Source: an uncultured Lachnoclostridium sp. (lineage in GTDB: Bacteria; Bacillota; Clostridia; Lachnospirales; Lachnospiraceae). From it: a stretch of 64,000 nucleotides of DNA. The DNA lies in contig CAMMSL010000002.1 in NCBI GenBank assembly GCA_946499505.1, positions 117,088 to 181,087 on the forward strand, given 5' to 3'. The position numbers were made by a program, and so were the translations under genes. The notes beneath the pieces were generated by a model, which ran no database searches, was not told where the DNA came from, and saw only the letters and a list, made by a program, of their open reading frames with translations. Positions 1-64,000 of this stretch are shown piece by piece (positions within the stretch are counted from its first letter, which is position 1; each line of letters opens with the position of its first letter).

Positions 1-978
1 CATACCGGATGATACGGTTCCGCCTTCTGTTGTATCTGCCAGGCCGGTTACAAATCCTTTGTAGATAAGATAGCCGAATCCAGCCAGAGAAATAAGGCCG
101 AGGATGATGCGCATCGGACGGAATCTCGGATCATCATCATAGTATTCGTCGTCATCATACTCATCTGCTTCCGCTTCATAATTTCTGTTCCGTTTGATTT
201 CGCTTGTCTCATCTTCAAGCTGTTTCTTTTTCTTCTTTACAGATTTCTTATCGATCGTGCCCGTCTCCAGCATTTCTCCGTAACTCTTGCGGGCTGCTTT
301 TTCATGTTTCGTCCGTACTTTCTCCGAAGGAATATTACTGTAACGTTTTTCCTCTGCCGGTTCCTCCTCTTCGGTGCGTCTCCTTCTTACCGGTTTCTTT
401 GCCGGCTCTTCGGAAGCAGCCTCTGCAGCAGGTCTTGGACGGCGTTTTGGAGCGGGCTTCTTTCCTGGCTCATCTTCCTTAACGGACGGCTTTCTGGCCG
501 GCGCCTCCTGTTTCGGAACCGCCTTCCCGGCAGATGCAGTCCGTTTCTGAGCAGCTTTCTTAACCGGAGCCTCCTCATTTGCCGCGGCTTTCCTGACAGG
601 AGCTTCTCCGTTTGCTACAGCTTTCTTGGCCGCAGTTCCTTTTGCAGGTGTTTTCTTTTTCGGAGCCGGTTTCTCTTCCGGAATATTCTGCTTTGGAGCA
701 GCCTTCTCAGCAGGTGCTTTTTTCTTTGGAGCGGTTTCTTTTAACGGTACCTCCCGGGTCTGCCCGGTTTGCTGAGCCGAAGCTTCATTCTTTTTGGCGG
801 ATGCTTCCTGCGCGGCTTTTTTGGCAGCAGCACGTTTTGCACGCTGTTTATCAAGATTCCACTGTTTTTTACAGTCGCGGCAGATGGCATATTCATTAAA
901 GATCGGATCACCGTTTTCATTGGTGCCAATCTGTTTGTTCCGCAATTCAAGCTCTTTTCCACATATTGGACACTTCAT
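1..978 (-). CDS. Zinc-ribbon, Lys/Ala/Pro-rich protein with C-terminal membrane segment (partial)
   Basis: The reading frame enters from the left edge, so the C-terminus is missing; 326 codons are visible. The N-terminus has two Cys pairs (CPICGKEL near residues 3-10 and CRDCKKQW near 33-40), which look like a zinc ribbon. A long low-complexity stretch follows, built of repeated Ala-Pro-Lys-Lys and Glu-Ala-Pro-Val units, then an acidic Asp/Glu/Tyr run and one hydrophobic segment near residues 295-315. The start at 978 has a GAGGAG box about nine bases upstream. I know no function for this architecture; a membrane-tethered nucleic-acid-binding or envelope protein is only a guess. The gene is real: the frame stays open throughout with sensible domain boundaries. 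Confidence 0.8.
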   Translation of the reverse strand, partial: MKCPICGKELELRNKQIGTNENGDPIFNEYAICRDCKKQWNLDKQRAKRAAAKKAAQEASAKKNEASAQQTGQTREVPLKETAPKKKAPAEKAAPKQNIPEEKPAPKKKTPAKGTAAKKAVANGEAPVRKAAANEEAPVKKAAQKRTASAGKAVPKQEAPARKPSVKEDEPGKKPAPKRRPRPAAEAASEEPAKKPVRRRRTEEEEPAEEKRYSNIPSEKVRTKHEKAARKSYGEMLETGTIDKKSVKKKKKQLEDETSEIKRNRNYEAEADEYDDDEYYDDDPRFRPMRIILGLISLAGFGYLIYKGFVTGLADTTEGGTVSSGM

Positions 979-1087
979 AAATCTATACTCCTCTCTTTTG
1001 TTGAACAAAATTTACAACAAACTCATTATAACATTAAGAGAGGGCAAGAACAATGAAAAATTGCAATATCTGACTGGTTTTGTCGAA

Positions 1088-1297
1088 TTATTTCTTATGC
1101 TCCGGACAGGATTTTGATGAGCCCCGAGCGTTTTTCACAGGGGGGAGAAACTGGCAGATATCGTTATAAGACTCGATTTCCGCATCGTTCTGGGGCAGCG
1201 ACGGGATCAGTCCGGTAAAGTCCATTGCCGACGCTGCATTGGCAAGGTAGTCGTAATCATCAATCAGTTCTTTTGATTTCTTTTTCGTGTCTTTCAT
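1088..1297 (-). CDS. Small conserved-looking acidic protein, unknown function
   Basis: The product is 69 residues, with a basic start (MKDTKKKSKE) and an acidic, Asp/Asn/Tyr-containing middle. There is no signal peptide or membrane segment. A GGTGA box stands six to seven bases before the ATG. It lies upstream of the zinc-ribbon protein on the same strand and is divergent from the PHP gene, sharing about 108 bp of promoter region with it. No known domain is recognised. Confidence 0.6.
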   Translation of the reverse strand: MKDTKKKSKELIDDYDYLANAASAMDFTGLIPSLPQNDAEIESYNDICQFLPPVKNARGSSKSCPEHKK

Positions 1298-1336
1298 AGT
1301 TGGTCACCTCAGTTATAGTCTCCCCGAAGGGAAAAA

Positions 1337-1364
1337 TTGTATTCTGGAAGAAATATGCTATAAT
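1337..1364 (+). promoter_or_regulatory. Probable sigma-A promoter of the PHP gene
   Basis: TTGTAT (1337-1342) and TATAAT (1359-1364) are separated by 16 bp, with the gene starting 42 bp downstream. The -10 is a perfect consensus match; the -35 matches at four of six positions. Confidence 0.55.
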
Positions 1365-1405
1365 GTTCAGAGATTATTTTAAGAAAAATTTTGAGGTGAA
1401 AGAAT

Positions 1406-2131
1406 ATGAAATTTATAGCTGATACACATTCGCATACGCTGGCAAGCGGCCACGCATACAGCACGATCAAGGAGATGGCGGCTGCAGCAAAGGCAAGAGG
1501 ATTACAGGCTCTTGCGCTTACGGAACACGCCCCTGAAATGCCGGGAACATGCGGGCTTTTCTATTTTCAGAATCTTGATGTAGTGCCGAGAGAGTGCAAC
1601 GGCATCCGTCTTCTTATGGGAGCGGAAGTCAATATTATGGATCCGGACGGAGAAATCGATCTCCCGGAACAGACATGCCGGGAGATGGATATTGTTGTGG
1701 CAAGTATGCACACTCCGTGTTATGGGACGAATCATACGCCGGAGGAAAATATCAGGGCTTATGTAGAAGTCATGAAAAAGCCGTATGTCAATATCATCGG
1801 CCATCCGGACGATGGAAGATTTCCGTTTGACTATGAAATCCTTGTTAAGACGGCAAAAGAGACAGGTACCCTTTTGGAAATCAACAATTCCTCTATGCGC
1901 CCGGCAAGCAGCAGGGTCGGCACCCGGGAAAATATTTTGACGATGCTGGATCTGTGCAAACAGTACGAAGTGCCGGTGACAACAGGAAGTGATGCACATG
2001 TGGACGCTGATGCGGGCAATTTCTCCAATGTGAGCGAGATCCTTTCCTACTGTAATTTCCCGGAAGAACTTGTCGTAACGACGGATCTGGAGAAGCTGAA
2101 ACCATACCTCAATTGCTATAAAACACTGTAA
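1406..2131 (+). CDS. PHP-domain phosphoesterase, YcdX type
   Basis: The 241-residue protein starts with the PHP signature ADTHSHT (His7, His9). Further metal ligands typical of the family are visible: TEHAPEM near residue 40, GAEVNI near 72, SMHTPCYG near 100, IGHPDDG near 133 and GSDAHVD near 195. PHP proteins of this size are trinuclear-metal phosphoesterases related to histidinol phosphatase; YcdX-like members act on undefined phosphate esters. No histidine biosynthesis genes are adjacent, so histidinol phosphatase is possible but not supported. It appears to be a single-gene transcription unit with its own promoter. Confidence 0.85.
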   Translation: MKFIADTHSHTLASGHAYSTIKEMAAAAKARGLQALALTEHAPEMPGTCGLFYFQNLDVVPRECNGIRLLMGAEVNIMDPDGEIDLPEQTCREMDIVVASMHTPCYGTNHTPEENIRAYVEVMKKPYVNIIGHPDDGRFPFDYEILVKTAKETGTLLEINNSSMRPASSRVGTRENILTMLDLCKQYEVPVTTGSDAHVDADAGNFSNVSEILSYCNFPEELVVTTDLEKLKPYLNCYKTL

Positions 2132-2269
2132 GATATGTTCGTAAAATAAAGTGGTGGACTTTAGAAGTTTACTGTGCTAAAATATAAGGGCGGTTTGAAA
2201 CATATACCGGATAAGGGATCGTGTTTCAGACAGATTTTATGCTACCGGTGAAAAGGAGATAGGGGTAAT

Positions 2270-2587
2270 ATGAGTAAGAAAATAAGGACAGAGGCCGTTG
2301 ACAGTCTTTTTGAAGCCGTACTCAGCCTGAAGAATAAAGAAGAATGTTATATATTTTTTGAAGATATCTGTACGATAAATGAACTGCTTTCTTTATCGCA
2401 GCGGTTTGAGGTCGCAAAGATGCTCCGTGAGCAGAAGACGTATCTTGAAATTGCGGAAAAGACAGGGGCTTCCACTGCTACGATCAGCAGGGTGAACCGT
2501 TCCCTTAATTATGGAAATGACGGATACGATATGGTCTTTGAGAGAATTAACAAGGAAGATCCGGATAAAGAGGAGAGCAAAGACTGA
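2270..2587 (+). CDS. YerC/YecD-family TrpR-like DNA-binding protein
   Basis: The 105-residue protein carries a TrpR-type helix-turn-helix: ELLSLSQRFEVAKML followed by TYLEIAEKTGASTATISRV, the recognition helix ending near residue 74. The length and sequence fit the YerC/YecD family, TrpR relatives that lack a known tryptophan role in Firmicutes. It converges with the DUF1836 gene, sharing a hairpin terminator. The ATG is preceded by AAAAGGAGATAGGGG. Confidence 0.85.
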   Translation: MSKKIRTEAVDSLFEAVLSLKNKEECYIFFEDICTINELLSLSQRFEVAKMLREQKTYLEIAEKTGASTATISRVNRSLNYGNDGYDMVFERINKEDPDKEESKD

Positions 2588-2601
2588 AGCAGAGATAAAC
2601 A

Positions 2602-2649
2602 ACAGCCGGAGATCGCGAGCTGATGCGCTGCACACGTGATCCCGGCTGT
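2602..2649. terminator. Bidirectional hairpin between convergent genes
   Basis: ACAGCCGG (2602-2609) pairs with CCGGCTGT (2642-2649), supported by ATC/GAT pairing inside. It lies between the stop codons of the yerC-like and DUF1836 genes. The U-tracts are weak on both sides. Confidence 0.55.
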
Positions 2650-2653
2650 CAGC

Positions 2654-3259
2654 TTATTCTTTTTTATCTTTGGATGCGAGTTCATCGATGATCTTTTCGA
2701 TCATCATTTTTTTCAGATACACATCAAAACTGAGGCTGCATAAGAATGTGAAAAGCTGCAGCTCGTCTTTTTCCTCCCCATCCGGCACATTTTCAAACGA
2801 AGATTGGGCTTTCCCGTAAGCCTCCTTGACGGAAGCTTTCATCGGTTCAATGCGGGATTTCTCCATCTCGCAGACTTCTCTGTAAATGTCAGAAAGCTGA
2901 AGTGTGCTGTCTGTGGCAAAATATTTCTCCCGGAGAGGTTCCAGAACAGTCTCTATATCCTTGATCGAAAGAATGTTTTTAAAATAATAGATCAGGATCA
3001 GGAGAAGCATATGTTCCCTCGAATACTTTTTCTTTACCGAGGGAGGCAGAAGATTATTTTTCGTATAATTATTGATCATGGTCTTTGTAAGGATCTTGTC
3101 TTCGCTGTAGCGCTTTGTGGATGAAAAATGTTCATCCATAAATGTAGTGACCTGATCCATATATAAATCTATATTCGGGATTTCCTCCGGACGGATATAG
3201 TCGACATGATCAAGACTTTCGAGTATGCTGTTGAGTATATCATTTGTATCGATTTTCAT
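2654..3259 (-). CDS. DUF1836 domain protein
   Basis: The 201-residue protein matches the DUF1836 layout: a YSEDKILTKTMINNYTKNNL segment near residues 51-70, followed by a hydrophobic helix (HMLLLILIYYFKNILSI) and a helical tail. The first half resembles a winged-helix or MerR-like DNA-binding fold, so it is probably a transcription factor of unknown target. There is no membrane segment; the hydrophobic stretch is typical of the buried core in this family. A GGGGTGA box precedes the start. It is divergent from pcrA. Confidence 0.8.
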   Translation of the reverse strand: MKIDTNDILNSILESLDHVDYIRPEEIPNIDLYMDQVTTFMDEHFSSTKRYSEDKILTKTMINNYTKNNLLPPSVKKKYSREHMLLLILIYYFKNILSIKDIETVLEPLREKYFATDSTLQLSDIYREVCEMEKSRIEPMKASVKEAYGKAQSSFENVPDGEEKDELQLFTFLCSLSFDVYLKKMMIEKIIDELASKDKKE

Positions 3260-3345
3260 AGTATCACCCCAATGTATTTATTATATAGTATTCAAAACCA
3301 GATGACAAGCGGAAAAACAGATGAATGTAGAGGATTCAGCATAGA

Positions 3346-3375
3346 TTGACATAGAACTTTCGTCTATATTATAAT
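3346..3375 (+). promoter_or_regulatory. Sigma-A promoter of pcrA
   Basis: TTGACA (3346-3351) and TATAAT (3370-3375) are both perfect consensus hexamers with an 18-bp spacer. They leave a 5' leader of about 80 bp before pcrA. Confidence 0.75.
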
Positions 3376-3464
3376 TACGGTCACAGTTGTTTCCTGCATG
3401 GAGCAGGATATCAGTTTCATAAATATTTTCGAATATATGAATAATTCAGAACAAGGAGCAGTAT

Positions 3465-5744
3465 ATGAGTATATATGATACATTAAATGAACCTCAGAGA
3501 GAGGCGGTTCTGCACGCGGACGGTCCGCTTTTGATCCTGGCGGGCGCCGGTTCGGGTAAGACAAGAGTGCTGACTCACCGCATCGCTTATCTGATCGAGG
3601 AACTGGGCGTCAATCCCTGGAATATCCTTGCCATTACATTTACCAACAAGGCGGCCGGCGAGATGCGTCAGAGAGCGGATGATCTGGTGGGGTTCGGTTC
3701 CGAGAGCATATGGGTGAGTACATTCCACTCTATGTGTGTGCGGATCCTGCGCAGATTTATTGACAGGCTCGGATATGACAGCCGTTTTACGATCTATGAT
3801 ACAGACGATCAGAAGACACTGATGAAAGCAGTGTGTAAAAAAGTCGATATTGACACGAAGCGGTTTAAAGAGAGAATGCTGCTCTCTGTGATTTCATCGG
3901 CAAAGAATGAAATGATCCTGCCGGAAGAATTCGAGCTGAATGCCGGTGGGGATTTCGCACAGCTTAAGATTGCAAAGGTATACCGGGAGTATGAGGCACA
4001 GCTTAAGGCGAATAACGCGCTTGACTTCGATGACCTGCTTGTCAAGACAGTACAGCTTCTCCAGACACAGCCGGATGTACGGGAAAACTATCAGGAGCGG
4101 TTCCGTTATATCATGGTGGATGAGTATCAGGATACGAACACCGTGCAGTTCAAACTTGTCAGCCTGCTGGCAGGAAAATACAGAAATCTCTGCGTGGTCG
4201 GAGACGATGATCAGTCGATTTATAAGTTCCGAGGGGCAAATATCCGGAATATCCTGGACTTTGAAAAAGAATATCCGGATGCGAAAGTGATCAAGCTGGA
4301 GCAGAACTACAGGTCCACGGGGAATATCCTGAACGCGGCAAACGGCGTGATCAGCAACAATAAAGGAAGAAAAGACAAGACACTCTGGACGGCCAACGGC
4401 GAGGGGGAAAAGATCAGCTTAAGACAGTTTGATACAGCGTATGACGAGGCTGAGTTCATTACTGAGGATATCAAAAAGGAGGTCCGGGACGGCGCGTCAT
4501 ATAACGACAATGCAGTGCTTTATCGGACAAACGCGCAGTCCCGCCTTCTGGAGGAGAAATTTATTGCTATGAATATTCCTTATAAGATCGTGGGCGGTAT
4601 CAATTTCTATGCCCGCAGAGAGATCAAGGATATTCTGGCGTACTTAAAGACTGTGGATAACGGACAGGATGATCTGTCTGTCCGCAGGATCATTAACGTG
4701 CCGAAGAGAGGGATCGGCCTTACGACGATCAACCGCATTCAGGAAGCGGCTGATGCCCGCGGTCTCAGTTTCTATGAAGCGCTGCTGGCGCCGGAGATGA
4801 TTCCCGGCGTGGGGCGCAGCGCATCGAAACTGGACTCCTTTGCGGCACTGATCGAGTATTTCAAAGGTCAGGCAGAAAAGGAAAGCCTGACCGATCTGTT
4901 AAATGAAATCCTGGATATGACAGGTTATGCGCAGAATCTTGAGGCGGACGATGAGATAGATGCAGAGAGCCGGCTGCAGAATATCGAGGAACTTCTGAAT
5001 AAAGCGGCAGCCTATGAAGAAGACTGTGAAGACCGGGGTGAAAAAGCGACGCTGAGCGGATTCCTTGAGGAAGTAGCTCTCGTGGCAGATATCGACAGCC
5101 TGGAGGAAGATCAGGATTACGTCGTGCTCATGACTCTGCACAGTGCAAAAGGTCTGGAGTTTCCTCATGTCTATCTTGCGGGGATGGAGGACGGACTGTT
5201 CCCCAGCTATATGACGATCACGGGCGATGACCCGGAAGAGCTGGAAGAAGAACGCAGACTCTGCTATGTGGGCATTACCCGGGCAGAGCAGAAATTGACT
5301 CTGACCTGTGCCCGGAAAAGAATGGTGCGCGGGGAGACACAGTACAACAGAATATCCCGTTTTGTTACGGAGATCCCGCCGGAGCTGCTCGATACAGGCA
5401 GCAGGAAGCGTACATATTTTCCGGAAGATGACGGGACGGACGGCAATACTGCCGGAAACAGCCTGTTTTCAAGTGGGCAATCTGTGTCTGCGGGCAGCTC
5501 CCGGAGTAAGTCATATGCCTCGAAGAAACCTTTCACAGCTCTGACAAAGGGGAAACAGCTGACGGCTCAGAAGAGCGACAGCCTTGCATACGGAGTGGGC
5601 GACCGTGTCCGCCATGTGAAATTCGGAGAGGGAACTGTCCTTGACATCAAAGAGGGCGGAAGAGATTTTGAGGTGACTGTAGAATTTGATACTGCGGGCG
5701 TCAGGAAAATGTTTGCAATGTTTGCAAAATTAGTGAAAATTTAG
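3465..5744 (+). CDS. pcrA: ATP-dependent DNA helicase PcrA (UvrD/Rep family)
   Basis: The 759-residue protein is a full-length superfamily 1A 3'-5' helicase. Motifs in order: Q-motif LNEPQREAV (7-15), Walker A AGAGSGKT (26-33), motif Ia FTNKAAGEM, Walker B VDEYQDTN (about 219-226), motif III VGDDDQSIY, motif IV QNYRST, motif V TLHSAKGLEF and motif VI VGITRAEQKL. The C-terminal tail ends in a Tudor-like PcrA/RNA-polymerase-interaction segment (YGVGDRVRHVKFGEG). Known roles are nucleotide excision repair, replication-transcription conflict resolution and rolling-circle plasmid replication. The gene is monocistronic with a strong promoter. Confidence 0.97.
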   Translation: MSIYDTLNEPQREAVLHADGPLLILAGAGSGKTRVLTHRIAYLIEELGVNPWNILAITFTNKAAGEMRQRADDLVGFGSESIWVSTFHSMCVRILRRFIDRLGYDSRFTIYDTDDQKTLMKAVCKKVDIDTKRFKERMLLSVISSAKNEMILPEEFELNAGGDFAQLKIAKVYREYEAQLKANNALDFDDLLVKTVQLLQTQPDVRENYQERFRYIMVDEYQDTNTVQFKLVSLLAGKYRNLCVVGDDDQSIYKFRGANIRNILDFEKEYPDAKVIKLEQNYRSTGNILNAANGVISNNKGRKDKTLWTANGEGEKISLRQFDTAYDEAEFITEDIKKEVRDGASYNDNAVLYRTNAQSRLLEEKFIAMNIPYKIVGGINFYARREIKDILAYLKTVDNGQDDLSVRRIINVPKRGIGLTTINRIQEAADARGLSFYEALLAPEMIPGVGRSASKLDSFAALIEYFKGQAEKESLTDLLNEILDMTGYAQNLEADDEIDAESRLQNIEELLNKAAAYEEDCEDRGEKATLSGFLEEVALVADIDSLEEDQDYVVLMTLHSAKGLEFPHVYLAGMEDGLFPSYMTITGDDPEELEEERRLCYVGITRAEQKLTLTCARKRMVRGETQYNRISRFVTEIPPELLDTGSRKRTYFPEDDGTDGNTAGNSLFSSGQSVSAGSSRSKSYASKKPFTALTKGKQLTAQKSDSLAYGVGDRVRHVKFGEGTVLDIKEGGRDFEVTVEFDTAGVRKMFAMFAKLVKI

Positions 5745-5819
5745 TAGTAATCTGAAAATGTTAGTGTTATAATATTAGAAAGTAAGCACTGTCTCAGGGA
5801 CAGGGAAAGGACGTGTATT

Positions 5820-6059
5820 ATGAGCAAAGTAGAAGAGCTTATTGCTGAATCAAAATTGAGTGAGATTCTTCATAAGAATGAGGCTGAAAAACAGAAAAAT
5901 ACAGTGATCTGGGTACTGGCCATTATCGGGGCAGTTGCAGCGGTAGCAGCAATCGCGTATGCAGTATACCGTTTCTTTACACCGGATTATCTGGAAGATT
6001 TTGAAGATGATTTCGATGATGACTTTGATGATTATTTCAGCGAAGATGACCAGGTATAA
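5820..6059 (+). CDS. Small single-pass membrane protein with acidic tail
   Basis: The 79-residue protein has a charged N-terminus, one membrane helix (VIWVLAIIGAVAAVAAIAYA, near 29-48) and a tail of about 25 residues made almost entirely of Asp, Glu, Phe and Tyr. A TATAAT at 5768-5773 probably drives it. No domain is recognised; the layout resembles small envelope-associated proteins of unknown function that are common in Lachnospiraceae. Confidence 0.75.
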   Translation: MSKVEELIAESKLSEILHKNEAEKQKNTVIWVLAIIGAVAAVAAIAYAVYRFFTPDYLEDFEDDFDDDFDDYFSEDDQV

Positions 6060-6130
6060 GACCGGACAGTAAAATAGAACAGGAAACAGAACAAAAGGCG
6101 GGATGCAAGCCATTGCACCCTGCCTATTTT

Positions 6131-6270
6131 TGCGCGATACGCCCGGAGGGCGACTGCCGTGCTTGCACGAGCGTGCATCCGACGGGCAGCAGTCATCGAG
6201 CGGCGATGCCGTGAGATGAGCGAGGTGTCGCGGTGGTTGGGCAGGGGAAGGAATCTTCCCCTAGCCGATT
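6131..6270 (+). repeat. Structured repeat element, copy 1 (upstream of rlmD)
   Basis: This 140-bp segment aligns without gaps to 21151-21290, with 90 of the first 100 bases identical. Closing stem: CGCGATAC (6133-6140) with GTGTCGCG (6225-6232). Inside are hairpins GCCC/GGGC (6141-6151), GACT...AGTC with GCC/GGC (6152-6194), CGTG(CTTG)CACG, and TCATC...GATGA enclosing CGGC/GCCG. A second domain, 6235-6270, pairs GGTTGG with CCGATT around AGGGGAAG(gaat)CTTCCCCT. Differences from copy 2 largely keep these pairs. It ends seven bases before the rlmD ribosome binding site. Confidence 0.75.
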
Positions 6271-6286
6271 GAATATGGAGATTTAT

Positions 6287-7657
6287 ATGAAAAAAGGACA
6301 GACATTCGAAGGAATTATTGAGAGAGTGGATTTCCCGAATAAAGGAATCGTATATATACCCGAAGAAGAGAAATATGTGACAGTAAAGAACGGGATCCCC
6401 GGGCAGAAAGTCCGCTTCGTGATCAACAAATTTAAACGAGGGAACGCAGAAGGACGGCTGCTGGAGGTGCTGGAAAAATCTCCTCTTGAAACAAGAGAGC
6501 CGGCGTGCAGCATCTTCCCGGCCTGCGGCGGATGTATGTACCAGACCATGCCCTATGAAGAGCAGATGAAGATGAAGGAAGGACAGATCCGCCGGATCAT
6601 GGATGAGGCGGTAAACGGGGAGTATGTCTTCGAGGGCGTGAAGGCAAGCCCGAAAGAATTCGGCTACCGGAATAAAATGGAGTTCTCATTCGGAGATGAG
6701 TACAAAGACGGACCACTTTCTCTGGGGCTCCACAAAAAAGGCAGCACATATGACGTACTGACTGCGTCAGACTGCCGCCTTGTCCACGAGGATTTGAACA
6801 AGATCCTTGTGTGCGTGCTGGAATATTTTCGGGAGAGAAATGTAAGCTTTTACAGGAAAATGCAGCATACCGGATATCTGCGGCATCTGCTCTTAAGGCG
6901 CGGTGATACGACAGGCGAGATACTGGTAAATCTGGTGACGACCACGCAGGAGGAATACGATTTGCAGCCGCTGACTGAGGCACTCCTGAAACTGGAGCTG
7001 GACGGGAAGATCGTGGGTATCCTGCACATCCTCAATGACTCTCTCTCTGACGTGGTGAAAAGCGATGAGACGCGTATTCTCTGGGGACAGGATTTCTTCT
7101 ATGAAAAACTGCTCGGCCTGGATTTCAAGATCACGCCGTTTTCCTTCTTTCAGCCTAATACCCGGGGCGCTGAAGTGCTCTATGAGACGGTGCGGGACTA
7201 TATCGGGGACATCCATGATATGACCGTGTTCGATCTTTTCAGCGGAACAGGAACGATCAGCCAGGTGCTGGCTCCTGTGGCAAAGCAGGTGGTAGGCGTG
7301 GAGATTGTCGAAGAAGCGGTGGAGGCTGCAAAAGAAAATGCCGCGAGAAACGGTATTTGCAACTGTAAATTCATAGCAGGCGATGTATTTCAGGTGCTGG
7401 ATGAACTGGAAGAAAAGCCGGATGTTATTGTGCTTGATCCGCCGAGGGACGGGATCCATCCGAAAGCTTTGCCGAAGATTTTAAGTTACGGTGTGGACAG
7501 GATCGTGTATATTTCCTGTAAGATGACAAGCCTTGCCAGAGACCTGGAGATGATGCAGATCGCTGGATACCGGGTAGAGAAGATGACGGCGGTAGACCAA
7601 TTCTGTGAGACGGTGCACTGCGAGGTAGTGGCTTTGCTTTCAAAGGTCAGAAAATAG
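6287..7657 (+). CDS. rlmD: 23S rRNA (uracil-5-)-methyltransferase RlmD/RumA family
   Basis: The 456-residue protein has an N-terminal TRAM domain (FEGIIERVDFPNKGIVYI), an iron-sulfur cysteine cluster (ACSIFPACGGCMYQ near 75-90), a Rossmann SAM site (VFDLFSGTGTIS) and the catalytic region with nucleophilic Cys (YISCKMTSLARD). The family converts a 23S rRNA uridine (U1939 or U747 class) to 5-methyluridine; the exact site cannot be told by eye. ATG 6287 is chosen because GGAG at 6277-6280 sits six bases upstream. The longer frame from 6233 would run through the repeat hairpin. Confidence 0.9.
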   Translation: MKKGQTFEGIIERVDFPNKGIVYIPEEEKYVTVKNGIPGQKVRFVINKFKRGNAEGRLLEVLEKSPLETREPACSIFPACGGCMYQTMPYEEQMKMKEGQIRRIMDEAVNGEYVFEGVKASPKEFGYRNKMEFSFGDEYKDGPLSLGLHKKGSTYDVLTASDCRLVHEDLNKILVCVLEYFRERNVSFYRKMQHTGYLRHLLLRRGDTTGEILVNLVTTTQEEYDLQPLTEALLKLELDGKIVGILHILNDSLSDVVKSDETRILWGQDFFYEKLLGLDFKITPFSFFQPNTRGAEVLYETVRDYIGDIHDMTVFDLFSGTGTISQVLAPVAKQVVGVEIVEEAVEAAKENAARNGICNCKFIAGDVFQVLDELEEKPDVIVLDPPRDGIHPKALPKILSYGVDRIVYISCKMTSLARDLEMMQIAGYRVEKMTAVDQFCETVHCEVVALLSKVRK

Positions 7658-7695
7658 AGCTGTGAAAGCTGAAATGTGGTGAATTGGAGGAAGTA

Positions 7696-8607
7696 ATGGC
7701 AGCACTTGTGTTTATGATTCTTGGATTCGCAGTGGGACGAGTCTTTCCCATCCGATATAAAATATTTAATGAGCGGGTGCAGCTTCTGTGTACGCTTGTT
7801 CTTATTTTTATGATGGGTGTGGGACTCGGACAGAGAGACGGATTCTTTTCCGGCCTTCTCAGTCTCGGATTTACAAGCTTCCTGTTCTTCCTGATCCCGA
7901 CGCTTTTGTCGATTGCTGTTGTCTATCTGCTGACCAGGTACTTTATGGACACAGCAGGAGAAAAAGGGAAAAAGAATGCAGGCGGAAGGAGAAGAAATAC
8001 GAAAGACAGTGATCCCATGGTATTTCTTGCTCTTGGCGCGCTCGTGCTGGGAATCGGATTCGGAGCGGTTCCGCTTACGGCACACATTCTGAAGCCGTTG
8101 TCCGACCATACGGACTGGCTTCTCGGTCTGCTGATGTTTTCGGTCGGGATCAGTGTAGGCCTTCATCGGGGAATTGCAGCCGGGATACGGCAGCACCATG
8201 TGAAGATCCTGCTCATCCCTGCAGGGATAATCGCGGGGTCACTGGCAGGAGGCGTTTTGTGCGGGCTGCTGATGCATTATCCGGTCAGACAGGCTGTCTC
8301 GATCGCGGGGGGCCTGGGGTGGTATAGTCTGGCCGGAGTATCCATAAGCAATCTGGCCGGAGCAGAAGCGGGAAGTATTGCATTTCTCAGCAATCTGATG
8401 CGGGAAATCGGTGCTTTCTTTATGATCCCGTATATTTCCCGGCATTTTAATGTCTGTACCTGTATTGCCCCGGCGGCTGCCACGAGCGAGGATACCACCC
8501 TGCCGATGCTGATGCGCTATACGAATGAAGAGACGGTTGTTCTTTCTGTGTTTAACGGGATCATCTGCTCTGCGGCTGTGCCGATACTTATTTCACTGTG
8601 TTATTAG
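7696..8607 (+). CDS. lysO: Lysine exporter LysO (YbjE) family
   Basis: The 303-residue protein is very hydrophobic, with about eight membrane helices in two halves and a charged cytoplasmic linker around residues 85-105. It matches the LysO/DUF340 family: GMGVGLGQR-like motif near residue 37, LLMFSVGISVGL near 150, GGLGWYSLAGVSISNLAG near 205 and REIGAFFMIP near 235. LysO exports L-lysine and toxic analogues such as thialysine. ATG 7696 is preferred over the upstream TTG because GGAGG immediately precedes it. It follows rlmD by 38 bp and is probably co-transcribed with the next gene. Confidence 0.88.
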   Translation: MAALVFMILGFAVGRVFPIRYKIFNERVQLLCTLVLIFMMGVGLGQRDGFFSGLLSLGFTSFLFFLIPTLLSIAVVYLLTRYFMDTAGEKGKKNAGGRRRNTKDSDPMVFLALGALVLGIGFGAVPLTAHILKPLSDHTDWLLGLLMFSVGISVGLHRGIAAGIRQHHVKILLIPAGIIAGSLAGGVLCGLLMHYPVRQAVSIAGGLGWYSLAGVSISNLAGAEAGSIAFLSNLMREIGAFFMIPYISRHFNVCTCIAPAAATSEDTTLPMLMRYTNEETVVLSVFNGIICSAAVPILISLCY

Positions 8608-8619
8608 AGGAAGGAATCT

Positions 8620-9696
8620 ATGAAAGAGGAATGTCTGATCTGCAAAGCCCCCTTGGAATATCTGAATGAAGATATCGAGATGGAATGTGAACTATGCCAC
8701 AAAAAAGAAAAAAGTAAAACAAGATGCATAAACGGCCATTATGTCTGCAACGAATGTCATATGCAGGGGATTGACAGCCTGATCGGCTTATGTCTGAATG
8801 AAACATCCGGAAATCCGGTGGCGATACTCAACAAAATGATGTCCATGCCGTTCTGCCATATGCATGGGCCGGAGCATCATGTCATGGTGGGGATGGCGCT
8901 GCTGACCGCATATAAGAACTGCGGCGGCGAGATTGACCTGAAGCGGTCTCTGATCGAGATGAACAGCAGGGGAAGTTCGGTGCCGGGCGGTGCCTGCGGG
9001 TTCTGGGGAGCCTGCGGGGCAGGAATCAGCGCGGGAATGTTTGTTTCTATTGTTACCGGATCTACGCCGCTCGGAAAAGACAATTTCGGTCTGTCACACA
9101 AGATGACGGCAAGAGCACTGGACGCGATCGGCGAAGTCGGGGGACCCCGCTGCTGCAAGAGAGATTCGTATCTCTCTATAATAAGAGTGGTTGATTTCGT
9201 AAAAGAAAATCTGGGGATCGAGATGGAAAAGTCAGACATTGTCTGTGCTTACAGCAGCCAGAACAATCAGTGTATCGGAAAAAGGTGCCCGTTTTCTAAA
9301 GTAAATGCGAAGAAAAAGAAGATTGCGTTTATCTGCGTTCATAACTCCTGCCGGAGTCAGATCGCGGAAGCATTCGGGAGAAAATATCTGTCCGATCGTT
9401 ATGAGTGCTATTCCGCGGGAACGGAAGTGAAGCCGCAGATCAATCAGGACGCCGTAAGGCTGATGAAACAGGAGTACGGCATTGATATGGAAAAAGGCCA
9501 GTATCCGAAGCTGCTGGACGATATACCGGAAGCAGATATCTATGTGTCCATGGGATGCAATGTCTCGTGTCCAAACATTCCCGGCAGAAAGGTTATTGAC
9601 TGGGGGCTGGACGATCCCACCGGTAAGGAAGATGCGGTATTTATGGATGTGATCAGACAGATAGAACATAATATATTGGAAATGAAAGATAAATAA
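8620..9696 (+). CDS. DUF5714 - arsenate reductase (LMW phosphatase fold) fusion protein
   Basis: The 358-residue protein has two parts. Residues 1-225 are Cys-rich: two Cys pairs at the start (CLICKAPL, CELCHKKE), CINGHYVCNECH, then HGPEHHVMVGMALLTAYKNC and a Gly/Cys segment (PGGACGFWGACGAG), matching DUF5714. Residues 230-358 are an ArsC/low-molecular-weight phosphatase domain with the CX5R loop CVHNSCR near 240, an SAGTEVKP segment and the VIDWGLDDPTG segment seen in thioredoxin-linked arsenate reductases. The frame continues without interruption, so this is a genuine fusion. The substrate is unknown: no other ars gene is near, and the upstream partner is lysO. Confidence 0.8.
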   Translation: MKEECLICKAPLEYLNEDIEMECELCHKKEKSKTRCINGHYVCNECHMQGIDSLIGLCLNETSGNPVAILNKMMSMPFCHMHGPEHHVMVGMALLTAYKNCGGEIDLKRSLIEMNSRGSSVPGGACGFWGACGAGISAGMFVSIVTGSTPLGKDNFGLSHKMTARALDAIGEVGGPRCCKRDSYLSIIRVVDFVKENLGIEMEKSDIVCAYSSQNNQCIGKRCPFSKVNAKKKKIAFICVHNSCRSQIAEAFGRKYLSDRYECYSAGTEVKPQINQDAVRLMKQEYGIDMEKGQYPKLLDDIPEADIYVSMGCNVSCPNIPGRKVIDWGLDDPTGKEDAVFMDVIRQIEHNILEMKDK

Positions 9697-9730
9697 GCAG
9701 ATATATGGAATAATTCCCCTGTTTCAATAG

Positions 9731-9973
9731 ACAACAGTGAAAATGAAGGAAGGCGGAACTGTGTACGTGATCACCGGGGATATCCCGGCGATGTGGCTGA
9801 GAGACTCCACGGCACAGATCCGTCCTTTTCTGTTTCCGGCAAAAGAAAATGAAGAGATCGCGGAGAAGATTCTGTGCGGAGAGATACGGACGCTGCCGCC
9901 CAGCTTGACTGCTGGGACAGGATGGAAGCACGCGTGGACGGCGAGCCGGAGGCAGTATTCCTCCATGAACTGA
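9731..9973 (+). pseudogene. Remnant of GH125 exo-alpha-mannosidase
   Basis: A stop codon at 9728-9730 is followed directly by TTVKMKEGG and then VITGDIPAMWLRDSTAQI, the highly conserved substrate-binding block of GH125 alpha-1,6-mannosidases. Only about 45 residues match; the frame then shifts and ends. Full GH125 enzymes are over 400 residues, so most of the gene is gone. It sits before the D-lyxose/mannose isomerase and beta-mannosidase genes, which suggests the locus once had an alpha-mannosidase too. Confidence 0.75.
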
Positions 9974-10110
9974 AAGAAGGAAAGGACGGAATCGCTCACG
10001 CAGCCGTAATCAACGAAAGGATGGGACCTTTTGAATCAGAGACGATGAATCTCACTTTAAGGATACTGGAAGGCGAAGAACTGGATGAAATACAGCGTCT
10101 GACAGTGTAA
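9874..10110 (+). pseudogene. 3' fragment of an unidentified gene fused behind the GH125 remnant
   Basis: In a different frame from the GH125 remnant, an open stretch of about 75 codons ends at 10110 (readable part from DCWDRMEARVDGEPEAVF onward, closing with EGEELDEIQRLTV). Composition is protein-like and acidic, with no recognisable domain. It starts inside the GH125 remnant without a ribosome binding site, so it is more likely the tail of a deleted gene joined by a deletion than an independent gene. A short real gene cannot be excluded. Confidence 0.4.
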
Positions 10111-10148
10111 AATAGACATATAGCAGAATCAAAGAGAGGACAATCACA

Positions 10149-10832
10149 ATGAAACGATCAAAAATCAACGCAGTAATTAAAGACATGGAAAAACTGATCA
10201 AAGAGCACGGATTCGAGATCCCGCCGTTCTGTAACTGGACGCCGGAGGACTGGAAGACGAAAAACCATGAATATGATGAGATAAGAGATAATATGCTGGG
10301 CTGGGACATTACTGACTACGGCCTTGGCAAATTTGATGAAGTGGGATTTGCCCTGATCACTATCCGAAACGGAAATGTAAAGGACGACAGATATACAAAA
10401 CCGTATGCAGAGAAACTGCTCATGGTAAATGAAGGACAGATGGCGCCCATGCATTTCCACTGGAACAAGATGGAAGACATCATCAACAGAGGAGGCGGCA
10501 ATGTCCTGATCACGGTATACAATTCCACGGAGGATGGAGAATTCGCGGATACAGACGTGACTGTGCACAGCGACGGAAGAACCTATACAGTGCCTGCGGG
10601 AACACGTGTGAGACTGACGCCGGGAGAGAGTATTACGATCCAGCCTTATCTCTATCATGATTTCCATGTAGAGGAAGGAACGGGAGCTGTTCTGCTCGGA
10701 GAAGTATCTATGTGCAACGACGACGAGAACGACAACCGCTTCTATGAACCGATCGGAAGATTCCCGACCATCGAGGAAGATGAGCCTGCATACCGTCTGC
10801 TCTGCAATGAGTATCCGGCAGCAGCGGAGTAA
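10149..10832 (+). CDS. D-lyxose ketol-isomerase (cupin)
   Basis: The 227-residue protein matches cupin D-lyxose isomerases (EC 5.3.1.15), which interconvert D-lyxose/D-xylulose and D-mannose/D-fructose. Metal ligands are visible in PMHFHWNKMEDI (about residues 100-111) and YLYHDFHVEEG (about 164-174). Family-specific stretches include CNWTPEDW near 29 and GWDITDYGLGKF near 50. With the following beta-mannosidase it probably channels released mannose to fructose. An RBS (AAAGAGAGG) precedes the ATG. Confidence 0.9.
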   Translation: MKRSKINAVIKDMEKLIKEHGFEIPPFCNWTPEDWKTKNHEYDEIRDNMLGWDITDYGLGKFDEVGFALITIRNGNVKDDRYTKPYAEKLLMVNEGQMAPMHFHWNKMEDIINRGGGNVLITVYNSTEDGEFADTDVTVHSDGRTYTVPAGTRVRLTPGESITIQPYLYHDFHVEEGTGAVLLGEVSMCNDDENDNRFYEPIGRFPTIEEDEPAYRLLCNEYPAAAE

Positions 10833-10850
10833 TACATAAAATCCTGCAGA

Positions 10851-10881
10851 GGGCTGACAGTTCTGCCTGTTCAGTCCTTTT
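10851..10881 (+). terminator. Hairpin with U-tract after the isomerase gene
   Basis: GGGCTGA pairs with TCAGTCC (one G-U) around a short loop, with additional CAG/CTG pairing, followed by TTTTT. It lies between the isomerase stop and the beta-mannosidase start, so it may attenuate read-through. Confidence 0.55.
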
Positions 10882-10902
10882 TGCACACAGAAAGGGAGAG
10901 AC

Positions 10903-13482
10903 ATGATAAGGACAGAGTTAAACAGAGACTGGAGAATGCGCTGTATGTCCGGCGGAGATTGGCAGAGCGCCGTGGTTCCGGGAACCGTATATACGGACCT
11001 TCTACGAAACGGAGATATGGAAGATCCTTACTGGAAGGACAACGAGGATTCGGCGTGCGCCCTTATGGAGGACGATTACGAGTACGAGTGCAGGTTTGTG
11101 CCGGATGAAGCACTGATGAGGAGCAGGACGCGGCTGCTTAAGTTTGACGGGCTGGATACCTGCGCAACCGTATACCTGAACGGAGAACTTCTGGGAGAAC
11201 CCTGCAATATGCACCGTATCTGGGAATATGACGTCACAGACAGTCTGAGGGAGGGAGAAAACCTGCTGAACGTGCAGTTTCACTCCCCGCTCAGATACAT
11301 TGCGCAGGCGTATAAGAAGTACGGCAATATCGGAAATGACGATACTTACGAGGGCTTCATGCATCTGCGAAAAGCCCACTATATGTTCGGGTGGGACTGG
11401 GGCGCGCATCTTCCGGACGCCGGGATCTTCCGCAGTGTCTCTCTTCTGGGGATTGAAGAAGGACGGATCGGCAGTGTCTATATCCGGCAGAGACATGAGG
11501 AGGGGAAAGTAACACTTCTCTTTGAAGCCGAAGCGTCATGTATCAGCGAAAGAGGGGACGGCAGCAGTCCCGCCGGCAGAAATACCGGAGAACCGGAACA
11601 AAAGCTCTGCTGGCAGGCAGCGGTCACATCCCCTGACGGAAAAACATACCGGGCCGTTCTGGCGGACGGCAGAGGAGCGCTGGTCATCGAAGACCCGCAG
11701 CTCTGGTGGCCGAACGGCCTGGGAGACCAGCCGCTTTACGATGTGGAAGTATCCATGCGGATCGGAGAAAAAGAATGCGATGTCTGGAAGAAAAGAATCG
11801 GCCTGCGCACGCTGACTGTAAAAAGGGAAAAGGATGCGTGGGGCGAGAGCTTTGCCCATGAGGTAAACGGAGTCTGTTTCTTTGCCATGGGAGCAGATTA
11901 TATACCGGAGGACCACCTCCTCGGACGGCGGAGCAGAGAACGGACACAGCGGCTCCTTGAGGACTGCCGCCTTGCAAACTTTAATTCGATCCGTGTATGG
12001 GGCGGCGGCTTCTACCCGGACGACTGGTTCTATGATCTGTGCGACGAACTGGGCCTGGTTGTCTGGCAGGATTTCATGTTTGCCTGCTCCGTCTATGAAC
12101 TGACGGAAGAATTCGAGGCGAATATCCGGCAGGAATTTATCGATAATATTACAAGGCTCCGCCATCACGCCAGCCTCGGCCTGTGGTGCGGAAACAATGA
12201 GATGGAAATGTTTGTGGACGAGCGGTGCTGGGTGACAAAACCGAGTGAGGTCAGAGACTATCTGTTCATGTATGAGAGGATCATCCCTGAAGTCCTCAGA
12301 AAATATGACCCGGAGACATTCTACTGGCCTGCAAGCCCCTCCTCCGGCGGATCTTTTGACAACCCCAATGATCCTGACCGGGGCGACGTCCACTACTGGA
12401 AAGTGTGGCACGGCAGCCGCCCGTTCTCTGAGTACAGAAAGTATTACTTCCGGTATATTTCGGAATTCGGCTTTCAGGCGTTCCCGTCGAAGAAGACGAT
12501 CGAATCCTTCACAGACGATCCGGCAGACTGGAATATTTTCTCCTATATTATGGAGAAGCACCAGCGCAATTACGGAGCCAATGGCAAGATTATGAGCTAT
12601 ATGCAGCAGGCATACCGGTATCCGACGGATTTCGGTACGCTGATCTATGCCTCCCAGCTGCTGCAGGCGGACGGCATCCGCTACGGTGTGGAGCATTTCC
12701 GCAGAAACCGCGGCAGATGTATGGGCGCGGTCTACTGGCAGCTGAATGACTGCTGGCCGGTAATCTCATGGTCATCCACTGATTATCACGGAAGATGGAA
12801 AGCGCTGCACTATTATGCGAAACGCTTCTTTGCCCCGGTGCTCGTATCCTGCGAGGAGGAGAGCTGGATGACTCAGGAAGCGAATATGAACCGTCAGCAT
12901 TTCCGGTTTGAAAAATCCGTGCAGTTCAATGCCTCCAACGAGACGAGACAGGACCGGCAGATTCTCCTGCGCTGGCAGGTGAGAAACGCACAGGCGGAAG
13001 TGCTCCGAAGCGAGGAGATGAAGATCACGGTTCCGGCGCTTTCGGCGCAGTGGACCGGGAAAGTGCTGCTTCCGGATATCGATGTGTTCACAGAGTATGT
13101 AAGCTTTCAGGCGTACGATCTGACCGGTGTGTCCGCAGACAGTGTGACGGATGCCGGGGACAGCGTGACAGCGGGCGGAGAGAGCATACTTCCGGGAGGA
13201 GACGGCTCTATGCAGGAGGCGCAGATCGCAGACAGTACGGTCATCTTCTCCTATCCGAAATATTTCCGTTATGAGGATCCCCATCTGCAGGCAGAGACAG
13301 ACGGCGAGTGGATCACCGTCCGTGCGGACGCCTATGCCAAGAGCGTGGAGATCCTGAATGAGGAGGAAGATCTGATCCTGAGCGATAATTACTTCGATAT
13401 GAACGCAGGGGAAAAGAAAGTGCGCATCCTGCGGGGAAAACCGGACGGACTTCGGGTAAGAAGTGTGTTTGACATTCATTAA
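10903..13482 (+). CDS. Beta-mannosidase, glycoside hydrolase family 2
   Basis: The 859-residue protein has the GH2 layout: N-terminal jelly roll (VPGTVYTDLLRNGDMEDPYW), Ig-like domain, TIM barrel and C-terminal beta domains. The barrel carries WGGGFYPDDWFYDLCDELG, the acid/base Glu in GNNEME (about residue 432) and the probable nucleophile Glu in YISEFGFQAFPS (about 518). There is no signal peptide, so it acts on imported beta-mannosides or mannosyl glycans. Two Gly/Ser/Glu-rich insertions, near residues 208-222 and 745-770, look like loops specific to this strain. RBS AAAGGGAG is five bases before ATG 10903. Confidence 0.93.
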   Translation: MIRTELNRDWRMRCMSGGDWQSAVVPGTVYTDLLRNGDMEDPYWKDNEDSACALMEDDYEYECRFVPDEALMRSRTRLLKFDGLDTCATVYLNGELLGEPCNMHRIWEYDVTDSLREGENLLNVQFHSPLRYIAQAYKKYGNIGNDDTYEGFMHLRKAHYMFGWDWGAHLPDAGIFRSVSLLGIEEGRIGSVYIRQRHEEGKVTLLFEAEASCISERGDGSSPAGRNTGEPEQKLCWQAAVTSPDGKTYRAVLADGRGALVIEDPQLWWPNGLGDQPLYDVEVSMRIGEKECDVWKKRIGLRTLTVKREKDAWGESFAHEVNGVCFFAMGADYIPEDHLLGRRSRERTQRLLEDCRLANFNSIRVWGGGFYPDDWFYDLCDELGLVVWQDFMFACSVYELTEEFEANIRQEFIDNITRLRHHASLGLWCGNNEMEMFVDERCWVTKPSEVRDYLFMYERIIPEVLRKYDPETFYWPASPSSGGSFDNPNDPDRGDVHYWKVWHGSRPFSEYRKYYFRYISEFGFQAFPSKKTIESFTDDPADWNIFSYIMEKHQRNYGANGKIMSYMQQAYRYPTDFGTLIYASQLLQADGIRYGVEHFRRNRGRCMGAVYWQLNDCWPVISWSSTDYHGRWKALHYYAKRFFAPVLVSCEEESWMTQEANMNRQHFRFEKSVQFNASNETRQDRQILLRWQVRNAQAEVLRSEEMKITVPALSAQWTGKVLLPDIDVFTEYVSFQAYDLTGVSADSVTDAGDSVTAGGESILPGGDGSMQEAQIADSTVIFSYPKYFRYEDPHLQAETDGEWITVRADAYAKSVEILNEEEDLILSDNYFDMNAGEKKVRILRGKPDGLRVRSVFDIH

Positions 13483-13499
13483 TATTGACAGGAAGAAAG

Positions 13500-13532
13500 A
13501 AACGGAGAGCTCCGGATGCGGGCTCTCCGTTT
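13500..13532 (+). terminator. Terminator hairpin after beta-mannosidase
   Basis: AAACGGAGAGC (13500-13510) pairs perfectly over 11 bp with GCTCTCCGTTT (13522-13532). The gene on the other side converges, so it may serve both strands. Confidence 0.7.
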
Positions 13533-13585
13533 CTGATACGCATTTGTTCCAGCATCAGGCTCTGTTGAGATGGGCCGGCCGCTGT

Positions 13586-14593
13586 TTATTTTTTATGGAT
13601 TGCTTCGCTTATGCCGAGCACCGCGCCGAACAGGACTGCGGCACAGGGCCAGATGATCCATGTACGATGCCATTCCATTGTATGAAAGCTCCAGCCGAGG
13701 TAAACTGCTGTGACGACACACCAGTATACTGTGGTGACGGTTTCATTCCTTTTCTCGGCTGTTTTCTTATTACGGCTGTAATCTCCCTCTTCAAGGAGTT
13801 TCTGAAACGAGCCGAAGATCACACAGGTGCGAACCAGAAAAAATACGCCTGCCGATACAATGACCAGGCAGAAGATGATCCCGCAGATCGTAAGCATTCC
13901 GTCTTCATCAAGGACGCCCAGTACAAATACGGGGATCGCGCTGAGGATACAGAGCCCTACACCGATCACCAGAGAGATGCCGTGAGAGGGTTCATATCCT
14001 TTCTTTCGCTTTTCCACCACGCCTGTCACACCGTAGGCGAGTTCGATCGGTTCTTTTTCCAGATATTCAAAGCGTTCAGTTTTTCTGCCGTACCAGATAA
14101 AAATCGCTGCCGCGCCAGCCACCATCACCAGCAATATGGTAAAGCCCGCCGCCACTGCCAGAGCCTCCGGGAGCAGATGCCCGCCTTCCTCGTCGGAAAG
14201 TCCGGCGAGGAGTATCAGAAGAACAGGCGAAAGGATACAGATAGAAACTCCCGCCGCAACTTTTGCAGCCATATCCTGCACAATCTCCATAAAAGTATTC
14301 GCCTCTTCGAGAGATACTGTCCTTACGTTACAGTCATTGACCGCATCAGAGATCATGTCCGGCGCAGCGTGTGTAAAGATCTCATCTTCCGGTTCATTAG
14401 AATCCTTCAGAAGATAGTCGGTGCTGACGCTGAAGATTTCACTCATCTTCAATATTTTATCAAGGTCCGGGATGGAAGACGCGCTTTCCCACTTGGATAC
14501 GGACTGCCTTGATACGCCGAGCTGTCCGGCGAGTTCTTCCTGTGACCAGCCGTTCTTTTTCCTTAATTCTGCTATTTTATCTGCTAAGATCAT
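13586..14593 (-). CDS. XRE-family transcriptional regulator with C-terminal membrane domain
   Basis: The 335-residue protein has an N-terminal Cro/C1-type helix-turn-helix ([20 protein letters not shown], residues 15-34) and then a membrane part with about four hydrophobic helices separated by charged loops. Such XRE-transmembrane fusions are common in Clostridia and are thought to sense envelope state or an effector at the membrane. The start at 14593 follows GGAGG by seven bases; the frame extends further upstream without a better site. It converges on the beta-mannosidase gene, so co-regulation with mannose metabolism is not implied. Confidence 0.85.
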
Positions 14594-14795
14594 CTGTTTT
14601 TCCTCCTGTATTTGTCTGTTGTTGGTCTGTTCGCATGCGCAGTACGTTTCAGTGATTTCAGCATAACAGAACCAGTGGGTGCAAGCCACCAAGCGTACTT
14701 GAAAATTTGTCAACCAGCGGTTGCAAATGACGATTTCGCAGGCTGTTCTCAAAATGAAACTGCAAAACAAAATTCGATTTGAAATAATAAAGTTT

Positions 14796-17282
14796 CTATA
14801 AAAATATTCCAGTTATACTTTCGGGAGACTTCCTGATTTCCTCCGGCGTTCCTGACGCTACGATCCGTCCGCCTGCCTCTCCGCCTCCCGGCCCCATGTC
14901 AATGATATAATCTGCATTGCGGATTACGTCAAGGTCGTGTTCAATAACGATGACGGTTGCTCCGTTTTCGATGAGCGTCTGGAAGACTCCCAGCAGAGTG
15001 CGTACGTCAAGAGGATGGAGCCCGATGGTAGGCTCATCAAATACGAAAACGGAATCTGACTGAGCTTTTCCCATCTCACTTGCCAGCTTCAGGCGCTGCG
15101 CTTCTCCGCCGGAGAGACTGGGCGTTTCTTCCCCCAGTGTGAGATATCCGAGCCCCAGATCTTCCAGAACCTGCAGCTTCTGCCGGACGGATTTCAGATT
15201 CGCGCAGGCTTTCAACGCTGTGCTCACATTCATTTCCATCAGTTCCGGAAGAGAGAAGGAATGTCCATTTTTATCTTTCTTATTCGTGTATTTTATTTTC
15301 TCCGCACTTTTTGAATATCTTGATCCACGGCATTTTGGACAGGTAATCTTTACATCCGGAAGGAACTGTACATCCAGACTGATCACCCCTGTTCCGTCAC
15401 AGACCGGACAGCGGAGTTGCCCCGTATTGTAGGAAAAGTCTCCGGCCCTATAGCCAAGTTCCTTTGCGTCCGAAGTACGGGCAAATGTCTTGCGCAGCTC
15501 GTCGTGGACATTGGCGTAGGTGGCTACGGTAGAGCGGACATTGATGCCGATGGGTGTGGCGTCGATCAGTTTCACATGTGCAATCCCGTCTGCGTTGACG
15601 GCACGTACATGATCCGGCAGCGGTTTCCCGTCAATCCATGCCTCCAGACCGGGGATCAGACTCTCTAGGATGAGTGTCGTTTTGCCGGAGCCGGACACGC
15701 CTGTGACTACGGTCAGCCGGCCCTTCGGAATGTCCACTTCCAGCGGCTTGACGGTATGGATGGCTGAAGTGGAGAGACAAATCTTCCCTTCAGAAAACAT
15801 CTCAGAAGCGTCAGTCTGTTTTCTTACCGGAGTCTGAGGTTTGCCGGTGAGGAAAGGCCCGATCAGGGAAGCAGAATTTCCGGCAAGTTCCGGTACGGTT
15901 CCCTGAGCGATCACTTCACCGCCGTCGATGCCGGCTCCAGGCCCCATCTCGATGATCCAGTCTGCATCTGAAAGGATCTGTGAGTCATGGTCGACCAGAA
16001 GAATGGAATTGCCGTCCGCGATCAGGTCGTGCATCACACCTGTCAGTCCGACGATATTGGAGGGATGGAGACCGATGGACGGCTCGTCCAGAACATAGAG
16101 GACTCCCGTAGTCCGGTTGCGCACCGCGCGGGCAAGCTGCATCCTCTGCCTCTCCCCGGTGGACAGTGTAGAAGATGCGCGGTCCAGAGTCAGATATCCC
16201 AGACCAAGATCCAGCAGCCGTTTTGCAACAGTCTGAAAAGACTCGCAGATGCTCTTTGCCATAGGACGCATTTCCTCCGGCAGGGAGCCGGGGACTTCCG
16301 ATACCCATTCCGTTAGATCAGACAGAGTCATGCGGCAGGCTTCGGCCAGAGAGATCCCCTTCAGCTTCGGTGCTCTTGCGGCTTCAGACAGACGGGTGCC
16401 GCCGCAGTCCGGGCAGGTCTCCAGTTTCAGAAATTTCTCAACCCGCTTCATTCCTTTCTCATCTTTGACTTTGGAGAGGGCGTTTTCTACTGTGTAGACA
16501 GCATTGTAATAAGTAAAGTCCAGTTCTCCTGCCTGATTGGTCTTTTTAGAATGATAGAGGATATGTTTCTTTTCGGCGGGACCGTTGTAGACAATATCTT
16601 TCTCTCTGTCTGTCAGGTCGCGGAAAGGAATATCTGTACGCACTCCCATTTCCCGGCAGACGTCGGTCATAAGAGACCACATGAGAGAATTCCATGGCGC
16701 AACCGCACCTTCATCGATAGTGAGGGATTCATCAGGAACAAGGGTGGATCGGTCTACTGTGCGTACCGTACCGGTTCCGTCACAGGTGCGGCATGCTCCC
16801 TGACTGTTAAATGCCAGTTCCTCTGCGGCGGGAGCGTAGAAACGGGCGCCGCATTCCGGACAGACAAGCTCCTGTCCGGCGGCAACAGCAAGAGAAGGAG
16901 CAAGATAATGCCCGTTGGGACATCTGTGATTCGCCAGTCTCGAATACATCAGACGCAGGCTGTTCAAAAGCTCTGTCCCCGTACCGAACGTACTGCGGAT
17001 GCCGGGAACTCCGGGGCGCTGGTGGAGCGCAAGGGCAGCAGGAACATAGAGCACCTCATCCACGTCTGCTTTTGCAGCCTGCGTCATGCGCCGTCTCGTG
17101 TAGGTGGACAGGGCGTCCAGATAGCGTCTTGATCCTTCTGCGTAGAGGACGCCGAGGGCGAGGGAAGACTTGCCCGAGCCGGATACGCCGGCGATGCCCA
17201 CGATCTTTCCAAGAGGCACATCAACGTCAATATTTTTCAGATTGTGGACCCGTGCTCCGCGGATCAATATTTTATCTTTCAC
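14796..17282 (-). CDS. Short UvrA-like ABC ATPase (UvrA2 type)
   Basis: The 828-residue protein holds two ABC modules: Walker [10 protein letters not shown] (near 33) with signature [14 protein letters not shown], and GVSGSGKTT with signature [13 protein letters not shown]. Zinc-finger cysteines are present in both halves (CPECG...[16 protein letters not shown]...CPKCRGS). It is over 100 residues shorter than canonical UvrA (about 940), fitting class II UvrA proteins linked to DNA damage tolerance or drug resistance. No uvrB or uvrC lies nearby. The upstream region holds the imperfect palindrome GAGTAT/ATACTC, a possible operator. Confidence 0.85.
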
Positions 17283-17301
17283 AAGCGATCGTCCTTTCAG
17301 A

Positions 17302-17323
17302 ATAGAGTATGGTAATTATACTC
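17302..17323. promoter_or_regulatory. Palindrome upstream of the uvrA-like gene
   Basis: GAGTAT and ATACTC flank a short AT spacer about 20 bp before the start codon, a position suited to a repressor site. No regulator is assigned. Confidence 0.3.
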
Positions 17324-17510
17324 TCTTTCTTTGAAAACATCAATTTTCCGGTAATGCTCCTCGTATCTTAAATTTGAGTATAGAAAAAACGGTTGCTCTC
17401 CAATGGAGTTAACCATTCGATGAAATTCATAGAGTGGCTGTGAATGCAGAACATTCTTTGTGTGCCGGCGCTGGTCTGCGTATATGATCTGTGGTATGAT
17501 ATTCTATAAA

Positions 17511-17665
17511 AGTTCAACCATCTGAATGTCAGCAGACGGATTTATGCTTGCATAGGAATCTGGCGACTGACATTCAGATGAGGTGAGCGCCTGTTAATGA
17601 GTAAAACAGTGGCAACAGCCACGATAAGCACGAAGTGCGGTTTTACGAATGGCGCGGGTTGAACT
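17511..17665 (+). ncRNA. Candidate multi-branched structured RNA upstream of rlmI
   Basis: Closing stem: AGTTCAACC (17511-17519) with GGTTGAACT (17657-17665), 9 bp perfect. First branch: ATCTGAATGTCAG (17520-17532) with CTGACATTCAGAT (17567-17579), 13 bp perfect, extended by CAGA/TCTG and ATGC/GCAT. Second branch: GCGCC (17587-17591) with GGCGC (17651-17655), then GTAAAAC (17601-17607) with GTTTTAC (17640-17646), capped by hairpins GTGGC(aaca)GCCAC and GCAC(gaa)GTGC. Nearly every base is paired in one consistent fold. It ends about 50 bp before rlmI. The rest of the 436-bp gap shows nothing clear. Confidence 0.6.
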
Positions 17666-17718
17666 CTTATAATATTGGAATTCAGAAGGATTAATCATAT
17701 GACACAGGGAGGAAGATT

Positions 17719-18924
17719 ATGTCTAATGCAGTTGTTACTTTAAGAAAAGGCGCGGGCCGTACGCTCAAGCAGGGCGGACCATGGATTTACGACAATGAGA
17801 TAGAAAGTATTATGGGAAGCTTCGAGGACGGAGATATCGTACTCGTCCATGATTTCGACGGCTATCCGCTGGGGCGTGGATTTATCAACCGGAACTCAAA
17901 ACTGACGGTTCGCATGATGACGAGAAGCCGTGACACGGAAATTAATGAAGATTTCATCCGCATGCGCGTACAGAATGCATGGGAGTACCGGAAAAAAGTG
18001 ATGGATGATATTTCCAGCTGCCGGGTGATCTTCGGAGAAGCAGATTTCCTTCCGGGTATCGTGGTGGACAAGTTCGCGGATGTGCTGGTGGTGGAATCTC
18101 TCGCTCTGGGAATCGACCGCTTTAAAGTGATGATCGTGGACATTTTAAAAGATTTGATGGAGAAAGACGGGATCCATATCCGGGGCGTCTATGAGCGCAG
18201 TGATGCGAAAGTCCGCGAGCAGGAAGGAATGGAACGCCGTAAGGGATTTATCGGCGAGCCTTTTGATACAAAGGTGGAGATCGTGGAGAATGGTGTGCGC
18301 TATTATGTGGACGTAAAGGACGGCCAGAAGACGGGATTCTTCCTTGACCAGAAATATAACAGGCGGGCAGTGGCAAAGCTCTGCAAAGGAGCACGGGTAT
18401 TAGACTGCTTTACCCATACCGGGTCTTTTGCGCTGAATGCAGGAATTGCAGGAGCAGCACACGTGACCGGAGTGGATGCTTCTGAGCTGGGCGTGGCTCA
18501 GGCGCGAGAGAATGCCGCTCTGAACGGACTGGAAGACCGGGTGGAGTTTATCTGTGAAGATGTTTTCAATCTTCTTCCGCGTCTGGAAAAACAGGGCGAG
18601 AAATATGATGTAGTCATCCTTGATCCGCCGGCATTTACAAAATCGAGAAGTTCGATCAAAAAAGCGGTGAAGGGTTACCGGGAGATCAATCTGCGGGGAA
18701 TGAAGCTGGTGAAGGACGGCGGATATCTGGCGACTTGCTCGTGTTCTCATTTTATGGATTATGAACTGTTTACCAAGACGATCGGGCAGGCGGCGCAGAA
18801 TGTGCATAAGAGACTGCGGCAGGTGGAGTTCAGGACGCAGGCGCCGGATCATCCGATACTTTGGGGAGCGGGGGATTCTTATTATTTGAAGTTTTATGTG
18901 TTTCAGGTGGTGGATGAAAAGTAA
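17719..18924 (+). CDS. rlmI: 23S rRNA (cytosine-C5)-methyltransferase RlmI family
   Basis: The 401-residue protein has an N-terminal PUA domain (residues 1-80), a linker and a Rossmann methyltransferase domain: VLDCFTHTGSFALNAG (SAM site, near 225), ECDVFNLL-like acidic turn, ILDPPAFTKSRSS (motif IV, near 300) and ATCSCSHF with the catalytic Cys (near 338). RlmI makes m5C1962 in E. coli 23S rRNA. An AGGGAGGAAG box precedes ATG 17719. It is monocistronic and preceded by the structured element described separately. Confidence 0.92.
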   Translation: MSNAVVTLRKGAGRTLKQGGPWIYDNEIESIMGSFEDGDIVLVHDFDGYPLGRGFINRNSKLTVRMMTRSRDTEINEDFIRMRVQNAWEYRKKVMDDISSCRVIFGEADFLPGIVVDKFADVLVVESLALGIDRFKVMIVDILKDLMEKDGIHIRGVYERSDAKVREQEGMERRKGFIGEPFDTKVEIVENGVRYYVDVKDGQKTGFFLDQKYNRRAVAKLCKGARVLDCFTHTGSFALNAGIAGAAHVTGVDASELGVAQARENAALNGLEDRVEFICEDVFNLLPRLEKQGEKYDVVILDPPAFTKSRSSIKKAVKGYREINLRGMKLVKDGGYLATCSCSHFMDYELFTKTIGQAAQNVHKRLRQVEFRTQAPDHPILWGAGDSYYLKFYVFQVVDEK

Positions 18925-18973
18925 TAATATAAAATAAACGATAAAAAATTAATGATAAACATTAAAACTCTTG

Positions 18974-19002
18974 TTTACCTCTATTAAGACAGATGCTATA
19001 CT
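18974..19002 (+). promoter_or_regulatory. Probable promoter of the DUF2975-HTH pair
   Basis: TATACT (18997-19002) lies 17 bp after a weak TTTACC (18974-18979) in an AT-rich stretch, about 58 bp before the first gene. Confidence 0.4.
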
Positions 19003-19059
19003 ATATAAAAGAGAAATGTAAAGAATGTTGACGATACTAAGAAAGAGAGGGTGTATACA

Positions 19060-19554
19060 ATGAGTGATAATGTTTATGTTACAAATGTAGAAACAAAACC
19101 TAAGAAATCTTTTTCCAGAAGTTTTAAGTTTTTGCTGGGACTTGGTATATTCCTTTCAGGTTTTGTGAGTGCTGGCTGGGGATATTTTATTATAACGGGC
19201 ATGGTTCAGCAAATATGGAAAGAAATTGGAGTGTGCCAATATGTGAGATGGGGAATTCATTTCATCTGTATTATATGTTGTTTTATTTTTATGATAAAAA
19301 TTGCAATAAATGAAAGGTATTTTTCAAAACTTTTGGTGCAGTGTATTCGTATTATAGGCGGATTAATTACTGTATCGGCTTTTTTACTGCCGCGGTTATC
19401 AGGATATACCAGCTCGGGATTTGGTATTATGCAAAATGGATCTTTTACATTGATTGATGGAAACATATTAACTCAGGGAATTCTTTTACTTATATTTGCA
19501 GGGATTATCAAAGAAGGATTTTTTATGCAGAATGAATTAGATGAAGTATTATAG
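19060..19554 (+). CDS. DUF2975-type four-helix membrane protein
   Basis: The 164-residue protein shows four hydrophobic helices (near residues 25-47, 65-87, 98-118 and 140-155) and matches the DUF2975 layout. In many Firmicutes DUF2975 genes are followed at once by a small Cro-type repressor, as here (10-bp gap). The function is unknown; the pair may form a membrane-linked regulatory switch. ATG 19060 is chosen over GTG 19051 because the AGAGAGGG box fits it better. The pair is more AT-rich than its neighbours, hinting at transfer. Confidence 0.75.
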   Translation: MSDNVYVTNVETKPKKSFSRSFKFLLGLGIFLSGFVSAGWGYFIITGMVQQIWKEIGVCQYVRWGIHFICIICCFIFMIKIAINERYFSKLLVQCIRIIGGLITVSAFLLPRLSGYTSSGFGIMQNGSFTLIDGNILTQGILLLIFAGIIKEGFFMQNELDEVL

Positions 19555-19564
19555 GTGACAAAAT

Positions 19565-19780
19565 ATGGCGATTATATTGAGACTGGATCGGGTAATGGCT
19601 GACCGAAAGATGACATTGAAAGAGCTTTCGGAGAGGGTTGGAGTCTCCAATGTAAATTTATCAAAGATCAAGACGGGAAAGGTCAGTGCAATTCGTTTCT
19701 CGACACTGGAAGCAATTTGTAAAACATTACAATGTCAACCGGGCGATATTTTAGAGTACCGGCCAGATGATAAAAAGTAG
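19565..19780 (+). CDS. Cro/C1-type helix-turn-helix regulator (YozG-like)
   Basis: The 71-residue protein is a lone HTH: LKELSERVGVSNVNLSKIKTG near residues 18-38, then FSTLEAICKTLQCQPGDILEY, typical of the YozG/YdaS small regulators. It sits directly after the DUF2975 gene and probably regulates the pair. Confidence 0.88.
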   Translation: MAIILRLDRVMADRKMTLKELSERVGVSNVNLSKIKTGKVSAIRFSTLEAICKTLQCQPGDILEYRPDDKK

Positions 19781-19850
19781 TAAGGCTGACTTAATTATAC
19801 ATAAAATGCATGGAAATAATAAGAAGAAACAGACATAGGAGGAGTTTACC

Positions 19851-20789
19851 ATGTGCACCTGTATCACCTACACTAACAACGATTTCTACTTCGGCCGCAA
19901 CCTTGATTTTGACTGTTCTTTTGGCGAAACCGTCACAATCACCCCGCGTAATTTTCCTCTTATTTTCCGGAAAGCCGGGCGGCAGGATCACCACTATGCC
20001 ATGATCGGCATGGCGTCGGCAAACGACAGTTTCCCGCTTTATGCCGAAGCTGTCAACGAAAAAGGTCTTGGGATGGCGGGGCTGAATTTCCCGGGAAATG
20101 CATACTATCAGAAACCGGACGGCGAAGGCCTTGAGATTACTTCGTTTGAAGTGATTGCGTGGATTTTGGGAAAATGTGCTTCTGTGGCGGAAGCGGAAGA
20201 GTTTCTGGGTGAAATGAAGATTGTTGATCTTGCATTTACGGATCAGATGCCGCCTGCACCGCTTCACTGGATGCTTGCAGACCGTGAGAGATGTCTTGTT
20301 CTTGAAGCGGTCAGAGATGGTCTGAAAGTATATGAAAATCTATTTGGAGTGCTGACGAACAATCCGCCTTTTGAGTATCATAGAATGAACATGAACAATT
20401 ATATGAACCTGACGGCGGAGAGTCCGCGAAACCGCTTTGCGGACAGGCTGAATCTCAGGCCTTATGCACAGGGAATGGGAGCCGTCGGGCTTCCGGGCGA
20501 CGCCTCATCGGCGTCCCGCTTTGTGCGCGCTGCATTTTTGAAGTGGAATTCCGTGGCGCCGGAGGAGGAAAAGGCGAATGTCTCCCAGTTCTTCCACATT
20601 CTGGACAGTGTAGCCATGGTTCGCGGGGCTGTGATAACAGATCAGGGAACTTTTGATATTACCACATATTCCTGCTGTGCCAATACGAGTACAGGCGTTT
20701 ACTATTATAAGACGTATGACGACTGCCGGGTGCGTGCAGTGGATATGTATGAGACAGATCTGGACGGGAAAGAACTAATTCAAAGATAA
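19851..20789 (+). CDS. bsh: Choloylglycine (bile salt) hydrolase
   Basis: The 312-residue N-terminal nucleophile hydrolase shows the family residues: Cys2 exposed after removal of Met1, Arg16, Asp19, Asn79 in GLNFPGNAYY, Asn170 in TNNPPF and Arg223 in SSASRFVRAAF. The MGAVGLPGDASSASRF block favours bile salt hydrolase (EC 3.5.1.24) over penicillin V acylase. It deconjugates glycine- or taurine-linked bile acids in the cytoplasm; no signal peptide is seen, as expected. It is monocistronic with a hairpin after the stop. Substrate preference cannot be read by eye. Confidence 0.9.
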   Translation: MCTCITYTNNDFYFGRNLDFDCSFGETVTITPRNFPLIFRKAGRQDHHYAMIGMASANDSFPLYAEAVNEKGLGMAGLNFPGNAYYQKPDGEGLEITSFEVIAWILGKCASVAEAEEFLGEMKIVDLAFTDQMPPAPLHWMLADRERCLVLEAVRDGLKVYENLFGVLTNNPPFEYHRMNMNNYMNLTAESPRNRFADRLNLRPYAQGMGAVGLPGDASSASRFVRAAFLKWNSVAPEEEKANVSQFFHILDSVAMVRGAVITDQGTFDITTYSCCANTSTGVYYYKTYDDCRVRAVDMYETDLDGKELIQR

Positions 20790-20820
20790 CAGTTCAGACA
20801 GCCCCATGGCTGAACTGTTA
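20787..20820 (+). terminator. Terminator hairpin after bsh
   Basis: TAACAGTTCAG pairs with CTGAACTGTTA over 11 bp, starting at the bsh stop codon. The 3' U-tract is poor. Confidence 0.6.
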
Positions 20821-20831
20821 TCTGAAAAACG

Positions 20832-20860
20832 TTGACATTTTGAGTTTAAAGTGATAAAGT
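20832..20860 (+). promoter_or_regulatory. Sigma-A promoter of the T-box operon
   Basis: TTGACA (20832-20837, perfect) and TAAAGT (20855-20860) with a 17-bp spacer, placed just before the T-box Stem I. Confidence 0.6.
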
Positions 20861-20865
20861 GTTAC

Positions 20866-21146
20866 CAGACCGATGAGGAAGAGCAAGTAACTTCAGTGGA
20901 CGCTTCACAGAGAGCTGCGGGCGGTGGGATCGCGGTATGCCGGACTTGGAGTGAATGGGCTTCTGAGGGCGAGTTGAAATTTGGAGTAGGCGAGCCGGAG
21001 AACTGACTCCGTTATCAAAGAAAGCATATGTCAGTATGCATGAGTGGATGTAGTATATTACGTCAAGCCGGGTGGCACCGCAGGAGTATTTGTATGAATT
21101 ACAGCTCTTGTCCCTGCAATTTTATTGTATGGGATAAGGGCTTTTT
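20866..21146 (+). promoter_or_regulatory. T-box riboswitch, predicted tRNA-Trp responsive
   Basis: Stem I has the loop-E element AGTA (20886-20889) opposite GAA, the AGAGAGC block (20909-20915) and GGCGGTG. The antiterminator T-box GGGTGGCACCGC (21070-21081) is near-consensus. The terminator GCTCTTGTCCC/GGGATAAGGGC (21104-21141) with TTTTT completes the switch. The specifier lies in GAATGGGC; TGG (20956-20958) reads as Trp. The TGGC bulge (21073-21076) demands a tRNA with discriminator G73, which tRNA-Trp has, while Gly (U73) and Phe (A73) do not. Uncharged tRNA-Trp would switch on the downstream dehydrogenase and transporter. Confidence 0.85.
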
Positions 21147-21150
21147 ATTT

Positions 21151-21290
21151 TGCGCGATACGCCCGGATGGCGACCGCCGTGCTTGCACGAGCGGGCATCC
21201 GACGGGCAAAGGTCATCGAGCGGCAATGCCGCGAGATGAACGAGGTATCGCGGTGAGCGGGTGAGGGAAGGAATCTTCCCTTATCCGCTC
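21151..21290 (+). repeat. Structured repeat element, copy 2 (between T-box and gldA-like gene)
   Basis: This copy is collinear with 6131-6270. Closing stem CGCGATAC/GTATCGCG is fully Watson-Crick here (one G-U in copy 1). GACC...GGTC replaces GACT...AGTC. The terminal domain GAGCGG (21255-21260)/CCGCTC (21285-21290) replaces the wobble-rich GGTTGG/CCGATT, around AGGGAAG(gaat)CTTCCCT. It starts five bases after the T-box terminator U-tract, so it lies in the operon leader. Confidence 0.75.
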
Positions 21291-21369
21291 AAAAAAGACT
21301 GAGTGGAAAACAACTGATATCCCATATGCTATGCGATATATGGCAGCACAGAGGAAAGGAGATATTACT

Positions 21370-22479
21370 ATGAAACTTGAAAATTACGAAGTACACCTTC
21401 CGAACTATTCCATCGGAGATAAAATTTACGACAAGATCGGACCTGTATGTGAATCATATGGAAAGAAGGTTCTTGTGATCGGAGGAAGAAAAGCACTTGC
21501 AGCTGCATACGATAAGATCAGGTCTTATGTAGATCAGACGAATCTTGAAATCATCGGAAAAGAGATTTACGGCGAAAACTGTACGTATGCCGCGGTGGAT
21601 AAGCTGCGCGCCATGCCTCTTTATCAGGAGGCTGACATGGTATTCGGCGTAGGCGGCGGCAAGGCTCTGGACACAGTGAAGTGTCTGTGTATCACGGATG
21701 ATAAGCCGGTCTTTGCATTTCCGACGATTGCGTCCAACTGTTCCGCCTGTACGTCGGTTTCGATCATGTACAATGAGGACGGCACATTTCTGAAACCGCA
21801 TTTTTTCATCAGACCGGTTATGCACTCGTTTATTGATACGGAAATTATTGCCAAGGCGCCCAGCCAGTATATGTGGGCGGGAATCGGTGATACCTATGCG
21901 AAATATTATGAGGCCACGATCTCGTCAAGGAATGAACAGCTGGAACATTTTACAGCTCTTGGCGTGGCGGTCAGCCGGATGTGCTGTGACCCGCTGATCC
22001 AGTACGGGCCGAAAGCACTGGAAGATCACAAGAAAGGGCTCTGTACATATGACGTGGAGCAGGTCGTGCTGGCAATTGTCGTGACCACGGGAATCGCGTC
22101 CATCTTCCTGACAAAAGATTACACGCCGGACTACAACAGCGGACTCGCCCATGCAATATTCTATGCTATGACGTCCTATCCGGTCATCGAGGAGAGACAT
22201 CTGCACGGTGAGGTAGTCGGATTCGGCATCCTGCTGGCACTGCTCGTTGATCAGCAGTATGACGAATTTGAGAAGATCTACAGGCTGAACCGGGCGGTTG
22301 AGCTTCCGGTTTCACTGGAAGACATCGAGATCACGGATGAACAGTGGGATGAGTGTATGGACCGCATCCCGGAAATGTCGGATGTGGCTCATTATCCGTA
22401 TAAAGTGACAAAGGAAATGCTGACAGAGGCAATGGACAGACTGAAAGAAAGAGTGAGAAGAGACAATGAAGAAGAATAA
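21370..22479 (+). CDS. Iron-containing alcohol dehydrogenase, GldA-like
   Basis: The 369-residue protein matches the GldA branch: NAD site GVGGGKALDTVK (near 93-104), APTIASNCSACTS-like loop (PTIASNCSACTSVSIM), and metal ligands Asp near 168, His in GLAHAIFY and His in HLHGEVVGFG. GldA proper oxidises glycerol to dihydroxyacetone, but relatives use many 2-hydroxy ketones. Control by a Trp T-box argues for a role linked to an amino acid rather than glycerol. ATG 21370 is chosen for AAGGAG nine bases upstream. It overlaps the transporter gene by 14 bp, so the two are translationally coupled. Confidence 0.85.
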   Translation: MKLENYEVHLPNYSIGDKIYDKIGPVCESYGKKVLVIGGRKALAAAYDKIRSYVDQTNLEIIGKEIYGENCTYAAVDKLRAMPLYQEADMVFGVGGGKALDTVKCLCITDDKPVFAFPTIASNCSACTSVSIMYNEDGTFLKPHFFIRPVMHSFIDTEIIAKAPSQYMWAGIGDTYAKYYEATISSRNEQLEHFTALGVAVSRMCCDPLIQYGPKALEDHKKGLCTYDVEQVVLAIVVTTGIASIFLTKDYTPDYNSGLAHAIFYAMTSYPVIEERHLHGEVVGFGILLALLVDQQYDEFEKIYRLNRAVELPVSLEDIEITDEQWDECMDRIPEMSDVAHYPYKVTKEMLTEAMDRLKERVRRDNEEE

Positions 22480-23647
22480 AACAGGAGCAGTCATTCTGGG
22501 AGTGGCATTTGTATGGTTTACGACACATTTCGGAGGCGGATTCGCATCAGGAGCGCAGATATACAGCTATTTCGTAAGGTACGGTATCTGGTGCCTGATC
22601 ATGCCGGTGTTTGCAATGCTCTACAACACTGTTTTCTTTGCATACAGCCTGCGCTTTGCAAGGAAACATCAGGTTTACGACTACAGATCCTACAATAATG
22701 CGTTTTACGGAAGGTTTGCACCCATATTTTCGAACTTGTTCGAGATCCTTTATGTCTGCGTGATGTGCGTGGCTCCGGCAGTTGCATTTGCCACAGGCGG
22801 CGCTACGCTGAGCACACTGACAGGGCTTCCGTATCTGCTCTGCACTTTCCTGATCGGTGTGTTTATCTTTGTGGTTGCCATATTCGGGACAGATCTGGTG
22901 CGGAAAGTAGCATCCGTACTGTCCATCTGCATTATCGCGGGACTGCTGATCGTATATATTCCCAATATCATTTACGGCTTATCGGGAATCTCGGCAGCTG
23001 CGGAGAGTATGACAAAGGCCGAGCTGCCGTTTGGAGATGCGCTTTACTCAGCGTTTCTTTACGGGACATTCCAGCTCTCCAACATTGCGGTGTTTGTACA
23101 GCATGCGAAATCATTTGACAGACCGGGCGATGCAGTGAAGAGCATGGGAGTGGGATTTGTAGTAAATGCGCTGATGATGGTCATGGTCGTGCTCGGACTT
23201 ATGACAGTTTACACGAATCCGGATGCTGCCGGGCAGAGTGTGCCCACGCTCTTTATGGTACAGAACGGTGTGGGAGCTTCCTTCATGACTCCGCTTATTT
23301 CCATTCTGATCATCCTCGGCGCCGTGTCTACTGCTGTCAACATGGTAGCGGCAATGGTAAAGAGAATCTGCGGTGAGACGGAAGATAAAGCATCCGGCGA
23401 AGGAGAACGGGTATCGGGTGAAGCCGAAGCGGCAGAGGAGCCGGCGGGAAAGAGGAAATTTCAGGTTACGCGAAAAGAAATTGCTGCAGCGCTCATCTGC
23501 TGTATTGTGGATTTCGGGATTGCCCAGTTCGGGCTGCTTACCCTGATCCAGAAAGCGTACAGTTTTCTTGCCTACCTGGCGATACCGGTTATCCTTATTC
23601 CATATATTATACATATGATAGCGACAAGATTTGACACAAAAAATTGA
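22466..23647 (+). CDS. YkvI-family membrane transporter
   Basis: The 393-residue protein has about ten to eleven membrane helices, starting with AVILGVAFVWFTTHFGGGFASG, the glycine-rich opening typical of the YkvI family (APC superfamily, related to LeuT-fold transporters). A charged loop (EDKASGEGERVSGEAEAAEE) separates the last two to three helices. The substrate is unknown; the Trp T-box in front suggests tryptophan or a tryptophan-derived compound. It is coupled to the upstream dehydrogenase by overlap. Confidence 0.82.
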   Translation: MKKNKTGAVILGVAFVWFTTHFGGGFASGAQIYSYFVRYGIWCLIMPVFAMLYNTVFFAYSLRFARKHQVYDYRSYNNAFYGRFAPIFSNLFEILYVCVMCVAPAVAFATGGATLSTLTGLPYLLCTFLIGVFIFVVAIFGTDLVRKVASVLSICIIAGLLIVYIPNIIYGLSGISAAAESMTKAELPFGDALYSAFLYGTFQLSNIAVFVQHAKSFDRPGDAVKSMGVGFVVNALMMVMVVLGLMTVYTNPDAAGQSVPTLFMVQNGVGASFMTPLISILIILGAVSTAVNMVAAMVKRICGETEDKASGEGERVSGEAEAAEEPAGKRKFQVTRKEIAAALICCIVDFGIAQFGLLTLIQKAYSFLAYLAIPVILIPYIIHMIATRFDTKN

Positions 23648-23722
23648 CTTATGCAGTCTCACCATATATAATATCTGTTGAGAAATATTATCAATAAATG
23701 ACATATAAAGGATGAGGCTGCT

Positions 23723-23950
23723 ATGAGATTAAAAGAAGGCAAGAATAATCATACCTATGTGGTCGAGAAAATCCAGATCGAGCTGAACCTTGAACGAAGG
23801 CTCGAAGCGCTCGGTCTGACGGAAGGATCTAAGATCACCATATTAAATAATGACAAAAAGGGAGCAATGACTGTAAAATTCCGTGGAACACGATTCGCAC
23901 TTGGCAGGCGCATTGCCGATAATATCTTTGTAAAGGAGGAAGCGGCATGA
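23723..23950 (+). CDS. feoA: Ferrous iron transport protein A
   Basis: The 75-residue SH3-like protein fits FeoA: LERRLEALGLTEGSKITILNN and VKFRGTRFALGRRIADNI. FeoA is a small cytosolic partner of FeoB. Its stop overlaps the feoB start (ATGA), marking translational coupling. An anaerobic Fe(II) uptake role is expected. Confidence 0.93.
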   Translation: MRLKEGKNNHTYVVEKIQIELNLERRLEALGLTEGSKITILNNDKKGAMTVKFRGTRFALGRRIADNIFVKEEAA

Positions 23951-25992
23951 GCGGAAAAGTGATAAATGTGGGATTTATCGGAAATCCGAACTGTGGTAAG
24001 ACAACATTGTTCAACGCTTATACAGGGGCAAACCTGAAAGTGGCGAACTGGCCGGGCGTTACAGTGGAGAAGAAGGAAGGCTATACAACTTATAAAGAAC
24101 AGGAGTTCAAGCTGATAGACCTGCCCGGCATTTACAGCCTGACTTCTTACACAATGGAAGAAAAGGTATCCCGTGAGTGTATTATGAGCGATGAGGTGGA
24201 CGTGATCGTGGACGTGGTGGACGCGTCCTGTCTGGAACGGAATCTGTACCTGACACTGCAGCTCATTGAGCTTGGCAAGCCTGTTGTTCTGGCACTCAAC
24301 ATGATGGATATCGTGGAAGAGCGGGGAATGGAGATCGACCTTCATCGTCTGCCCGAGATGCTCGGCATCCCGGCAATCCCTGTATCTGCGAGAAAGCGCA
24401 CCGGTCTTGAGATTCTGCTCCATGCGGTGGCACACCACAAAGAATATGCAAAACAGGGACCGTTTATCCACCATCATTCGGATAAGACGGGACATAAACA
24501 TAACCATCACAGCGAATATGCCATGGTGTATGATGATGAGATAGAGGACAAGATCGATGCGATCAGCGAGCAGTTCCGGGTGAAATATCCGGATATGGAG
24601 AATGTGCGCTGGCACGCCATCAAGACGCTTGAGCAGGATGATTCGGTGATGAAGAAATATCCTGTCGATATGACAGGGATTGCAGACCGGAGCTATGAGA
24701 AAAATATTATAAATGAAAAATATGACTTTATAGAAGAAGTGATCGACGAGACGCTTGTCAACAAAAGTGCTAAGTCGGAACAGACAGACCGTATTGACCG
24801 TTTTATGACGAGCAGATGGCTGGGGCTTCCGATCTTTCTCGTGATCATGGCGCTGGTATTCTTCCTGACATTTACGGTAGGAGACTGGCTGAAGGGCTAT
24901 TTCGAGACGGGGCTTGATCTTCTGACAGGTGCAGTGAGTGCAGGACTTGAGGCGGCGGGGACATCCCCGATGCTCAATTCACTGCTTGTGGACGGTATCA
25001 TCTCTGGTGTGGGCGGCATCCTTACTTTCCTGCCGAATATCTTTATCCTGTTCCTCGCGCTGGCGTTCCTCGAGGACAGCGGCTATATGTCGCGTGTGGC
25101 GTTTGTCATGGATGATATCATGAGCCATCTGGGACTCTCGGGAAGAGCGTTCCTTCCTATGCTGCTGGGATTCGGCTGTACTGTTCCCGCGGTCATGGCA
25201 TCCCGGGCGCTGGAGCATAAGAAGGACAGGTTTAAGACGATTCTGGTAACGCCCTTTATGTCCTGCAGTGCAAGGCTGACTATATATGTTTTGTTTTCTT
25301 CTATGTTTTTTGGAAAATATGCAATGATTGCGTGCTATTCGATCTATCTGATCGGAATTGTGATTGCGATTCTGACGGCGTATATTTTATCGTGGATTGA
25401 CGGAAGTAAGGCGGAACACGCGCTGTTGATCGAACTGCCGGAGTATAAATCTCCTAATGCGCGGACGATTGCATTATACGTATGGGAAAAAGTAAAGGAT
25501 TATCTGACGAAAGCCGGAACGGTTATCTTCCTCGCTTCTGTTATCATGTGGGTTCTTCTGAATTTCGGACCTACAGGATATGTGACAAATATCGGCGAGA
25601 GCTTCGGCTCAATTGTCGGAAAGGCAATCGTGCCGCTGTTTAAACCGATCGGTCTGGGATACTGGCAGATTGTAGTGGCCCTGATCGCGGGCATTGCGCA
25701 GAAAGAAGTCGTGGTATCGAGCTGCAGCGTGCTTTTCGGAATACAGAATATCACTACCGCTCATGGCATGAACAGTTTTGTATCTCTGCTCGGGGAAATG
25801 GGATTCGGAGCGGCAAATGCATATGCTCTTATGATCTTCTGTCTTCTCTATGTGCCGTGTACAGCTACGATCGCAACGATCCGAAGAGAAGTGGGAAGTA
25901 CAAAGCTGACTGCAGGGATCGTCTTGTTCCAGCTGGCGGTCGCATGGGTGGCAAGCTTTATTGCGTTCCACATAGCAGGACTGATCCTGTGA
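23947..25992 (+). CDS. feoB: Ferrous iron transport protein B
   Basis: The 681-residue protein has an N-terminal G domain (G1 GNPNCGKTT near 11-19, G3 DLPG, G4 LNMMD), a linker and a membrane domain of about eight helices with two Gate motifs (LPMLLGFGCTVPAVMA and the PCTATIATIRRE region). It moves Fe2+ across the membrane. A His-rich stretch of nine His in about 20 residues (near 175-191) is inserted between the G domain and the membrane part. Such inserts are variable in FeoB and could bind metal. Confidence 0.95.
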   Translation: MSGKVINVGFIGNPNCGKTTLFNAYTGANLKVANWPGVTVEKKEGYTTYKEQEFKLIDLPGIYSLTSYTMEEKVSRECIMSDEVDVIVDVVDASCLERNLYLTLQLIELGKPVVLALNMMDIVEERGMEIDLHRLPEMLGIPAIPVSARKRTGLEILLHAVAHHKEYAKQGPFIHHHSDKTGHKHNHHSEYAMVYDDEIEDKIDAISEQFRVKYPDMENVRWHAIKTLEQDDSVMKKYPVDMTGIADRSYEKNIINEKYDFIEEVIDETLVNKSAKSEQTDRIDRFMTSRWLGLPIFLVIMALVFFLTFTVGDWLKGYFETGLDLLTGAVSAGLEAAGTSPMLNSLLVDGIISGVGGILTFLPNIFILFLALAFLEDSGYMSRVAFVMDDIMSHLGLSGRAFLPMLLGFGCTVPAVMASRALEHKKDRFKTILVTPFMSCSARLTIYVLFSSMFFGKYAMIACYSIYLIGIVIAILTAYILSWIDGSKAEHALLIELPEYKSPNARTIALYVWEKVKDYLTKAGTVIFLASVIMWVLLNFGPTGYVTNIGESFGSIVGKAIVPLFKPIGLGYWQIVVALIAGIAQKEVVVSSCSVLFGIQNITTAHGMNSFVSLLGEMGFGAANAYALMIFCLLYVPCTATIATIRREVGSTKLTAGIVLFQLAVAWVASFIAFHIAGLIL

Positions 25993-26074
25993 TAAAAAAG
26001 CAGTTTCCGGTACTGTGATTCTGATATGGGGAAAATGCAGTTGCGGAAGTACCATATTGTTCGTAATCAATAAT

Positions 26075-26827
26075 TTAATATTGTACAGATTTGAGCAGGA
26101 GTCCTTTTGCTTCGCAGGGGGCGCCTGCTTTTTCTGTCCCCTCGAGAATATGCAATATACTCTCGGGAGTCCGTTTTCCCTGCCCGATCTCAAGAAGCGT
26201 CCCGACGATCAGGGAAGGCATCCGGTAGAGAAAATCATTTGCGGTAAGCGAAATGATAAGTGTATCCGTATCACTATCTGTATCTTCAGATTTCCGGAAT
26301 GAAATTTCTATCAGTTCTTTCTCTGTGCCTTTTTTCTTCTTTGCACCTGAAAAGAAGCGAAAATCATGCTGCCCTTTTAAATATCCTGCAGCGGTCTCCA
26401 TGGAACTGACATCCGGTGAGGGGAAGATGTGAGCTGTATATGCGTTTGTAAAGATATTATAAACAGGCGACGTACAGATCCGGTATTCGTATGTGCGCGA
26501 CCGTGCATTCAGATCGGCGCGGAAACGTTCCGGCGCGGTATTGCAGTGAAGAATGCGGATATCCATGGGAAGGTAATGATCCAGATCCCGATGCAGTATT
26601 TCCATATCGGAAAATGCATCAGAGACAAAGTTTACAGTCTGCTCCAGCGCGTGTACTCCGGGCTCCGTCCTGGCGCCTGCATAGAGCGTGACCGGGCTGC
26701 CGCTCAGTTTTTCCAGAACAGAGGATAATCTGTATGAAATTGCTTTGTGATAACCGTCCTTTTCCGGGCGCTGCCAGCCCAGATAACGGGTTCCATCGTA
26801 TTGGAGAGTGAGTTTAATGTTTGACAT
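26075..26827 (-). CDS. TruA-family pseudouridine synthase paralog with altered active site
   Basis: The 250-residue protein aligns by eye along TruA: YDGTRYLGWQ at the start, RFRADLNARSRTYEYRI in the middle and a FLYRM...IVGTLLEIGQGKR tail. The catalytic loop, normally RTDAGVH, reads RTEPGVH (about residues 53-59), so the catalytic Asp is Glu and the next residue is Pro. The MVR motif near the C-terminus reads MPS. TruA makes pseudouridine at tRNA positions 38-40; this copy may be inactive, altered or a specialised paralog. A canonical TruA is expected elsewhere in the genome. No neighbour is on the same strand. Confidence 0.8.
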   Translation of the reverse strand: MSNIKLTLQYDGTRYLGWQRPEKDGYHKAISYRLSSVLEKLSGSPVTLYAGARTEPGVHALEQTVNFVSDAFSDMEILHRDLDHYLPMDIRILHCNTAPERFRADLNARSRTYEYRICTSPVYNIFTNAYTAHIFPSPDVSSMETAAGYLKGQHDFRFFSGAKKKKGTEKELIEISFRKSEDTDSDTDTLIISLTANDFLYRMPSLIVGTLLEIGQGKRTPESILHILEGTEKAGAPCEAKGLLLKSVQY

Positions 26828-27060
26828 GTCTGCCTCGCTTTATAAAATTCTTTGTCCAGATTATTGTAAATGATGGAGCGGCAGTTGGCAAGGTTATACC
26901 GTAGACCGGAGACAGGCTTTATGTTTACCCTTGCTGTGGGGTGAGATGCGACTTGTTTTCATCAGCGTCAATTGTTACAATAGAGAAAACGTTCTGCCCT
27001 GCTGGGAGAAGCGGCAGGGGTAACAATATAATATGAAATATATCAGGATTGGAGATAATT

Positions 27061-27537
27061 ATGATGGAAGAAAGAAAAGTATCAGAATCAAAGGTGGAGA
27101 TCACCCGTCTGGTGCGTCCGAACCATTTGAATTCAGCGGGCAGGCTCTTCGGCGGCATGCTTATGCAGTGGCTCGATGAGGCCGCAGGAATGGTGGCAAT
27201 GCGGCATACACGGTGCAACGTGATCACCGCATCGGTAGATAACCTTCGGTTTATCCACGGAGCATACAATGGGGAAATGGTCGTCATTATCGGGAAAGTG
27301 ACTTATGTGGGGCATACTTCTCTTGAGGTGAGGCTGGACACCTATGTGGAACACATTAAAGACGGCATGCGTTATCCCATCAACCGGGCATATTTTACTA
27401 TGGTTGCACTGGATGAGAATGATAAACCGAAACCTGTGCCGAGACTGATCCTCGAGACAGAAGCAGAAAAAGCAGAGTGGGAAGCGGCGAAGAAACGAAG
27501 AGAAATGCGGATGAGAAGGAAAGAGGAAGGGTTTTAA
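27061..27537 (+). CDS. Acyl-CoA thioesterase, YciA/BFIT hotdog family
   Basis: The 158-residue single-hotdog protein has the signature NHLNSAGRLFGGMLMQWLDEAAG (spanning about 24-46), then ITASVDNLRFIHG and a tail rich in Lys/Arg. The family hydrolyses acyl-CoA thioesters. ATG 27061 is favoured by GGAG ten bases upstream; the upstream TTG at 27049 has none. It is followed by a kilobase of hairpin-rich DNA. Confidence 0.88.
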   Translation: MMEERKVSESKVEITRLVRPNHLNSAGRLFGGMLMQWLDEAAGMVAMRHTRCNVITASVDNLRFIHGAYNGEMVVIIGKVTYVGHTSLEVRLDTYVEHIKDGMRYPINRAYFTMVALDENDKPKPVPRLILETEAEKAEWEAAKKRREMRMRRKEEGF

Positions 27538-27622
27538 AATTCAAATTTTTCGTACCGGCTATGATTGGAAAATCCTTCGAAAAATAGATAATTACAGATT
27601 GTCTGATTTACGTATTCGCGGA

Positions 27623-27816
27623 CAGAGAGGGATTGATTCCGACTCCGGCTACAGAGTATAAGAGAAACTAACAAAGCAGGACGAATGCTAAATACAAATC
27701 GATCAAACGGAGAACTCCCAAAGGTCAAACAACTCCGTTTGACCGATTAACGCATTCATCCTGCTTTTAAGTTTCTCTAATACTCTTACACAGTCGCCGG
27801 AAACAATTCCTCTCTG
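27623..27816. repeat. Long imperfect inverted repeat IR1
   Basis: Arms run from CAGAGAGG (27623) to CCTCTCTG (27816). Paired blocks in order include CCGACTCC/GTCGCCGG (imperfect), AGAGTAT/ATACTCT, AGAGAAACT/AAGTTTCTCT, AAGCAGGA/TCCTGCTTT, GAATGC/GCATTC and apex CAAACGGAG (27704-27712)/CTCCGTTTG (27733-27741). The loop is 20 nt. No reading frame explains it. Confidence 0.7.
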
Positions 27817-27994
27817 CCAGCGAAAGGCGCATCAAATCGTCTCTATATATCTGATTTCCAAGGCTTCCTATCCATCTACCGGTTCGATAAATTTTCATAC
27901 GAGACAAAAGAAATCAGAACTTTTTTGACTAAGATTCCAGACATTCCAACTGGTATAAATCCATTAAGTTGTGGGTTCGAATTCGAGCCGCAAT

Positions 27995-28128
27995 GATTTC
28001 TGATCCGCTTGATTAATATTTATCTGCAGGAGGCTCCCATGTCAAGCCCTTGCCTGTAAACAGGTGCTTCGCAGGCTTGACATGGGAGCCTCCTGCAGAT
28101 ATAAAGTAGACAAGCGGAACCAGAAATC
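27995..28128. repeat. Long inverted repeat IR2 with a 28-bp perfect stem
   Basis: The core arms 28021-28048 and 28074-28101 (TATCTGCAGGAGGCTCCCAT and onward) are perfectly complementary for 28 bp. Outer arms GATTTCTG...CCGCTTG and CAAGCGG...CAGAAATC extend the hairpin across 27995-28128. The 25-nt loop contains a small CTGT/ACAG hairpin. Confidence 0.8.
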
Positions 28129-28261
28129 TCTATAACCGAGAACGCTTCTCTGCCTGACATATAAATAAGTCTTTCACGATTACTTCTTCCTTCAACCGGT
28201 TTCTTTGACTTTCAGTTTTGCCGGAGTGACTGCCGAATTCGATAAAGTAAAAAACGGATGT

Positions 28262-28516
28262 AGATGAGGCGCAGGAAGACTTAAAAAGAGATGAGAGGTA
28301 TGTGAGGAAGGCGACTTCGAAGTAATTCAATGGAAAAAGTTAAGGCTTCGGAAGATGATGTTAAGCCAGAAAATGGGGTGTCTGAGTCGAAGACGAGTTC
28401 CCCATTTTCTGGCTTTGCCTTTAATCAGCTTTCGGAGCCTTTAATTTTTCCCGAATTACGGAGCGGAGCCTGAAGCACATGCCTTTCAGCTCAAAAAGTA
28501 TTTCCGTGCCTCATCT
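28262..28516. repeat. Long imperfect inverted repeat IR3
   Basis: The core is a 16-bp perfect stem, AAGCCAGAAAATGGGG (28363-28378) with its complement (28400-28415). Moving outward: TGAT/ATCA, AAGGCT/AGCCTT, GGAAAAA/TTTTTCC, GTAAT/ATTAC, ATGTG/CACAT and AGATGAGGC (28262-28270)/GCCTCATCT (28508-28516). The pairing is spread over 255 bp. The small frames here lack ribosome binding sites. Confidence 0.7.
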
Positions 28517-28570
28517 CTGTTTGTTTTCGGATATTATGCGCAAGGCATTTAATCCGACAAATTAGAATTT

Positions 28571-28858
28571 TTATTTCTGATGTTTCTTGAATATGGAGCT
28601 GGTCATCCTTACTGTCCTGTCAATCTGTTCCTGTTCTTCTTTGGTTTTCCCCTTTTTTAAAATTTCAAGGATAAGAGTTACTTCATCTGGAGAGAAACTG
28701 AGTCCCTGTTTGTTTGCGCTGGTGATCAGTGCCAGCATGACGGGAGCAAGATCTCGTCCGGATTTGCCGGAAGTCTTTTCAGCTGCCATCCGGATCAGTT
28801 CCAGTTTTGCCGGATCTATATTCTTCATTGCCGGATTGTTCATCCATTCGTTGTCCAT
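28571..28858 (-). CDS. Conserved-looking small helical protein, unknown function
   Basis: The 95-residue protein is helical and Lys/Glu-rich (WMNNPAMKNIDPAKLELIRM at the start; LILEILKKGKTKEEQEQ later), with no membrane segment. It overlaps the end of the upstream gene by 80 bp in another frame. ATG 28858 is chosen because GGAG lies nine bases before it; the ATG at 28867 touches the GGAG. No domain is recognised. Confidence 0.7.
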   Translation of the reverse strand: MDNEWMNNPAMKNIDPAKLELIRMAAEKTSGKSGRDLAPVMLALITSANKQGLSFSPDEVTLILEILKKGKTKEEQEQIDRTVRMTSSIFKKHQK

Positions 28859-29345
28859 TATTTTCATCTCCTTTCTCTGCGCTGTCAGAGGTCTGGGAAA
28901 ACATATCGCTGTACATCCGGAACATTTCCTGCTGTTCAGGAGGAAGCATACCGGTGAGCAGCTCCATGGGATTAAAGTCCGAACTGTTTCCTTCCGGGGC
29001 TTCCTGCGAGGCCTGCATCATCTCCATGACAGACATCATTTCCCTTATATTTATGATCATATCGAGCATAGAGGCTTCCTTTGGCTTCAGATAAGGCCTG
29101 AAACTATTTAATATATCTATAGGGGAAAGTGATTCGTTCTCCGGGATCATCTGAGCCTGCAGACCTCCGTTCCGTCCGCGGAAGAGACGGAGTGCTTCCC
29201 TTAATTCCATGAATTTGACCAGGCCTGCCAGCGTCTGCCGCCCTGATGCAGGGGCATAGGGAATGAGCAGTTTGATTATCTGAAGTTCCGGCGTGGTGAC
29301 AAGTTCATCAAAAGGTGTCATTAATCCGGGTACGTCTTTATCCAT
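28779..29345 (-). CDS. Unknown acidic, Met-rich protein
   Basis: The 188-residue protein begins MDKDVPGLMTPFDELVTTPE, has a helical middle (MLDMIINIREMMSVMEMMQA, about 111-130) and a polar acidic tail. ATG 29345 follows AGGAG at ten bases; the in-frame ATG at 29366 has no such site. It forms a pair with the overlapping gene behind it. The Met-rich helices suggest protein-protein contact; no family is recognised. Confidence 0.7.
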   Translation of the reverse strand: MDKDVPGLMTPFDELVTTPELQIIKLLIPYAPASGRQTLAGLVKFMELREALRLFRGRNGGLQAQMIPENESLSPIDILNSFRPYLKPKEASMLDMIINIREMMSVMEMMQASQEAPEGNSSDFNPMELLTGMLPPEQQEMFRMYSDMFSQTSDSAEKGDENNGQRMDEQSGNEEYRSGKTGTDPDGS

Positions 29346-29569
29346 TCCAAAGATACTCCTGCACATTGCGTTGTAAATATATATGTTGCCTTGAATAGAA
29401 ATATGTATATCGGAAAAGCTTATAGATGAAAAAACTGCACTCGTGTATGCGTATTTTTGTCAATAAAGTGCAGGATTCATAAAATAATATTAGTAACAGT
29501 TCAGATGCCTGATATCAGACGAACTGAGCTGATACAGATTAAGAAACAAAGAGAAAGGAAGGAACAGAT

Positions 29570-29743
29570 TTGACAAGAAAACTGATTATTGATGGAAATG
29601 CGGTTTACGAGATTGATGAGGAGTGTATGTTGAAGAATCGCGTGGATGGAGATGACTCTGGAAAAGAGAAAGAAGACGCCGGATGCGAATACAGGCAGAA
29701 GAGTGATCGGGAAAGTGCAGATGTGCATTGCAGACCGGATTAA
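29570..29743 (+). CDS. Short 57-residue protein, TTG start
   Basis: A TTG start at 29570 preceded by AAAGGAAGGAA opens a 57-codon frame: MTRKLIIDGNAVYEIDEECM, then a charged tail ending in HCRPD. The first 20 residues look like a defined motif rather than random translation, with Lys/Arg, IIDGN and a paired Glu-Glu-Cys. It is too short for default gene callers. It lies upstream of the structured segment and the subtilase gene; no function is assigned. Confidence 0.6.
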   Translation: MTRKLIIDGNAVYEIDEECMLKNRVDGDDSGKEKEDAGCEYRQKSDRESADVHCRPD

Positions 29744-29756
29744 AATAACTGAGCCG

Positions 29757-29905
29757 GCTCCCTGAAATTACCGGAAGTGACAAAAGGCACATTCCGGGAG
29801 GGTAAGTGGTCGCCAAGGTCCCGGGAAGGCCCGGACTTTGGCTCTCCACACCTGCAAATAAGCGCCTGCCCCGTATAAGGGCAGGCGCCGTAAGTTTCAG
29901 GATTC
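29757..29905. ncRNA. Candidate structured non-coding segment with terminal hairpin
   Basis: Three hairpins follow one another: CTCCC...GGGAG enclosing CCGGAAGTG/CACATTCCGG; GTGG..GCCAA.GTCC/GGAC..TTGGC..CCAC; and GCGCCTGCCC/GGGCAGGCGC (about 29870-29896). The last could be a two-way terminator for the small peptide genes on both sides. I could not match it to cobalamin, SAM or c-di-GMP switches or to SRP RNA. Confidence 0.4.
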
Positions 29906-29924
29906 ATACGCTGTTTGTATTAGA

Positions 29925-30137
29925 TCAGCATCCGCAGCCGTTTCCGCCGAATCCGCCACAGCAGCAGAGAAGCAGGATGATCCACAGGCAGCTGTCGTTT
30001 CCGCAGCCGTTTCCGCCGAATCCGTTTCCGCCGAATCCGCCGCAGCAGCAAAGCAGAAGAATAATCCACAGGCATGAAGACATTCCGTTACCGTTGTCGC
30101 ATCCACATCCACAGTTTGTAGCAGTTAAATCACTCAT
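29925..30137 (-). CDS. Cys/Gly-rich repeat peptide (HCB protein 13-like)
   Basis: The 70-residue product contains two near-identical units of SCLWIILLLCCCGGFGGNG, the first extended by FGGNGCGND, after a Cys/Gly/Asn leader. It resembles the Clostridial proteins annotated as chorion-class high-cysteine HCB protein 13. GGAGG stands seven bases before the ATG. Each unit is a short hydrophobic patch followed by CCC and glycines, suiting a membrane- or coat-associated peptide, or a modified precursor. It is divergent from a subtilase gene. Confidence 0.8.
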   Translation of the reverse strand: MSDLTATNCGCGCDNGNGMSSCLWIILLLCCCGGFGGNGFGGNGCGNDSCLWIILLLCCCGGFGGNGCGC

Positions 30138-30265
30138 TTTAAATCCTCCAGTTGGGTTATTATTTACAGTTCTATATTATGCAGGCGCCTGAAAAGTGTG
30201 ATACAGGTACAAAGTGAATGAGCTGTGAATATTCTGATTAAAAAGGGAACTGTTTTCAGATTATT

Positions 30266-31180
30266 ATGAAATGGGTAAAACAATCAGTAGGTTATTGGTG
30301 TGACGATATATTGACTGGAAAATATGTGGGAAACGGGATATGCACTGCGATTCTGGATACCGGCATAGCGAGGCATCCGGATTTAAGAAACCGCATTTCC
30401 GCTTTCAGAAATTTTACAGGCAAAGTACAGGAAACCGTCAGCAGTGATGACAGCGGACACGGAACTCATGTGGCGGGAATTCTTGCCGGAGACGGGAAGG
30501 TCTCATCAGGGTTATATGCGGGAATGGCACCGGAAGCGGATCTTATTGTAGGAAAAGTGCTGGACCGCGAGGGAAATGGTAACGTTGATAATGTACTGCA
30601 AGGAATAGACTGGATCCTGAAAAACCGGGAACATTTTCAGGTGCGTATTGTAAACATCTCTGTCGGAACCCAGCCGGATCTTGCACAGGAACAAAAACAG
30701 GTTTTCCTGGAAGCGGTTGAAGAATTGTGGGACAGAGGGCTTGTTGTTGTAGTGTCGGCAGGGAATTACGGTCCGGGAGAAGGGACAGTTGCAGTTCCGG
30801 GAAACAGCCGCAAAGTTATCACGGTGGGCGTGCCTGACACAGAACTGCATTCCGCCGGCCGGCGAAAGAATAATATCAATTATTCCGGACGGGGACCGAC
30901 AGGCGCCTGCGTAGTGAAACCGGATGTTTTTGCGCCCGGCACGGGGATCATAAGCTGTAATGCACGGTACGGACGCCCCGGCGAGCATCCTTATATAATG
31001 AAGACAGGGACTTCGATGGCAACTCCGGTCGTATCCGGGGCAATTGCATGTCTCCTGTCCAAATATCCGGATATGACCAATGTAGAAGTGAAACTGAAAC
31101 TCAGAGAATCATGTGTGAAAAGCCCGGGAACCGGGGCGGGATGGGGACTTTTGAATGTGGAAAAGCTGATGAAAGCGTAA
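30266..31180 (+). CDS. S8 family serine peptidase (intracellular subtilisin type)
   Basis: The 304-residue protein has the triad Asp31 (AILDTG), His65 (GHGTHVAG) and Ser250 (TGTSMATP), plus oxyanion Asn in SAGNYGPG. There is no signal peptide and only a short N-terminal extension without a clear propeptide, so it is probably cytoplasmic. The ribosome binding site is weak (GGGA about 20 bases upstream). It lies divergent from the Cys/Gly-rich peptide, a possible substrate, though that link is only positional. Confidence 0.92.
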   Translation: MKWVKQSVGYWCDDILTGKYVGNGICTAILDTGIARHPDLRNRISAFRNFTGKVQETVSSDDSGHGTHVAGILAGDGKVSSGLYAGMAPEADLIVGKVLDREGNGNVDNVLQGIDWILKNREHFQVRIVNISVGTQPDLAQEQKQVFLEAVEELWDRGLVVVVSAGNYGPGEGTVAVPGNSRKVITVGVPDTELHSAGRRKNNINYSGRGPTGACVVKPDVFAPGTGIISCNARYGRPGEHPYIMKTGTSMATPVVSGAIACLLSKYPDMTNVEVKLKLRESCVKSPGTGAGWGLLNVEKLMKA

Positions 31181-31182
31181 AA

Positions 31183-31261
31183 AGGGACAGGGCAAAGTTG
31201 GGTTTGGGACGTAGTAAAATCCGGTTTTACTACGTCCCAAACCCAACTTTGCCCTGTCCCT
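31183..31261. repeat. 37-bp perfect palindrome
   Basis: Arms 31183-31219 (AGGGACAGGGCAAAGTTGGG and onward) and 31225-31261 are exact complements around a 5-nt loop (tccgg). It begins two bases after the subtilase stop and has no following U-tract, so it is not an ordinary terminator. Confidence 0.85.
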
Positions 31262-31330
31262 GATTAAACTGTCAAGAAAAAATCCTTGACAGCCCATTCC
31301 CTTTCGTGTATGATAACCAAGGTGACTGTG

Positions 31331-31681
31331 ATGAATAAGATTTTAGAACAGGCTTTATTGTATGATTTTTACGGTGAACTTCTCACTACGCACCAGAAAG
31401 AAGTCTATGAGCAGTTTATCCTTGATGATCTTTCTCTGAGCGAGATCGCGGAGAGCGCGGGGATAAGCAGGCAGGGAGTGCATGATCTGATCCGGCGGTG
31501 TCAGAAGGCGCTGGAGGGGTATGAGAATAAGCTTCATCTGGTGGAAAGGTTTCTCTCGATAAAGGAAAAGGTCGGACAGATTGACGGAATTTTAGATGAG
31601 TGGGAGAAAGAGAAGAAGGATCCGGAAAAGATCGTGAAGAGAATCCGCAGGATTTCGGATACGATCATTGAAGAATTATAG
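31331..31681 (+). CDS. ylxM: YlxM/p13 family DNA-binding protein
   Basis: The 116-residue protein has a sigma-70 region 4-like HTH (LSEIAESAGISRQGVHDLIRR, near 36-56). YlxM is a conserved partner upstream of ffh in Firmicutes, as here (13-bp gap), linked to the SRP pathway. ATG 31331 is chosen because AAGGTGA precedes it; the frame begins upstream with a TTG lacking a site. Confidence 0.92.
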   Translation: MNKILEQALLYDFYGELLTTHQKEVYEQFILDDLSLSEIAESAGISRQGVHDLIRRCQKALEGYENKLHLVERFLSIKEKVGQIDGILDEWEKEKKDPEKIVKRIRRISDTIIEEL

Positions 31682-31694
31682 AGGGATAATATAA

Positions 31695-33059
31695 ATGGCA
31701 TTTGACAGTTTAACTGAGAAACTACAGAATGTATTCAGAAACCTGCGCAGCAAGGGGCGGCTTACCGAAGATGACGTGAAAGCCGCGCTGAAAGAAGTCA
31801 AGATGGCTCTTCTTGAGGCAGATGTCAACTTCAAGGTTGTGAAAGGCTTCATTAAAGATGTGCAGGAGCGTGCGGTCGGACAGGACGTGATGAACGGACT
31901 GAATCCGGGGCAGATGGTGATCAAGATTGTAAATGAAGAACTGATCAAGCTGATGGGTTCTGAGACGACAGAGATCAAACTTCAGCCGGGAAGCGCCATG
32001 ACTGTTATCATGATGGCAGGTCTTCAGGGCGCTGGTAAGACGACGACTACTGCAAAGCTGGCAGGAAAGTTCAAATTAAAAGGAAAGAAACCTCTTCTTG
32101 TAGCATGTGACGTCTACCGTCCTGCGGCAATCAAACAGCTGCAGATCAATGGAGAGAAGCAGGGCGTGGAAGTATTCTCCATGGGAGATAAAAACCGGCC
32201 GGCTGATATCGCCAAGGCTGCTGTACAGCACGCTGCGAAGAATGGCAACAATATCGTGATCCTCGATACAGCCGGACGTCTTCACATTGATGAGGACATG
32301 ATGGCGGAGCTTCAGGAAATCAAAGAGGCTGTGGAGGTTCACCAGACAATCCTTGTTGTGGACGCCATGACAGGTCAGGATGCGGTGAACGTGGCTGGAA
32401 CATTTAACGATAAAATCGGTATAGACGGTGTCATCGTCACCAAGCTGGACGGTGATACAAGGGGCGGTGCCGCACTCTCCATCAAGGCTGTAACCGGGTG
32501 CCCGATCCTCTATGTCGGAATGGGCGAGAAGCTCTCTGATCTGGAACAGTTTTATCCGGACAGAATGGCGTCGCGTATCCTCGGTATGGGTGATGTCCTT
32601 ACCCTGATCGAAAAAGCCGGCGCAGAGCTTGATGAAGAAAAAGCCATCAAGATGGCGGATAAGATGAAAAAAGCCCAGTTTGATTTTAACGATTATCTGG
32701 ACAGTATGGAGCAGATGCGCAAGATGGGCGGCCTATCCAGCATCATGAGTATGATGCCCGGACTTGGCGGACTCGGAGGAAAGGCCGGCAAGATGCCTGA
32801 TCTTGATTCCGAGGAGAATGAAAAGAAGATGGCGAGGATGGAGGCAATGATCCATTCCATGACACCTGAAGAGCGGAGCAATCCGGATCTTCTGAACCCG
32901 TCAAGAAAGCACCGCATTGCGCGGGGCGCAGGGGTTGATATCGCGGAAGTCAACCGCATGGTGAAACAGTTTAACGAATCCAGGAAGATGATGAAGAAAC
33001 TTCCCGGAATGATGGGTGGCAAAGGTGGCAAAAGGGGCAGGTTCAAACTTCCCTTTTAA
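31695..33059 (+). CDS. ffh: Signal recognition particle protein Ffh
   Basis: The 454-residue protein has the N domain, the GTPase G domain (GLQGAGKTTT near 107, DTAGRLHIDEDM near 190, TKLDGD near 248) and a Met-rich M domain (MRKMGGLSSIMSMMPGLGG) that binds SRP RNA and signal peptides. It works with FtsY in co-translational membrane targeting. It heads the large translation operon. Confidence 0.98.
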   Translation: MAFDSLTEKLQNVFRNLRSKGRLTEDDVKAALKEVKMALLEADVNFKVVKGFIKDVQERAVGQDVMNGLNPGQMVIKIVNEELIKLMGSETTEIKLQPGSAMTVIMMAGLQGAGKTTTTAKLAGKFKLKGKKPLLVACDVYRPAAIKQLQINGEKQGVEVFSMGDKNRPADIAKAAVQHAAKNGNNIVILDTAGRLHIDEDMMAELQEIKEAVEVHQTILVVDAMTGQDAVNVAGTFNDKIGIDGVIVTKLDGDTRGGAALSIKAVTGCPILYVGMGEKLSDLEQFYPDRMASRILGMGDVLTLIEKAGAELDEEKAIKMADKMKKAQFDFNDYLDSMEQMRKMGGLSSIMSMMPGLGGLGGKAGKMPDLDSEENEKKMARMEAMIHSMTPEERSNPDLLNPSRKHRIARGAGVDIAEVNRMVKQFNESRKMMKKLPGMMGGKGGKRGRFKLPF

Positions 33060-33156
33060 CACATAGATCATGCCGGAGGCAGCCGGCTGCATATGCGGCG
33101 GGGCGGACGGCAGAAGTAACAAACAATAAGAAAAATAAATTTAAGAGGTGAAAGAA

Positions 33157-33402
33157 ATGGCAGTAAAAATCAGATTAAGAAGAATGGGACAGAAGAAGGC
33201 TCCTTTTTATAGAATCGTTGTAGCTGATTCAAGGTCCCCGAGAGACGGAAGATTCATCGAGGAGATCGGAACATATGATCCGAACTGCGATCCGAGCGCA
33301 ATCAAAGTTGATGAGGAAGCAGCTAAGAAATGGCTCAACAATGGTGCTCAGCCGACAGAAGTTGTAGGAAAGATCTTCAAGGCGGCAGGTATCGAGAAAT
33401 AA
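33157..33402 (+). CDS. rpsP: 30S ribosomal protein bS16
   Basis: The 81-residue protein begins [20 protein letters not shown], the standard S16 start. ATG 33157 is used; the in-frame GTG at 33148 lies in the AAGAGGTGAAAG ribosome binding site. Confidence 0.98.
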
Positions 33403-33428
33403 TTTGACTTCGCGGAGGTGCGCGTAAG

Positions 33429-33656
33429 ATGAAAGAATTAGTTGAAGTTATCGCAAAAGCACTGGTAGATCATCCGGAGGAAGTTTCTGTAAATGAGAAG
33501 CAGGAAGGCCGTACCACAGTGCTTGAACTCCATGTCGCTGACGGGGATATGGGGAAAGTGATCGGCAAACAGGGCCGTATCGCGAAAGCTCTCCGCTCCG
33601 TTGTAAAAGCAGCGGCAGCAAAAGAAGATAAAAGAGTCGCTGTCGATATCATCTAA
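33429..33656 (+). CDS. khpA: KH-domain RNA-binding protein KhpA
   Basis: The 75-residue protein is a single KH domain with the GxxG loop in IGKQGRIAKALR (near 50-61). KhpA partners KhpB in small-RNA and cell-division control in Firmicutes. The location between rpsP and rimM is standard. Confidence 0.95.
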   Translation: MKELVEVIAKALVDHPEEVSVNEKQEGRTTVLELHVADGDMGKVIGKQGRIAKALRSVVKAAAAKEDKRVAVDII

Positions 33657-33669
33657 AGGATATCGAAGC

Positions 33670-33725
33670 AAAAAGAAAGAGGGACAGTTTTCCAATCCGG
33701 AGAGCCTGCCCCTTTCTTTTTCCTG
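33670..33725 (+). terminator. Weak hairpin between khpA and rimM
   Basis: AAAGAGGGACAG can pair imperfectly with CTGCCCCTTTC, followed by TTTTT. It may attenuate transcription inside the operon. Confidence 0.4.
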
Positions 33726-33811
33726 AATACAGAGCAGGCAGTCCTATGCATTTCAGATGCGGGAGCTATGAAATGGCAAAACGGACAGAAAACAGAAAGG
33801 AAGAGGAAGAA

Positions 33812-34315
33812 ATGGAACAGTTTCTTCAGGTGGGAGTGATTTCTTCTACACACGGTATCCGGGGAGAAGTAAAAGTATTTCCGACAACGGACGATCCGGC
33901 CCGGTATAAAAAGTTGAAAAAAGTGCTTCTGGACACGGAAAAAGGACAGCTTGAACTGGAAATCCAGTCTGTAAAGTTCTTCAAACAGTTCGTGATCGTG
34001 AAGTTTAAAGGTATTGATAATATAAATGATGTAGAAAGATATAAAGGGAAGCCACTTCTGGTAGCCAGAGAAGATGCAGTGAAGCTTGAAAATGATGAAT
34101 ATTATATCGCCGATCTGATCGGTATGGACGTGTATACTGAAGATGGGCGGTTCGGCGTTCTCAAAGATGTTATGGAAACAGGGGCAAATGAAGTGTATAT
34201 CATTGATTCGGACGAGCACGGAGAAGTGCTCGTACCCGCTATCAGACAGTGTATCCTTAATGTGGATGTGGAGAAAAAGATGATGAAGATCCATCTGCTG
34301 GACGGATTAGTATAA
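33812..34315 (+). CDS. rimM: Ribosome maturation factor RimM
   Basis: The 167-residue protein shows the RimM N-terminal barrel (LQVGVISSTHGIRGEVKV) and the C-terminal PRC-barrel (YYIADLIGMDVYTEDGRFG; EVLVPAIRQCIL). It assists 16S rRNA processing and 30S head assembly. ATG 33812 fits the family start and follows GGAAGAGGAAG. Confidence 0.95.
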   Translation: MEQFLQVGVISSTHGIRGEVKVFPTTDDPARYKKLKKVLLDTEKGQLELEIQSVKFFKQFVIVKFKGIDNINDVERYKGKPLLVAREDAVKLENDEYYIADLIGMDVYTEDGRFGVLKDVMETGANEVYIIDSDEHGEVLVPAIRQCILNVDVEKKMMKIHLLDGLV

Positions 34316-34330
34316 GAGGAGTGGAAGACA

Positions 34331-35104
34331 ATGAATTTTCATATACTTACTTTATTTCCGGAGATGGTGATGAACGGTCTGAATACAAGTATTATCGGCC
34401 GTGCCGTTAATGCAGGGCATCTGTCTATTGAGGCGGTGAATATCCGCGATTATGCATTTAACAAGCATCAGAGTGTAGATGATTATCCTTATGGCGGAGG
34501 AGCCGGGATGCTCATGCAGGCGGAGCCTGTATATCTGGCCCATGAGGCTGTGGCAGAGAAGATAAGGTCACGCAAGGGGGCGGCCGGTCATGGCGAGACA
34601 GACAGGCGTTTCCGGACAGTGTATCTGTCTCCTCAGGGCAGTGTTTTTGATCAGAAGATGGCCGAAAATCTGGCACAGGAAGAGGATCTGATCCTGCTCT
34701 GCGGTCATTACGAGGGAATCGACGAGCGCGTGCTTGAGGAGATCGTGACAGATTATGTCTCGATCGGGGATTATGTACTTACCGGTGGAGAGCTTCCGGC
34801 AATGGTCATGGTTGACGCCATTTCGCGTCTGGTGCCGGGAGTGCTTCATAACGATGTGTCCGCAGAGTTTGAGTCCTTTCAAGACAGCCTTCTGGAATAT
34901 CCCCAGTATTCCAGACCGGAAGAGTGGCATGGCAAGAAAGTACCGCCGGTCCTTCTGTCAGGGCATCACGCCAATATAGAAAAATGGCGCCGGGAGCAGT
35001 CCATCATCCGGACGTATGAGCGCAGACCGGACCTGCTGGAGAAATGTGAACTTACAGAGAAAGAAAAGAAATGGTTCCGGGAATGGCTGGAAGAAAACAT
35101 GTAA
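34331..35104 (+). CDS. trmD: tRNA (guanine-N1)-methyltransferase TrmD
   Basis: The 257-residue SPOUT methyltransferase has the trefoil-knot motifs [23 protein letters not shown] and [14 protein letters not shown]. It makes m1G37 in tRNAs. It starts 15 bp after rimM. Confidence 0.97.
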
Positions 35105-35111
35105 ATAGTAC

Positions 35112-35140
35112 TTGAAAATCGTGTAGAAATATGGTAAACT
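35112..35140 (+). promoter_or_regulatory. Internal promoter of rplS
   Basis: TTGAAA (35112-35117) and TAAACT (35135-35140), 17-bp spacer, lie just after trmD. The leader of about 80 bp before rplS may carry regulation, but I could not assign the known L19 leader. Confidence 0.5.
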
Positions 35141-35221
35141 ACAACAGTTGTGAAAAGAAGAGCGATGGTCCTCTGGCACAGAAGGTGTTAAGAACGTCAA
35201 ATATTAAGGAGGTCACACAAA

Positions 35222-35569
35222 ATGAACGAGATCATTAAGAAGATTGAAGCAGAGCAGTTAAAAGAGAATGTACCGGAGTTTAATGTCGGCGATACCGTAA
35301 GAGTACATGCTAAGATCAAAGAGGGTAACCGCGAAAGAATCCAGGTATTCGAGGGAACAGTCCTGAAGAAACAGGGTGGCGGAGCCAGAGCTACTTTTAC
35401 AGTAAGAAAGACATCTAACGGAATCGGTGTTGAGAAAACATGGCCGCTTCACTCACCGCATGTTGAAAAGGTAGAGGTTGTGCGCAGAGGTAAAGTAAGA
35501 AGAGCAAAACTGAACTACTTAAGAAAACGTGTCGGAAAAGCTGCAAAGGTAAAAGAATTAGTAAAATAG
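35222..35569 (+). CDS. rplS: 50S ribosomal protein bL19
   Basis: The 115-residue protein matches L19: [20 protein letters not shown], then [15 protein letters not shown]-like block ([15 protein letters not shown]) and [14 protein letters not shown]. An AAGGAGGT site precedes the ATG. Confidence 0.98.
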
Positions 35570-35648
35570 TAACCATGAGAGGGACAATTACAGAACTGTA
35601 TATTGTCCCTTTTTAAATAGTTTTTAGTTTGGCTGGTCTGGAGGGAGT

Positions 35649-36329
35649 ATGCAGGATTTAGATTTCCGCAGAAAGAGAAAAAGGAGCAATAACAGGAAGC
35701 CGGCAAAGCCGCGCAGAACGAGAAGAACGTCATCCCGCGGCGGTCTTCGGTTTGAAGACGGAAAAGCCCCTCTGCATTTCGCACAGGAAAAACTGCGCAG
35801 GAGCAGAGTCGGTGCTAAAGATATTGTTATATGGGCTGTAGAGCTCTTGCTCGTGTGTATGCTGGCAGTATTTTTGGTAGCTGCTTTCGGACAGAGAGTG
35901 AGTACGGCAGGGGATTCTATGTCTCCGGCACTCAAGAATGGAGATGTCCTGCTGATCAACCGGGCTGTCTATCATATTAAGAGCCCTGCCAGAGGAGATA
36001 TCGTGGCTTTCCGTAAGGAGGAGAATGGACATTTTTCCGTGAAACGAATCGTCGGACTTCCTGGGGAAACAGTACAGATCACTGATGGAAAAGTACTTAT
36101 CAATGGAGAAGAATTGACAAACCATATTTATGCATCTGATATTGAGTATGCCGGTGAGGCGGAACAGCCTGTCGAACTGGGGAAAGACGAATATTTTGTG
36201 ATAGGGGACAACCATACCGCAAGTGATGACAGCAGACTTCCGAGCATTGGCGCAGTGACCAGAGACGAGATCTATGGGGAAGCATGGTTTATTGTGAGCC
36301 CGGGCGAGGATTTCGGATTTATCGGCTGA
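35649..36329 (+). CDS. lepB: Type I signal peptidase (first copy)
   Basis: The 226-residue protein has a long basic cytoplasmic N-terminus (about 55 residues, RKRKRSNNRKPAKPRRTRRT), one membrane anchor (near 64-84), the catalytic Ser in GDSMSPAL and the Lys region in FSVKRIVGLPGETV, ending with GDNHTASDDSR. It cleaves signal peptides outside the membrane. A second copy follows after rbgA. The extended basic tail is unusual for SPase I. Confidence 0.95.
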   Translation: MQDLDFRRKRKRSNNRKPAKPRRTRRTSSRGGLRFEDGKAPLHFAQEKLRRSRVGAKDIVIWAVELLLVCMLAVFLVAAFGQRVSTAGDSMSPALKNGDVLLINRAVYHIKSPARGDIVAFRKEENGHFSVKRIVGLPGETVQITDGKVLINGEELTNHIYASDIEYAGEAEQPVELGKDEYFVIGDNHTASDDSRLPSIGAVTRDEIYGEAWFIVSPGEDFGFIG

Positions 36330-36386
36330 TGTCGGACCGGAACTGCGCAGGACTCGCAGTTGATTTTGATTTGAAGGAGGACAAAC

Positions 36387-37232
36387 ATGCATTTTCAGTG
36401 GTATCCGGGACATATGACGAAAGCCCGGAGGATGATGCAGGAAAATATAAAGCTGATCGATCTGATCATTGAGCTGGTGGACGCGAGAGTGCCGCTTTCC
36501 AGCAGAAATCCGGATATCGATGAGCTGGGAAAAGGCAAGGCCCGCCTGATTCTTTTAAACAAAGCGGATCTGGCGGAAGACCGTCTGAACGACGAGTGGG
36601 TGGCTTATTTTAAAGAAAAAGGGTATTCTGCGGTCAAAGTAAATTCAAGGAAAGGCGGCGGGATCAAATCGATTCAGTCAGTGATTCAGGAAGCCTGTAA
36701 AGAAAAGACAGAGAGAGACAGAAAAAGAGGTATCTTAAACCGTCCTGTACGGGCTATGGTAGTTGGTATCCCTAATGTGGGAAAATCTACTTTTATCAAT
36801 GCACTTGCAGGTAAGGCATGTGCAAAGACCGGAAATAAACCGGGTGTGACAAAAGGCAAGCAATGGATCCGTCTGAATAAGAGTGTAGAGCTTCTCGATA
36901 CGCCGGGGATCCTCTGGCCGAAGTTTGAAGATCAGGAAGTGGGACTGAAACTTGCGTTTATCGGTTCTATCAAGGATGAAATCCTGCAGACAGAAGAACT
37001 GGCGGCAGAACTGGTCAAGTTTCTCAAAGAGTCTTATCCGGGCGTACTGGAAGAAAAATACAGCATCCCGGGGATACAGGATGCATATGAGTGTCTGGCG
37101 GATATTGCGAAGAGCAGGCATTGTCTTGTAAGAGGCAGCGAACTTGACACAGAGAAAGCGGCATCGATCCTGCTGGATGATTTCCGGGGAGGCAGACTTG
37201 GCAGGATCACACTTGAGAGGCCTCAGGTATAA
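36387..37232 (+). CDS. rbgA: Ribosome biogenesis GTPase RbgA (YlqF)
   Basis: The 281-residue circularly permuted GTPase has G4 LNKADLAE near 56, G5, G1 GIPNVGKSTFIN near 129 and G3 DTPGILWP near 171. It is needed for late 50S assembly. The start follows GGAGGAC. Confidence 0.96.
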   Translation: MHFQWYPGHMTKARRMMQENIKLIDLIIELVDARVPLSSRNPDIDELGKGKARLILLNKADLAEDRLNDEWVAYFKEKGYSAVKVNSRKGGGIKSIQSVIQEACKEKTERDRKRGILNRPVRAMVVGIPNVGKSTFINALAGKACAKTGNKPGVTKGKQWIRLNKSVELLDTPGILWPKFEDQEVGLKLAFIGSIKDEILQTEELAAELVKFLKESYPGVLEEKYSIPGIQDAYECLADIAKSRHCLVRGSELDTEKAASILLDDFRGGRLGRITLERPQV

Positions 37233-37254
37233 GTCAGAGGAAAGGCAGGCATAT

Positions 37255-37791
37255 ATGAAAGGCATTATAAAAGAGCTTTTAGGATGGATTGTATTTATAT
37301 TTATTGTAGTGGCGGCGTCCTATCTGGTCATCACATATGTGGGTCAGAGGACAGAAGTGAGCGGCTCTTCCATGGAAACCACACTGTCTGACGGGGATCA
37401 GCTTATTGTGGATAAGATATCATACCGGTTCCGTGAGCCAAGCCGTTACGATATTGTTGTATTTCCATACCGATATGAAGAAAATACATATTATATCAAG
37501 AGGATCATCGGACTTCCGGGAGAGACAGTGCAGATTGTGGATGGTGTTGTCTGGATCAATGGACAGCCGCTTCATGAGCATTATGGAAATGAAGTGATAG
37601 AGGATCCGGGGCTTGCTGCAGACCCGATCACATTAGGCGACGACGAATATTTCGTACTGGGAGATAACCGTAATAACAGCCAGGACAGCCGTGCTGCAAA
37701 TGTGGGGCTGATCCACAGGAACGAGCTGCTCGGCCGTGCATGGGTGAGAATCTGGCCATTCAGCGAGTTTGGAGTAATCAAACATGAGTAA
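37255..37791 (+). CDS. lepB: Type I signal peptidase (second copy)
   Basis: The 178-residue protein has a short N-terminus, an anchor (WIVFIFIVVAASYLVITYVG), catalytic Ser in GSSMETTL, Lys in YYIKRIIGLPGETV and GDNRNNSQDSR near the end. ATG 37255 follows GAGGAAAGG; the longer frame overlaps rbgA. It overlaps rnhB by 8 bp. Confidence 0.95.
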   Translation: MKGIIKELLGWIVFIFIVVAASYLVITYVGQRTEVSGSSMETTLSDGDQLIVDKISYRFREPSRYDIVVFPYRYEENTYYIKRIIGLPGETVQIVDGVVWINGQPLHEHYGNEVIEDPGLAADPITLGDDEYFVLGDNRNNSQDSRAANVGLIHRNELLGRAWVRIWPFSEFGVIKHE

Positions 37792-38542
37792 AAGCATTGC
37801 GCAGATCAAAGCGGAATTTGAAAATGCACAGGAGGCGGAATGGGCGCCGCTGTATGAAAAATATGACGCAGATGAGCGATCAGGTGTCCAAAATATTATT
37901 CTGGAATATCAAAAGAAAGAGCAGAGTTTACAGAAGGAACGTCAACGCCTTGCCGGAATGCGAAAGTATGAGGATCAATACAAGGACTGCAGGTTCATCT
38001 GCGGTATTGACGAGGCGGGAAGAGGCCCTCTGGCAGGTCCTGTGGTTGCGGGAGCGGTCATCCTTCCGGCGGACTGCGAGATCCTTTATCTCAATGATTC
38101 CAAGAAGCTGTCTGCCGCGAAGCGTGAACAGCTCTATGATGAGATCATGGAGAAGGCTGTCGCCGTTGGCGTGGGGATGGCGAGTCCTGCCCGGATCGAT
38201 GAGATCAATATCCTTCAGGCAACTTACGAGGCCATGCGGACGGCCGTGTCCGAACTGGGTGTGCAACCGGATATTCTGCTGAATGATGCCGTGACAATAC
38301 CGAAGATGACAATTCCACAGGTGCCGATCATAAAGGGAGACGCGAAGAGCGTATCCATCGCAGCGGCGAGTATCATTGCAAAAGTGACGAGAGACCGGCT
38401 GATGATACAGTATGAGGAAGTGCTGCCGGGATACGGATTTGCGAAGCACAAGGGTTACGGATCGAAGGAGCATATTGAAGCAATCCGTAAGTTTGGGCCG
38501 ACGCCGATCCACAGGAGTACCTTTATCAAAAATTTTATTTAG
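37784..38542 (+). CDS. rnhB: Ribonuclease HII
   Basis: The 252-residue protein has an N-terminal helical extension of about 70 residues and then the RNase HII core: GIDEAGRGPLAGPVVAGAVIL (active-site Asp-Glu), LNDSKKLSAAKRE and the GYGSKEHIEAI tail. It removes ribonucleotides from DNA. Confidence 0.96.
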   Translation: MSKSIAQIKAEFENAQEAEWAPLYEKYDADERSGVQNIILEYQKKEQSLQKERQRLAGMRKYEDQYKDCRFICGIDEAGRGPLAGPVVAGAVILPADCEILYLNDSKKLSAAKREQLYDEIMEKAVAVGVGMASPARIDEINILQATYEAMRTAVSELGVQPDILLNDAVTIPKMTIPQVPIIKGDAKSVSIAAASIIAKVTRDRLMIQYEEVLPGYGFAKHKGYGSKEHIEAIRKFGPTPIHRSTFIKNFI

Positions 38543-38589
38543 TAAATCCGGGAATGTCCGGTCATTACAGGGAGAGCTGATCGACAGTT

Positions 38590-38973
38590 ATGACGGGGGC
38601 GGGAGAAAAGAAGAACAAAAGACAGACCGGCGCATATTACGAGCAGGAAGCAGGCCGTTATCTTGAACAAATGGGATACGAAATCCTTGAGTATAATTAC
38701 AGATGCAGATCCGGGGAAATCGATATTGTTGCAAAGGACGGCGAATATGTGGTATTCTGCGAAGTGAAGTACCGCGCAGACGGGCGGAAAGGGAATCCTC
38801 TGGAAGCGGTTGACGTCAGAAAGCAGAAAGTGATCTTCCGCTGTGCAATGTATTATCTTACAGAGCATCATCTCGAAGATGTACCCTGTCGTTTCGATGT
38901 CATCGGAATCCAGGGAAAAGACGGGATGAAAGGCGGGAAAGTAACATATATTAAAAATGCATTTACAGGATAA
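38590..38973 (+). CDS. YraN family (UPF0102) endonuclease-like protein
   Basis: The 127-residue protein has the restriction-endonuclease-like core: AGRYLEQMGYEILEYNYRCR, GEIDIVAKDGEYVVFCEVKYR (Asp and Glu-x-Lys metal site). The function is unresolved in most bacteria. The rnhB-yraN order is typical. Confidence 0.93.
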   Translation: MTGAGEKKNKRQTGAYYEQEAGRYLEQMGYEILEYNYRCRSGEIDIVAKDGEYVVFCEVKYRADGRKGNPLEAVDVRKQKVIFRCAMYYLTEHHLEDVPCRFDVIGIQGKDGMKGGKVTYIKNAFTG

Positions 38974-39000
38974 GTGCACGGAGACAAGTGAGGTGCAGAC

Positions 39001-39852
39001 ATGAGTTTAGGTCTGAACTATAAAAACGGGAAACATATATTTGATGAAGTGGAGAAAGAGACGCCTTATCTTTCTTATCCACTGCTTGAAAAGACAGGGA
39101 TAGTGAGGCAGGGATTTTCCACCCGTCTGGGCGGAGTCAGTGAGGGATATTTCGCCTCGCTGAACCTGAGCTTTGACAGGGGGGATGATAAAGAGGCAGT
39201 AATGGAAAATTTCCGGCGTATGGGAAAATCTCTGGGAGTGCGCTGTGAAGATATGGTGCTTTCAAAGCAGACCCATACGACAAATGTACGTGTCGTTACG
39301 GAAGAAGACAGAGGAAAAGGAATTGTAAAAGAACGGGATTATACAGATGTGGACGGCCTTGTGACCAATATCCCGGGGATTTGTCTTGTGACGTCCTATG
39401 CAGACTGCGTCCCGCTGTATTTCGTAGATCCGGTGCGTAAAGTGATCGGTTTGAGCCATTCGGGATGGAGAGGAACCGTGGGAAAGATCGGTCGAAAGAC
39501 TGTGCAGCTCATGCAGGAGAAATTTTCATCGGATCCCTCGGACATTCTTGCGGCAGTAGGACCGTCTGTCTGTATGGAATGCTATGAAGTCAGTTCTGAC
39601 GTGATCGACAGGTTTAAAGAAAGCTTTGACGAAAAATTCTGGGGAGACCTTTTCTATGAGAAAACGGACGGAAAATACCAGCTTGATCTCTGGAAAGCAA
39701 ATGAGCTGATCTTCCTTGAGGCGGGGATCGCTCCGGAGCATATTGCCGTGACAAACGTGTGCACGCACTGCAACAGCAGGATACTTTATTCTCATCGTGC
39801 GATGGGAGACAAAAGAGGAAATTTGTGTGCATTTCTTGCATTAAAGAAATAG
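39001..39852 (+). CDS. pgeF: Peptidoglycan editing factor / purine nucleosidase-like PgeF (YfiH)
   Basis: The 283-residue protein has the family motifs: QGFSTRLGGVSEGYFASLNL, QTHTTNV, ADCVPLYFVD, SHSGWRGTVG and CTHCNSRILYSHR with zinc-type His/Cys residues. YfiH proteins have been described as purine nucleoside phosphorylase/deaminase-like (LACC1 relatives) and as a peptidoglycan editing factor. Confidence 0.9.
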   Translation: MSLGLNYKNGKHIFDEVEKETPYLSYPLLEKTGIVRQGFSTRLGGVSEGYFASLNLSFDRGDDKEAVMENFRRMGKSLGVRCEDMVLSKQTHTTNVRVVTEEDRGKGIVKERDYTDVDGLVTNIPGICLVTSYADCVPLYFVDPVRKVIGLSHSGWRGTVGKIGRKTVQLMQEKFSSDPSDILAAVGPSVCMECYEVSSDVIDRFKESFDEKFWGDLFYEKTDGKYQLDLWKANELIFLEAGIAPEHIAVTNVCTHCNSRILYSHRAMGDKRGNLCAFLALKK

Positions 39853-39910
39853 AAGATGACTAACGGAAACCCAAGTGATCATTAGGAAATCAGGATGGAG
39901 GTGCTGGTCT

Positions 39911-40915
39911 ATGAACTATGATATTATGCAGGTCGGTAGAAATATCATAACAGCTGCATCAGGTGTGACGAATGTGACGGATGAATCTGTCACCGATGTG
40001 ATTGATTCAGCCGCTGAGGCAACAAATGAGGCTGCGCAGGAAGTGAACCAGTTTGTTCAGCTTGTACAGGATAATATACCGAATATTATTGGCTTTGGAA
40101 TAAAGGTTATCCTTGCACTCATTTTTTTCTTTTTGGGAAGTAAGGTGATCAAATGGCTCAGGAAAATTGTGCGCCGTTCTTTTGAACGCACGAATGTAGA
40201 TGCCGGTGTAGCACAGTTCGTAGATTCTATGTTGAAGTTTGGCCTTTATGCATTGCTGATCTTTATGATCGCGACGAACTTTGGTATTGAGTCATCTTCC
40301 ATCGCAGCGCTGATCGCATCCGCCGGTGTTGCAATAGGACTTGCGGTTCAGGGAAGCCTTTCAAATTTTGCCGGCGGCATTCTGATCCTGCTTCTTAAGC
40401 CGTTCGCAGTAGGCGATTATATCATAGTAACTCAGGAGGGAATCGAGGGAACGGTAAAAGAGATACAGATTTTTTATACAAAGCTGGCAACAGTGGATAA
40501 TCAGAGAGTCGTTGTGCCGAACAGTATCTTGACCAGCAATAGTTTGACAAACGTAACGGCACGGCCGGAGCGACAGCTTGATCTGAAAGTAGGCATTGGG
40601 TACGATTCGGATCTGAAGAAAGCTAAAAAGCTGATCGAAGATATGCTTTACAGTGACCCGAGCGTGATACAGGACGAAGAGATCAAGGTGTTTGTGGACT
40701 CGCTGGGAGACAGTGCTGTAATGATCGGGTTGAGAGCGTGGGTGAAGACAGAGGAATACTGGGCGACAAGATGGCGCCTGACAGAGCAGATCAAACTTAC
40801 CTTTGATATAGAAGGAATCGAGATTCCGTATAACCAGCTCACAGTAAATGTAAAATCAGAGCAGGTTGTGCCATCTGCGGCAAAAATTGATAGTTCAGTT
40901 GAAAAAAACAGTTGA
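39911..40915 (+). CDS. MscS-family mechanosensitive channel
   Basis: The 334-residue protein has three membrane helices (about 60-80, 105-125, 130-160), with the pore helix ASAGVAIGLAVQGSLSNFAGG, then the beta domain (FAVGDYIIV, GTVKEIQIFYTKL, VVVPNS) and a C-terminal alpha/beta part. It releases solutes during osmotic downshock. A polar N-terminal stretch of about 45 residues precedes the first helix. ATG 39911 follows GGAGGTG. Confidence 0.93.
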   Translation: MNYDIMQVGRNIITAASGVTNVTDESVTDVIDSAAEATNEAAQEVNQFVQLVQDNIPNIIGFGIKVILALIFFFLGSKVIKWLRKIVRRSFERTNVDAGVAQFVDSMLKFGLYALLIFMIATNFGIESSSIAALIASAGVAIGLAVQGSLSNFAGGILILLLKPFAVGDYIIVTQEGIEGTVKEIQIFYTKLATVDNQRVVVPNSILTSNSLTNVTARPERQLDLKVGIGYDSDLKKAKKLIEDMLYSDPSVIQDEEIKVFVDSLGDSAVMIGLRAWVKTEEYWATRWRLTEQIKLTFDIEGIEIPYNQLTVNVKSEQVVPSAAKIDSSVEKNS

Positions 40916-40940
40916 AATTTATTATAAAAAGAGATATAAT
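40912..40940 (+). promoter_or_regulatory. Promoter of the tRNA-Thr gene
   Basis: TTGAAA (40912-40917) and TATAAT (40935-40940) with a 17-bp spacer; the -35 overlaps the mscS stop codon. The tRNA starts 30 bp downstream. Confidence 0.7.
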
Positions 40941-40970
40941 AGCTAAGGCTCGTCAAGATACGGGCCATAT

Positions 40971-41043
40971 GCCGGAATAGCTCAGTCGGTAGAGCACTTC
41001 ACTCGTAATGAAGGGGTCGTCAGTTCAAGTCTGATTTCCGGCT
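40971..41043 (+). tRNA. tRNA-Thr (anticodon CGU)
   Basis: The cloverleaf is complete: acceptor GCCGGAA/TTCCGGC, D-arm GCTC...GAGC, anticodon arm CTTCA(CTCGTAA)TGAAG with anticodon CGT, and T-arm GTCAG(TTCAAGT)CTGAT. The discriminator is T and CCA is not encoded. It reads ACG threonine codons. Confidence 0.95.
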
Positions 41044-41057
41044 TTATTAAGAAAGAG

Positions 41058-41093
41058 GCGCAATCCCAGAATTTTCAAGGGGTTGCGCTTTTT
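41058..41093 (+). terminator. Terminator after tRNA-Thr
   Basis: GCGCAATCCC pairs with GGGGTTGCGC (one G-U), followed by TTTTT. It is a canonical intrinsic terminator 15 bp after the tRNA. Confidence 0.9.
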
Positions 41094-41115
41094 GTAAAAT
41101 GAGGAGGATGAGAAG

Positions 41116-41511
41116 ATGAAGCCATCGAAAGAGACAGTGGAATTGTTCCAGAATGACCGGTTCGCTACAGAAAACGGGGCAGTGATCGAAGAAGTCGATG
41201 ATCATTATGCGAAATGCAGCCTGATGCTTGAGGACAGACATCGCAACGCCATGGGCGCAGTCATGGGCGGCGTTTACTTTACGCTTGCGGATTTTGCCCT
41301 CGCAGTTGCAAGTAACTGGCAGAAAATGGGTTATGTATCTCTGAATTCAGAGATCACATATCTGACAGCGGCAAGAGGAAAGCAGCTGATTGCGGAAGCG
41401 TTCTGCGTAAAGAATGGAAGAACGACAGGCTATTACCGGATTGACGTAAAGGACGAACTTGGCAATCTGGCAGCGGCAGTGACGGCCACTACTTTCTGTG
41501 TGGCAAAATAA
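41116..41511 (+). CDS. PaaI-type hotdog thioesterase
   Basis: The 131-residue protein has the PaaI signature RNAMGAVMGGVYFTLADFALAV (near 41-62) and SLNSEITYLTAARG. The family hydrolyses aryl- or acyl-CoA esters. It lies upstream of the DUF362 gene, possibly in one operon. Confidence 0.9.
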   Translation: MKPSKETVELFQNDRFATENGAVIEEVDDHYAKCSLMLEDRHRNAMGAVMGGVYFTLADFALAVASNWQKMGYVSLNSEITYLTAARGKQLIAEAFCVKNGRTTGYYRIDVKDELGNLAAAVTATTFCVAK

Positions 41512-41571
41512 AAACAGACATATGCTGTAGTTTTGGGTGAAATAAATATTAAAGGAGGAGAACGTCAGAAT

Positions 41572-42696
41572 ATGGAAAAGTCTAAAGTATATTTTACAGA
41601 CATGCGTGCGCTTCCGGGTACAAATCTTCCGGACAAATTAAAAAAACTAATCCGTAAAGCGGGAATCGGCGAGATTGATTTTGAAAAAAAGATGACTGCC
41701 ATCAAGATTCATTTCGGAGAGCCGGGAAATCTTTCATTCCTGCGCCCGAATTATGCAAAAGCAGTTGCGGATGTGGTGAAAGAGCTGGGCGGACGCCCGT
41801 TCCTCACGGACTGCAACACATTGTATGTCGGAAGAAGAAAGGATGCGCTTGAGCATCTGAGCGCTGCTTACGAGAACGGTTTCAATCTTCTCTCTACAGG
41901 ATGCCATATTATCATCGGTGACGGACTGAAAGGAACCGATGACGTCAGCGTTCCGGTGGAGGGCGGTACATTAGTCAAAGAAGCCAAGATCGGAAAAGCC
42001 ATCATGGACGCCGACGTGTTTATCAGCCTTTCTCATTTTAAAGGGCATGAGATGACAGGATTCGGGGGATGCTTTAAAAATATAGGTATGGGCTGCGGAA
42101 GCCGTGCCGGCAAGATGGAACAGCACAACAGCGGAAAGCCGTCGGTGGATCAGTCGGTCTGCGTGGGATGCCGTGTCTGTTCTAAAAACTGTGCTCATGA
42201 CGCAATCTCATTTCCGGAGAAAAAAGCGGTCATAGATCATGAGAAATGCGTGGGATGCGGCCGCTGCCTTGGGGCATGTAACTTCGATGCTATCTATAAT
42301 GAGAACTCATCTGCAGTCAAAGAACTGAATATCAAGATGGCGGAGTATACGAAAGCTGTTGTGTCGGGACGTCCGGCATTCCATATCAGCCTTGTAATTG
42401 ATGTATCTCCGTATTGCGACTGCCATCCGGAAAATGATGTTCCGATCCTGCCGGATGTGGGAATGTTTGCAAGTTTTGACCCTGTGGCTCTGGATCAGGC
42501 GTGTGCCGATGCCTGCAATGCTCAGCAGCCGATGAGGGGAAGCATTCTGGATGAACACATCCATGAGGAGGGATTCTGCGACCACCACGATCATTTCACA
42601 AACACTACACCGGAGAGTGAGTGGGAGACGTGTCTTGCTCATGCGGAAGAAATCGGACTGGGAAGCAGGGAGTATGAACTGATCGAGGTGAAATAA
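41572..42696 (+). CDS. DUF362 protein with two 4Fe-4S clusters
   Basis: The 374-residue protein has a DUF362 domain (IHFGEPGNLSFLRPNYAKAV near 44-63; FKGHEMTGFGGCFKNIGMG near 158) interrupted by a ferredoxin pair CVGCRVCSKNCAHDAI and CVGCGRCLGACNFDAI (about 200-245). It is thought to be a redox or electron-transfer protein of unknown partner. AAAGGAGG stands about 13 bases before ATG 41572, a long spacing; the in-frame upstream start at 41533 is without a site. Confidence 0.9.
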   Translation: MEKSKVYFTDMRALPGTNLPDKLKKLIRKAGIGEIDFEKKMTAIKIHFGEPGNLSFLRPNYAKAVADVVKELGGRPFLTDCNTLYVGRRKDALEHLSAAYENGFNLLSTGCHIIIGDGLKGTDDVSVPVEGGTLVKEAKIGKAIMDADVFISLSHFKGHEMTGFGGCFKNIGMGCGSRAGKMEQHNSGKPSVDQSVCVGCRVCSKNCAHDAISFPEKKAVIDHEKCVGCGRCLGACNFDAIYNENSSAVKELNIKMAEYTKAVVSGRPAFHISLVIDVSPYCDCHPENDVPILPDVGMFASFDPVALDQACADACNAQQPMRGSILDEHIHEEGFCDHHDHFTNTTPESEWETCLAHAEEIGLGSREYELIEVK

Positions 42697-42798
42697 GCGC
42701 TTCGGAACATGATATGATGCGCTTCCGGCACAGAAAGCTGTTCTGCCGGATAAGTCGCGTGTGTATAGCGAAAAAGGAAAAAAGAGAGGAAAGTAACA

Positions 42799-44169
42799 AT
42801 GAAAAGAGAAAAATTCGGCTCTCGTATCGGCTTCATCCTCATATCTGCAGGTTGTGCGATCGGGCTGGGAAATGTATGGCGTTTCCCTTATATTACAGGA
42901 CAATATGGCGGAGCAGCGTTTGTACTTATCTATCTGGTGTGTCTCGTGCTGCTCGGACTGCCGATCATGATCATGGAGTTTTCTATTGGACGCGGTGCGG
43001 GCTGCAGTATCGCACGTGCATTTGAGAGACTGGAGCCGTTGGGAACAAAATGGCACTGGTACAAATGGTTCGGTATTGCAGGAAATTATCTCCTGATGAT
43101 GTTCTATACGACAATCGGCGGCTGGCTGCTGATTTACCTGTTTAAGATGGGAGCGGGCAGCTTCGAGGGCATGGATGCGTCACAGATTGAGGGGGCGTTC
43201 GGCGACCTGATGGGACAGCCGGTTCTTATGACTGTGTGTATGGCAATTGTAGTGATCATGTGTTTTGGAATTGTGAGCCTTGGTCTTCAGAAAGGCGTGG
43301 AAGGAATTACCAAGATCATGATGGTGCTCCTGTTCATCCTTCTGATCATCCTTGCAATCCGGTCTATCTTGCTTCCGGGTGCCGGGGCAGGACTTGAGTT
43401 TTATCTCCTGCCGGATTTCGGCAAGATGAAAGAGGCTGGAATACTGGAAGTCGTATCAGCGGCCATGAACCAGTCATTCTTTACACTGAGCCTTGGAATC
43501 GGTGCGATGGCAATCTTCGGAAGTTATATCGACAAAAAGAGAAGACTTGCCGGTGAGGCAGTGGCGATTACAGTGCTCGATACATGTGTTGCCCTGATAT
43601 CAGGACTGATCATTTTCCCGGCCAGCTTTGCTTTCGGTGTAAATCCGGACAGCGGCCCGAACCTGATCTTCATCACCCTGCCGAATATCTTTAACTCCAT
43701 GGCAGGCGGAAGACTCTGGGGAGCAATTTTCTTCCTCTGCATGTTTTTCGCGTCAGCGTCCACGATCATCGCCGTGTTCGAGAACATCATTGCGTTCGCA
43801 ATGGATCTGACCGGATGCTCCAGAGGAAAAGCGGTAGCAGTCAACCTTGTGGCAATCCTGCTTCTCTCCATGCCGTGCGTGCTCGGCTATAACGTGCTGA
43901 GCGGATTCGCACCGTTCGGAGAAGGATCAGCGATCCTTGATCTGGAAGACTTTATCGTAAGCAACAACCTTCTGCCTCTTGGAAGCCTTATATATGTACT
44001 CTTCTGTACTACACGTTACGGATGGGGCTGGAAAAACTTCCTTGCCGAGGCAAATACAGGAGAAGGTCCGAAATTCCCGAAATGGGTAAGACCCTACGTA
44101 ACCTTCATCGTCCCCCTGATCGTAATCTTCCTGTTCATCCAGGGATACTGGAGCAAATTTGCAGGCTAG
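42799..44169 (+). CDS. Sodium-dependent transporter, NSS family
   Basis: The 456-residue protein has about eleven to twelve membrane helices and the NSS signature SRIGFILISAGCAIGLGNVWRFP (spanning 7-29) with the GNVWRFPY core, and Na+-site Asn/Ser in SAAMNQSFFTLSLGIGAM. Bacterial NSS members import amino acids such as Trp, Tyr or branched-chain types. The substrate cannot be read. It is monocistronic, with a strong terminator. Confidence 0.93.
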   Translation: MKREKFGSRIGFILISAGCAIGLGNVWRFPYITGQYGGAAFVLIYLVCLVLLGLPIMIMEFSIGRGAGCSIARAFERLEPLGTKWHWYKWFGIAGNYLLMMFYTTIGGWLLIYLFKMGAGSFEGMDASQIEGAFGDLMGQPVLMTVCMAIVVIMCFGIVSLGLQKGVEGITKIMMVLLFILLIILAIRSILLPGAGAGLEFYLLPDFGKMKEAGILEVVSAAMNQSFFTLSLGIGAMAIFGSYIDKKRRLAGEAVAITVLDTCVALISGLIIFPASFAFGVNPDSGPNLIFITLPNIFNSMAGGRLWGAIFFLCMFFASASTIIAVFENIIAFAMDLTGCSRGKAVAVNLVAILLLSMPCVLGYNVLSGFAPFGEGSAILDLEDFIVSNNLLPLGSLIYVLFCTTRYGWGWKNFLAEANTGEGPKFPKWVRPYVTFIVPLIVIFLFIQGYWSKFAG

Positions 44170-44191
44170 GCTCAAGCCTTGCATAAAAATT

Positions 44192-44241
44192 GAGAACATC
44201 AATCATCGTGCTTGCACGAATGAGGGATGTTCTCTTTTTTT
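44192..44241 (+). terminator. Terminator after the NSS transporter
   Basis: GAGAACATC (44192-44200) pairs with GATGTTCTC (44226-44234), with an inner CGTGCTTGCACG hairpin, followed by seven T. The inner hairpin matches a hairpin in the two copies of the structured repeat. Confidence 0.9.
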
Positions 44242-44246
44242 ATATA

Positions 44247-44330
44247 GGGCGCAGCCCGTGAGCGAGATGGAGCGCGAAGCGGGGAATCGAGCTGCAAGGC
44301 AAGAGCCGGATGGAGCCAAGGCGCAGCCCG
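44247..44330. repeat. GC-rich intergenic segment with direct repeat GGCGCAGCCCG
   Basis: The 11-bp GGCGCAGCCCG occurs at 44248-44258 and 44320-44330, flanking 61 GC-rich bases of purine-rich, tRNA-like-unrelated sequence with no frame. It differs in composition from the AT-rich promoter that follows and may be a small interspersed element. The rest of the 306-bp gap is the MerR promoter region. Confidence 0.4.
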
Positions 44331-44382
44331 TAATATTTGATCATATATTTTTCATTTATTATAAAAAATTGCCGGCAGATAC

Positions 44383-44413
44383 TTGACTGTATACCTGTTA
44401 TATACTTTAACAT
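44383..44413 (+). promoter_or_regulatory. MerR-type promoter/operator of the fusion operon
   Basis: TTGACT (44383-44388) and TAACAT (44408-44413) are separated by 19 bp, the over-long spacer typical of MerR-controlled promoters. The spacer holds the dyad GTATA...TATAC (44389-44405). It lies 63 bp before the MerR-permease start, so autoregulation is likely. Confidence 0.6.
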
Positions 44414-44475
44414 GTGTATACGAAAAGACCGAAACGAGGTGTTTCCGAAAAGAACATCAGATGGGAGGTGCGGGC

Positions 44476-46407
44476 TTGAATACAAAACAGGTGGAGGAAC
44501 TGACAGGAATGTCCCGGCAGAATATCCGTTACTATGAACGGATGGGGCTGCTGGAGCCTGCCCGGGACGACAGTAATGCCTACCGTGACTATTCGGGAGA
44601 AGATGTCCGGAGACTGAAATTAATTCGAATGCTCCGGATGCTGGATATGCCGCTGAAAGATATACAGGATATAATAAACGAAAAAGTGTCCTTAAAAGAA
44701 GCGGTAAGGCATCAGAAGGAAGTTTTGCAAACCCAGCAGAAACAATTAAATGCCGCGATAGAGGTTTGCACCAGCATTAGCCGGGAGAAAGATGACAGGC
44801 CGGATGTGGACAGTTATCTTCTGCGTATGGAGAAAATGGAGCAGAATGGTGGGATTTTTGCCCGGTTCGTGGATGATTATAAGCAGGTAGTCCATGAAGA
44901 GCAGGAACGGAAGTTTTCTTTTTATACAGAGAGTCCGGTCAATACGGCAGGCGCATTTGAAAAAGTCCTGAGGGGATATGCGGACGGCAGAGGGCAGAAG
45001 TTCCGTATGATCAAAAAGGGGAAATATCCGGAATTCATGATGGGAACCGAGGTTTATACGGCGGTACGGGTGCTGGAAAAGAAAAAAGAAGGCGAGAAGC
45101 CTGCAGTGAAGATCATATGCGAGAAACAAGATCCGGATCAGAATCACAGACAGATTCCCGAAAAGCGCAGGAGATTTTTTCAGGGTGTTCACATTGTGGC
45201 AACAAATATCCGCAGATACAGGCGAAAAAGTGTTCTGAATCTTATACTCAGTATGTTGACTGTGATGATTCTGGCGTTCTATCTGGGCAATCTTGGGAGT
45301 ACACAACGTCTGCTGGCAGAAATGCCGGAGAAATTTACCATATCCGGAGAAATATGGAATGTATGCGGTGAGATGGACCATGGTTTGTTCATTTCTCATC
45401 AGGTGCTGGACGCGCTTTATGAGTCTCCGGGGATCATCGATATCGCCGAGAGCGCCGGGCTGATCGGAAGCAAAGCTCACACACCCTCGAATGGTGAAAG
45501 TTACGATCCGGGAGATGACCTTTCTGTTGTCGGCATCAATCGGATAGACTGTCTTGAAGACATGGATGATGAAGACATCACATGGGAAAAAGGAATGGAT
45601 TGGGGCACATTTCAGGAGAGCAGAGATCTGTGCCTGGTAAGTGAGACATACGCTGAAGAGTCAGGGCTTTCGGCCGGAGATACGATCACTCTCGACCTTG
45701 CGAGATATTCTCAGGGACTTGCAGGTGTTATTTTGACGCGGGAAGATCTGAAGCCCGGCACATTTTCTGTCGCAGGTATCTATCGGGAAGAGGCGGGAAG
45801 AGACGGCGGGAACCCGGAAGTCCTGCTCCCGCTTGATACGGTGAAGGAGATTTATGAAGAAAATGATAAAGTATACTTTGCCTCAGCGTTATCTTTCAAG
45901 GTGAAAGATCCGATGGAGCTGAATGAAGTAAAACAGGAGCTGGCGGATGCGGGCCTGAAAGAGATCATATACGGCTCTCCCAGTTCTTATGTAGGAATCG
46001 GTGTGAAACTGACGGATTCCATATTTATCCGCTCTATGGAGAGTGCGGACAGGAGTCTGACACTTTTAGAGAGTTTCCTGCCGTTTATCCTCCTGATCGT
46101 GGCGGCAGCGGGATATATTATTCCCAGCCTGCTGTTTCAGAGCAGAAGGGAAGAGTATGCGGTCATGCGCGCACTGGGGACAGGGAAAAGTTTCTGCAGT
46201 CTTATGTTTTATCTTGAGCATATCCTGCCTGCGATGACCGGAGCATTTCTCGGCGCTGCCGCAGGAATCATTGCCGGTGCGCTGGACATTACGGAAGCGA
46301 TTCCTGTCTGGGGGATATATCTGCTTTTCTATATGCTGGGGGCTGCTGCCGCCATGTGGAAGTTTGGAAGATTCAGTATTGCGGCTGTGCTGGCGCACAG
46401 AGATTGA
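44476..46407 (+). CDS. MerR HTH - FtsX-type ABC permease fusion
   Basis: The 643-residue protein joins two modules in one open frame. Residues 1-70 are a MerR winged helix (TKQVEELTGMSRQNIRYYER, LRMLDMPLKDIQDII), followed by a coiled-coil dimer helix (about 75-110) and a linker. One membrane helix (about 252-275), an outside MacB/PCD-like domain (to about 525) and three helices at the C-terminus match FtsX-type permeases. TTG 44476 is chosen: GGGAGGTG is five bases upstream and Asn-Thr-Lys-Gln matches the start of MerR proteins. It precedes an ABC ATPase and a second permease. The likely role is sensing plus transport of an envelope-active compound; the substrate is unknown. Confidence 0.85.
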   Translation: MNTKQVEELTGMSRQNIRYYERMGLLEPARDDSNAYRDYSGEDVRRLKLIRMLRMLDMPLKDIQDIINEKVSLKEAVRHQKEVLQTQQKQLNAAIEVCTSISREKDDRPDVDSYLLRMEKMEQNGGIFARFVDDYKQVVHEEQERKFSFYTESPVNTAGAFEKVLRGYADGRGQKFRMIKKGKYPEFMMGTEVYTAVRVLEKKKEGEKPAVKIICEKQDPDQNHRQIPEKRRRFFQGVHIVATNIRRYRRKSVLNLILSMLTVMILAFYLGNLGSTQRLLAEMPEKFTISGEIWNVCGEMDHGLFISHQVLDALYESPGIIDIAESAGLIGSKAHTPSNGESYDPGDDLSVVGINRIDCLEDMDDEDITWEKGMDWGTFQESRDLCLVSETYAEESGLSAGDTITLDLARYSQGLAGVILTREDLKPGTFSVAGIYREEAGRDGGNPEVLLPLDTVKEIYEENDKVYFASALSFKVKDPMELNEVKQELADAGLKEIIYGSPSSYVGIGVKLTDSIFIRSMESADRSLTLLESFLPFILLIVAAAGYIIPSLLFQSRREEYAVMRALGTGKSFCSLMFYLEHILPAMTGAFLGAAAGIIAGALDITEAIPVWGIYLLFYMLGAAAAMWKFGRFSIAAVLAHRD

Positions 46408-46416
46408 GAGGTATAT

Positions 46417-47106
46417 ATGGAACGGATTAGAGTGGAATCAGTGAGTTATTCTTACCAAAATAAATATCAGACTGTGGAAGCAGTAAAAGAAGTGACCTGT
46501 AGTTTTGAATCGGGAAAAATGTATGTGATCACAGGGGAATCGGGCAGCGGAAAAAGTACTTTTCTGTCTCTTCTGGCAGGGCTGGACTGTCCGAAGAGTG
46601 GACGTATCGTTGTGGACGGGGAGGATTTGAGCCGGATTGACAGGGATGCATACCGCAGGGAGAAAGTGGCTGTGATCTACCAGGCGTTTCATCTCTTTCC
46701 TCTGCTCACTGCCCTGGAAAATGTCATGTATCCGTTGGAGATACAGGGAATGCAGCGCAGAGAAGCCAAAGCACATGCAGCAGAATATCTCAGGGAGGTT
46801 GGAATCGCTGAAGAAAAGGCTGTGAAATATCCGAGGATGATGAGCGGAGGAGAGCAGCAGAGAACAGCTGTTGCACGGGCAATGGCGTCTGGCGGCAGGA
46901 TTGTTCTCGCCGATGAACCAACGGGAAATCTTGACACGGAAAATGAGGAGAAGATCGTGGAACTTCTTGCTTCCCTTGCCCATGAAAAAGATTTTACCGT
47001 TATTATGGTGACGCACAACAGACAGATCGCAGACCGGGCGGACGTGCGTTTGGTCATGAAAGACGGCAGGATGACAGAAACAGCGATGGAAACTTCGGGA
47101 CAGTGA
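46417..47106 (+). CDS. ABC transporter ATPase, LolD/MacB-type
   Basis: The 229-residue ATPase has Walker A GESGSGKST (near 39-47), Q-loop YQAFHLFP, signature MSGGEQQRTAVARA and Walker B VLADEPTGNLD. The family pairs with FtsX-like permeases and powers mechanotransmission or peptide export. It starts 9 bp after the MerR-permease stop and is followed by the second permease. Confidence 0.95.
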   Translation: MERIRVESVSYSYQNKYQTVEAVKEVTCSFESGKMYVITGESGSGKSTFLSLLAGLDCPKSGRIVVDGEDLSRIDRDAYRREKVAVIYQAFHLFPLLTALENVMYPLEIQGMQRREAKAHAAEYLREVGIAEEKAVKYPRMMSGGEQQRTAVARAMASGGRIVLADEPTGNLDTENEEKIVELLASLAHEKDFTVIMVTHNRQIADRADVRLVMKDGRMTETAMETSGQ

Positions 47107-47117
47107 GGTGTTGATGA

Positions 47118-48947
47118 ATGACATTTTATTACAGCATAAAACAGACGATAAGAAGCCCGCTCAAGAGTATTCTGTTTTTTCTGCTTATCGGCATATGTGC
47201 GTTCTTCCTTGCTCTGGGTGGTTCTTTCTGGTATATGGGAAACGATGATCTCCAGAATTTTGATGAGAAATTTATAACGATCGGAACGGTGGAACAGAAG
47301 TACGAAGGGACCTCGACAAGATCAAGATGGAATCCCGAAACGCAGGAGTATGAATATTACAATATAGGGTATTACGGAAACTGGGTTGACGATGACACTC
47401 TGGATTTTCAGGGGGCGGATTATATCTTAAAGCCCCGGCAGCGTCCGTTTTTCGGAGCTTATATCGAGAATCTCTATGATGGGATCGGAAGCCCCGATTT
47501 GGGGACGGTAGAGGCGACGCCTGTAGAGACTGGAGCAATGTATCCCTCGCTTCTCATGCGTGTTATCCGTACGATTGACGGGACGATGGAGGAAGGAGAA
47601 CTTTTTTACCTCTGCGATCATGAGGACCCTGAACCGGATATACTGGAGGCAGGCAAAACTTATGTGATGCAGATACAGATGCGGACATTTGCACACGGCC
47701 CGGCAGTGAAAGAGGGGGAAGAGGCTCTGGAATACTGGCTGGCTCCCGGTATTACATCATCACAGTATACATTCGATAAAGAGAAGGTCTATGATCCGGT
47801 CAATGAAGAAGAACGGTATTATGACGAAGTGACAGACGGGTTTTATGAGACGGAGCGGGGAAAAAGATGGCTTAAGCTTGCTTTATTCCAGGATCTTCAG
47901 ATGCGGACGATTCCTGTTCAGCCCACAGACGGAACTTGCCTTCTCATGCATTTTTATAATGGTGAGGCACAGATTACGGAGGGACGGGATATCACAAAAG
48001 AAGAGTACGCGCAGGGAGCAAAAGTATGTCTGATCCCGGAAAATCTGGCGATGCAGCTCAGCATGGATCTGGGCGACAAATTGAATCTGCCTCTCTACTA
48101 TGCGGACTATTCAAGCTCTGTCGGCGATGCGTCGGTACTCGGAGGCGGTGGTCCGTATCTCTATCAGATCCTGAATGCCAAAGGAGAGATTTACGATATA
48201 TTTAATGAGCAGAAATACGAGATCGTGGGTATCTATAAGGCAGAAGATAAAGGTTCAGGCAGCTACAGCGCCGGTCAGAATGAGGTCGTGATCCCCTGGA
48301 ATGCTCTGCCTGAGAACTGCTGGGCAGATAATATTGTCGGCGTAGCTCCTATGACAGGCGCCACCACATCATTCCAGATTCCCAACGGGACGATTGAAAA
48401 ATTTCAGGAGAAGTGGGAGGAGCAGGGCATCGATGATCTGGAATTTCGGTTTTACGATATGGGATATACCCAGCTTCAGGAAGGGCTTGAGAACCGAAAG
48501 TTGATGTCGGTTGTATTTCTGGTCAGCGGATGTGCGATGGCGGTCATGATCCTGTGCTTCTTTTCGAATCTGTTTATTACAGGCCAAAGAGAGCGTATCA
48601 CGGCAGAACGCCTTATGGGACGGACGAAAAGGCAGTGCGCGGCATCTATCCTGACAGGAATGCTTATATTAAGTGCTGCCGGGTGTATCGCGGGGAGTGC
48701 GGGAGGCTGGCTTGCGTCAGAAAAAGCTGCAGAGAACATGGGAGATACGTTGGAGTTTGACCGGACGTACAGCGATAACGCAGTCGCGGATGCGGAACCT
48801 GCAGAAGAGGCAGAACCGCCGGGAATCATGCTCCCCTGCGTGACGGGAGCCGTTCTCCTGGCAGCGTCGGCTGCCGTGTCTGCCGGATATATGGGGAGGA
48901 CGCTGCGGAAAGAGCCGTTGAAGATGCTGGGTGAGATCGAGGAATGA
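47118..48947 (+). CDS. FtsX-family ABC permease
   Basis: The 609-residue protein has one N-terminal helix (ILFFLLIGICAFFLALGGSF, about 19-38), a large outside domain (about 45-455) rich in acidic and aromatic residues, and three C-terminal helices, then a short tail. It is the second half of the transporter whose first half is the MerR fusion. The outside domain is long for the family and shows no recognised substrate-binding fold. Confidence 0.88.
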   Translation: MTFYYSIKQTIRSPLKSILFFLLIGICAFFLALGGSFWYMGNDDLQNFDEKFITIGTVEQKYEGTSTRSRWNPETQEYEYYNIGYYGNWVDDDTLDFQGADYILKPRQRPFFGAYIENLYDGIGSPDLGTVEATPVETGAMYPSLLMRVIRTIDGTMEEGELFYLCDHEDPEPDILEAGKTYVMQIQMRTFAHGPAVKEGEEALEYWLAPGITSSQYTFDKEKVYDPVNEEERYYDEVTDGFYETERGKRWLKLALFQDLQMRTIPVQPTDGTCLLMHFYNGEAQITEGRDITKEEYAQGAKVCLIPENLAMQLSMDLGDKLNLPLYYADYSSSVGDASVLGGGGPYLYQILNAKGEIYDIFNEQKYEIVGIYKAEDKGSGSYSAGQNEVVIPWNALPENCWADNIVGVAPMTGATTSFQIPNGTIEKFQEKWEEQGIDDLEFRFYDMGYTQLQEGLENRKLMSVVFLVSGCAMAVMILCFFSNLFITGQRERITAERLMGRTKRQCAASILTGMLILSAAGCIAGSAGGWLASEKAAENMGDTLEFDRTYSDNAVADAEPAEEAEPPGIMLPCVTGAVLLAASAAVSAGYMGRTLRKEPLKMLGEIEE

Positions 48948-48985
48948 TAAGAAAATAATTTATATTCGGATAAACGTGCAGTCAG

Positions 48986-49024
48986 AATGCCGGCTTTCTT
49001 TTTTTACAGAAAGTCGGCATTTTG
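48986..49024 (+). terminator. Terminator of the MerR-FtsX operon
   Basis: AATGCCGGCTTTC pairs with GAAAGTCGGCATT (one G-U), followed by TTT. The remaining 240 bp before the galactanase gene is AT-rich, with a GCGCAAT/ATTGCGC hairpin at 49209-49239 (possible operator); otherwise nothing is seen. Confidence 0.85.
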
Positions 49025-49261
49025 GCGCACTAAAGAAATAATTCATTCCTCATAATAAAAAGTGGGGCTGATAAAGAACAAATACAAAATAATTTGCGCA
49101 ATTTAATGTTGGTATTGCATAAATAATAGCTAAATAAATTGGAGAAAACATAGAAAATGTAAAAAATAATTGCCCGGAAATGCCAGCGGATATATACTGA
49201 TACAAGAAAGCGCAATCGCTTGCTCAATGTATTGCGCAAGAGTAAAAAAGGAGATGAAGGA

Positions 49262-52200
49262 ATGGGTAAGAAAAAACGGAATCCATGGAAAAGAGCGCTG
49301 GCACTTTTGATGTCGCTGTGTATGATCTGGAGCATGGCGGCATTTACCGTGCTTGCTGAGGAACCGGAGGAAGGAGACGATTACCATATTGAAGTTACAG
49401 TGGATAACGAGAATCCGAAAGCCGGCGACACAGTTCATTTTACGGCAAAAGTCATGAATGGAGATACTGAGATAACAGATCTGGATGCAGCAGGTCTGAG
49501 TCTGTGGTGGTGGCCGGATCAGTGGACGAGCGGCTACGAAGATGGACTGCTGGATACTGCCCCAAGTGACAACAGCGGCAGTGTATTTGAGGTTGATATG
49601 ACGCTGCCGAGCGTGGGAAATTATTATATTGTGGCACAGCTGCAGCGTGATAAGAATGAGCTGACGAGAACGGTAGTTTCTTTTACAACAACGGAAGCGG
49701 ATACTCCGGACGAAGGGGATACGGATGGATATATTCAGGGTGAACTCAATGTGAAAAAAGTGGATGATCTCAGCGATGACTTTATCATGGGACTGGACAT
49801 TTCCTCTGTGATTTCAGAATTCAACAGCGGGGTAACCTATCAGGATTTCGATGGAAATGTAATTAATAATATCAGCGATTTCTGTAAATTTCTGAAAGAA
49901 GACTGCGGTATTACCCATATCCGTGTGCGTGTCTGGAATAATCCGTACGACAGCAAAGGAAACGGATACGGCGGTGGAGACAACGATGTGGATACAGCTG
50001 TAGAAATCGCGGAAGGATGCGCGGATGCAGGACTTAAGATGCTGATCGACTTCCACTACTCTGATTTCTGGGCAGATCCGAGTAAACAGCAGCCGCCGAA
50101 AGGTTGGGAGAATTACAGTCTGGCAGAAAAAGAAGCAGCAATCGGCGATTTCACGACAGACTCTCTCAAAAAGATTGCAGCTACCGGTGCTGAGATTGAT
50201 ATGGTACAGGTCGGAAATGAGACAACCAACAGTTTTGTTGGCGAGACCGGAACAAACTATGCAGATATGTGCACATTGTTTAATGCGGGGGCAAAGGCGA
50301 TTCGAGCATTTGATTCAGGGATTAAAATTGTGATCCATTTTACGAATCCGGAGCGGACAAACCAGCTTGTAAACTGGGCAGCGCGCCTTCAGGATAATAA
50401 TGTAGATTATGATATCCTTGCAACATCGTATTACCCGTACTGGCATGGAACTCTGGAAAATCTGAAGAGTCAGTTTGAGGCCGTTCGGACACAGTATGGA
50501 AAAGACGTAATGGTGGCGGAGACGAGCTATGCATATACTCTCGCCGATACGGACGGACATGACAATACTGTGCGGGTAAGACAAAATGATACCGTAACTT
50601 CCTACGAATTCAGCGAACAGGGACAGGCAGACTGTATTCGTGATATTATCGCTGCAGTAAATGAAGCAGGAGGCCTTGGCGTTTATTACTGGGAGCCGGC
50701 ATGGATCACAGTGGGAGATACTACCGGGCTGGAAGGAGAAGCGTATACTGCACAGGTAGAAGCAAATAAGGAGCTGTGGGAGACATATGGATCCGGCTGG
50801 GCATCCAGCTATTCCGGAGAATATGATCCGGACGATGCCGGGGTGTGGTACGGCGGATCGGCCGTGGATAATCAGGCTATGTTCGGATCCGATGGCGCGG
50901 CCCTTGACAGCCTTCATGTATGGGAGTATGTGAAAACAGGAGCTGTATCCACCAAACTATCAGCAGAAACTATAGAAAGCGTATCCGAGTCAATAGAGAA
51001 AAACGGAACCTATACCCTGCCGGATACAATTAACGTATCTTACAGTGACGGAACGACTGTCGCAGAACCGGTAGTGTGGAACAGCGATGATATAGCTGCC
51101 GTAAATACAGCCATTCCGGAAACATATGTGATCCGCGGTACGGTCACATTTTCAAAAGAAATAACAGGCGGAAATTACGAGGGATTTACACAGGCGGAAA
51201 CAACCTATACACTGACAGTAAAAGGGAAAGAAGAATCAAATCTGATCACAGATGCAGATGCGGCAGGATTTGAGGATGGAACCGATTTTACTGTCAATAA
51301 TATAAAGATACCAGATAGTGAAAACGTGTATGAAGGAGAATCCAGTGCACACTGGTATCAAGCTGCGGGCGGTACCGGAAGTTTTGTCTATAATGTGCCG
51401 ATCACACTGCAGCCGGGCTGGTATACTTTCAGTGTTGCTGCAATGGGTGAGACAGGAGATAAAGTATCTCTGAATATTCTGAATGAGTCAGATCAGGTAC
51501 TCTTTGAAGGAAATGCAGCGGAACTTACAGGATGGACCAATAATCCGGATGAGTGGCTGAATCCGTCGGTGACCTTTTATCTGGACAAGGAGACAACAGT
51601 GAAACTTCAGGGAACAGTTGAGATCCTTGCAGGAGGCTGGGGAGCTGTGGATAATATGCAGCTGGTTTCCCATGAAAGCTATGTATATGCAGATAACGGA
51701 GATGGAACACATCAGCTTTTGTGCGGTGATTGCGGTGAAAAGCTGGAGGATGCCGTGGCGTGTACATTTGCAGCTTCATCTGTAACAGATGCTGCAGAAG
51801 GACAGTCAGCCTATGTGACATATACCTGTGTCTGCGGCGCTCAGGAGAACAAAGATGTTCCAGTTTCAATTACGGGAATGACTGAAGAAGTGAGCCTGAA
51901 AACAGGTGAAAGTACGACACTGGATGCACAGATTGAAGCGGGAAGCATCCCGGAAGATGTAACGCTTCAGGAGTCGGGAACCTATGCGAGCAGTGATGAG
52001 AATGTGGTCAAAGTTGATTCGGATGGCCACGTAACAGCTGTAGGCGAAGGCACCGCTTATATTACGTATACAGTGAAAGGTAATGTTGCGCTTAATGGCA
52101 GTACGGAAGTATTTACCGCAGCGCAGAAGAGTATTGCGGTAAAGGTTACTGCGGCAGCAGAGCCGAATCCGGGACCAGATCCTTCTGATCCGGATAAAAA

Positions 52201-52432
52201 GCCGGAAACCGTACCGACTCAGCCGGACAGCGGCACAGATGGAAATACAGATAATACAGGAGATAAACCAAAGGGGGAGAACACAACTCCTGCAGTCTCA
52301 GAACCATCATCCCAGAATGCTGTTCAGACTGGAGATGACGCTGTGTCTCCGATGATATGGATTGTACTTATGGGTGTGTGTGCTGCTACTGTTACAGTAA
52401 CTGCAATAAAAGTAAGAAAGCACAGAGACTAA
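49262..52432 (+). CDS. Secreted GH53 endo-beta-1,4-galactanase with cell-wall tail
   Basis: The 1056-residue protein has a signal peptide (1-33, KRALALLMSLCMIWSMAAFT), an N-terminal beta domain, the GH53 barrel (about 170-555) with acid/base Glu320 (VQVGNETTN) and nucleophile Glu420 (VMVAETSY), an Ig-like domain, a CBM-like domain (about 655-790), a Cys-rich segment, a Big_2-like domain and a Pro/Asp/Thr linker. The C-terminus ends VQTGDDAVS plus a membrane helix and KVRKHRD, a sortase-signal-like tail that differs from LPXTG. It degrades arabinogalactan/pectin side chains outside the cell. RBS AAGGAGATGAAGGA. Confidence 0.9.
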   Translation: MGKKKRNPWKRALALLMSLCMIWSMAAFTVLAEEPEEGDDYHIEVTVDNENPKAGDTVHFTAKVMNGDTEITDLDAAGLSLWWWPDQWTSGYEDGLLDTAPSDNSGSVFEVDMTLPSVGNYYIVAQLQRDKNELTRTVVSFTTTEADTPDEGDTDGYIQGELNVKKVDDLSDDFIMGLDISSVISEFNSGVTYQDFDGNVINNISDFCKFLKEDCGITHIRVRVWNNPYDSKGNGYGGGDNDVDTAVEIAEGCADAGLKMLIDFHYSDFWADPSKQQPPKGWENYSLAEKEAAIGDFTTDSLKKIAATGAEIDMVQVGNETTNSFVGETGTNYADMCTLFNAGAKAIRAFDSGIKIVIHFTNPERTNQLVNWAARLQDNNVDYDILATSYYPYWHGTLENLKSQFEAVRTQYGKDVMVAETSYAYTLADTDGHDNTVRVRQNDTVTSYEFSEQGQADCIRDIIAAVNEAGGLGVYYWEPAWITVGDTTGLEGEAYTAQVEANKELWETYGSGWASSYSGEYDPDDAGVWYGGSAVDNQAMFGSDGAALDSLHVWEYVKTGAVSTKLSAETIESVSESIEKNGTYTLPDTINVSYSDGTTVAEPVVWNSDDIAAVNTAIPETYVIRGTVTFSKEITGGNYEGFTQAETTYTLTVKGKEESNLITDADAAGFEDGTDFTVNNIKIPDSENVYEGESSAHWYQAAGGTGSFVYNVPITLQPGWYTFSVAAMGETGDKVSLNILNESDQVLFEGNAAELTGWTNNPDEWLNPSVTFYLDKETTVKLQGTVEILAGGWGAVDNMQLVSHESYVYADNGDGTHQLLCGDCGEKLEDAVACTFAASSVTDAAEGQSAYVTYTCVCGAQENKDVPVSITGMTEEVSLKTGESTTLDAQIEAGSIPEDVTLQESGTYASSDENVVKVDSDGHVTAVGEGTAYITYTVKGNVALNGSTEVFTAAQKSIAVKVTAAAEPNPGPDPSDPDKKPETVPTQPDSGTDGNTDNTGDKPKGENTTPAVSEPSSQNAVQTGDDAVSPMIWIVLMGVCAATVTVTAIKVRKHRD

Positions 52433-52538
52433 AAAGAATAAGTAAGAAAGAATAAAAGCAAAAAGAGAAGTTGTGGGAGTGCAGCCGGATTATTAAGAAT
52501 GACCGGAAGCACTCCTGCTTTTATATTATACGGGAATC

Positions 52539-52641
52539 AAAATCGTTTCTTATATAATTTCTCTACCACCCCGATCACCGCATACAGCGCCATTGTCATA
52601 ATGCACAGCAGCACGATCGACATGAGCAGCCAGTTCATCTT
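52539..52641 (-). pseudogene. Duplicated 3' end of the ABC permease gene
   Basis: On the minus strand this encodes KMNWLLMSIVLLCIM, continuing to the stop (34 codons). It is nearly identical to the last 34 codons of the complete permease gene at 53676-54488 and ends with its own TGA. Homology stops abruptly at 52641. The MNT-HEPN pair lies between the two copies. The rest of the 374-bp gap, up to 52806, shows only an AT-rich promoter region. Confidence 0.85.
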
Positions 52642-52806
52642 GAAGAGGTGAAGAGACAAAAAGACAAAATGACCATCGTTCAAGTAATATAGAAAGCTGA
52701 TAAGAATGACGAAAAACGTTGAAGGTGTCAGGTATACAAATTTTAATGAATACGGTATAATAAATATTAAAATAAAGGGGCTTTAAACTGAAAGAGGTGA
52801 GGTCAA

Positions 52807-53142
52807 ATGCCGACAAATATTACAGATATAATGCAGCAGTTCGCCAGCAGTTTGAGGAAACTTCTGGGAAATACTCTTGATAGTGTTATCGTATATGGGT
52901 CATATGCGAGAGGAGATTATTCTGAACTTTCAGATATTGATGTTATGATTCTGGTTACTCTGACAGAGGAAAAAATAAAGAAAATATCAGATGAGATCAG
53001 TGATATGGCTTTTGAATATTTGATGAAATTCGGAGTAGATATTTCGCCGGTAATAACCAATATAGATCATTTTAACTATTGGGTAGATAATCTGCCCTAC
53101 TATCGTAATGTAAGAGATGAGGGGGTAAGACTCAGTGCATGA
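52807..53142 (+). CDS. MNT-type nucleotidyltransferase antitoxin
   Basis: The 111-residue protein has the minimal nucleotidyltransferase motif GSYARGDYSELSDIDVMILV (GS...DxD, near 36-55). In type VII toxin-antitoxin pairs MntA AMPylates and blocks the HEPN toxin. It overlaps the HEPN gene by 8 bp. GAGGTGAGG precedes the ATG. Confidence 0.92.
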   Translation: MPTNITDIMQQFASSLRKLLGNTLDSVIVYGSYARGDYSELSDIDVMILVTLTEEKIKKISDEISDMAFEYLMKFGVDISPVITNIDHFNYWVDNLPYYRNVRDEGVRLSA

Positions 53143-53548
53143 TATCAATAAAGATATAGAATTATCAAAGTACAGGTACTCTTTGGCGAAACAGACTTAT
53201 AATAATGCGAAAATGTGTTTTGATAACGGGTTCTACAGGGATTGCATTAATCGCTCATATTATGCGGTTTTTTATGCGATACGAGCTGTGCTGGCATTAG
53301 AAAGTATAGACTTTAAACGGCATAAAGATGTAGTGGCATACTTTAACAAAGAATTTGTTGCCAAGGGAAAGTTCCCGGGGGAAATGGGGAGACGGCTGGC
53401 TCGATTGAAAATGAAAAGGGAAGAGAGCGATTACAGTGATTTCTTTATTGCCTCTGCAGATGAGGCACAGACACAGCTTCAGTCTGTTGAATATATTTTC
53501 CCACTGATAAGAGAATATTTAGCTGGACATGGTGTGGAAATAGTGTAA
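53135..53548 (+). CDS. HEPN-domain toxin (UPF0332 type)
   Basis: The 137-residue helical protein has the HEPN layout: CINRSYYAVFYAIRAVLAL near 35-53, and the late KREESDYSDFF segment with Arg and the Asp-Tyr pair of UPF0332 proteins. HEPN toxins are RNases. The start is GTG 53135, with GGGGG nine bases upstream, overlapping the antitoxin gene. It forms a TA pair with the MNT gene. Confidence 0.9.
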   Translation: MHDINKDIELSKYRYSLAKQTYNNAKMCFDNGFYRDCINRSYYAVFYAIRAVLALESIDFKRHKDVVAYFNKEFVAKGKFPGEMGRRLARLKMKREESDYSDFFIASADEAQTQLQSVEYIFPLIREYLAGHGVEIV

Positions 53549-53675
53549 ATATTGCAAGAAAAGCAGAATATAGCGAAATGCAAGTGGTCTGCCCTTATAG
53601 TTAAAAACTTTTTTTCAATACCCTCAGACAAATTGATTTTTAGGAAATGTCTGAGGGTATGTTTTGTTTCAGATC

Positions 53676-54488
53676 TTAAAATCGTTTCCAATATATTTTC
53701 TCTACTACCCCGATCACCGCATACAGCGCCATTGCCATAATACATAACAGTACGATCGACATGAGCAGCCAGTTCATCTTAAATACCTGACTTGAATAGA
53801 TAATGAGATACCCCAGCCCGTTCCTTGCAGCGAGAAATTCCCCGATTACGACGCCTACGAGGCAGAGCCCGATATTGACTTTCATGTTGCTGATGATCGC
53901 CGGGACCGAGCTTGGCAGTACGACTTTAAACAGTGCATGCCTGCGGCTCCCGTGGAGTGTGTAGATGAGTTTGATCTTTTCTTTGTCGACGGTGGTAAAA
54001 CTGGTGTACAGGTTCATGATGCTTCCGAATACGGCGACAGACATGCCGGCTGCGATGATTGTTGTAGGAGTAGCCCCAAGCCATACGATCAGAAGCGGTG
54101 CCAGCGCGGATTTCGGCAGGCTGTTCAATACTACCAGATAGGGCTCCAGTATTTCGGAAAGTCCCCGGCTGCACCAGAGGAGGACGGCAATCAGGATACC
54201 GGAGACAGTCACAAGCAGGAAACTTACAATCGTCTCATACAGTGTGATGCCGATATGCAGGAAGATTGAATGGTCCAGCACCATTTCCCAGAAGCAGAGC
54301 GCGATCCGGGAGGGACTGCTGAAGATAAAAGAGTCGATAATGCCGTAATCGGCGCATACTTCCCACAGAAAAAGGAAAAGGATCAGAATAAGGATCCGGG
54401 CGGCGCATACGATCATACGGTGGCGGCGCAGTCTGTACAGAAAGAGTTCCTGTCCGTCAGACCTTTTTTTCGGTGATTTGTCCATCAT
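53676..54488 (-). CDS. ABC transporter permease, SsuC/TauC type
   Basis: The 270-residue protein has about six membrane helices and the EAA loop (LPKSALAPLLIVWLGATPTT). The family imports sulfonates, nitrate, taurine or pyrimidine precursors. No substrate-binding protein is in the window, so the substrate is open. It overlaps the ATPase gene by 32 bp. Its last 34 codons are repeated at 52539-52641. Confidence 0.93.
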   Translation of the reverse strand: MMDKSPKKRSDGQELFLYRLRRHRMIVCAARILILILFLFLWEVCADYGIIDSFIFSSPSRIALCFWEMVLDHSIFLHIGITLYETIVSFLLVTVSGILIAVLLWCSRGLSEILEPYLVVLNSLPKSALAPLLIVWLGATPTTIIAAGMSVAVFGSIMNLYTSFTTVDKEKIKLIYTLHGSRRHALFKVVLPSSVPAIISNMKVNIGLCLVGVVIGEFLAARNGLGYLIIYSSQVFKMNWLLMSIVLLCIMAMALYAVIGVVEKIYWKRF

Positions 54489-55245
54489 GGTTCAGCTCCT
54501 TCCATATTTCATTAAAATAAGTCTTGAATTCAGGCGCGTTTCTCCGGATCAACGGCGTGTCATGCTCCAGATCAAATGATATCGGGACGATGCGTGCCAC
54601 CGCTGCCGGGCGTTTCGTTAGGACGATCACCCGGTCGGACAGACTGACTGCCTCTGAGAGATCGTGGGTAACGAGAAGTGCGGTCTTACCGGATTCCCGG
54701 ATAATCTGCCCGATGTCATCGCTGACAGCCAGACGAGTCTGGTAGTCAAGGGCAGAGAACGGCTCGTCGAGCAGCAGCAGTTCTGGTTCCAGAAGGAGCG
54801 TGCGGATCAGCGCTGCCCTCTGGCGCATGCCGCCGGACAGCTCGGACGGTTTGGAACGCGCAAACTGTTTCAGACCATACTGCTCTAGCAGCTCTTCCGC
54901 ACGTTTTTTGATTTCCGGTGTGAGCTTCCTGCTGATCTCTGCGCCGAGAAGGACATTCCGGTATACAGTACGCCATTCAAAGAGGTGGTCGTGCTGGAGC
55001 ATATATCCGATTTTTGATGAATTTTCTGTCAGAGGCTCCCCGTTCATCAGCAGTTCTCCGCTCTCCGGCTTCATCAGACCATCGATCAGGGAGAGTAACG
55101 TGGATTTTCCGCATCCAGAAGGTCCGACAACGGCCGTGAACTCTCCTTTCGTAAGTGAAAATGAAATATTGGACAGGGCCTTTGTCTCCCCGTCCAATGT
55201 ATGATAGGAATAATCGATATTTTTTAATTCCAGTATTGGAGTCAT
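54457..55245 (-). CDS. ABC transporter ATPase, SsuB/TauB type
   Basis: The 262-residue ATPase has Walker A GPSGCGKST, Q-loop MLQHDHLFEWRT, signature LSGGMRQRAALIRT and Walker B LLLDEPFSALD. ATG 55245 follows GGAAGTGA; the upstream ATG at 55263 has no site. It is the first gene of a two-gene operon with the permease. Confidence 0.95.
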   Translation of the reverse strand: MTPILELKNIDYSYHTLDGETKALSNISFSLTKGEFTAVVGPSGCGKSTLLSLIDGLMKPESGELLMNGEPLTENSSKIGYMLQHDHLFEWRTVYRNVLLGAEISRKLTPEIKKRAEELLEQYGLKQFARSKPSELSGGMRQRAALIRTLLLEPELLLLDEPFSALDYQTRLAVSDDIGQIIRESGKTALLVTHDLSEAVSLSDRVIVLTKRPAAVARIVPISFDLEHDTPLIRRNAPEFKTYFNEIWKELNHDGQITEKKV

Positions 55246-55328
55246 AAGGTCACTTCCATCCATATTGTATATCTATAGTTAGTGTATGAAAAAAGCAATC
55301 CGGTGTGCGGGAAAAGTGCGAAATCCCG

Positions 55329-55357
55329 TTGTCTCGTCCGGAGAAGAGGGGTATAAT
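55329..55357 (+). promoter_or_regulatory. Promoter of the cytidylate-kinase-like gene
   Basis: TTGTCT (55329-55334) and TATAAT (55352-55357) with a 17-bp spacer. Confidence 0.55.
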
Positions 55358-55401
55358 ATGAGTAACAGATGACGTGAAAAAACCGGAAAGGAGGAATCAA
55401 T

Positions 55402-56019
55402 ATGACCGGACATAAGATTATTACGATCGGCCGTGAGTTCGGAAGCGGCGGACATGAGATCGGACAGAAACTTGCAGACAGGCTGGGGATTCCGCTTTAT
55501 GACCACAGACTTGTGAGCATGGCAGCTGAGGCACTGGGCGTGAGAACAGAAGACGCCGAACGGGTAGATGAGTCAAGCCTCAATACATTCGTAGCCAGCT
55601 ATACGATGACGCCGGGGATGTATACGGATTTTATCAATGCAGCGTCATACATACCGTCTTTTGAAACGGATGTTTACCGGAAACAGACGGAGATTATCCG
55701 GAGTCTTGCGCAGAAGGGACCATGTGTGATCGTGGGGCGGTGCGCAGATTATGTGCTGAAAGACCGTGCGGACTGTATCAATGTATTTATCTGTGCAGAT
55801 AAGGAAGACCGTAAGAAACGGATCATGGAGCTGTATGGACTGACAGAGAGAAAAGCGGCGGAGCGTATCCGCAAGACAGACAAAGAACGCAGATACTATT
55901 ATGAAGTACATACCGGACAGGACTGGGGCAGCATCCGTTCCCATCAGATGCTTCTTAATGTGAGCATGCTGGGGATTGACAAGATTGTTGACATTCTGGC
56001 TATGATCTATAATGCTTAA
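55402..56019 (+). CDS. Cytidylate kinase-like family protein
   Basis: The 205-residue protein has the P-loop variant GREFGSGGHEIGQKLADRLG (near 9-28), IVGRCADYVLKDR and the lid region RIRKTDKERRYYYEVHTG. This DUF-like branch differs from Cmk in lacking the usual NMP-binding insert. Substrate is unproven. It is monocistronic. Confidence 0.85.
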   Translation: MTGHKIITIGREFGSGGHEIGQKLADRLGIPLYDHRLVSMAAEALGVRTEDAERVDESSLNTFVASYTMTPGMYTDFINAASYIPSFETDVYRKQTEIIRSLAQKGPCVIVGRCADYVLKDRADCINVFICADKEDRKKRIMELYGLTERKAAERIRKTDKERRYYYEVHTGQDWGSIRSHQMLLNVSMLGIDKIVDILAMIYNA

Positions 56020-56241
56020 GTCTTTTGAGACGGGATATCTTTTGCATCTGCAGTGAAATGAATGTACCGGAATTGTAATGCAGACTGATTTATGGAAATG
56101 ATTCCTGATCTGTTCCTTTACAGTTCCGGTATGTTATGCCTTTGCATTTTATGCTGACGCTCCTTTTGCAAATAAGGCATATAGCCGTTTGCTTTCTGGC
56201 ATAGAGTATAAATATTGAATAATCTTACAGGAGAATTACAG

Positions 56242-56862
56242 ATGAACGTACCGAAAATCAACTATCAGAAAGAACTTGAAAAGCTGCTCGCTCAGCTGGA
56301 GGCGGAACAGAGGGTGCCGGCCCTTCTTATCCACAGCTGCTGCGCGCCATGCAGCAGCTATGTGCTGGAGTATCTGTCGGAGTACTTTAAGATAACTGTA
56401 TTTTACTACAATCCGAACATCTATCCGGAGAGTGAATACACCAAACGCATTGCGGAGCAGCAGAAGCTGATCCGTGACATGGAGTTCCGGTATCCGGTTT
56501 CATTTCTTGCAGGGAAATATGACAAAGAGAAATTTTACGAGATGGCAGCAGGCATGGAGGATCTGCAAGAAGGCGGAGCGCGGTGCATGAAATGCTATGA
56601 ACTGAGGTTTTCAGAGGCGGCAAGACAGGCCGTTGCAGGCGGGTTTGACTATTTCACGACAACACTCAGCATCAGTCCGATGAAGAACGCCCAGAAGCTC
56701 AATGAGATCGGTCTCCGTGTCGGGGAGGAATACGGTGTGAAATATCTGGTTTCCGATTTTAAGAAGAAAAACGGATACAAGCGGTCCATCGAACTGTCGA
56801 AGGAATATGGACTGTACAGGCAGGACTACTGCGGATGCGAGTTTTCCATGAGGCGCAATTGA
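56242..56862 (+). CDS. queH: Epoxyqueuosine reductase QueH
   Basis: The 206-residue protein has HSCCAPCSSYVLEYL (near 28), FYYNPNIYPESEY, the CMKCYELRFSEAARQA block and YCGCEFSM. QueH reduces epoxyqueuosine to queuosine in tRNA, with Fe-S and iron sites formed by these Cys. ATG 56242 follows AGGAG. Confidence 0.92.
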   Translation: MNVPKINYQKELEKLLAQLEAEQRVPALLIHSCCAPCSSYVLEYLSEYFKITVFYYNPNIYPESEYTKRIAEQQKLIRDMEFRYPVSFLAGKYDKEKFYEMAAGMEDLQEGGARCMKCYELRFSEAARQAVAGGFDYFTTTLSISPMKNAQKLNEIGLRVGEEYGVKYLVSDFKKKNGYKRSIELSKEYGLYRQDYCGCEFSMRRN

Positions 56863-56940
56863 TACACTTTCTGCTGAAAGGGAACAGTTCCGTTTATATC
56901 CGGTATATGTAACTGTTTCGAGAAAAATTTGGTTTTTAAG

Positions 56941-56969
56941 TAGACATTCATACTTTAGTGTGGTAAACT
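56941..56969 (+). promoter_or_regulatory. Probable promoter of argH
   Basis: TAGACA (56941-56946) and TAAACT (56964-56969), 17-bp spacer, 78 bp upstream of the start. Confidence 0.45.
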
Positions 56970-57047
56970 AAGTCGAAAATGCAGGACGGACGAAAGTGAT
57001 CTGGACTGTATTTTCTTTCAATCAAAAAAAGAAGCGAGGAAAGAGAA

Positions 57048-58427
57048 ATGGCACAGTTATGGGGCGGCCGTTTTACAAAAGAGACGGACAAACTGGTATA
57101 TAATTTCAATGCATCGATCTCTTTCGATAAGAGATTTTATAAACAGGATATCCGCGGAAGTATCGCTCATGTAACGATGCTCGCGAAGCAGGGAATCCTG
57201 ACTGAGGAAGAGAAAGAGAAGATCATAAAAGGACTTGAGAGTATCCGGACCGATGTGGAAAACGGGACTCTTGAGATTACGGAGGAATATGAAGATATTC
57301 ACAGCTTTGTTGAGGCAAATCTGATCGACCGGATCGGGGATGCAGGGAAAAAGCTCCATACCGGACGCAGCAGAAACGATCAGGTAGCGCTGGATATGAA
57401 GCTTTATACAAGAGACGAGATTCTTGAGCTGGACAGCCTGTTAAAGGAAATGCTGGAAGTGCTCTTAAAGCTGATGAAAGAAAATCTCGAGACGTATATG
57501 CCGGGATTTACACATCTGCAGAAAGCGCAGCCGATCACACTGGCACATCACATGGGAGCATATTTCGAGATGTTTAAACGCGACCGTTCCCGTATGAAAG
57601 ATATTTATAAAAGAATGAATCTCTGCCCCCTTGGCTCCGGGGCATTGGCAGGAACTACATATCCGCTGGACAGGGAATATACGGCAGAGCTTCTGGACTT
57701 TGACGGACCGACGCTCAACAGTATGGATTCGGTTTCAGACAGAGATTACCTTATCGAACTTCTGTCGGCAATGTCCACGATTATGATGCATCTGAGCAGA
57801 TTTTCGGAGGAAGTGATCATCTGGAACACCAATGAATACAAGTTCGTGGAGATTGATGATGCCTACAGTACAGGCAGCAGCATCATGCCGCAGAAAAAGA
57901 ACCCGGATATCGCTGAGCTGGTGAGAGGAAAGACCGGCAGAGTGTATGGCGCGCTGATGTCTATGCTGACAACGATGAAAGGCCTTCCGCTGGCATATAA
58001 TAAGGATATGCAGGAGGACAAGGAGTTTGTCTTTGACGCCATCGATACAACGAAAGGATGTCTGGCGCTCTTTACGGGAATGTTAAAGACGATGAAGTTC
58101 AACTCCGCCCGCATGGAAGAGAGCGCAAAGCATGGGTTCACTAATGCAACGGACGCGGCAGACTATCTGGTAAATCACGGCGTTCCGTTCCGTGATGCGC
58201 ACGGTATCGTAGGACGGCTCGTGCTTTACTGTATCGATAAGGGAATCGCGCTGGATGATATGAGTCTGGATGAGTTCAAGGCGATTTCACCGGTATTTGA
58301 AGAAGACATTTATGACGCTATCAGCATGAAGACCTGCGTGGAGATGCGAAATACCATCGGAGCGCCGGGGAAAGCTGCAATGGAGAAAGTGATTAAGGCG
58401 GAAAAGGAATATCTGGCCGCTGAATAA
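57048..58427 (+). CDS. argH: Argininosuccinate lyase
   Basis: The 459-residue protein has [11 protein letters not shown] (near 106), the fumarase-superfamily signature [11 protein letters not shown] (near 277) and [17 protein letters not shown]. It makes arginine and fumarate. argG is not adjacent; asd follows by 34 bp. Confidence 0.97.
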
Positions 58428-58461
58428 GTACAGTATATAATGCAGAAAGGATGTAGAGAAA

Positions 58462-59547
58462 ATGGATCAGAAATTAAGAGTAGGAATCTTAGGTGCAACA
58501 GGTATGGTAGGACAGAGATTTATTTCTCTGCTCGAGAACCATCCGTGGTTTGAGGTAGTGACAGTCGCAGCCAGCCCGCGTTCAGCAGGTAAGACATACG
58601 AAGAGGCGGTGAGCGGCCGCTGGAAAATGGACACTCCGATGCCGGAGGCAGTGAAAAAGCTGACAGTGCTCAATGTAAACGATGTGGAGCATGTGGCGTC
58701 TACAGTTGATTTCGTGTTCAGCGCAGTGGATATGAGCAAGGAAGAGATTAAGGCGATCGAGGAAGAATATGCTAAGACAGAGACTCCGGTTGTATCAAAC
58801 AACAGCGCACACCGCTGGACACCGGATGTCCCGATGGTAGTGCCGGAGATCAATTCAGATCATTTCGATGTGATTCCGGATCAGAAGAAACGTCTTGGCA
58901 CAACACGCGGATTTATCGCTGTAAAACCGAACTGTTCTATCCAGAGCTATGCTCCGTGCCTTGCAGCATGGAAGGAATTCGGACCGAAGGAGCTTGTTGT
59001 CACAACATATCAGGCTATCTCCGGTGCAGGAAAGACATTTAAAGACTGGCCGGAAATGGTTGGAAACATCATCCCGTTTATCGGCGGTGAGGAAGAGAAG
59101 AGCGAGCAGGAGCCGCTTCGTGTACTCGGTAAAGTGGAGAACGGCCAGATCGTAAAAGCAGAGCTCCCGAAGATCACATGCCAGTGTGTGCGTGTCCCGG
59201 TACTGAACGGACATACAGCGGCAGTGTTTATCAATTTTGAGAAAAAACCGACGAAAGAACAGCTCATCGAAAAGCTTGTAAACTTCAAAGGCTTCCCGCA
59301 GGAAGCAGAGCTTCCGAGCGCTCCGAAGCAGTTCATCCAGTATCTGGAAGACGACAATCGTCCGCAGGTAACTCTGGATGTAGATTACGAGAACGGAATG
59401 GGAGTATCCATCGGACGCCTGAGAGAGGATACAATGTACGATTATAAATTCATCGGACTTTCCCATAACACAGTAAGAGGAGCAGCAGGTGGAGCGGTCC
59501 TGTGTGCAGAGGCCCTTACAGCGAAAGGATATATTACAAAGAAGTAA
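58462..59547 (+). CDS. asd: Aspartate-semialdehyde dehydrogenase
   Basis: The 361-residue protein has GATGMVGQRFISLL (near 10-23), catalytic Cys in VKPNCSIQ (near 155) and QAISGAGKTFKDWPEM. It matches the archaeal/fungal-type Asd, common in Clostridia. It leads to Lys, Met and Thr. Co-transcribed with argH. Confidence 0.96.
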   Translation: MDQKLRVGILGATGMVGQRFISLLENHPWFEVVTVAASPRSAGKTYEEAVSGRWKMDTPMPEAVKKLTVLNVNDVEHVASTVDFVFSAVDMSKEEIKAIEEEYAKTETPVVSNNSAHRWTPDVPMVVPEINSDHFDVIPDQKKRLGTTRGFIAVKPNCSIQSYAPCLAAWKEFGPKELVVTTYQAISGAGKTFKDWPEMVGNIIPFIGGEEEKSEQEPLRVLGKVENGQIVKAELPKITCQCVRVPVLNGHTAAVFINFEKKPTKEQLIEKLVNFKGFPQEAELPSAPKQFIQYLEDDNRPQVTLDVDYENGMGVSIGRLREDTMYDYKFIGLSHNTVRGAAGGAVLCAEALTAKGYITKK

Positions 59548-59583
59548 ATAATCAGGTATAGAAAAATTGATTTATGAGAACAA

Positions 59584-59616
59584 AGAGGATTGCAGGACAA
59601 ATGCGATCCTCTTTTT
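59584..59616 (+). terminator. Terminator after asd
   Basis: AAGAGGAT...ATCCTCTTTTT forms a hairpin with a run of T. Confidence 0.85.
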
Positions 59617-59780
59617 GTATAAGCGAAGAGCCAGAGTCTGAGCATGTTTGGTATCTTGTCGACTGTATGCAATCTCATAATGCGAAGTTTTTCACTTCCG
59701 GTGATTGTATTTGTTATACAAAAAGATTGCTCGAAATTTGTGCATAATATATAAATAAATATAAAATATGAAGAAGTGTA

Positions 59781-59858
59781 TTGACATTTTCTACTATTGG
59801 AATATAATTTAGGCTATAAATTGGTTCAACCAATGAACCACAATACCAATAAACCAAT
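59781..59858 (+). promoter_or_regulatory. Promoter and palindromic operator of the lyase/NhaC operon
   Basis: TTGACA (59781-59786) and TATAAT (59803-59808), 16-bp spacer. A 15-bp palindrome ATTGGTTCAACCAAT (59820-59834) lies at about +6, with further half-sites CCAAT at 59830, 59846 and 59854. The layout suits repression by the GntR protein encoded downstream. The earlier part of the 331-bp gap holds the asd terminator; nothing else is seen. Confidence 0.65.
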
Positions 59859-59878
59859 TTGAAATGGAGGGCACAATA

Positions 59879-61054
59879 ATGGCAGAAAGAGCAGACAGAG
59901 ACGATTTACTTGCAATGACTCATGTGGGAGAAGATCCGCATAAATACATGAAAGCTGTGACACCGCCGGTGTTTATGACATCTTTACATGTGTTTGATAC
60001 AGTCAAAGATTATTTTTCCGTAGATATTTTTAAGGATGAATATTACTACGGGAGAGCATCTAATCCGACAGTTACGATTCTGGAAAAGAAGTTGGCGGCT
60101 CTGGAACACGGATCAAGAGCAGTTGTATTTTCCGCCGGAATGGCGGCATGCGCGGCTGCAATTCTGGCAGTGTGCAAGGCAGGAAGCCACATTATCTGTA
60201 TCAGAGAAAGTTATGGACCGGTACAGCATCTGCTGGACGAATTTCTCTGTAAAAAATATGAGATCACGGTTACTTATGTAGAAGGAAAAACTGTGAAAGA
60301 GTTTGAAGATGCGATTCGTCCGGAGACGGATATGATCATTCTGGAAAGCCCATCTACACTGGTATTTAATGTGGTGGATCTTGAGGGAGTAGCGAAGCTT
60401 GCTAAAAAACACGGAATCATTACCTATATCGATAATACATACTCTACACCGATCTTTCAGAAACCGCTTGATATGGGAATCGATATCGTCATGCATACAA
60501 TGACAAAATATATCGGAGGACACAGCGATCTGATCGGAGGCGTGCTGATCTCAAAAGATGAAGAGTTTATGAGAAAAGTTATGGTGCAGAGAGACTGGTT
60601 CGGCGGTGTGCTGGGCCCAATGGAGGCATGGCTTGCGATCAGAGGTTTAAGAACGCTGGACGTCCGGATGCAGAGACATTACGAGACTGCAATGGAAGTT
60701 GCAAAATTCCTCGAAGGACATCCGAAGATCAAGAGAGTATTTTACACCGGTCTTCCGTCACATCCGCAGTATGAGCTGGCGAGAAAACAGCAGAAAGGCG
60801 AATGCGGGCTGATGAGCGTGGAAATAGACGGAAGCCTTGAAGATATTGAGACATTTGTTGATAATCTGAAGCTTTTTGAAAAAGGAGCATCATGGGGCGG
60901 TTTTGAAAGTCTGGCTATTGCCTATACATATAATTGGAGTGATGAAGAACTTGCATTCCATGGTCTGACAAGAAATATCGTAAGACTTCACTGCGGCTTA
61001 GAGGGTGCGGAAAATCTGATCGATGACTTGAAACAGGCGCTTGACAAAATCTGA
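59879..61054 (+). CDS. Cys/Met metabolism PLP enzyme (methionine gamma-lyase or cystathionine synthase type)
   Basis: The 391-residue protein belongs to the trans-sulfuration family: YYYGRASNPTVTILEKKLAALE (PLP phosphate site), FSAGMAACAAAI, YIDNTYSTP and Lys210 in HTMTKYIGGHSDLIGG. The exact activity cannot be set by eye. The NhaC-family neighbour, similar to methionine transporters (MetT), favours methionine gamma-lyase over synthase. ATG 59879 follows GGAGGG. Confidence 0.88.
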   Translation: MAERADRDDLLAMTHVGEDPHKYMKAVTPPVFMTSLHVFDTVKDYFSVDIFKDEYYYGRASNPTVTILEKKLAALEHGSRAVVFSAGMAACAAAILAVCKAGSHIICIRESYGPVQHLLDEFLCKKYEITVTYVEGKTVKEFEDAIRPETDMIILESPSTLVFNVVDLEGVAKLAKKHGIITYIDNTYSTPIFQKPLDMGIDIVMHTMTKYIGGHSDLIGGVLISKDEEFMRKVMVQRDWFGGVLGPMEAWLAIRGLRTLDVRMQRHYETAMEVAKFLEGHPKIKRVFYTGLPSHPQYELARKQQKGECGLMSVEIDGSLEDIETFVDNLKLFEKGASWGGFESLAIAYTYNWSDEELAFHGLTRNIVRLHCGLEGAENLIDDLKQALDKI

Positions 61055-61081
61055 TTCGGCAAGATTGTATGAGGTGTACAA

Positions 61082-62575
61082 ATGGAAAATAAGAGAGAAA
61101 GAGAGATAAAAAAACCGGGATTTTTCCTTGCGGTACTTCCGCTGATTTTTATGTTTGCAGTATTGATCGTAGGACTGCTTGTTTTCAGTGTGGATATTAA
61201 GATTCTGCTGCTGATCTGTGCGGCTTTCACGATCTGTCTGTGTATGTATCTGGGATATACTTGGAAAGATATAGAAAAAGAAATCGTTGAGAAACTTGCG
61301 GCTGCATTCCCGGCAATTCTGATCCTGATCTGTGTAGGACTTATGATCGGAGCATGGATTGTGAGTGGTACAATCCCATTCCTCGTATACATTGGTCTGC
61401 AGATCATCAGCCCGAAATATATCATTATCACATCGTTTCTTGTAACAACTGTGTTGTCTGTGAGTACCGGAACATCATGGGGCTCAGCAGGAACTGTGGG
61501 TGCGGCATTGATCAGTGTAGCTGCGGGCATGGGGGCTCCGCTTCCGGCAGTCGCTGGAGCCATCGTTGCAGGAGCGTATTTCGGAGATAAGATGTCGCCT
61601 CTCTCAGACAGTACAAATATGTCTGCGATTGCGACAGGCACCAATCTGTATAAGCACATCGGACACCTGTTTTATACGACGATTCCGGGATTTATTATCA
61701 GCTGCATTGTCTATGTGATAGCAGGAGCGCACTTTGCAAGCAGCGGGGAGATTACTCAGGTAGATGAGATTATCAATACTCTATCAGAACTGTTTAACCT
61801 GAGCATGCCCGTCGGCCTGCTGCTTCTGATCCCGCCGGTTATTGTTGTGGCAGGATCACTTATGAAGAAACCGACTATTCCTGTCATGGTTATTTCATCG
61901 GTGGTAGCAGTTATTCTAGCGATGGCTGTACAGGGCTTCTCTTTCGCAACCTGTGCAACCAGTATGGTAAGCGGCTTTACAATGGATCTGTTCCCGAATC
62001 TGACGGTTGATCTCAATGCAATTCCAGAACAAGTATCCAATCTTCTTCAAAGAGGCGGTATGAGTTCTATGATGAACACCACGCTGATGGCGTTCTGTGC
62101 ATTTAGTTTCATCGGTGCTTTGACCGTGTGCGGAAGTATGGATATCATTCTCGAAAAATTGACGAAGCATATCCATAATACAGGTCAGCTGATCACCAGC
62201 ACAGTAGCAATCGGAGTCGTGATGATCATTGTAATTGGAGAAGCTGCCGTAACTCATCTGATGATCGGCGGTATGTTCCGTGAGGAATATATACGGCGGG
62301 GCCTTGAGACGAAGAATCTGTCGCGCTGTCTTGAGGACAGTATTACAGTTATTGAACCTCTTGTACCGTGGTCGCTTGCAGGTGTATATATGACCTCTGT
62401 TCTCGGGGTGTCAACTGCGCAGTATGCGCCATGGGCGTGCCTGTGTTATACAGGAGTTATCTTTGCAATCATCTGGGGATTTACAGGCTTCGGTATTGCA
62501 AAGATCAAGAAGGGAAGCGACAACTATGAAGAATATCTGGAGCTGACCGGAAAGAAAGAAGCAGTTCAGGAATAA
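61082..62575 (+). CDS. NhaC-family Na+/H+ antiporter-like transporter (MetT-like)
   Basis: The 497-residue protein has about eleven to twelve membrane helices, the STGTSWGSAGTVGAALI motif near 140 and GDKMSPLSDSTNMSA near 175, the signature of NhaC/MetT proteins. It probably carries methionine or a related amino acid rather than acting only as an antiporter, given the lyase partner 27 bp upstream. Confidence 0.88.
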   Translation: MENKREREIKKPGFFLAVLPLIFMFAVLIVGLLVFSVDIKILLLICAAFTICLCMYLGYTWKDIEKEIVEKLAAAFPAILILICVGLMIGAWIVSGTIPFLVYIGLQIISPKYIIITSFLVTTVLSVSTGTSWGSAGTVGAALISVAAGMGAPLPAVAGAIVAGAYFGDKMSPLSDSTNMSAIATGTNLYKHIGHLFYTTIPGFIISCIVYVIAGAHFASSGEITQVDEIINTLSELFNLSMPVGLLLLIPPVIVVAGSLMKKPTIPVMVISSVVAVILAMAVQGFSFATCATSMVSGFTMDLFPNLTVDLNAIPEQVSNLLQRGGMSSMMNTTLMAFCAFSFIGALTVCGSMDIILEKLTKHIHNTGQLITSTVAIGVVMIIVIGEAAVTHLMIGGMFREEYIRRGLETKNLSRCLEDSITVIEPLVPWSLAGVYMTSVLGVSTAQYAPWACLCYTGVIFAIIWGFTGFGIAKIKKGSDNYEEYLELTGKKEAVQE

Positions 62576-62592
62576 AATCCGGGGTAAAAAAG

Positions 62593-62630
62593 ACGTCTGC
62601 GGAAACCTGTTTGCAGGTGGTCGCAGACGT
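62593..62630. terminator. Hairpin between convergent genes
   Basis: ACGTCTGCG pairs with CGCAGACGT, with an inner ACCTG/CAGGT hairpin. It lies between the transporter and gntR; no U-tract on the plus strand. Confidence 0.5.
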
Positions 62631-62662
62631 TCTATATATAAGCATTTCTAAGTTGCGAAAAA

Positions 62663-63376
62663 TCATTCTTTATGTGAAATCTGAAAACCATATTCGTTGA
62701 TCTCATCGATAGCTTTGACAGCTTTTTCCAGATTTTTGTCATACAATGCCTGAGCCAGCTCAAGATGCTGCAAAACAGTGGGCAGCCAGATCGAATCGTT
62801 GCCATCTTCTGACTCCTCCTGCTGAACAAACCGATATTCGCGGATATGGACAATGAGCTGGTGAATTACGGAATTGCGTCCGATCTCGTACAGTTTACTA
62901 TGAAAACTGTGATCTAAAATATGGCTGTAGAGATTATCTGAGGCGAGGCGCACCATTTCTGAAGCGAGAGAGATGAGCTGCTGTTTTTCTTCATCTGTTC
63001 CGCGTTTCATTGCATTTTCCACAGCCTGATGATCCAGAGTGCTTTGAAGTTCTTGTATCTCGTGAAGAGTAAAGTTAGTAAGCCGTACAGAAAAAGAATT
63101 ATTTTCGCCATAAGGATTCTGGATAAATACTCCGCTTCCGGTCTTGACATAGATTAAGCCCCGGTCTTCCAGAATACGGAGCGCTTCCCGGACTGAATTA
63201 CGGCTTGTCCCCAGCATAGCTGACATTTCCCGCTCTGACGGAAGTTTGTCACCGGGCTGCAGGCCGTTCATCTGTATATAGCTGTATATGGAATCAGATA
63301 TCTTTAAGTAAAGAGATTTCTTCTCTACAGGCTGCATCGATATCCTTGATGTATTGTCAGTTTTGCTTTCGTTCAT
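62663..63376 (-). CDS. GntR-family (FadR-type) regulator
   Basis: The 237-residue protein has a GntR winged HTH (LPSEREMSAMLGTSRNSVRE, near 45-65) and a helical FCD-type effector domain. It converges on the lyase/NhaC operon, whose promoter carries a GntR-like palindrome. Start 63376 follows GGGGGA; the upstream ATG at 63421 has a poor site. Confidence 0.92.
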   Translation of the reverse strand: MNESKTDNTSRISMQPVEKKSLYLKISDSIYSYIQMNGLQPGDKLPSEREMSAMLGTSRNSVREALRILEDRGLIYVKTGSGVFIQNPYGENNSFSVRLTNFTLHEIQELQSTLDHQAVENAMKRGTDEEKQQLISLASEMVRLASDNLYSHILDHSFHSKLYEIGRNSVIHQLIVHIREYRFVQQEESEDGNDSIWLPTVLQHLELAQALYDKNLEKAVKAIDEINEYGFQISHKE

Positions 63377-63568
63377 ATTATCCCCCACTGTAATAAAGAT
63401 TTCATTCAATGTATCATACAAATCAGTAAGACAGCAGACTTATTATAAAGTACACAGACTGAAAACGTCAAGCAGATTAGCAGGTCATTAATTTCTTCCT
63501 CTTTTTTTTCTCGCTTTCCTGTGGTAAAATGTCAAAATAGACGTTTAAAGAAAGAGGAGGCTGTCATT

Positions 63569-64000
63569 ATGGGAATGACAATGACGCAGAAGATTCTGGC
63601 GGCTCATGCGGGGCTTGACTCTGTAGAAGCAGGCCAGCTGATCGAAGCAAAGCTTGACGTAGTCATGGCAAATGATATCACAGGCCCGATGGCTCTGCCG
63701 ATCATCAAGCAGATGTCAGATCACGTGTTTGACAAAGATAAAGTAGTATTTGTTCCGGATCATTTTACACCGAACAAAGATATCAAATCAGCGGAGAACT
63801 CCAAGGCGATCCGCGAATACGCAAAAGAGCAGGGCTTGACATGGTATTTTGAGCAGGGCAAATCCGGCGTGGAGCATGCGATCCTGCCGGAGGCGGGAGT
63901 TGTGACAGCTGGTGAGTGTATCATCGGCGCTGATTCACACACCTGTACATACGGTGCTCTCGGAGCATTTTCCACAGGAATGGGAACAACAGATGTGGCG
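63569..64000 (+). CDS. leuC: 3-isopropylmalate dehydratase large subunit (partial)
   Basis: The frame runs off the right edge; 144 codons are visible. [45 protein letters not shown] and [20 protein letters not shown] (first Fe-S Cys) match LeuC/aconitase. It is in leucine biosynthesis; leuD is presumably beyond the edge. Confidence 0.93.

Follow-up and report, generated by a model that had tools for sequence, protein, structure and literature searches.

A mobile, structured repeat behind intrinsic terminators in Lachnospiraceae and its possible relation to group IIC introns

Two copies of a structured element in the window

The window analyzed here is a 64,000-nt stretch from an uncultured Lachnoclostridium sp. 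(GenBank assembly GCA_946499505.1, contig CAMMSL010000002.1, positions 117,088 to 181,087). It contains two copies of an element of about 137 nt, whose limits as given in Table 1 were taken from the empty sites described below. Copy 1 has a terminator hairpin upstream and its 3' end lies 7 nt before the GGAG of rlmD. Copy 2 follows the terminator of a T-box leader. A choloylglycine (bile salt) hydrolase gene (19851-20789; NF038245, 433.6 bits) is found upstream of the T-box and copy 2. The initial annotation, made from the letters of the window, had placed one copy at the rlmD ribosome-binding site and the other behind the T-box terminator. Both positions are right. A special tie to the rlmD site or to the T-box is not supported; the two are among many terminators.

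The two copies, already described there as structured and gapless, align without gaps with 90/100 identities (6131-6230 and 21151-21250) and with 120/140 identities over the full ranges first assigned to them. A repeat search returned 87% identity over 140 nt (6128-6267 and 21148-21287), and the BLAST E value of the pair in a search within the own genome was 8.2e-44. Both fold better than shuffled sequences (z = -3.87 and -8.00 for the two copies), and none of 200 shuffles was as good in either case.

Table 1. Features of the two element copies and their surroundings (window coordinates).
Feature	Position	Strand	Basis or remark
Intrinsic terminator of upstream small gene, host sequence	6096..6131	+	hairpin 6096-6125, T-run 6127-6131; relatives L237, L239, L241 and L246-L248 have it without element
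Last target base of copy 1 (G)	6132	+	base before the insertion point
Element copy 1, YGCGATA...CCGAT	6133..6269	+	covariance model R2, 137 bits at 6127-6269; empty-site comparison
P1, 5' strand (pairs with about 6226-6232)	6133..6139	+	changes on both sides in 7/7 pairs; 92.7% of cells paired
P2 arm and tip hairpin GUG(CUUG)CAC	6141..6187	+	changes on both sides in 15/17 pairs; CTTG loop in 69/97 rows
P3 hairpin with GA/GA internal loop	6194..6216 (approximate)	+	changes on both sides in 9/9 pairs (helices 4 and 5); GA/GA in 86/97 rows
P1, 3' strand	6226..6232 (approximate)	+	covariation and covariance-model alignment
Terminal hairpin, tail CCTAGCCGAT in its 3' strand	6236..6269	+	changes on both sides in 15/15 pairs; tail comparison with group IIC introns
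rlmD, downstream of copy 1 (context)	6287..7657	+	TIGR00479, 288.6 bits, cut-off 183.55
T-box leader, its terminator precedes copy 2 (context)	20864..21118	+	RF00230, 83 bits (L020 1218-1472), gathering score 93
Element copy 2	21153..21289	+	covariance model R2, 146.6 bits at 21147-21289; G003 orthologous site without element

Fold and selection

From a seed of nine copies, a consensus fold was derived in which a closing stem (P1) surrounds two arms (P2 and P3) and is followed by a terminal hairpin. The fold was examined in an alignment (A4) of 97 matches with E <= 1e-8 from 95 loci, in which 94.0% of the cells are paired and 48 of the 50 pairs show changes on both sides. The double-change cells number 456 as compared with 119.2 in shuffled alignments, the pairs with such changes 48 as compared with 25.0, and 0/500 shuffles reached any of five measures. 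The structure was also better than every slid control (57 to 103 double-change cells). Fitting to the model and the relatedness of the rows both bias the test towards the structure, but the effect is so large (456 cells against 119 in shuffles and 57 to 103 in slid controls) that an artefact is unlikely.

Departures on a single side are more often G-U (204 cells) than A-C (92 cells). G-U is in excess in 32 pairs and A-C in nine (p = 4e-4, a value uncorrected for relatedness). The P3 internal loop reads GA/GA and the P2 tip loop CTTG in most rows (Table 1). The G-U excess and the GA/GA loop indicate selection on the + strand fold and point to the + strand as the folded molecule. Folding of this strand as RNA is the simplest reading; the G-U excess also fits single-stranded DNA of the same strand. 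The both-side changes and the strand bias lend strong support to the earlier suggestion that a folded RNA or hairpin DNA is under selection. Among the stems named at that time, CGCGATAC/GTGTCGCG is the closing stem P1 of the family consensus, GCGGC/GCCGT is the P3 tip and GGTTGG/CCGATT forms the base of the terminal hairpin. The stem GACT/AGTC is not conserved; all four of its pairs are present in just 42/97 copies.

In L056, L074, L019 and L018, hairpin modules (e.g., GGTGCTGCGTGCCAGTGGCACGC or its reverse complement) are added or exchanged within the arms or replace them.

Empty sites and ends of the element

Of 58 genomes in the genus, 56 had a match to the query for the rlmD site; 30 loci were fetched, of which 29 could be compared side by side. 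Some sites carry the full element (L232-L234), some carry shorter or different relatives (e.g., L235, L236, L238, L240 and L242-L244), and others have none (e.g., the loci listed in Table 1). G036 reads TTTTTG[CGCGATA...CCGAT]CGGATATGG at this site and G003 reads TTTTTG^CGGATATGG; the sequence of the empty G003 site is TTTTTGCGGATATGG. A second pair came from a G019 copy that is absent from the own genome (TTTTG[CGCGATA...CCCGAT]TGAAAATA versus TTTTTG^TGAAAATA). From these empty sites it was concluded that the unit begins with YGCGATA, ends with CCGAT and enters behind T-run-G with no duplication of the target, the insertion point being open to a shift of one or two bases at single sites. At the copy 2 site, G003 lacks the element. 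The upstream flank there is 99% identical and the downstream flank 92%, and the junction bases differ, so this site is taken as a presence/absence case with no exact breakpoint.

The 5' end reads (G)YGCG..., with the G coming from the target and Y standing for T in 46 rows and for C in 45 (97 rows in all). The commonest 3' end is CGAT. The insertion is in most cases followed on its right by Y and then R. A two-base YR target duplication was considered, as Y-R is found at both flanks, and rejected: there is no correlation between left and right bases (p = 0.8). The terminal inverted repeats and target-site duplication of classical MITEs were not found. Tandem units are present in several loci, with a second, often shortened unit after CCGAT. 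Repeated insertion at one T-run would put the newest unit beside the terminator.

Among 128 profile matches the 5' end is kept in 104 and the 3' end in 80. Fifteen of the 24 matches that lack the 5' end are antisense hits on the palindromic hairpin by manual count. The 3' losses may be read as incomplete copying, a reading that is not forced, since deletions that spare the terminator give the same polarity.

Insertion behind intrinsic terminators

The search gave 156 matches (149 after duplicate removal), and the upstream flank was scored for 144. A hairpin of -8 kcal/mol or better ending within 12 nt of the T-run is present in 136/144 copies and at 107/288 random positions. At -15 kcal/mol or better the counts are 116/144 and 15/288, and for a hairpin combined with at least four T in eight they are 129/144 and 18/288. 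Eight copies fall below the -8 kcal/mol criterion, and in four of them the match begins within the element. As many loci (70/156 matches) had been fetched with a pattern beginning with TTTT, the count was repeated on the set fetched by other means. In this set the hairpin is found in 78/82 copies as compared with 20/81 positions 70 nt upstream and 15/85 positions behind the element; with the T criterion added, the numbers are 73/82, 2/81 and 1/85. The hairpin is the cleaner measure of the two, as the covariance model itself includes the T-run. The terminators differ from copy to copy and are therefore host sequence. The element is oriented in the sense of the terminator. One insertion was found at GATTG^, which has no T-run.

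Two side observations concern the same niche. The terminator hairpin at window positions 44190-44330 contains CGTGCTTGCACG, which resembles the P2 tip (R2 15.2 bits, E 0.07), and a different GC-rich stretch (GGGCGCAGCCCGTGAGCGAGATGGAGCGCG...) stands behind its T-run. A second type of repeat (CGAGCCAAAGTCCGTGCTTGCACGAGACCTTGGCGAC...) is located behind terminators or serves as an element landing site (L268 2067-2162, L242 near the rlmD site, and the upstream flank in L024). It looks as if several repeat families use the same terminator niche.

Distribution and family status

The own genome gave 19 BLAST matches to copy 1 (copy 1 counted). With the covariance model it gave 24 matches at E <= 0.01, among them pieces of tandem units. 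The element was found in 25/61 genomes including the own one, and all 25 belong to one genus (25/37 genomes there). Within the Lachnospiraceae it has a patchy distribution in at least 28 of 250 sampled genera, the own genus included (E <= 1e-4); this is a lower bound, as 12 candidates were scored per genome. A class-wide search with the broader model R2 was positive in 6/391 genomes, again including the own genome. Two of these lie outside the family and gave a single weak match each. They are L314 (G052, another family of the order; 41.9 bits) and L315 (G626, same class; 36.7 bits), weak relatives that each stand behind a hairpin. Carriers among the named records listed (at least 80 loci) are Mediterraneibacter, Blautia, Eisenbergiella, Lachnoclostridium, Dorea and Anaerostipes. 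No match to the element was found in phages, plasmids or viral contigs at the settings used (one exact pattern in the viral scan), so spread by these agents is not indicated.

Three identical copies with different flanks are found in G261. Among five copies compared in G019 the best pairs are 95-99% identical, and nine copies compared in the own genome reach 88.5% identity at most. Since identical copies stand at different sites, it is the unit itself that is multiplied.

The Rfam collection (4227 families) gave no match at gathering score to the copies in the window and none up to E 5 to the copies in ten further loci. The family had not been recognised in the initial annotation, and the copies searched are covered by no Rfam family. 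No description of such an element was found in the titles and abstract beginnings of the open-licence papers searched.

Gene context

A simple ORF caller found 107 upstream genes running the same way as the element and 18 running the other way. Downstream there were 96 genes in the same direction and 33 in the other (33/129), and those 33 copies cannot act as leader of the next gene because that gene points the other way. Co-direction of the downstream genes was not significantly above that of control terminators (53:20 versus 80:53, p = 0.09). Judged by eye, the translations of the downstream genes of the own genome seem to be unrelated.

These data bear on the reading that the element is a cis-acting RNA regulator, which would act on read-through transcripts behind terminators and be retained by selection at many genes. 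The conserved + strand fold fits such a regulator, as do the many copies placed between terminator and RBS (of the 96 downstream genes in the same direction, 43 have their start within 50 nt) and the 20/22 co-directional downstream ORFs in the own genome (ORFs found for 24 loci). The unrelated look of these downstream genes, the opposite direction of about a quarter of the downstream genes in the full count, the lack of significant co-direction and the variable presence of the element at orthologous sites among species argue against it, and we consider regulation distinctly unlikely as the explanation of the family. Different downstream genes indicate a mobile repeat and not a riboregulator class. 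The initial annotation had proposed that conserved ends would mark a mobile element and a conserved gene context a riboregulator; ends and target are kept and gene context is not, so the outcome is mobile. We conclude with high confidence that this is a mobile, structured, terminator-seeking element.

Shared target and tail with group IIC introns

Group IIC introns are described in the excerpted text of PMC4424553 as inserting directly behind intrinsic terminators, with intron ends GUGYG...AY. The element has the same target choice: it stands directly 3' of intrinsic terminators, in the sense orientation and without duplication (129/144 copies; 73/82 in the set fetched without the T-run pattern). 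RF02001-type (IIC) introns of these genomes were scored here for an upstream hairpin. Of 30 loci fetched, five lacked a start that could be recognised. Among the 25 scored, 23 have a hairpin of -8 kcal/mol or better ahead of the start motif; two of the 25 starts were probably mis-picked. An intron subgroup that starts with GTTYGC mostly follows T-run-purine, like the element. In G261, the start of a group IIC intron follows CCCTTTTTTG, and its end abuts CGCGATACGCCCGG of an element, at exactly the insertion point that the element itself uses. The contig stops 20 bases into this element, and L103 is probably the far side of the same junction. In G135, a fragment of an intron (31.8 bits, slightly below the Rfam cut-off) follows CTTCCGGTGATTG^, a target without T-run, and an element of the own genome follows this target too.

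The 3' ends are similar as well. The tail CCTACTCGAT is found in six of seven RF02001-type introns (L283, L284, L285, L293, L373 and L398) and CCTATCGAT in L294; in the L283 intron the RF00029 match ends exactly at CCTACTCGAT. The commonest element tail is CCTATCCGAT (39/77 copies, chosen by their last five bases), and CCTACTCGAT occurs exactly in five. When 135 copies were taken without selection, the last ten bases matched CCTACTCGAT at 5.84 of 10 positions on average, a value reached by 4 of 20,000 shuffled tails, and 72/135 copies matched at seven or more positions. In G180, an intron (L398) and an element (L084) both end with CCTACTCGAT. The tails of four other group II introns match it at 8, 8, 7 and 5 of 10 positions. 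Since these tails are similar too, the tail points to group II introns generally and the target alone to class IIC.

The element does not belong to the group II introns, as domain V was searched for and is missing: RF00029 gave no match over the window copies and none in ten further loci up to E 5. For the D1-D4 scaffold there was no RF02001 match in the own genome and no match to any group II family in the ten loci. The element encodes no protein and is about 137 nt long, compared with about 1.9 kb for group IIC introns. At element sites, the G that opens the GUGYG start of introns belongs to the target and not to the element. Both share the terminator target in the same orientation, precise insertion and an RNA structure under selection, and they have a similar 3' end, CCUAC/U..GAY.

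An alternative is that the copies are deletion remnants of group IIC introns decaying in place, for which the identical target and similar 3' tail could be cited. The model R2 found no clear match in the intron loci (the best one, 22.2 bits, lies beside IS200 in L268, and the others reach 15.2 bits at most), the element has kept a covarying structure of its own over 97 rows, and identical copies at different sites mean that the unit itself multiplies. The remnant reading is largely contradicted, and we regard it as extremely improbable.

We propose instead that the element is a non-autonomous mobile unit whose + strand folds into P1 around P2 and P3, followed by the terminal hairpin, and whose target is a hairpin, T-run and purine (^) directly 3' of an intrinsic terminator, entered without duplication. 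Group IIC intron machinery would move it in trans, so that element and intron would relate to each other as SINE to LINE. The domain V-less RNA might be joined to DNA by a ribozyme supplied in trans or by the reverse transcriptase of the intron alone. This trans model derives from the target that the introns share with the element and from their very similar 3' tail, and on these comparisons of sequence we would give it an even chance. Intron-driven movement is about as probable as all other mechanisms taken together, and no other single explanation accounts as well for the shared target and tail. The repeated terminator and tail counts and the R2 search of the intron loci left these odds as they were. 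Somewhat less probable is the fuller picture of a bacterial SINE counterpart: a small RNA, free of ribozyme core and protein, that may borrow the target choice and 3'-end recognition of IIC introns and spread behind terminators across the family.

Several observations speak against the trans model: the lack of a domain V or D1-D4 match in the element, the absence of a clear R2 match in the intron loci, the similar tails of other group II introns, the G that comes from the target, and the G-U excess, which a single-stranded DNA intermediate would explain as well. Co-occurrence in the genomes gives the model no support and also counts against it. RF02001 matches (E <= 0.001) are found in 8/25 element-bearing genomes of the genus and in 6/12 others, and over all 60 genomes searched in 15/42 and 9/18, with no excess in either comparison. 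The own genome, with 24 element matches, has no RVT_1, RF00029 or RF02001 match. G019, with its 95-99% identical copies, has no RF02001 match; it has three reverse transcriptase loci, two with other group II types and one without a group II match. It can be argued, as reasoning and not as evidence, that introns come and go while element copies remain, which would explain the absent co-occurrence.

Other candidate mobilizers

The element could instead belong to an IS200/IS605-type (Y1, HUH) transposon as its MITE, or be a RAYT-mobilized repeat. The + strand would then move as single-stranded DNA and be cut in after a T-rich target without duplication. The insertion without duplication, T-rich left flank, strand-specific fold and terminal hairpins are in line with this mechanism as generally known. 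Y1_Tnp matches are present in 14/18 genomes tested, and the own genome has a RAYT-like gene (269 aa, Y1_Tnp 31.2 bits) with similar genes in several other genomes. G261, in which the copies are identical, and G150 gave no Y1 match, both being draft assemblies. The fetched flanks of Y1/RAYT genes contain no match to the element except the weak relative in L268 beside IS200 (22.2 bits), and within these flanks no Y1 or RAYT gene has ends in common with it. This mechanism also leaves unexplained why target and tail are common to group IIC introns. Judged by genome, RAYT/Y1 was a promising mobilizer, but the RAYT flanks carry other palindromes and G261 has no Y1 match despite its identical copies. 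We rate such an origin as unlikely.

The RAYT-like gene of the own genome (L302 2666-3475, G000:C16) is flanked by palindromes with GGGACGTAGTAAAA...TTTTACTACGTCCC. A palindrome similar to these is found at 31170-31274 of the window.

Copying might also need no dedicated enzyme: replication would stall at the terminator hairpin, and the nascent end with its T-run would anneal to a different T-run, copy the element and return (template switching). A 5' junction fixed at the T-run and the many copies without 3' end (5' end in 104/128, 3' end in 80/128) fit this reading, although this polarity may just reflect intolerance of deletions into the terminator. Template switching would, however, copy any sequence behind terminators and not this element specifically. 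One tail is common to 39/77 full-length copies whose right flanks are different, and the insertion at GATTG^ has no T-run. We consider this mechanism very unlikely.

Comparison with known repeats and implications

Short, dispersed, intergenic and structured repeats are known in another Firmicute, Streptococcus pneumoniae, as BOX, RUP and SPRITE, of which BOX is modular. They differ from the element in sequence and fold, and we know of no link between them and terminators or group II introns. The bcr1 repeat of the Bacillus cereus group is, like the element, a dispersed repeat of about 150 bp with a conserved RNA fold and traits of a mobile element. It is described with target duplications, of which the element shows none. 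REP/BIME sequences with RAYT are similar in being dispersed, palindromic and intergenic, and a RAYT-like gene is present in the own genome. Unlike the element, REPs are 20-40 bp in length with a GTAG or CGTC tag, as given in the excerpted text of PMC3733652, and RAYT is flanked here by other palindromes.

If the intron link is true, group II introns have ribozyme-free parasites and a LINE/SINE-type relation exists in bacteria. The RNA needs of a group IIC reverse transcriptase could then be defined on a 137-nt substrate. Even without this link, many genes of common gut bacteria receive a rigid fold in their read-through transcripts from a structured repeat of this kind.

Two further repeats were noted in the window. 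A 113-nt direct repeat (52539-52651 and 53678-53790) is 88% identical with its copies 1139 bases apart, and a 45-nt inverted repeat at 28004-28118 is 89% complementary with 25 nt between its arms.
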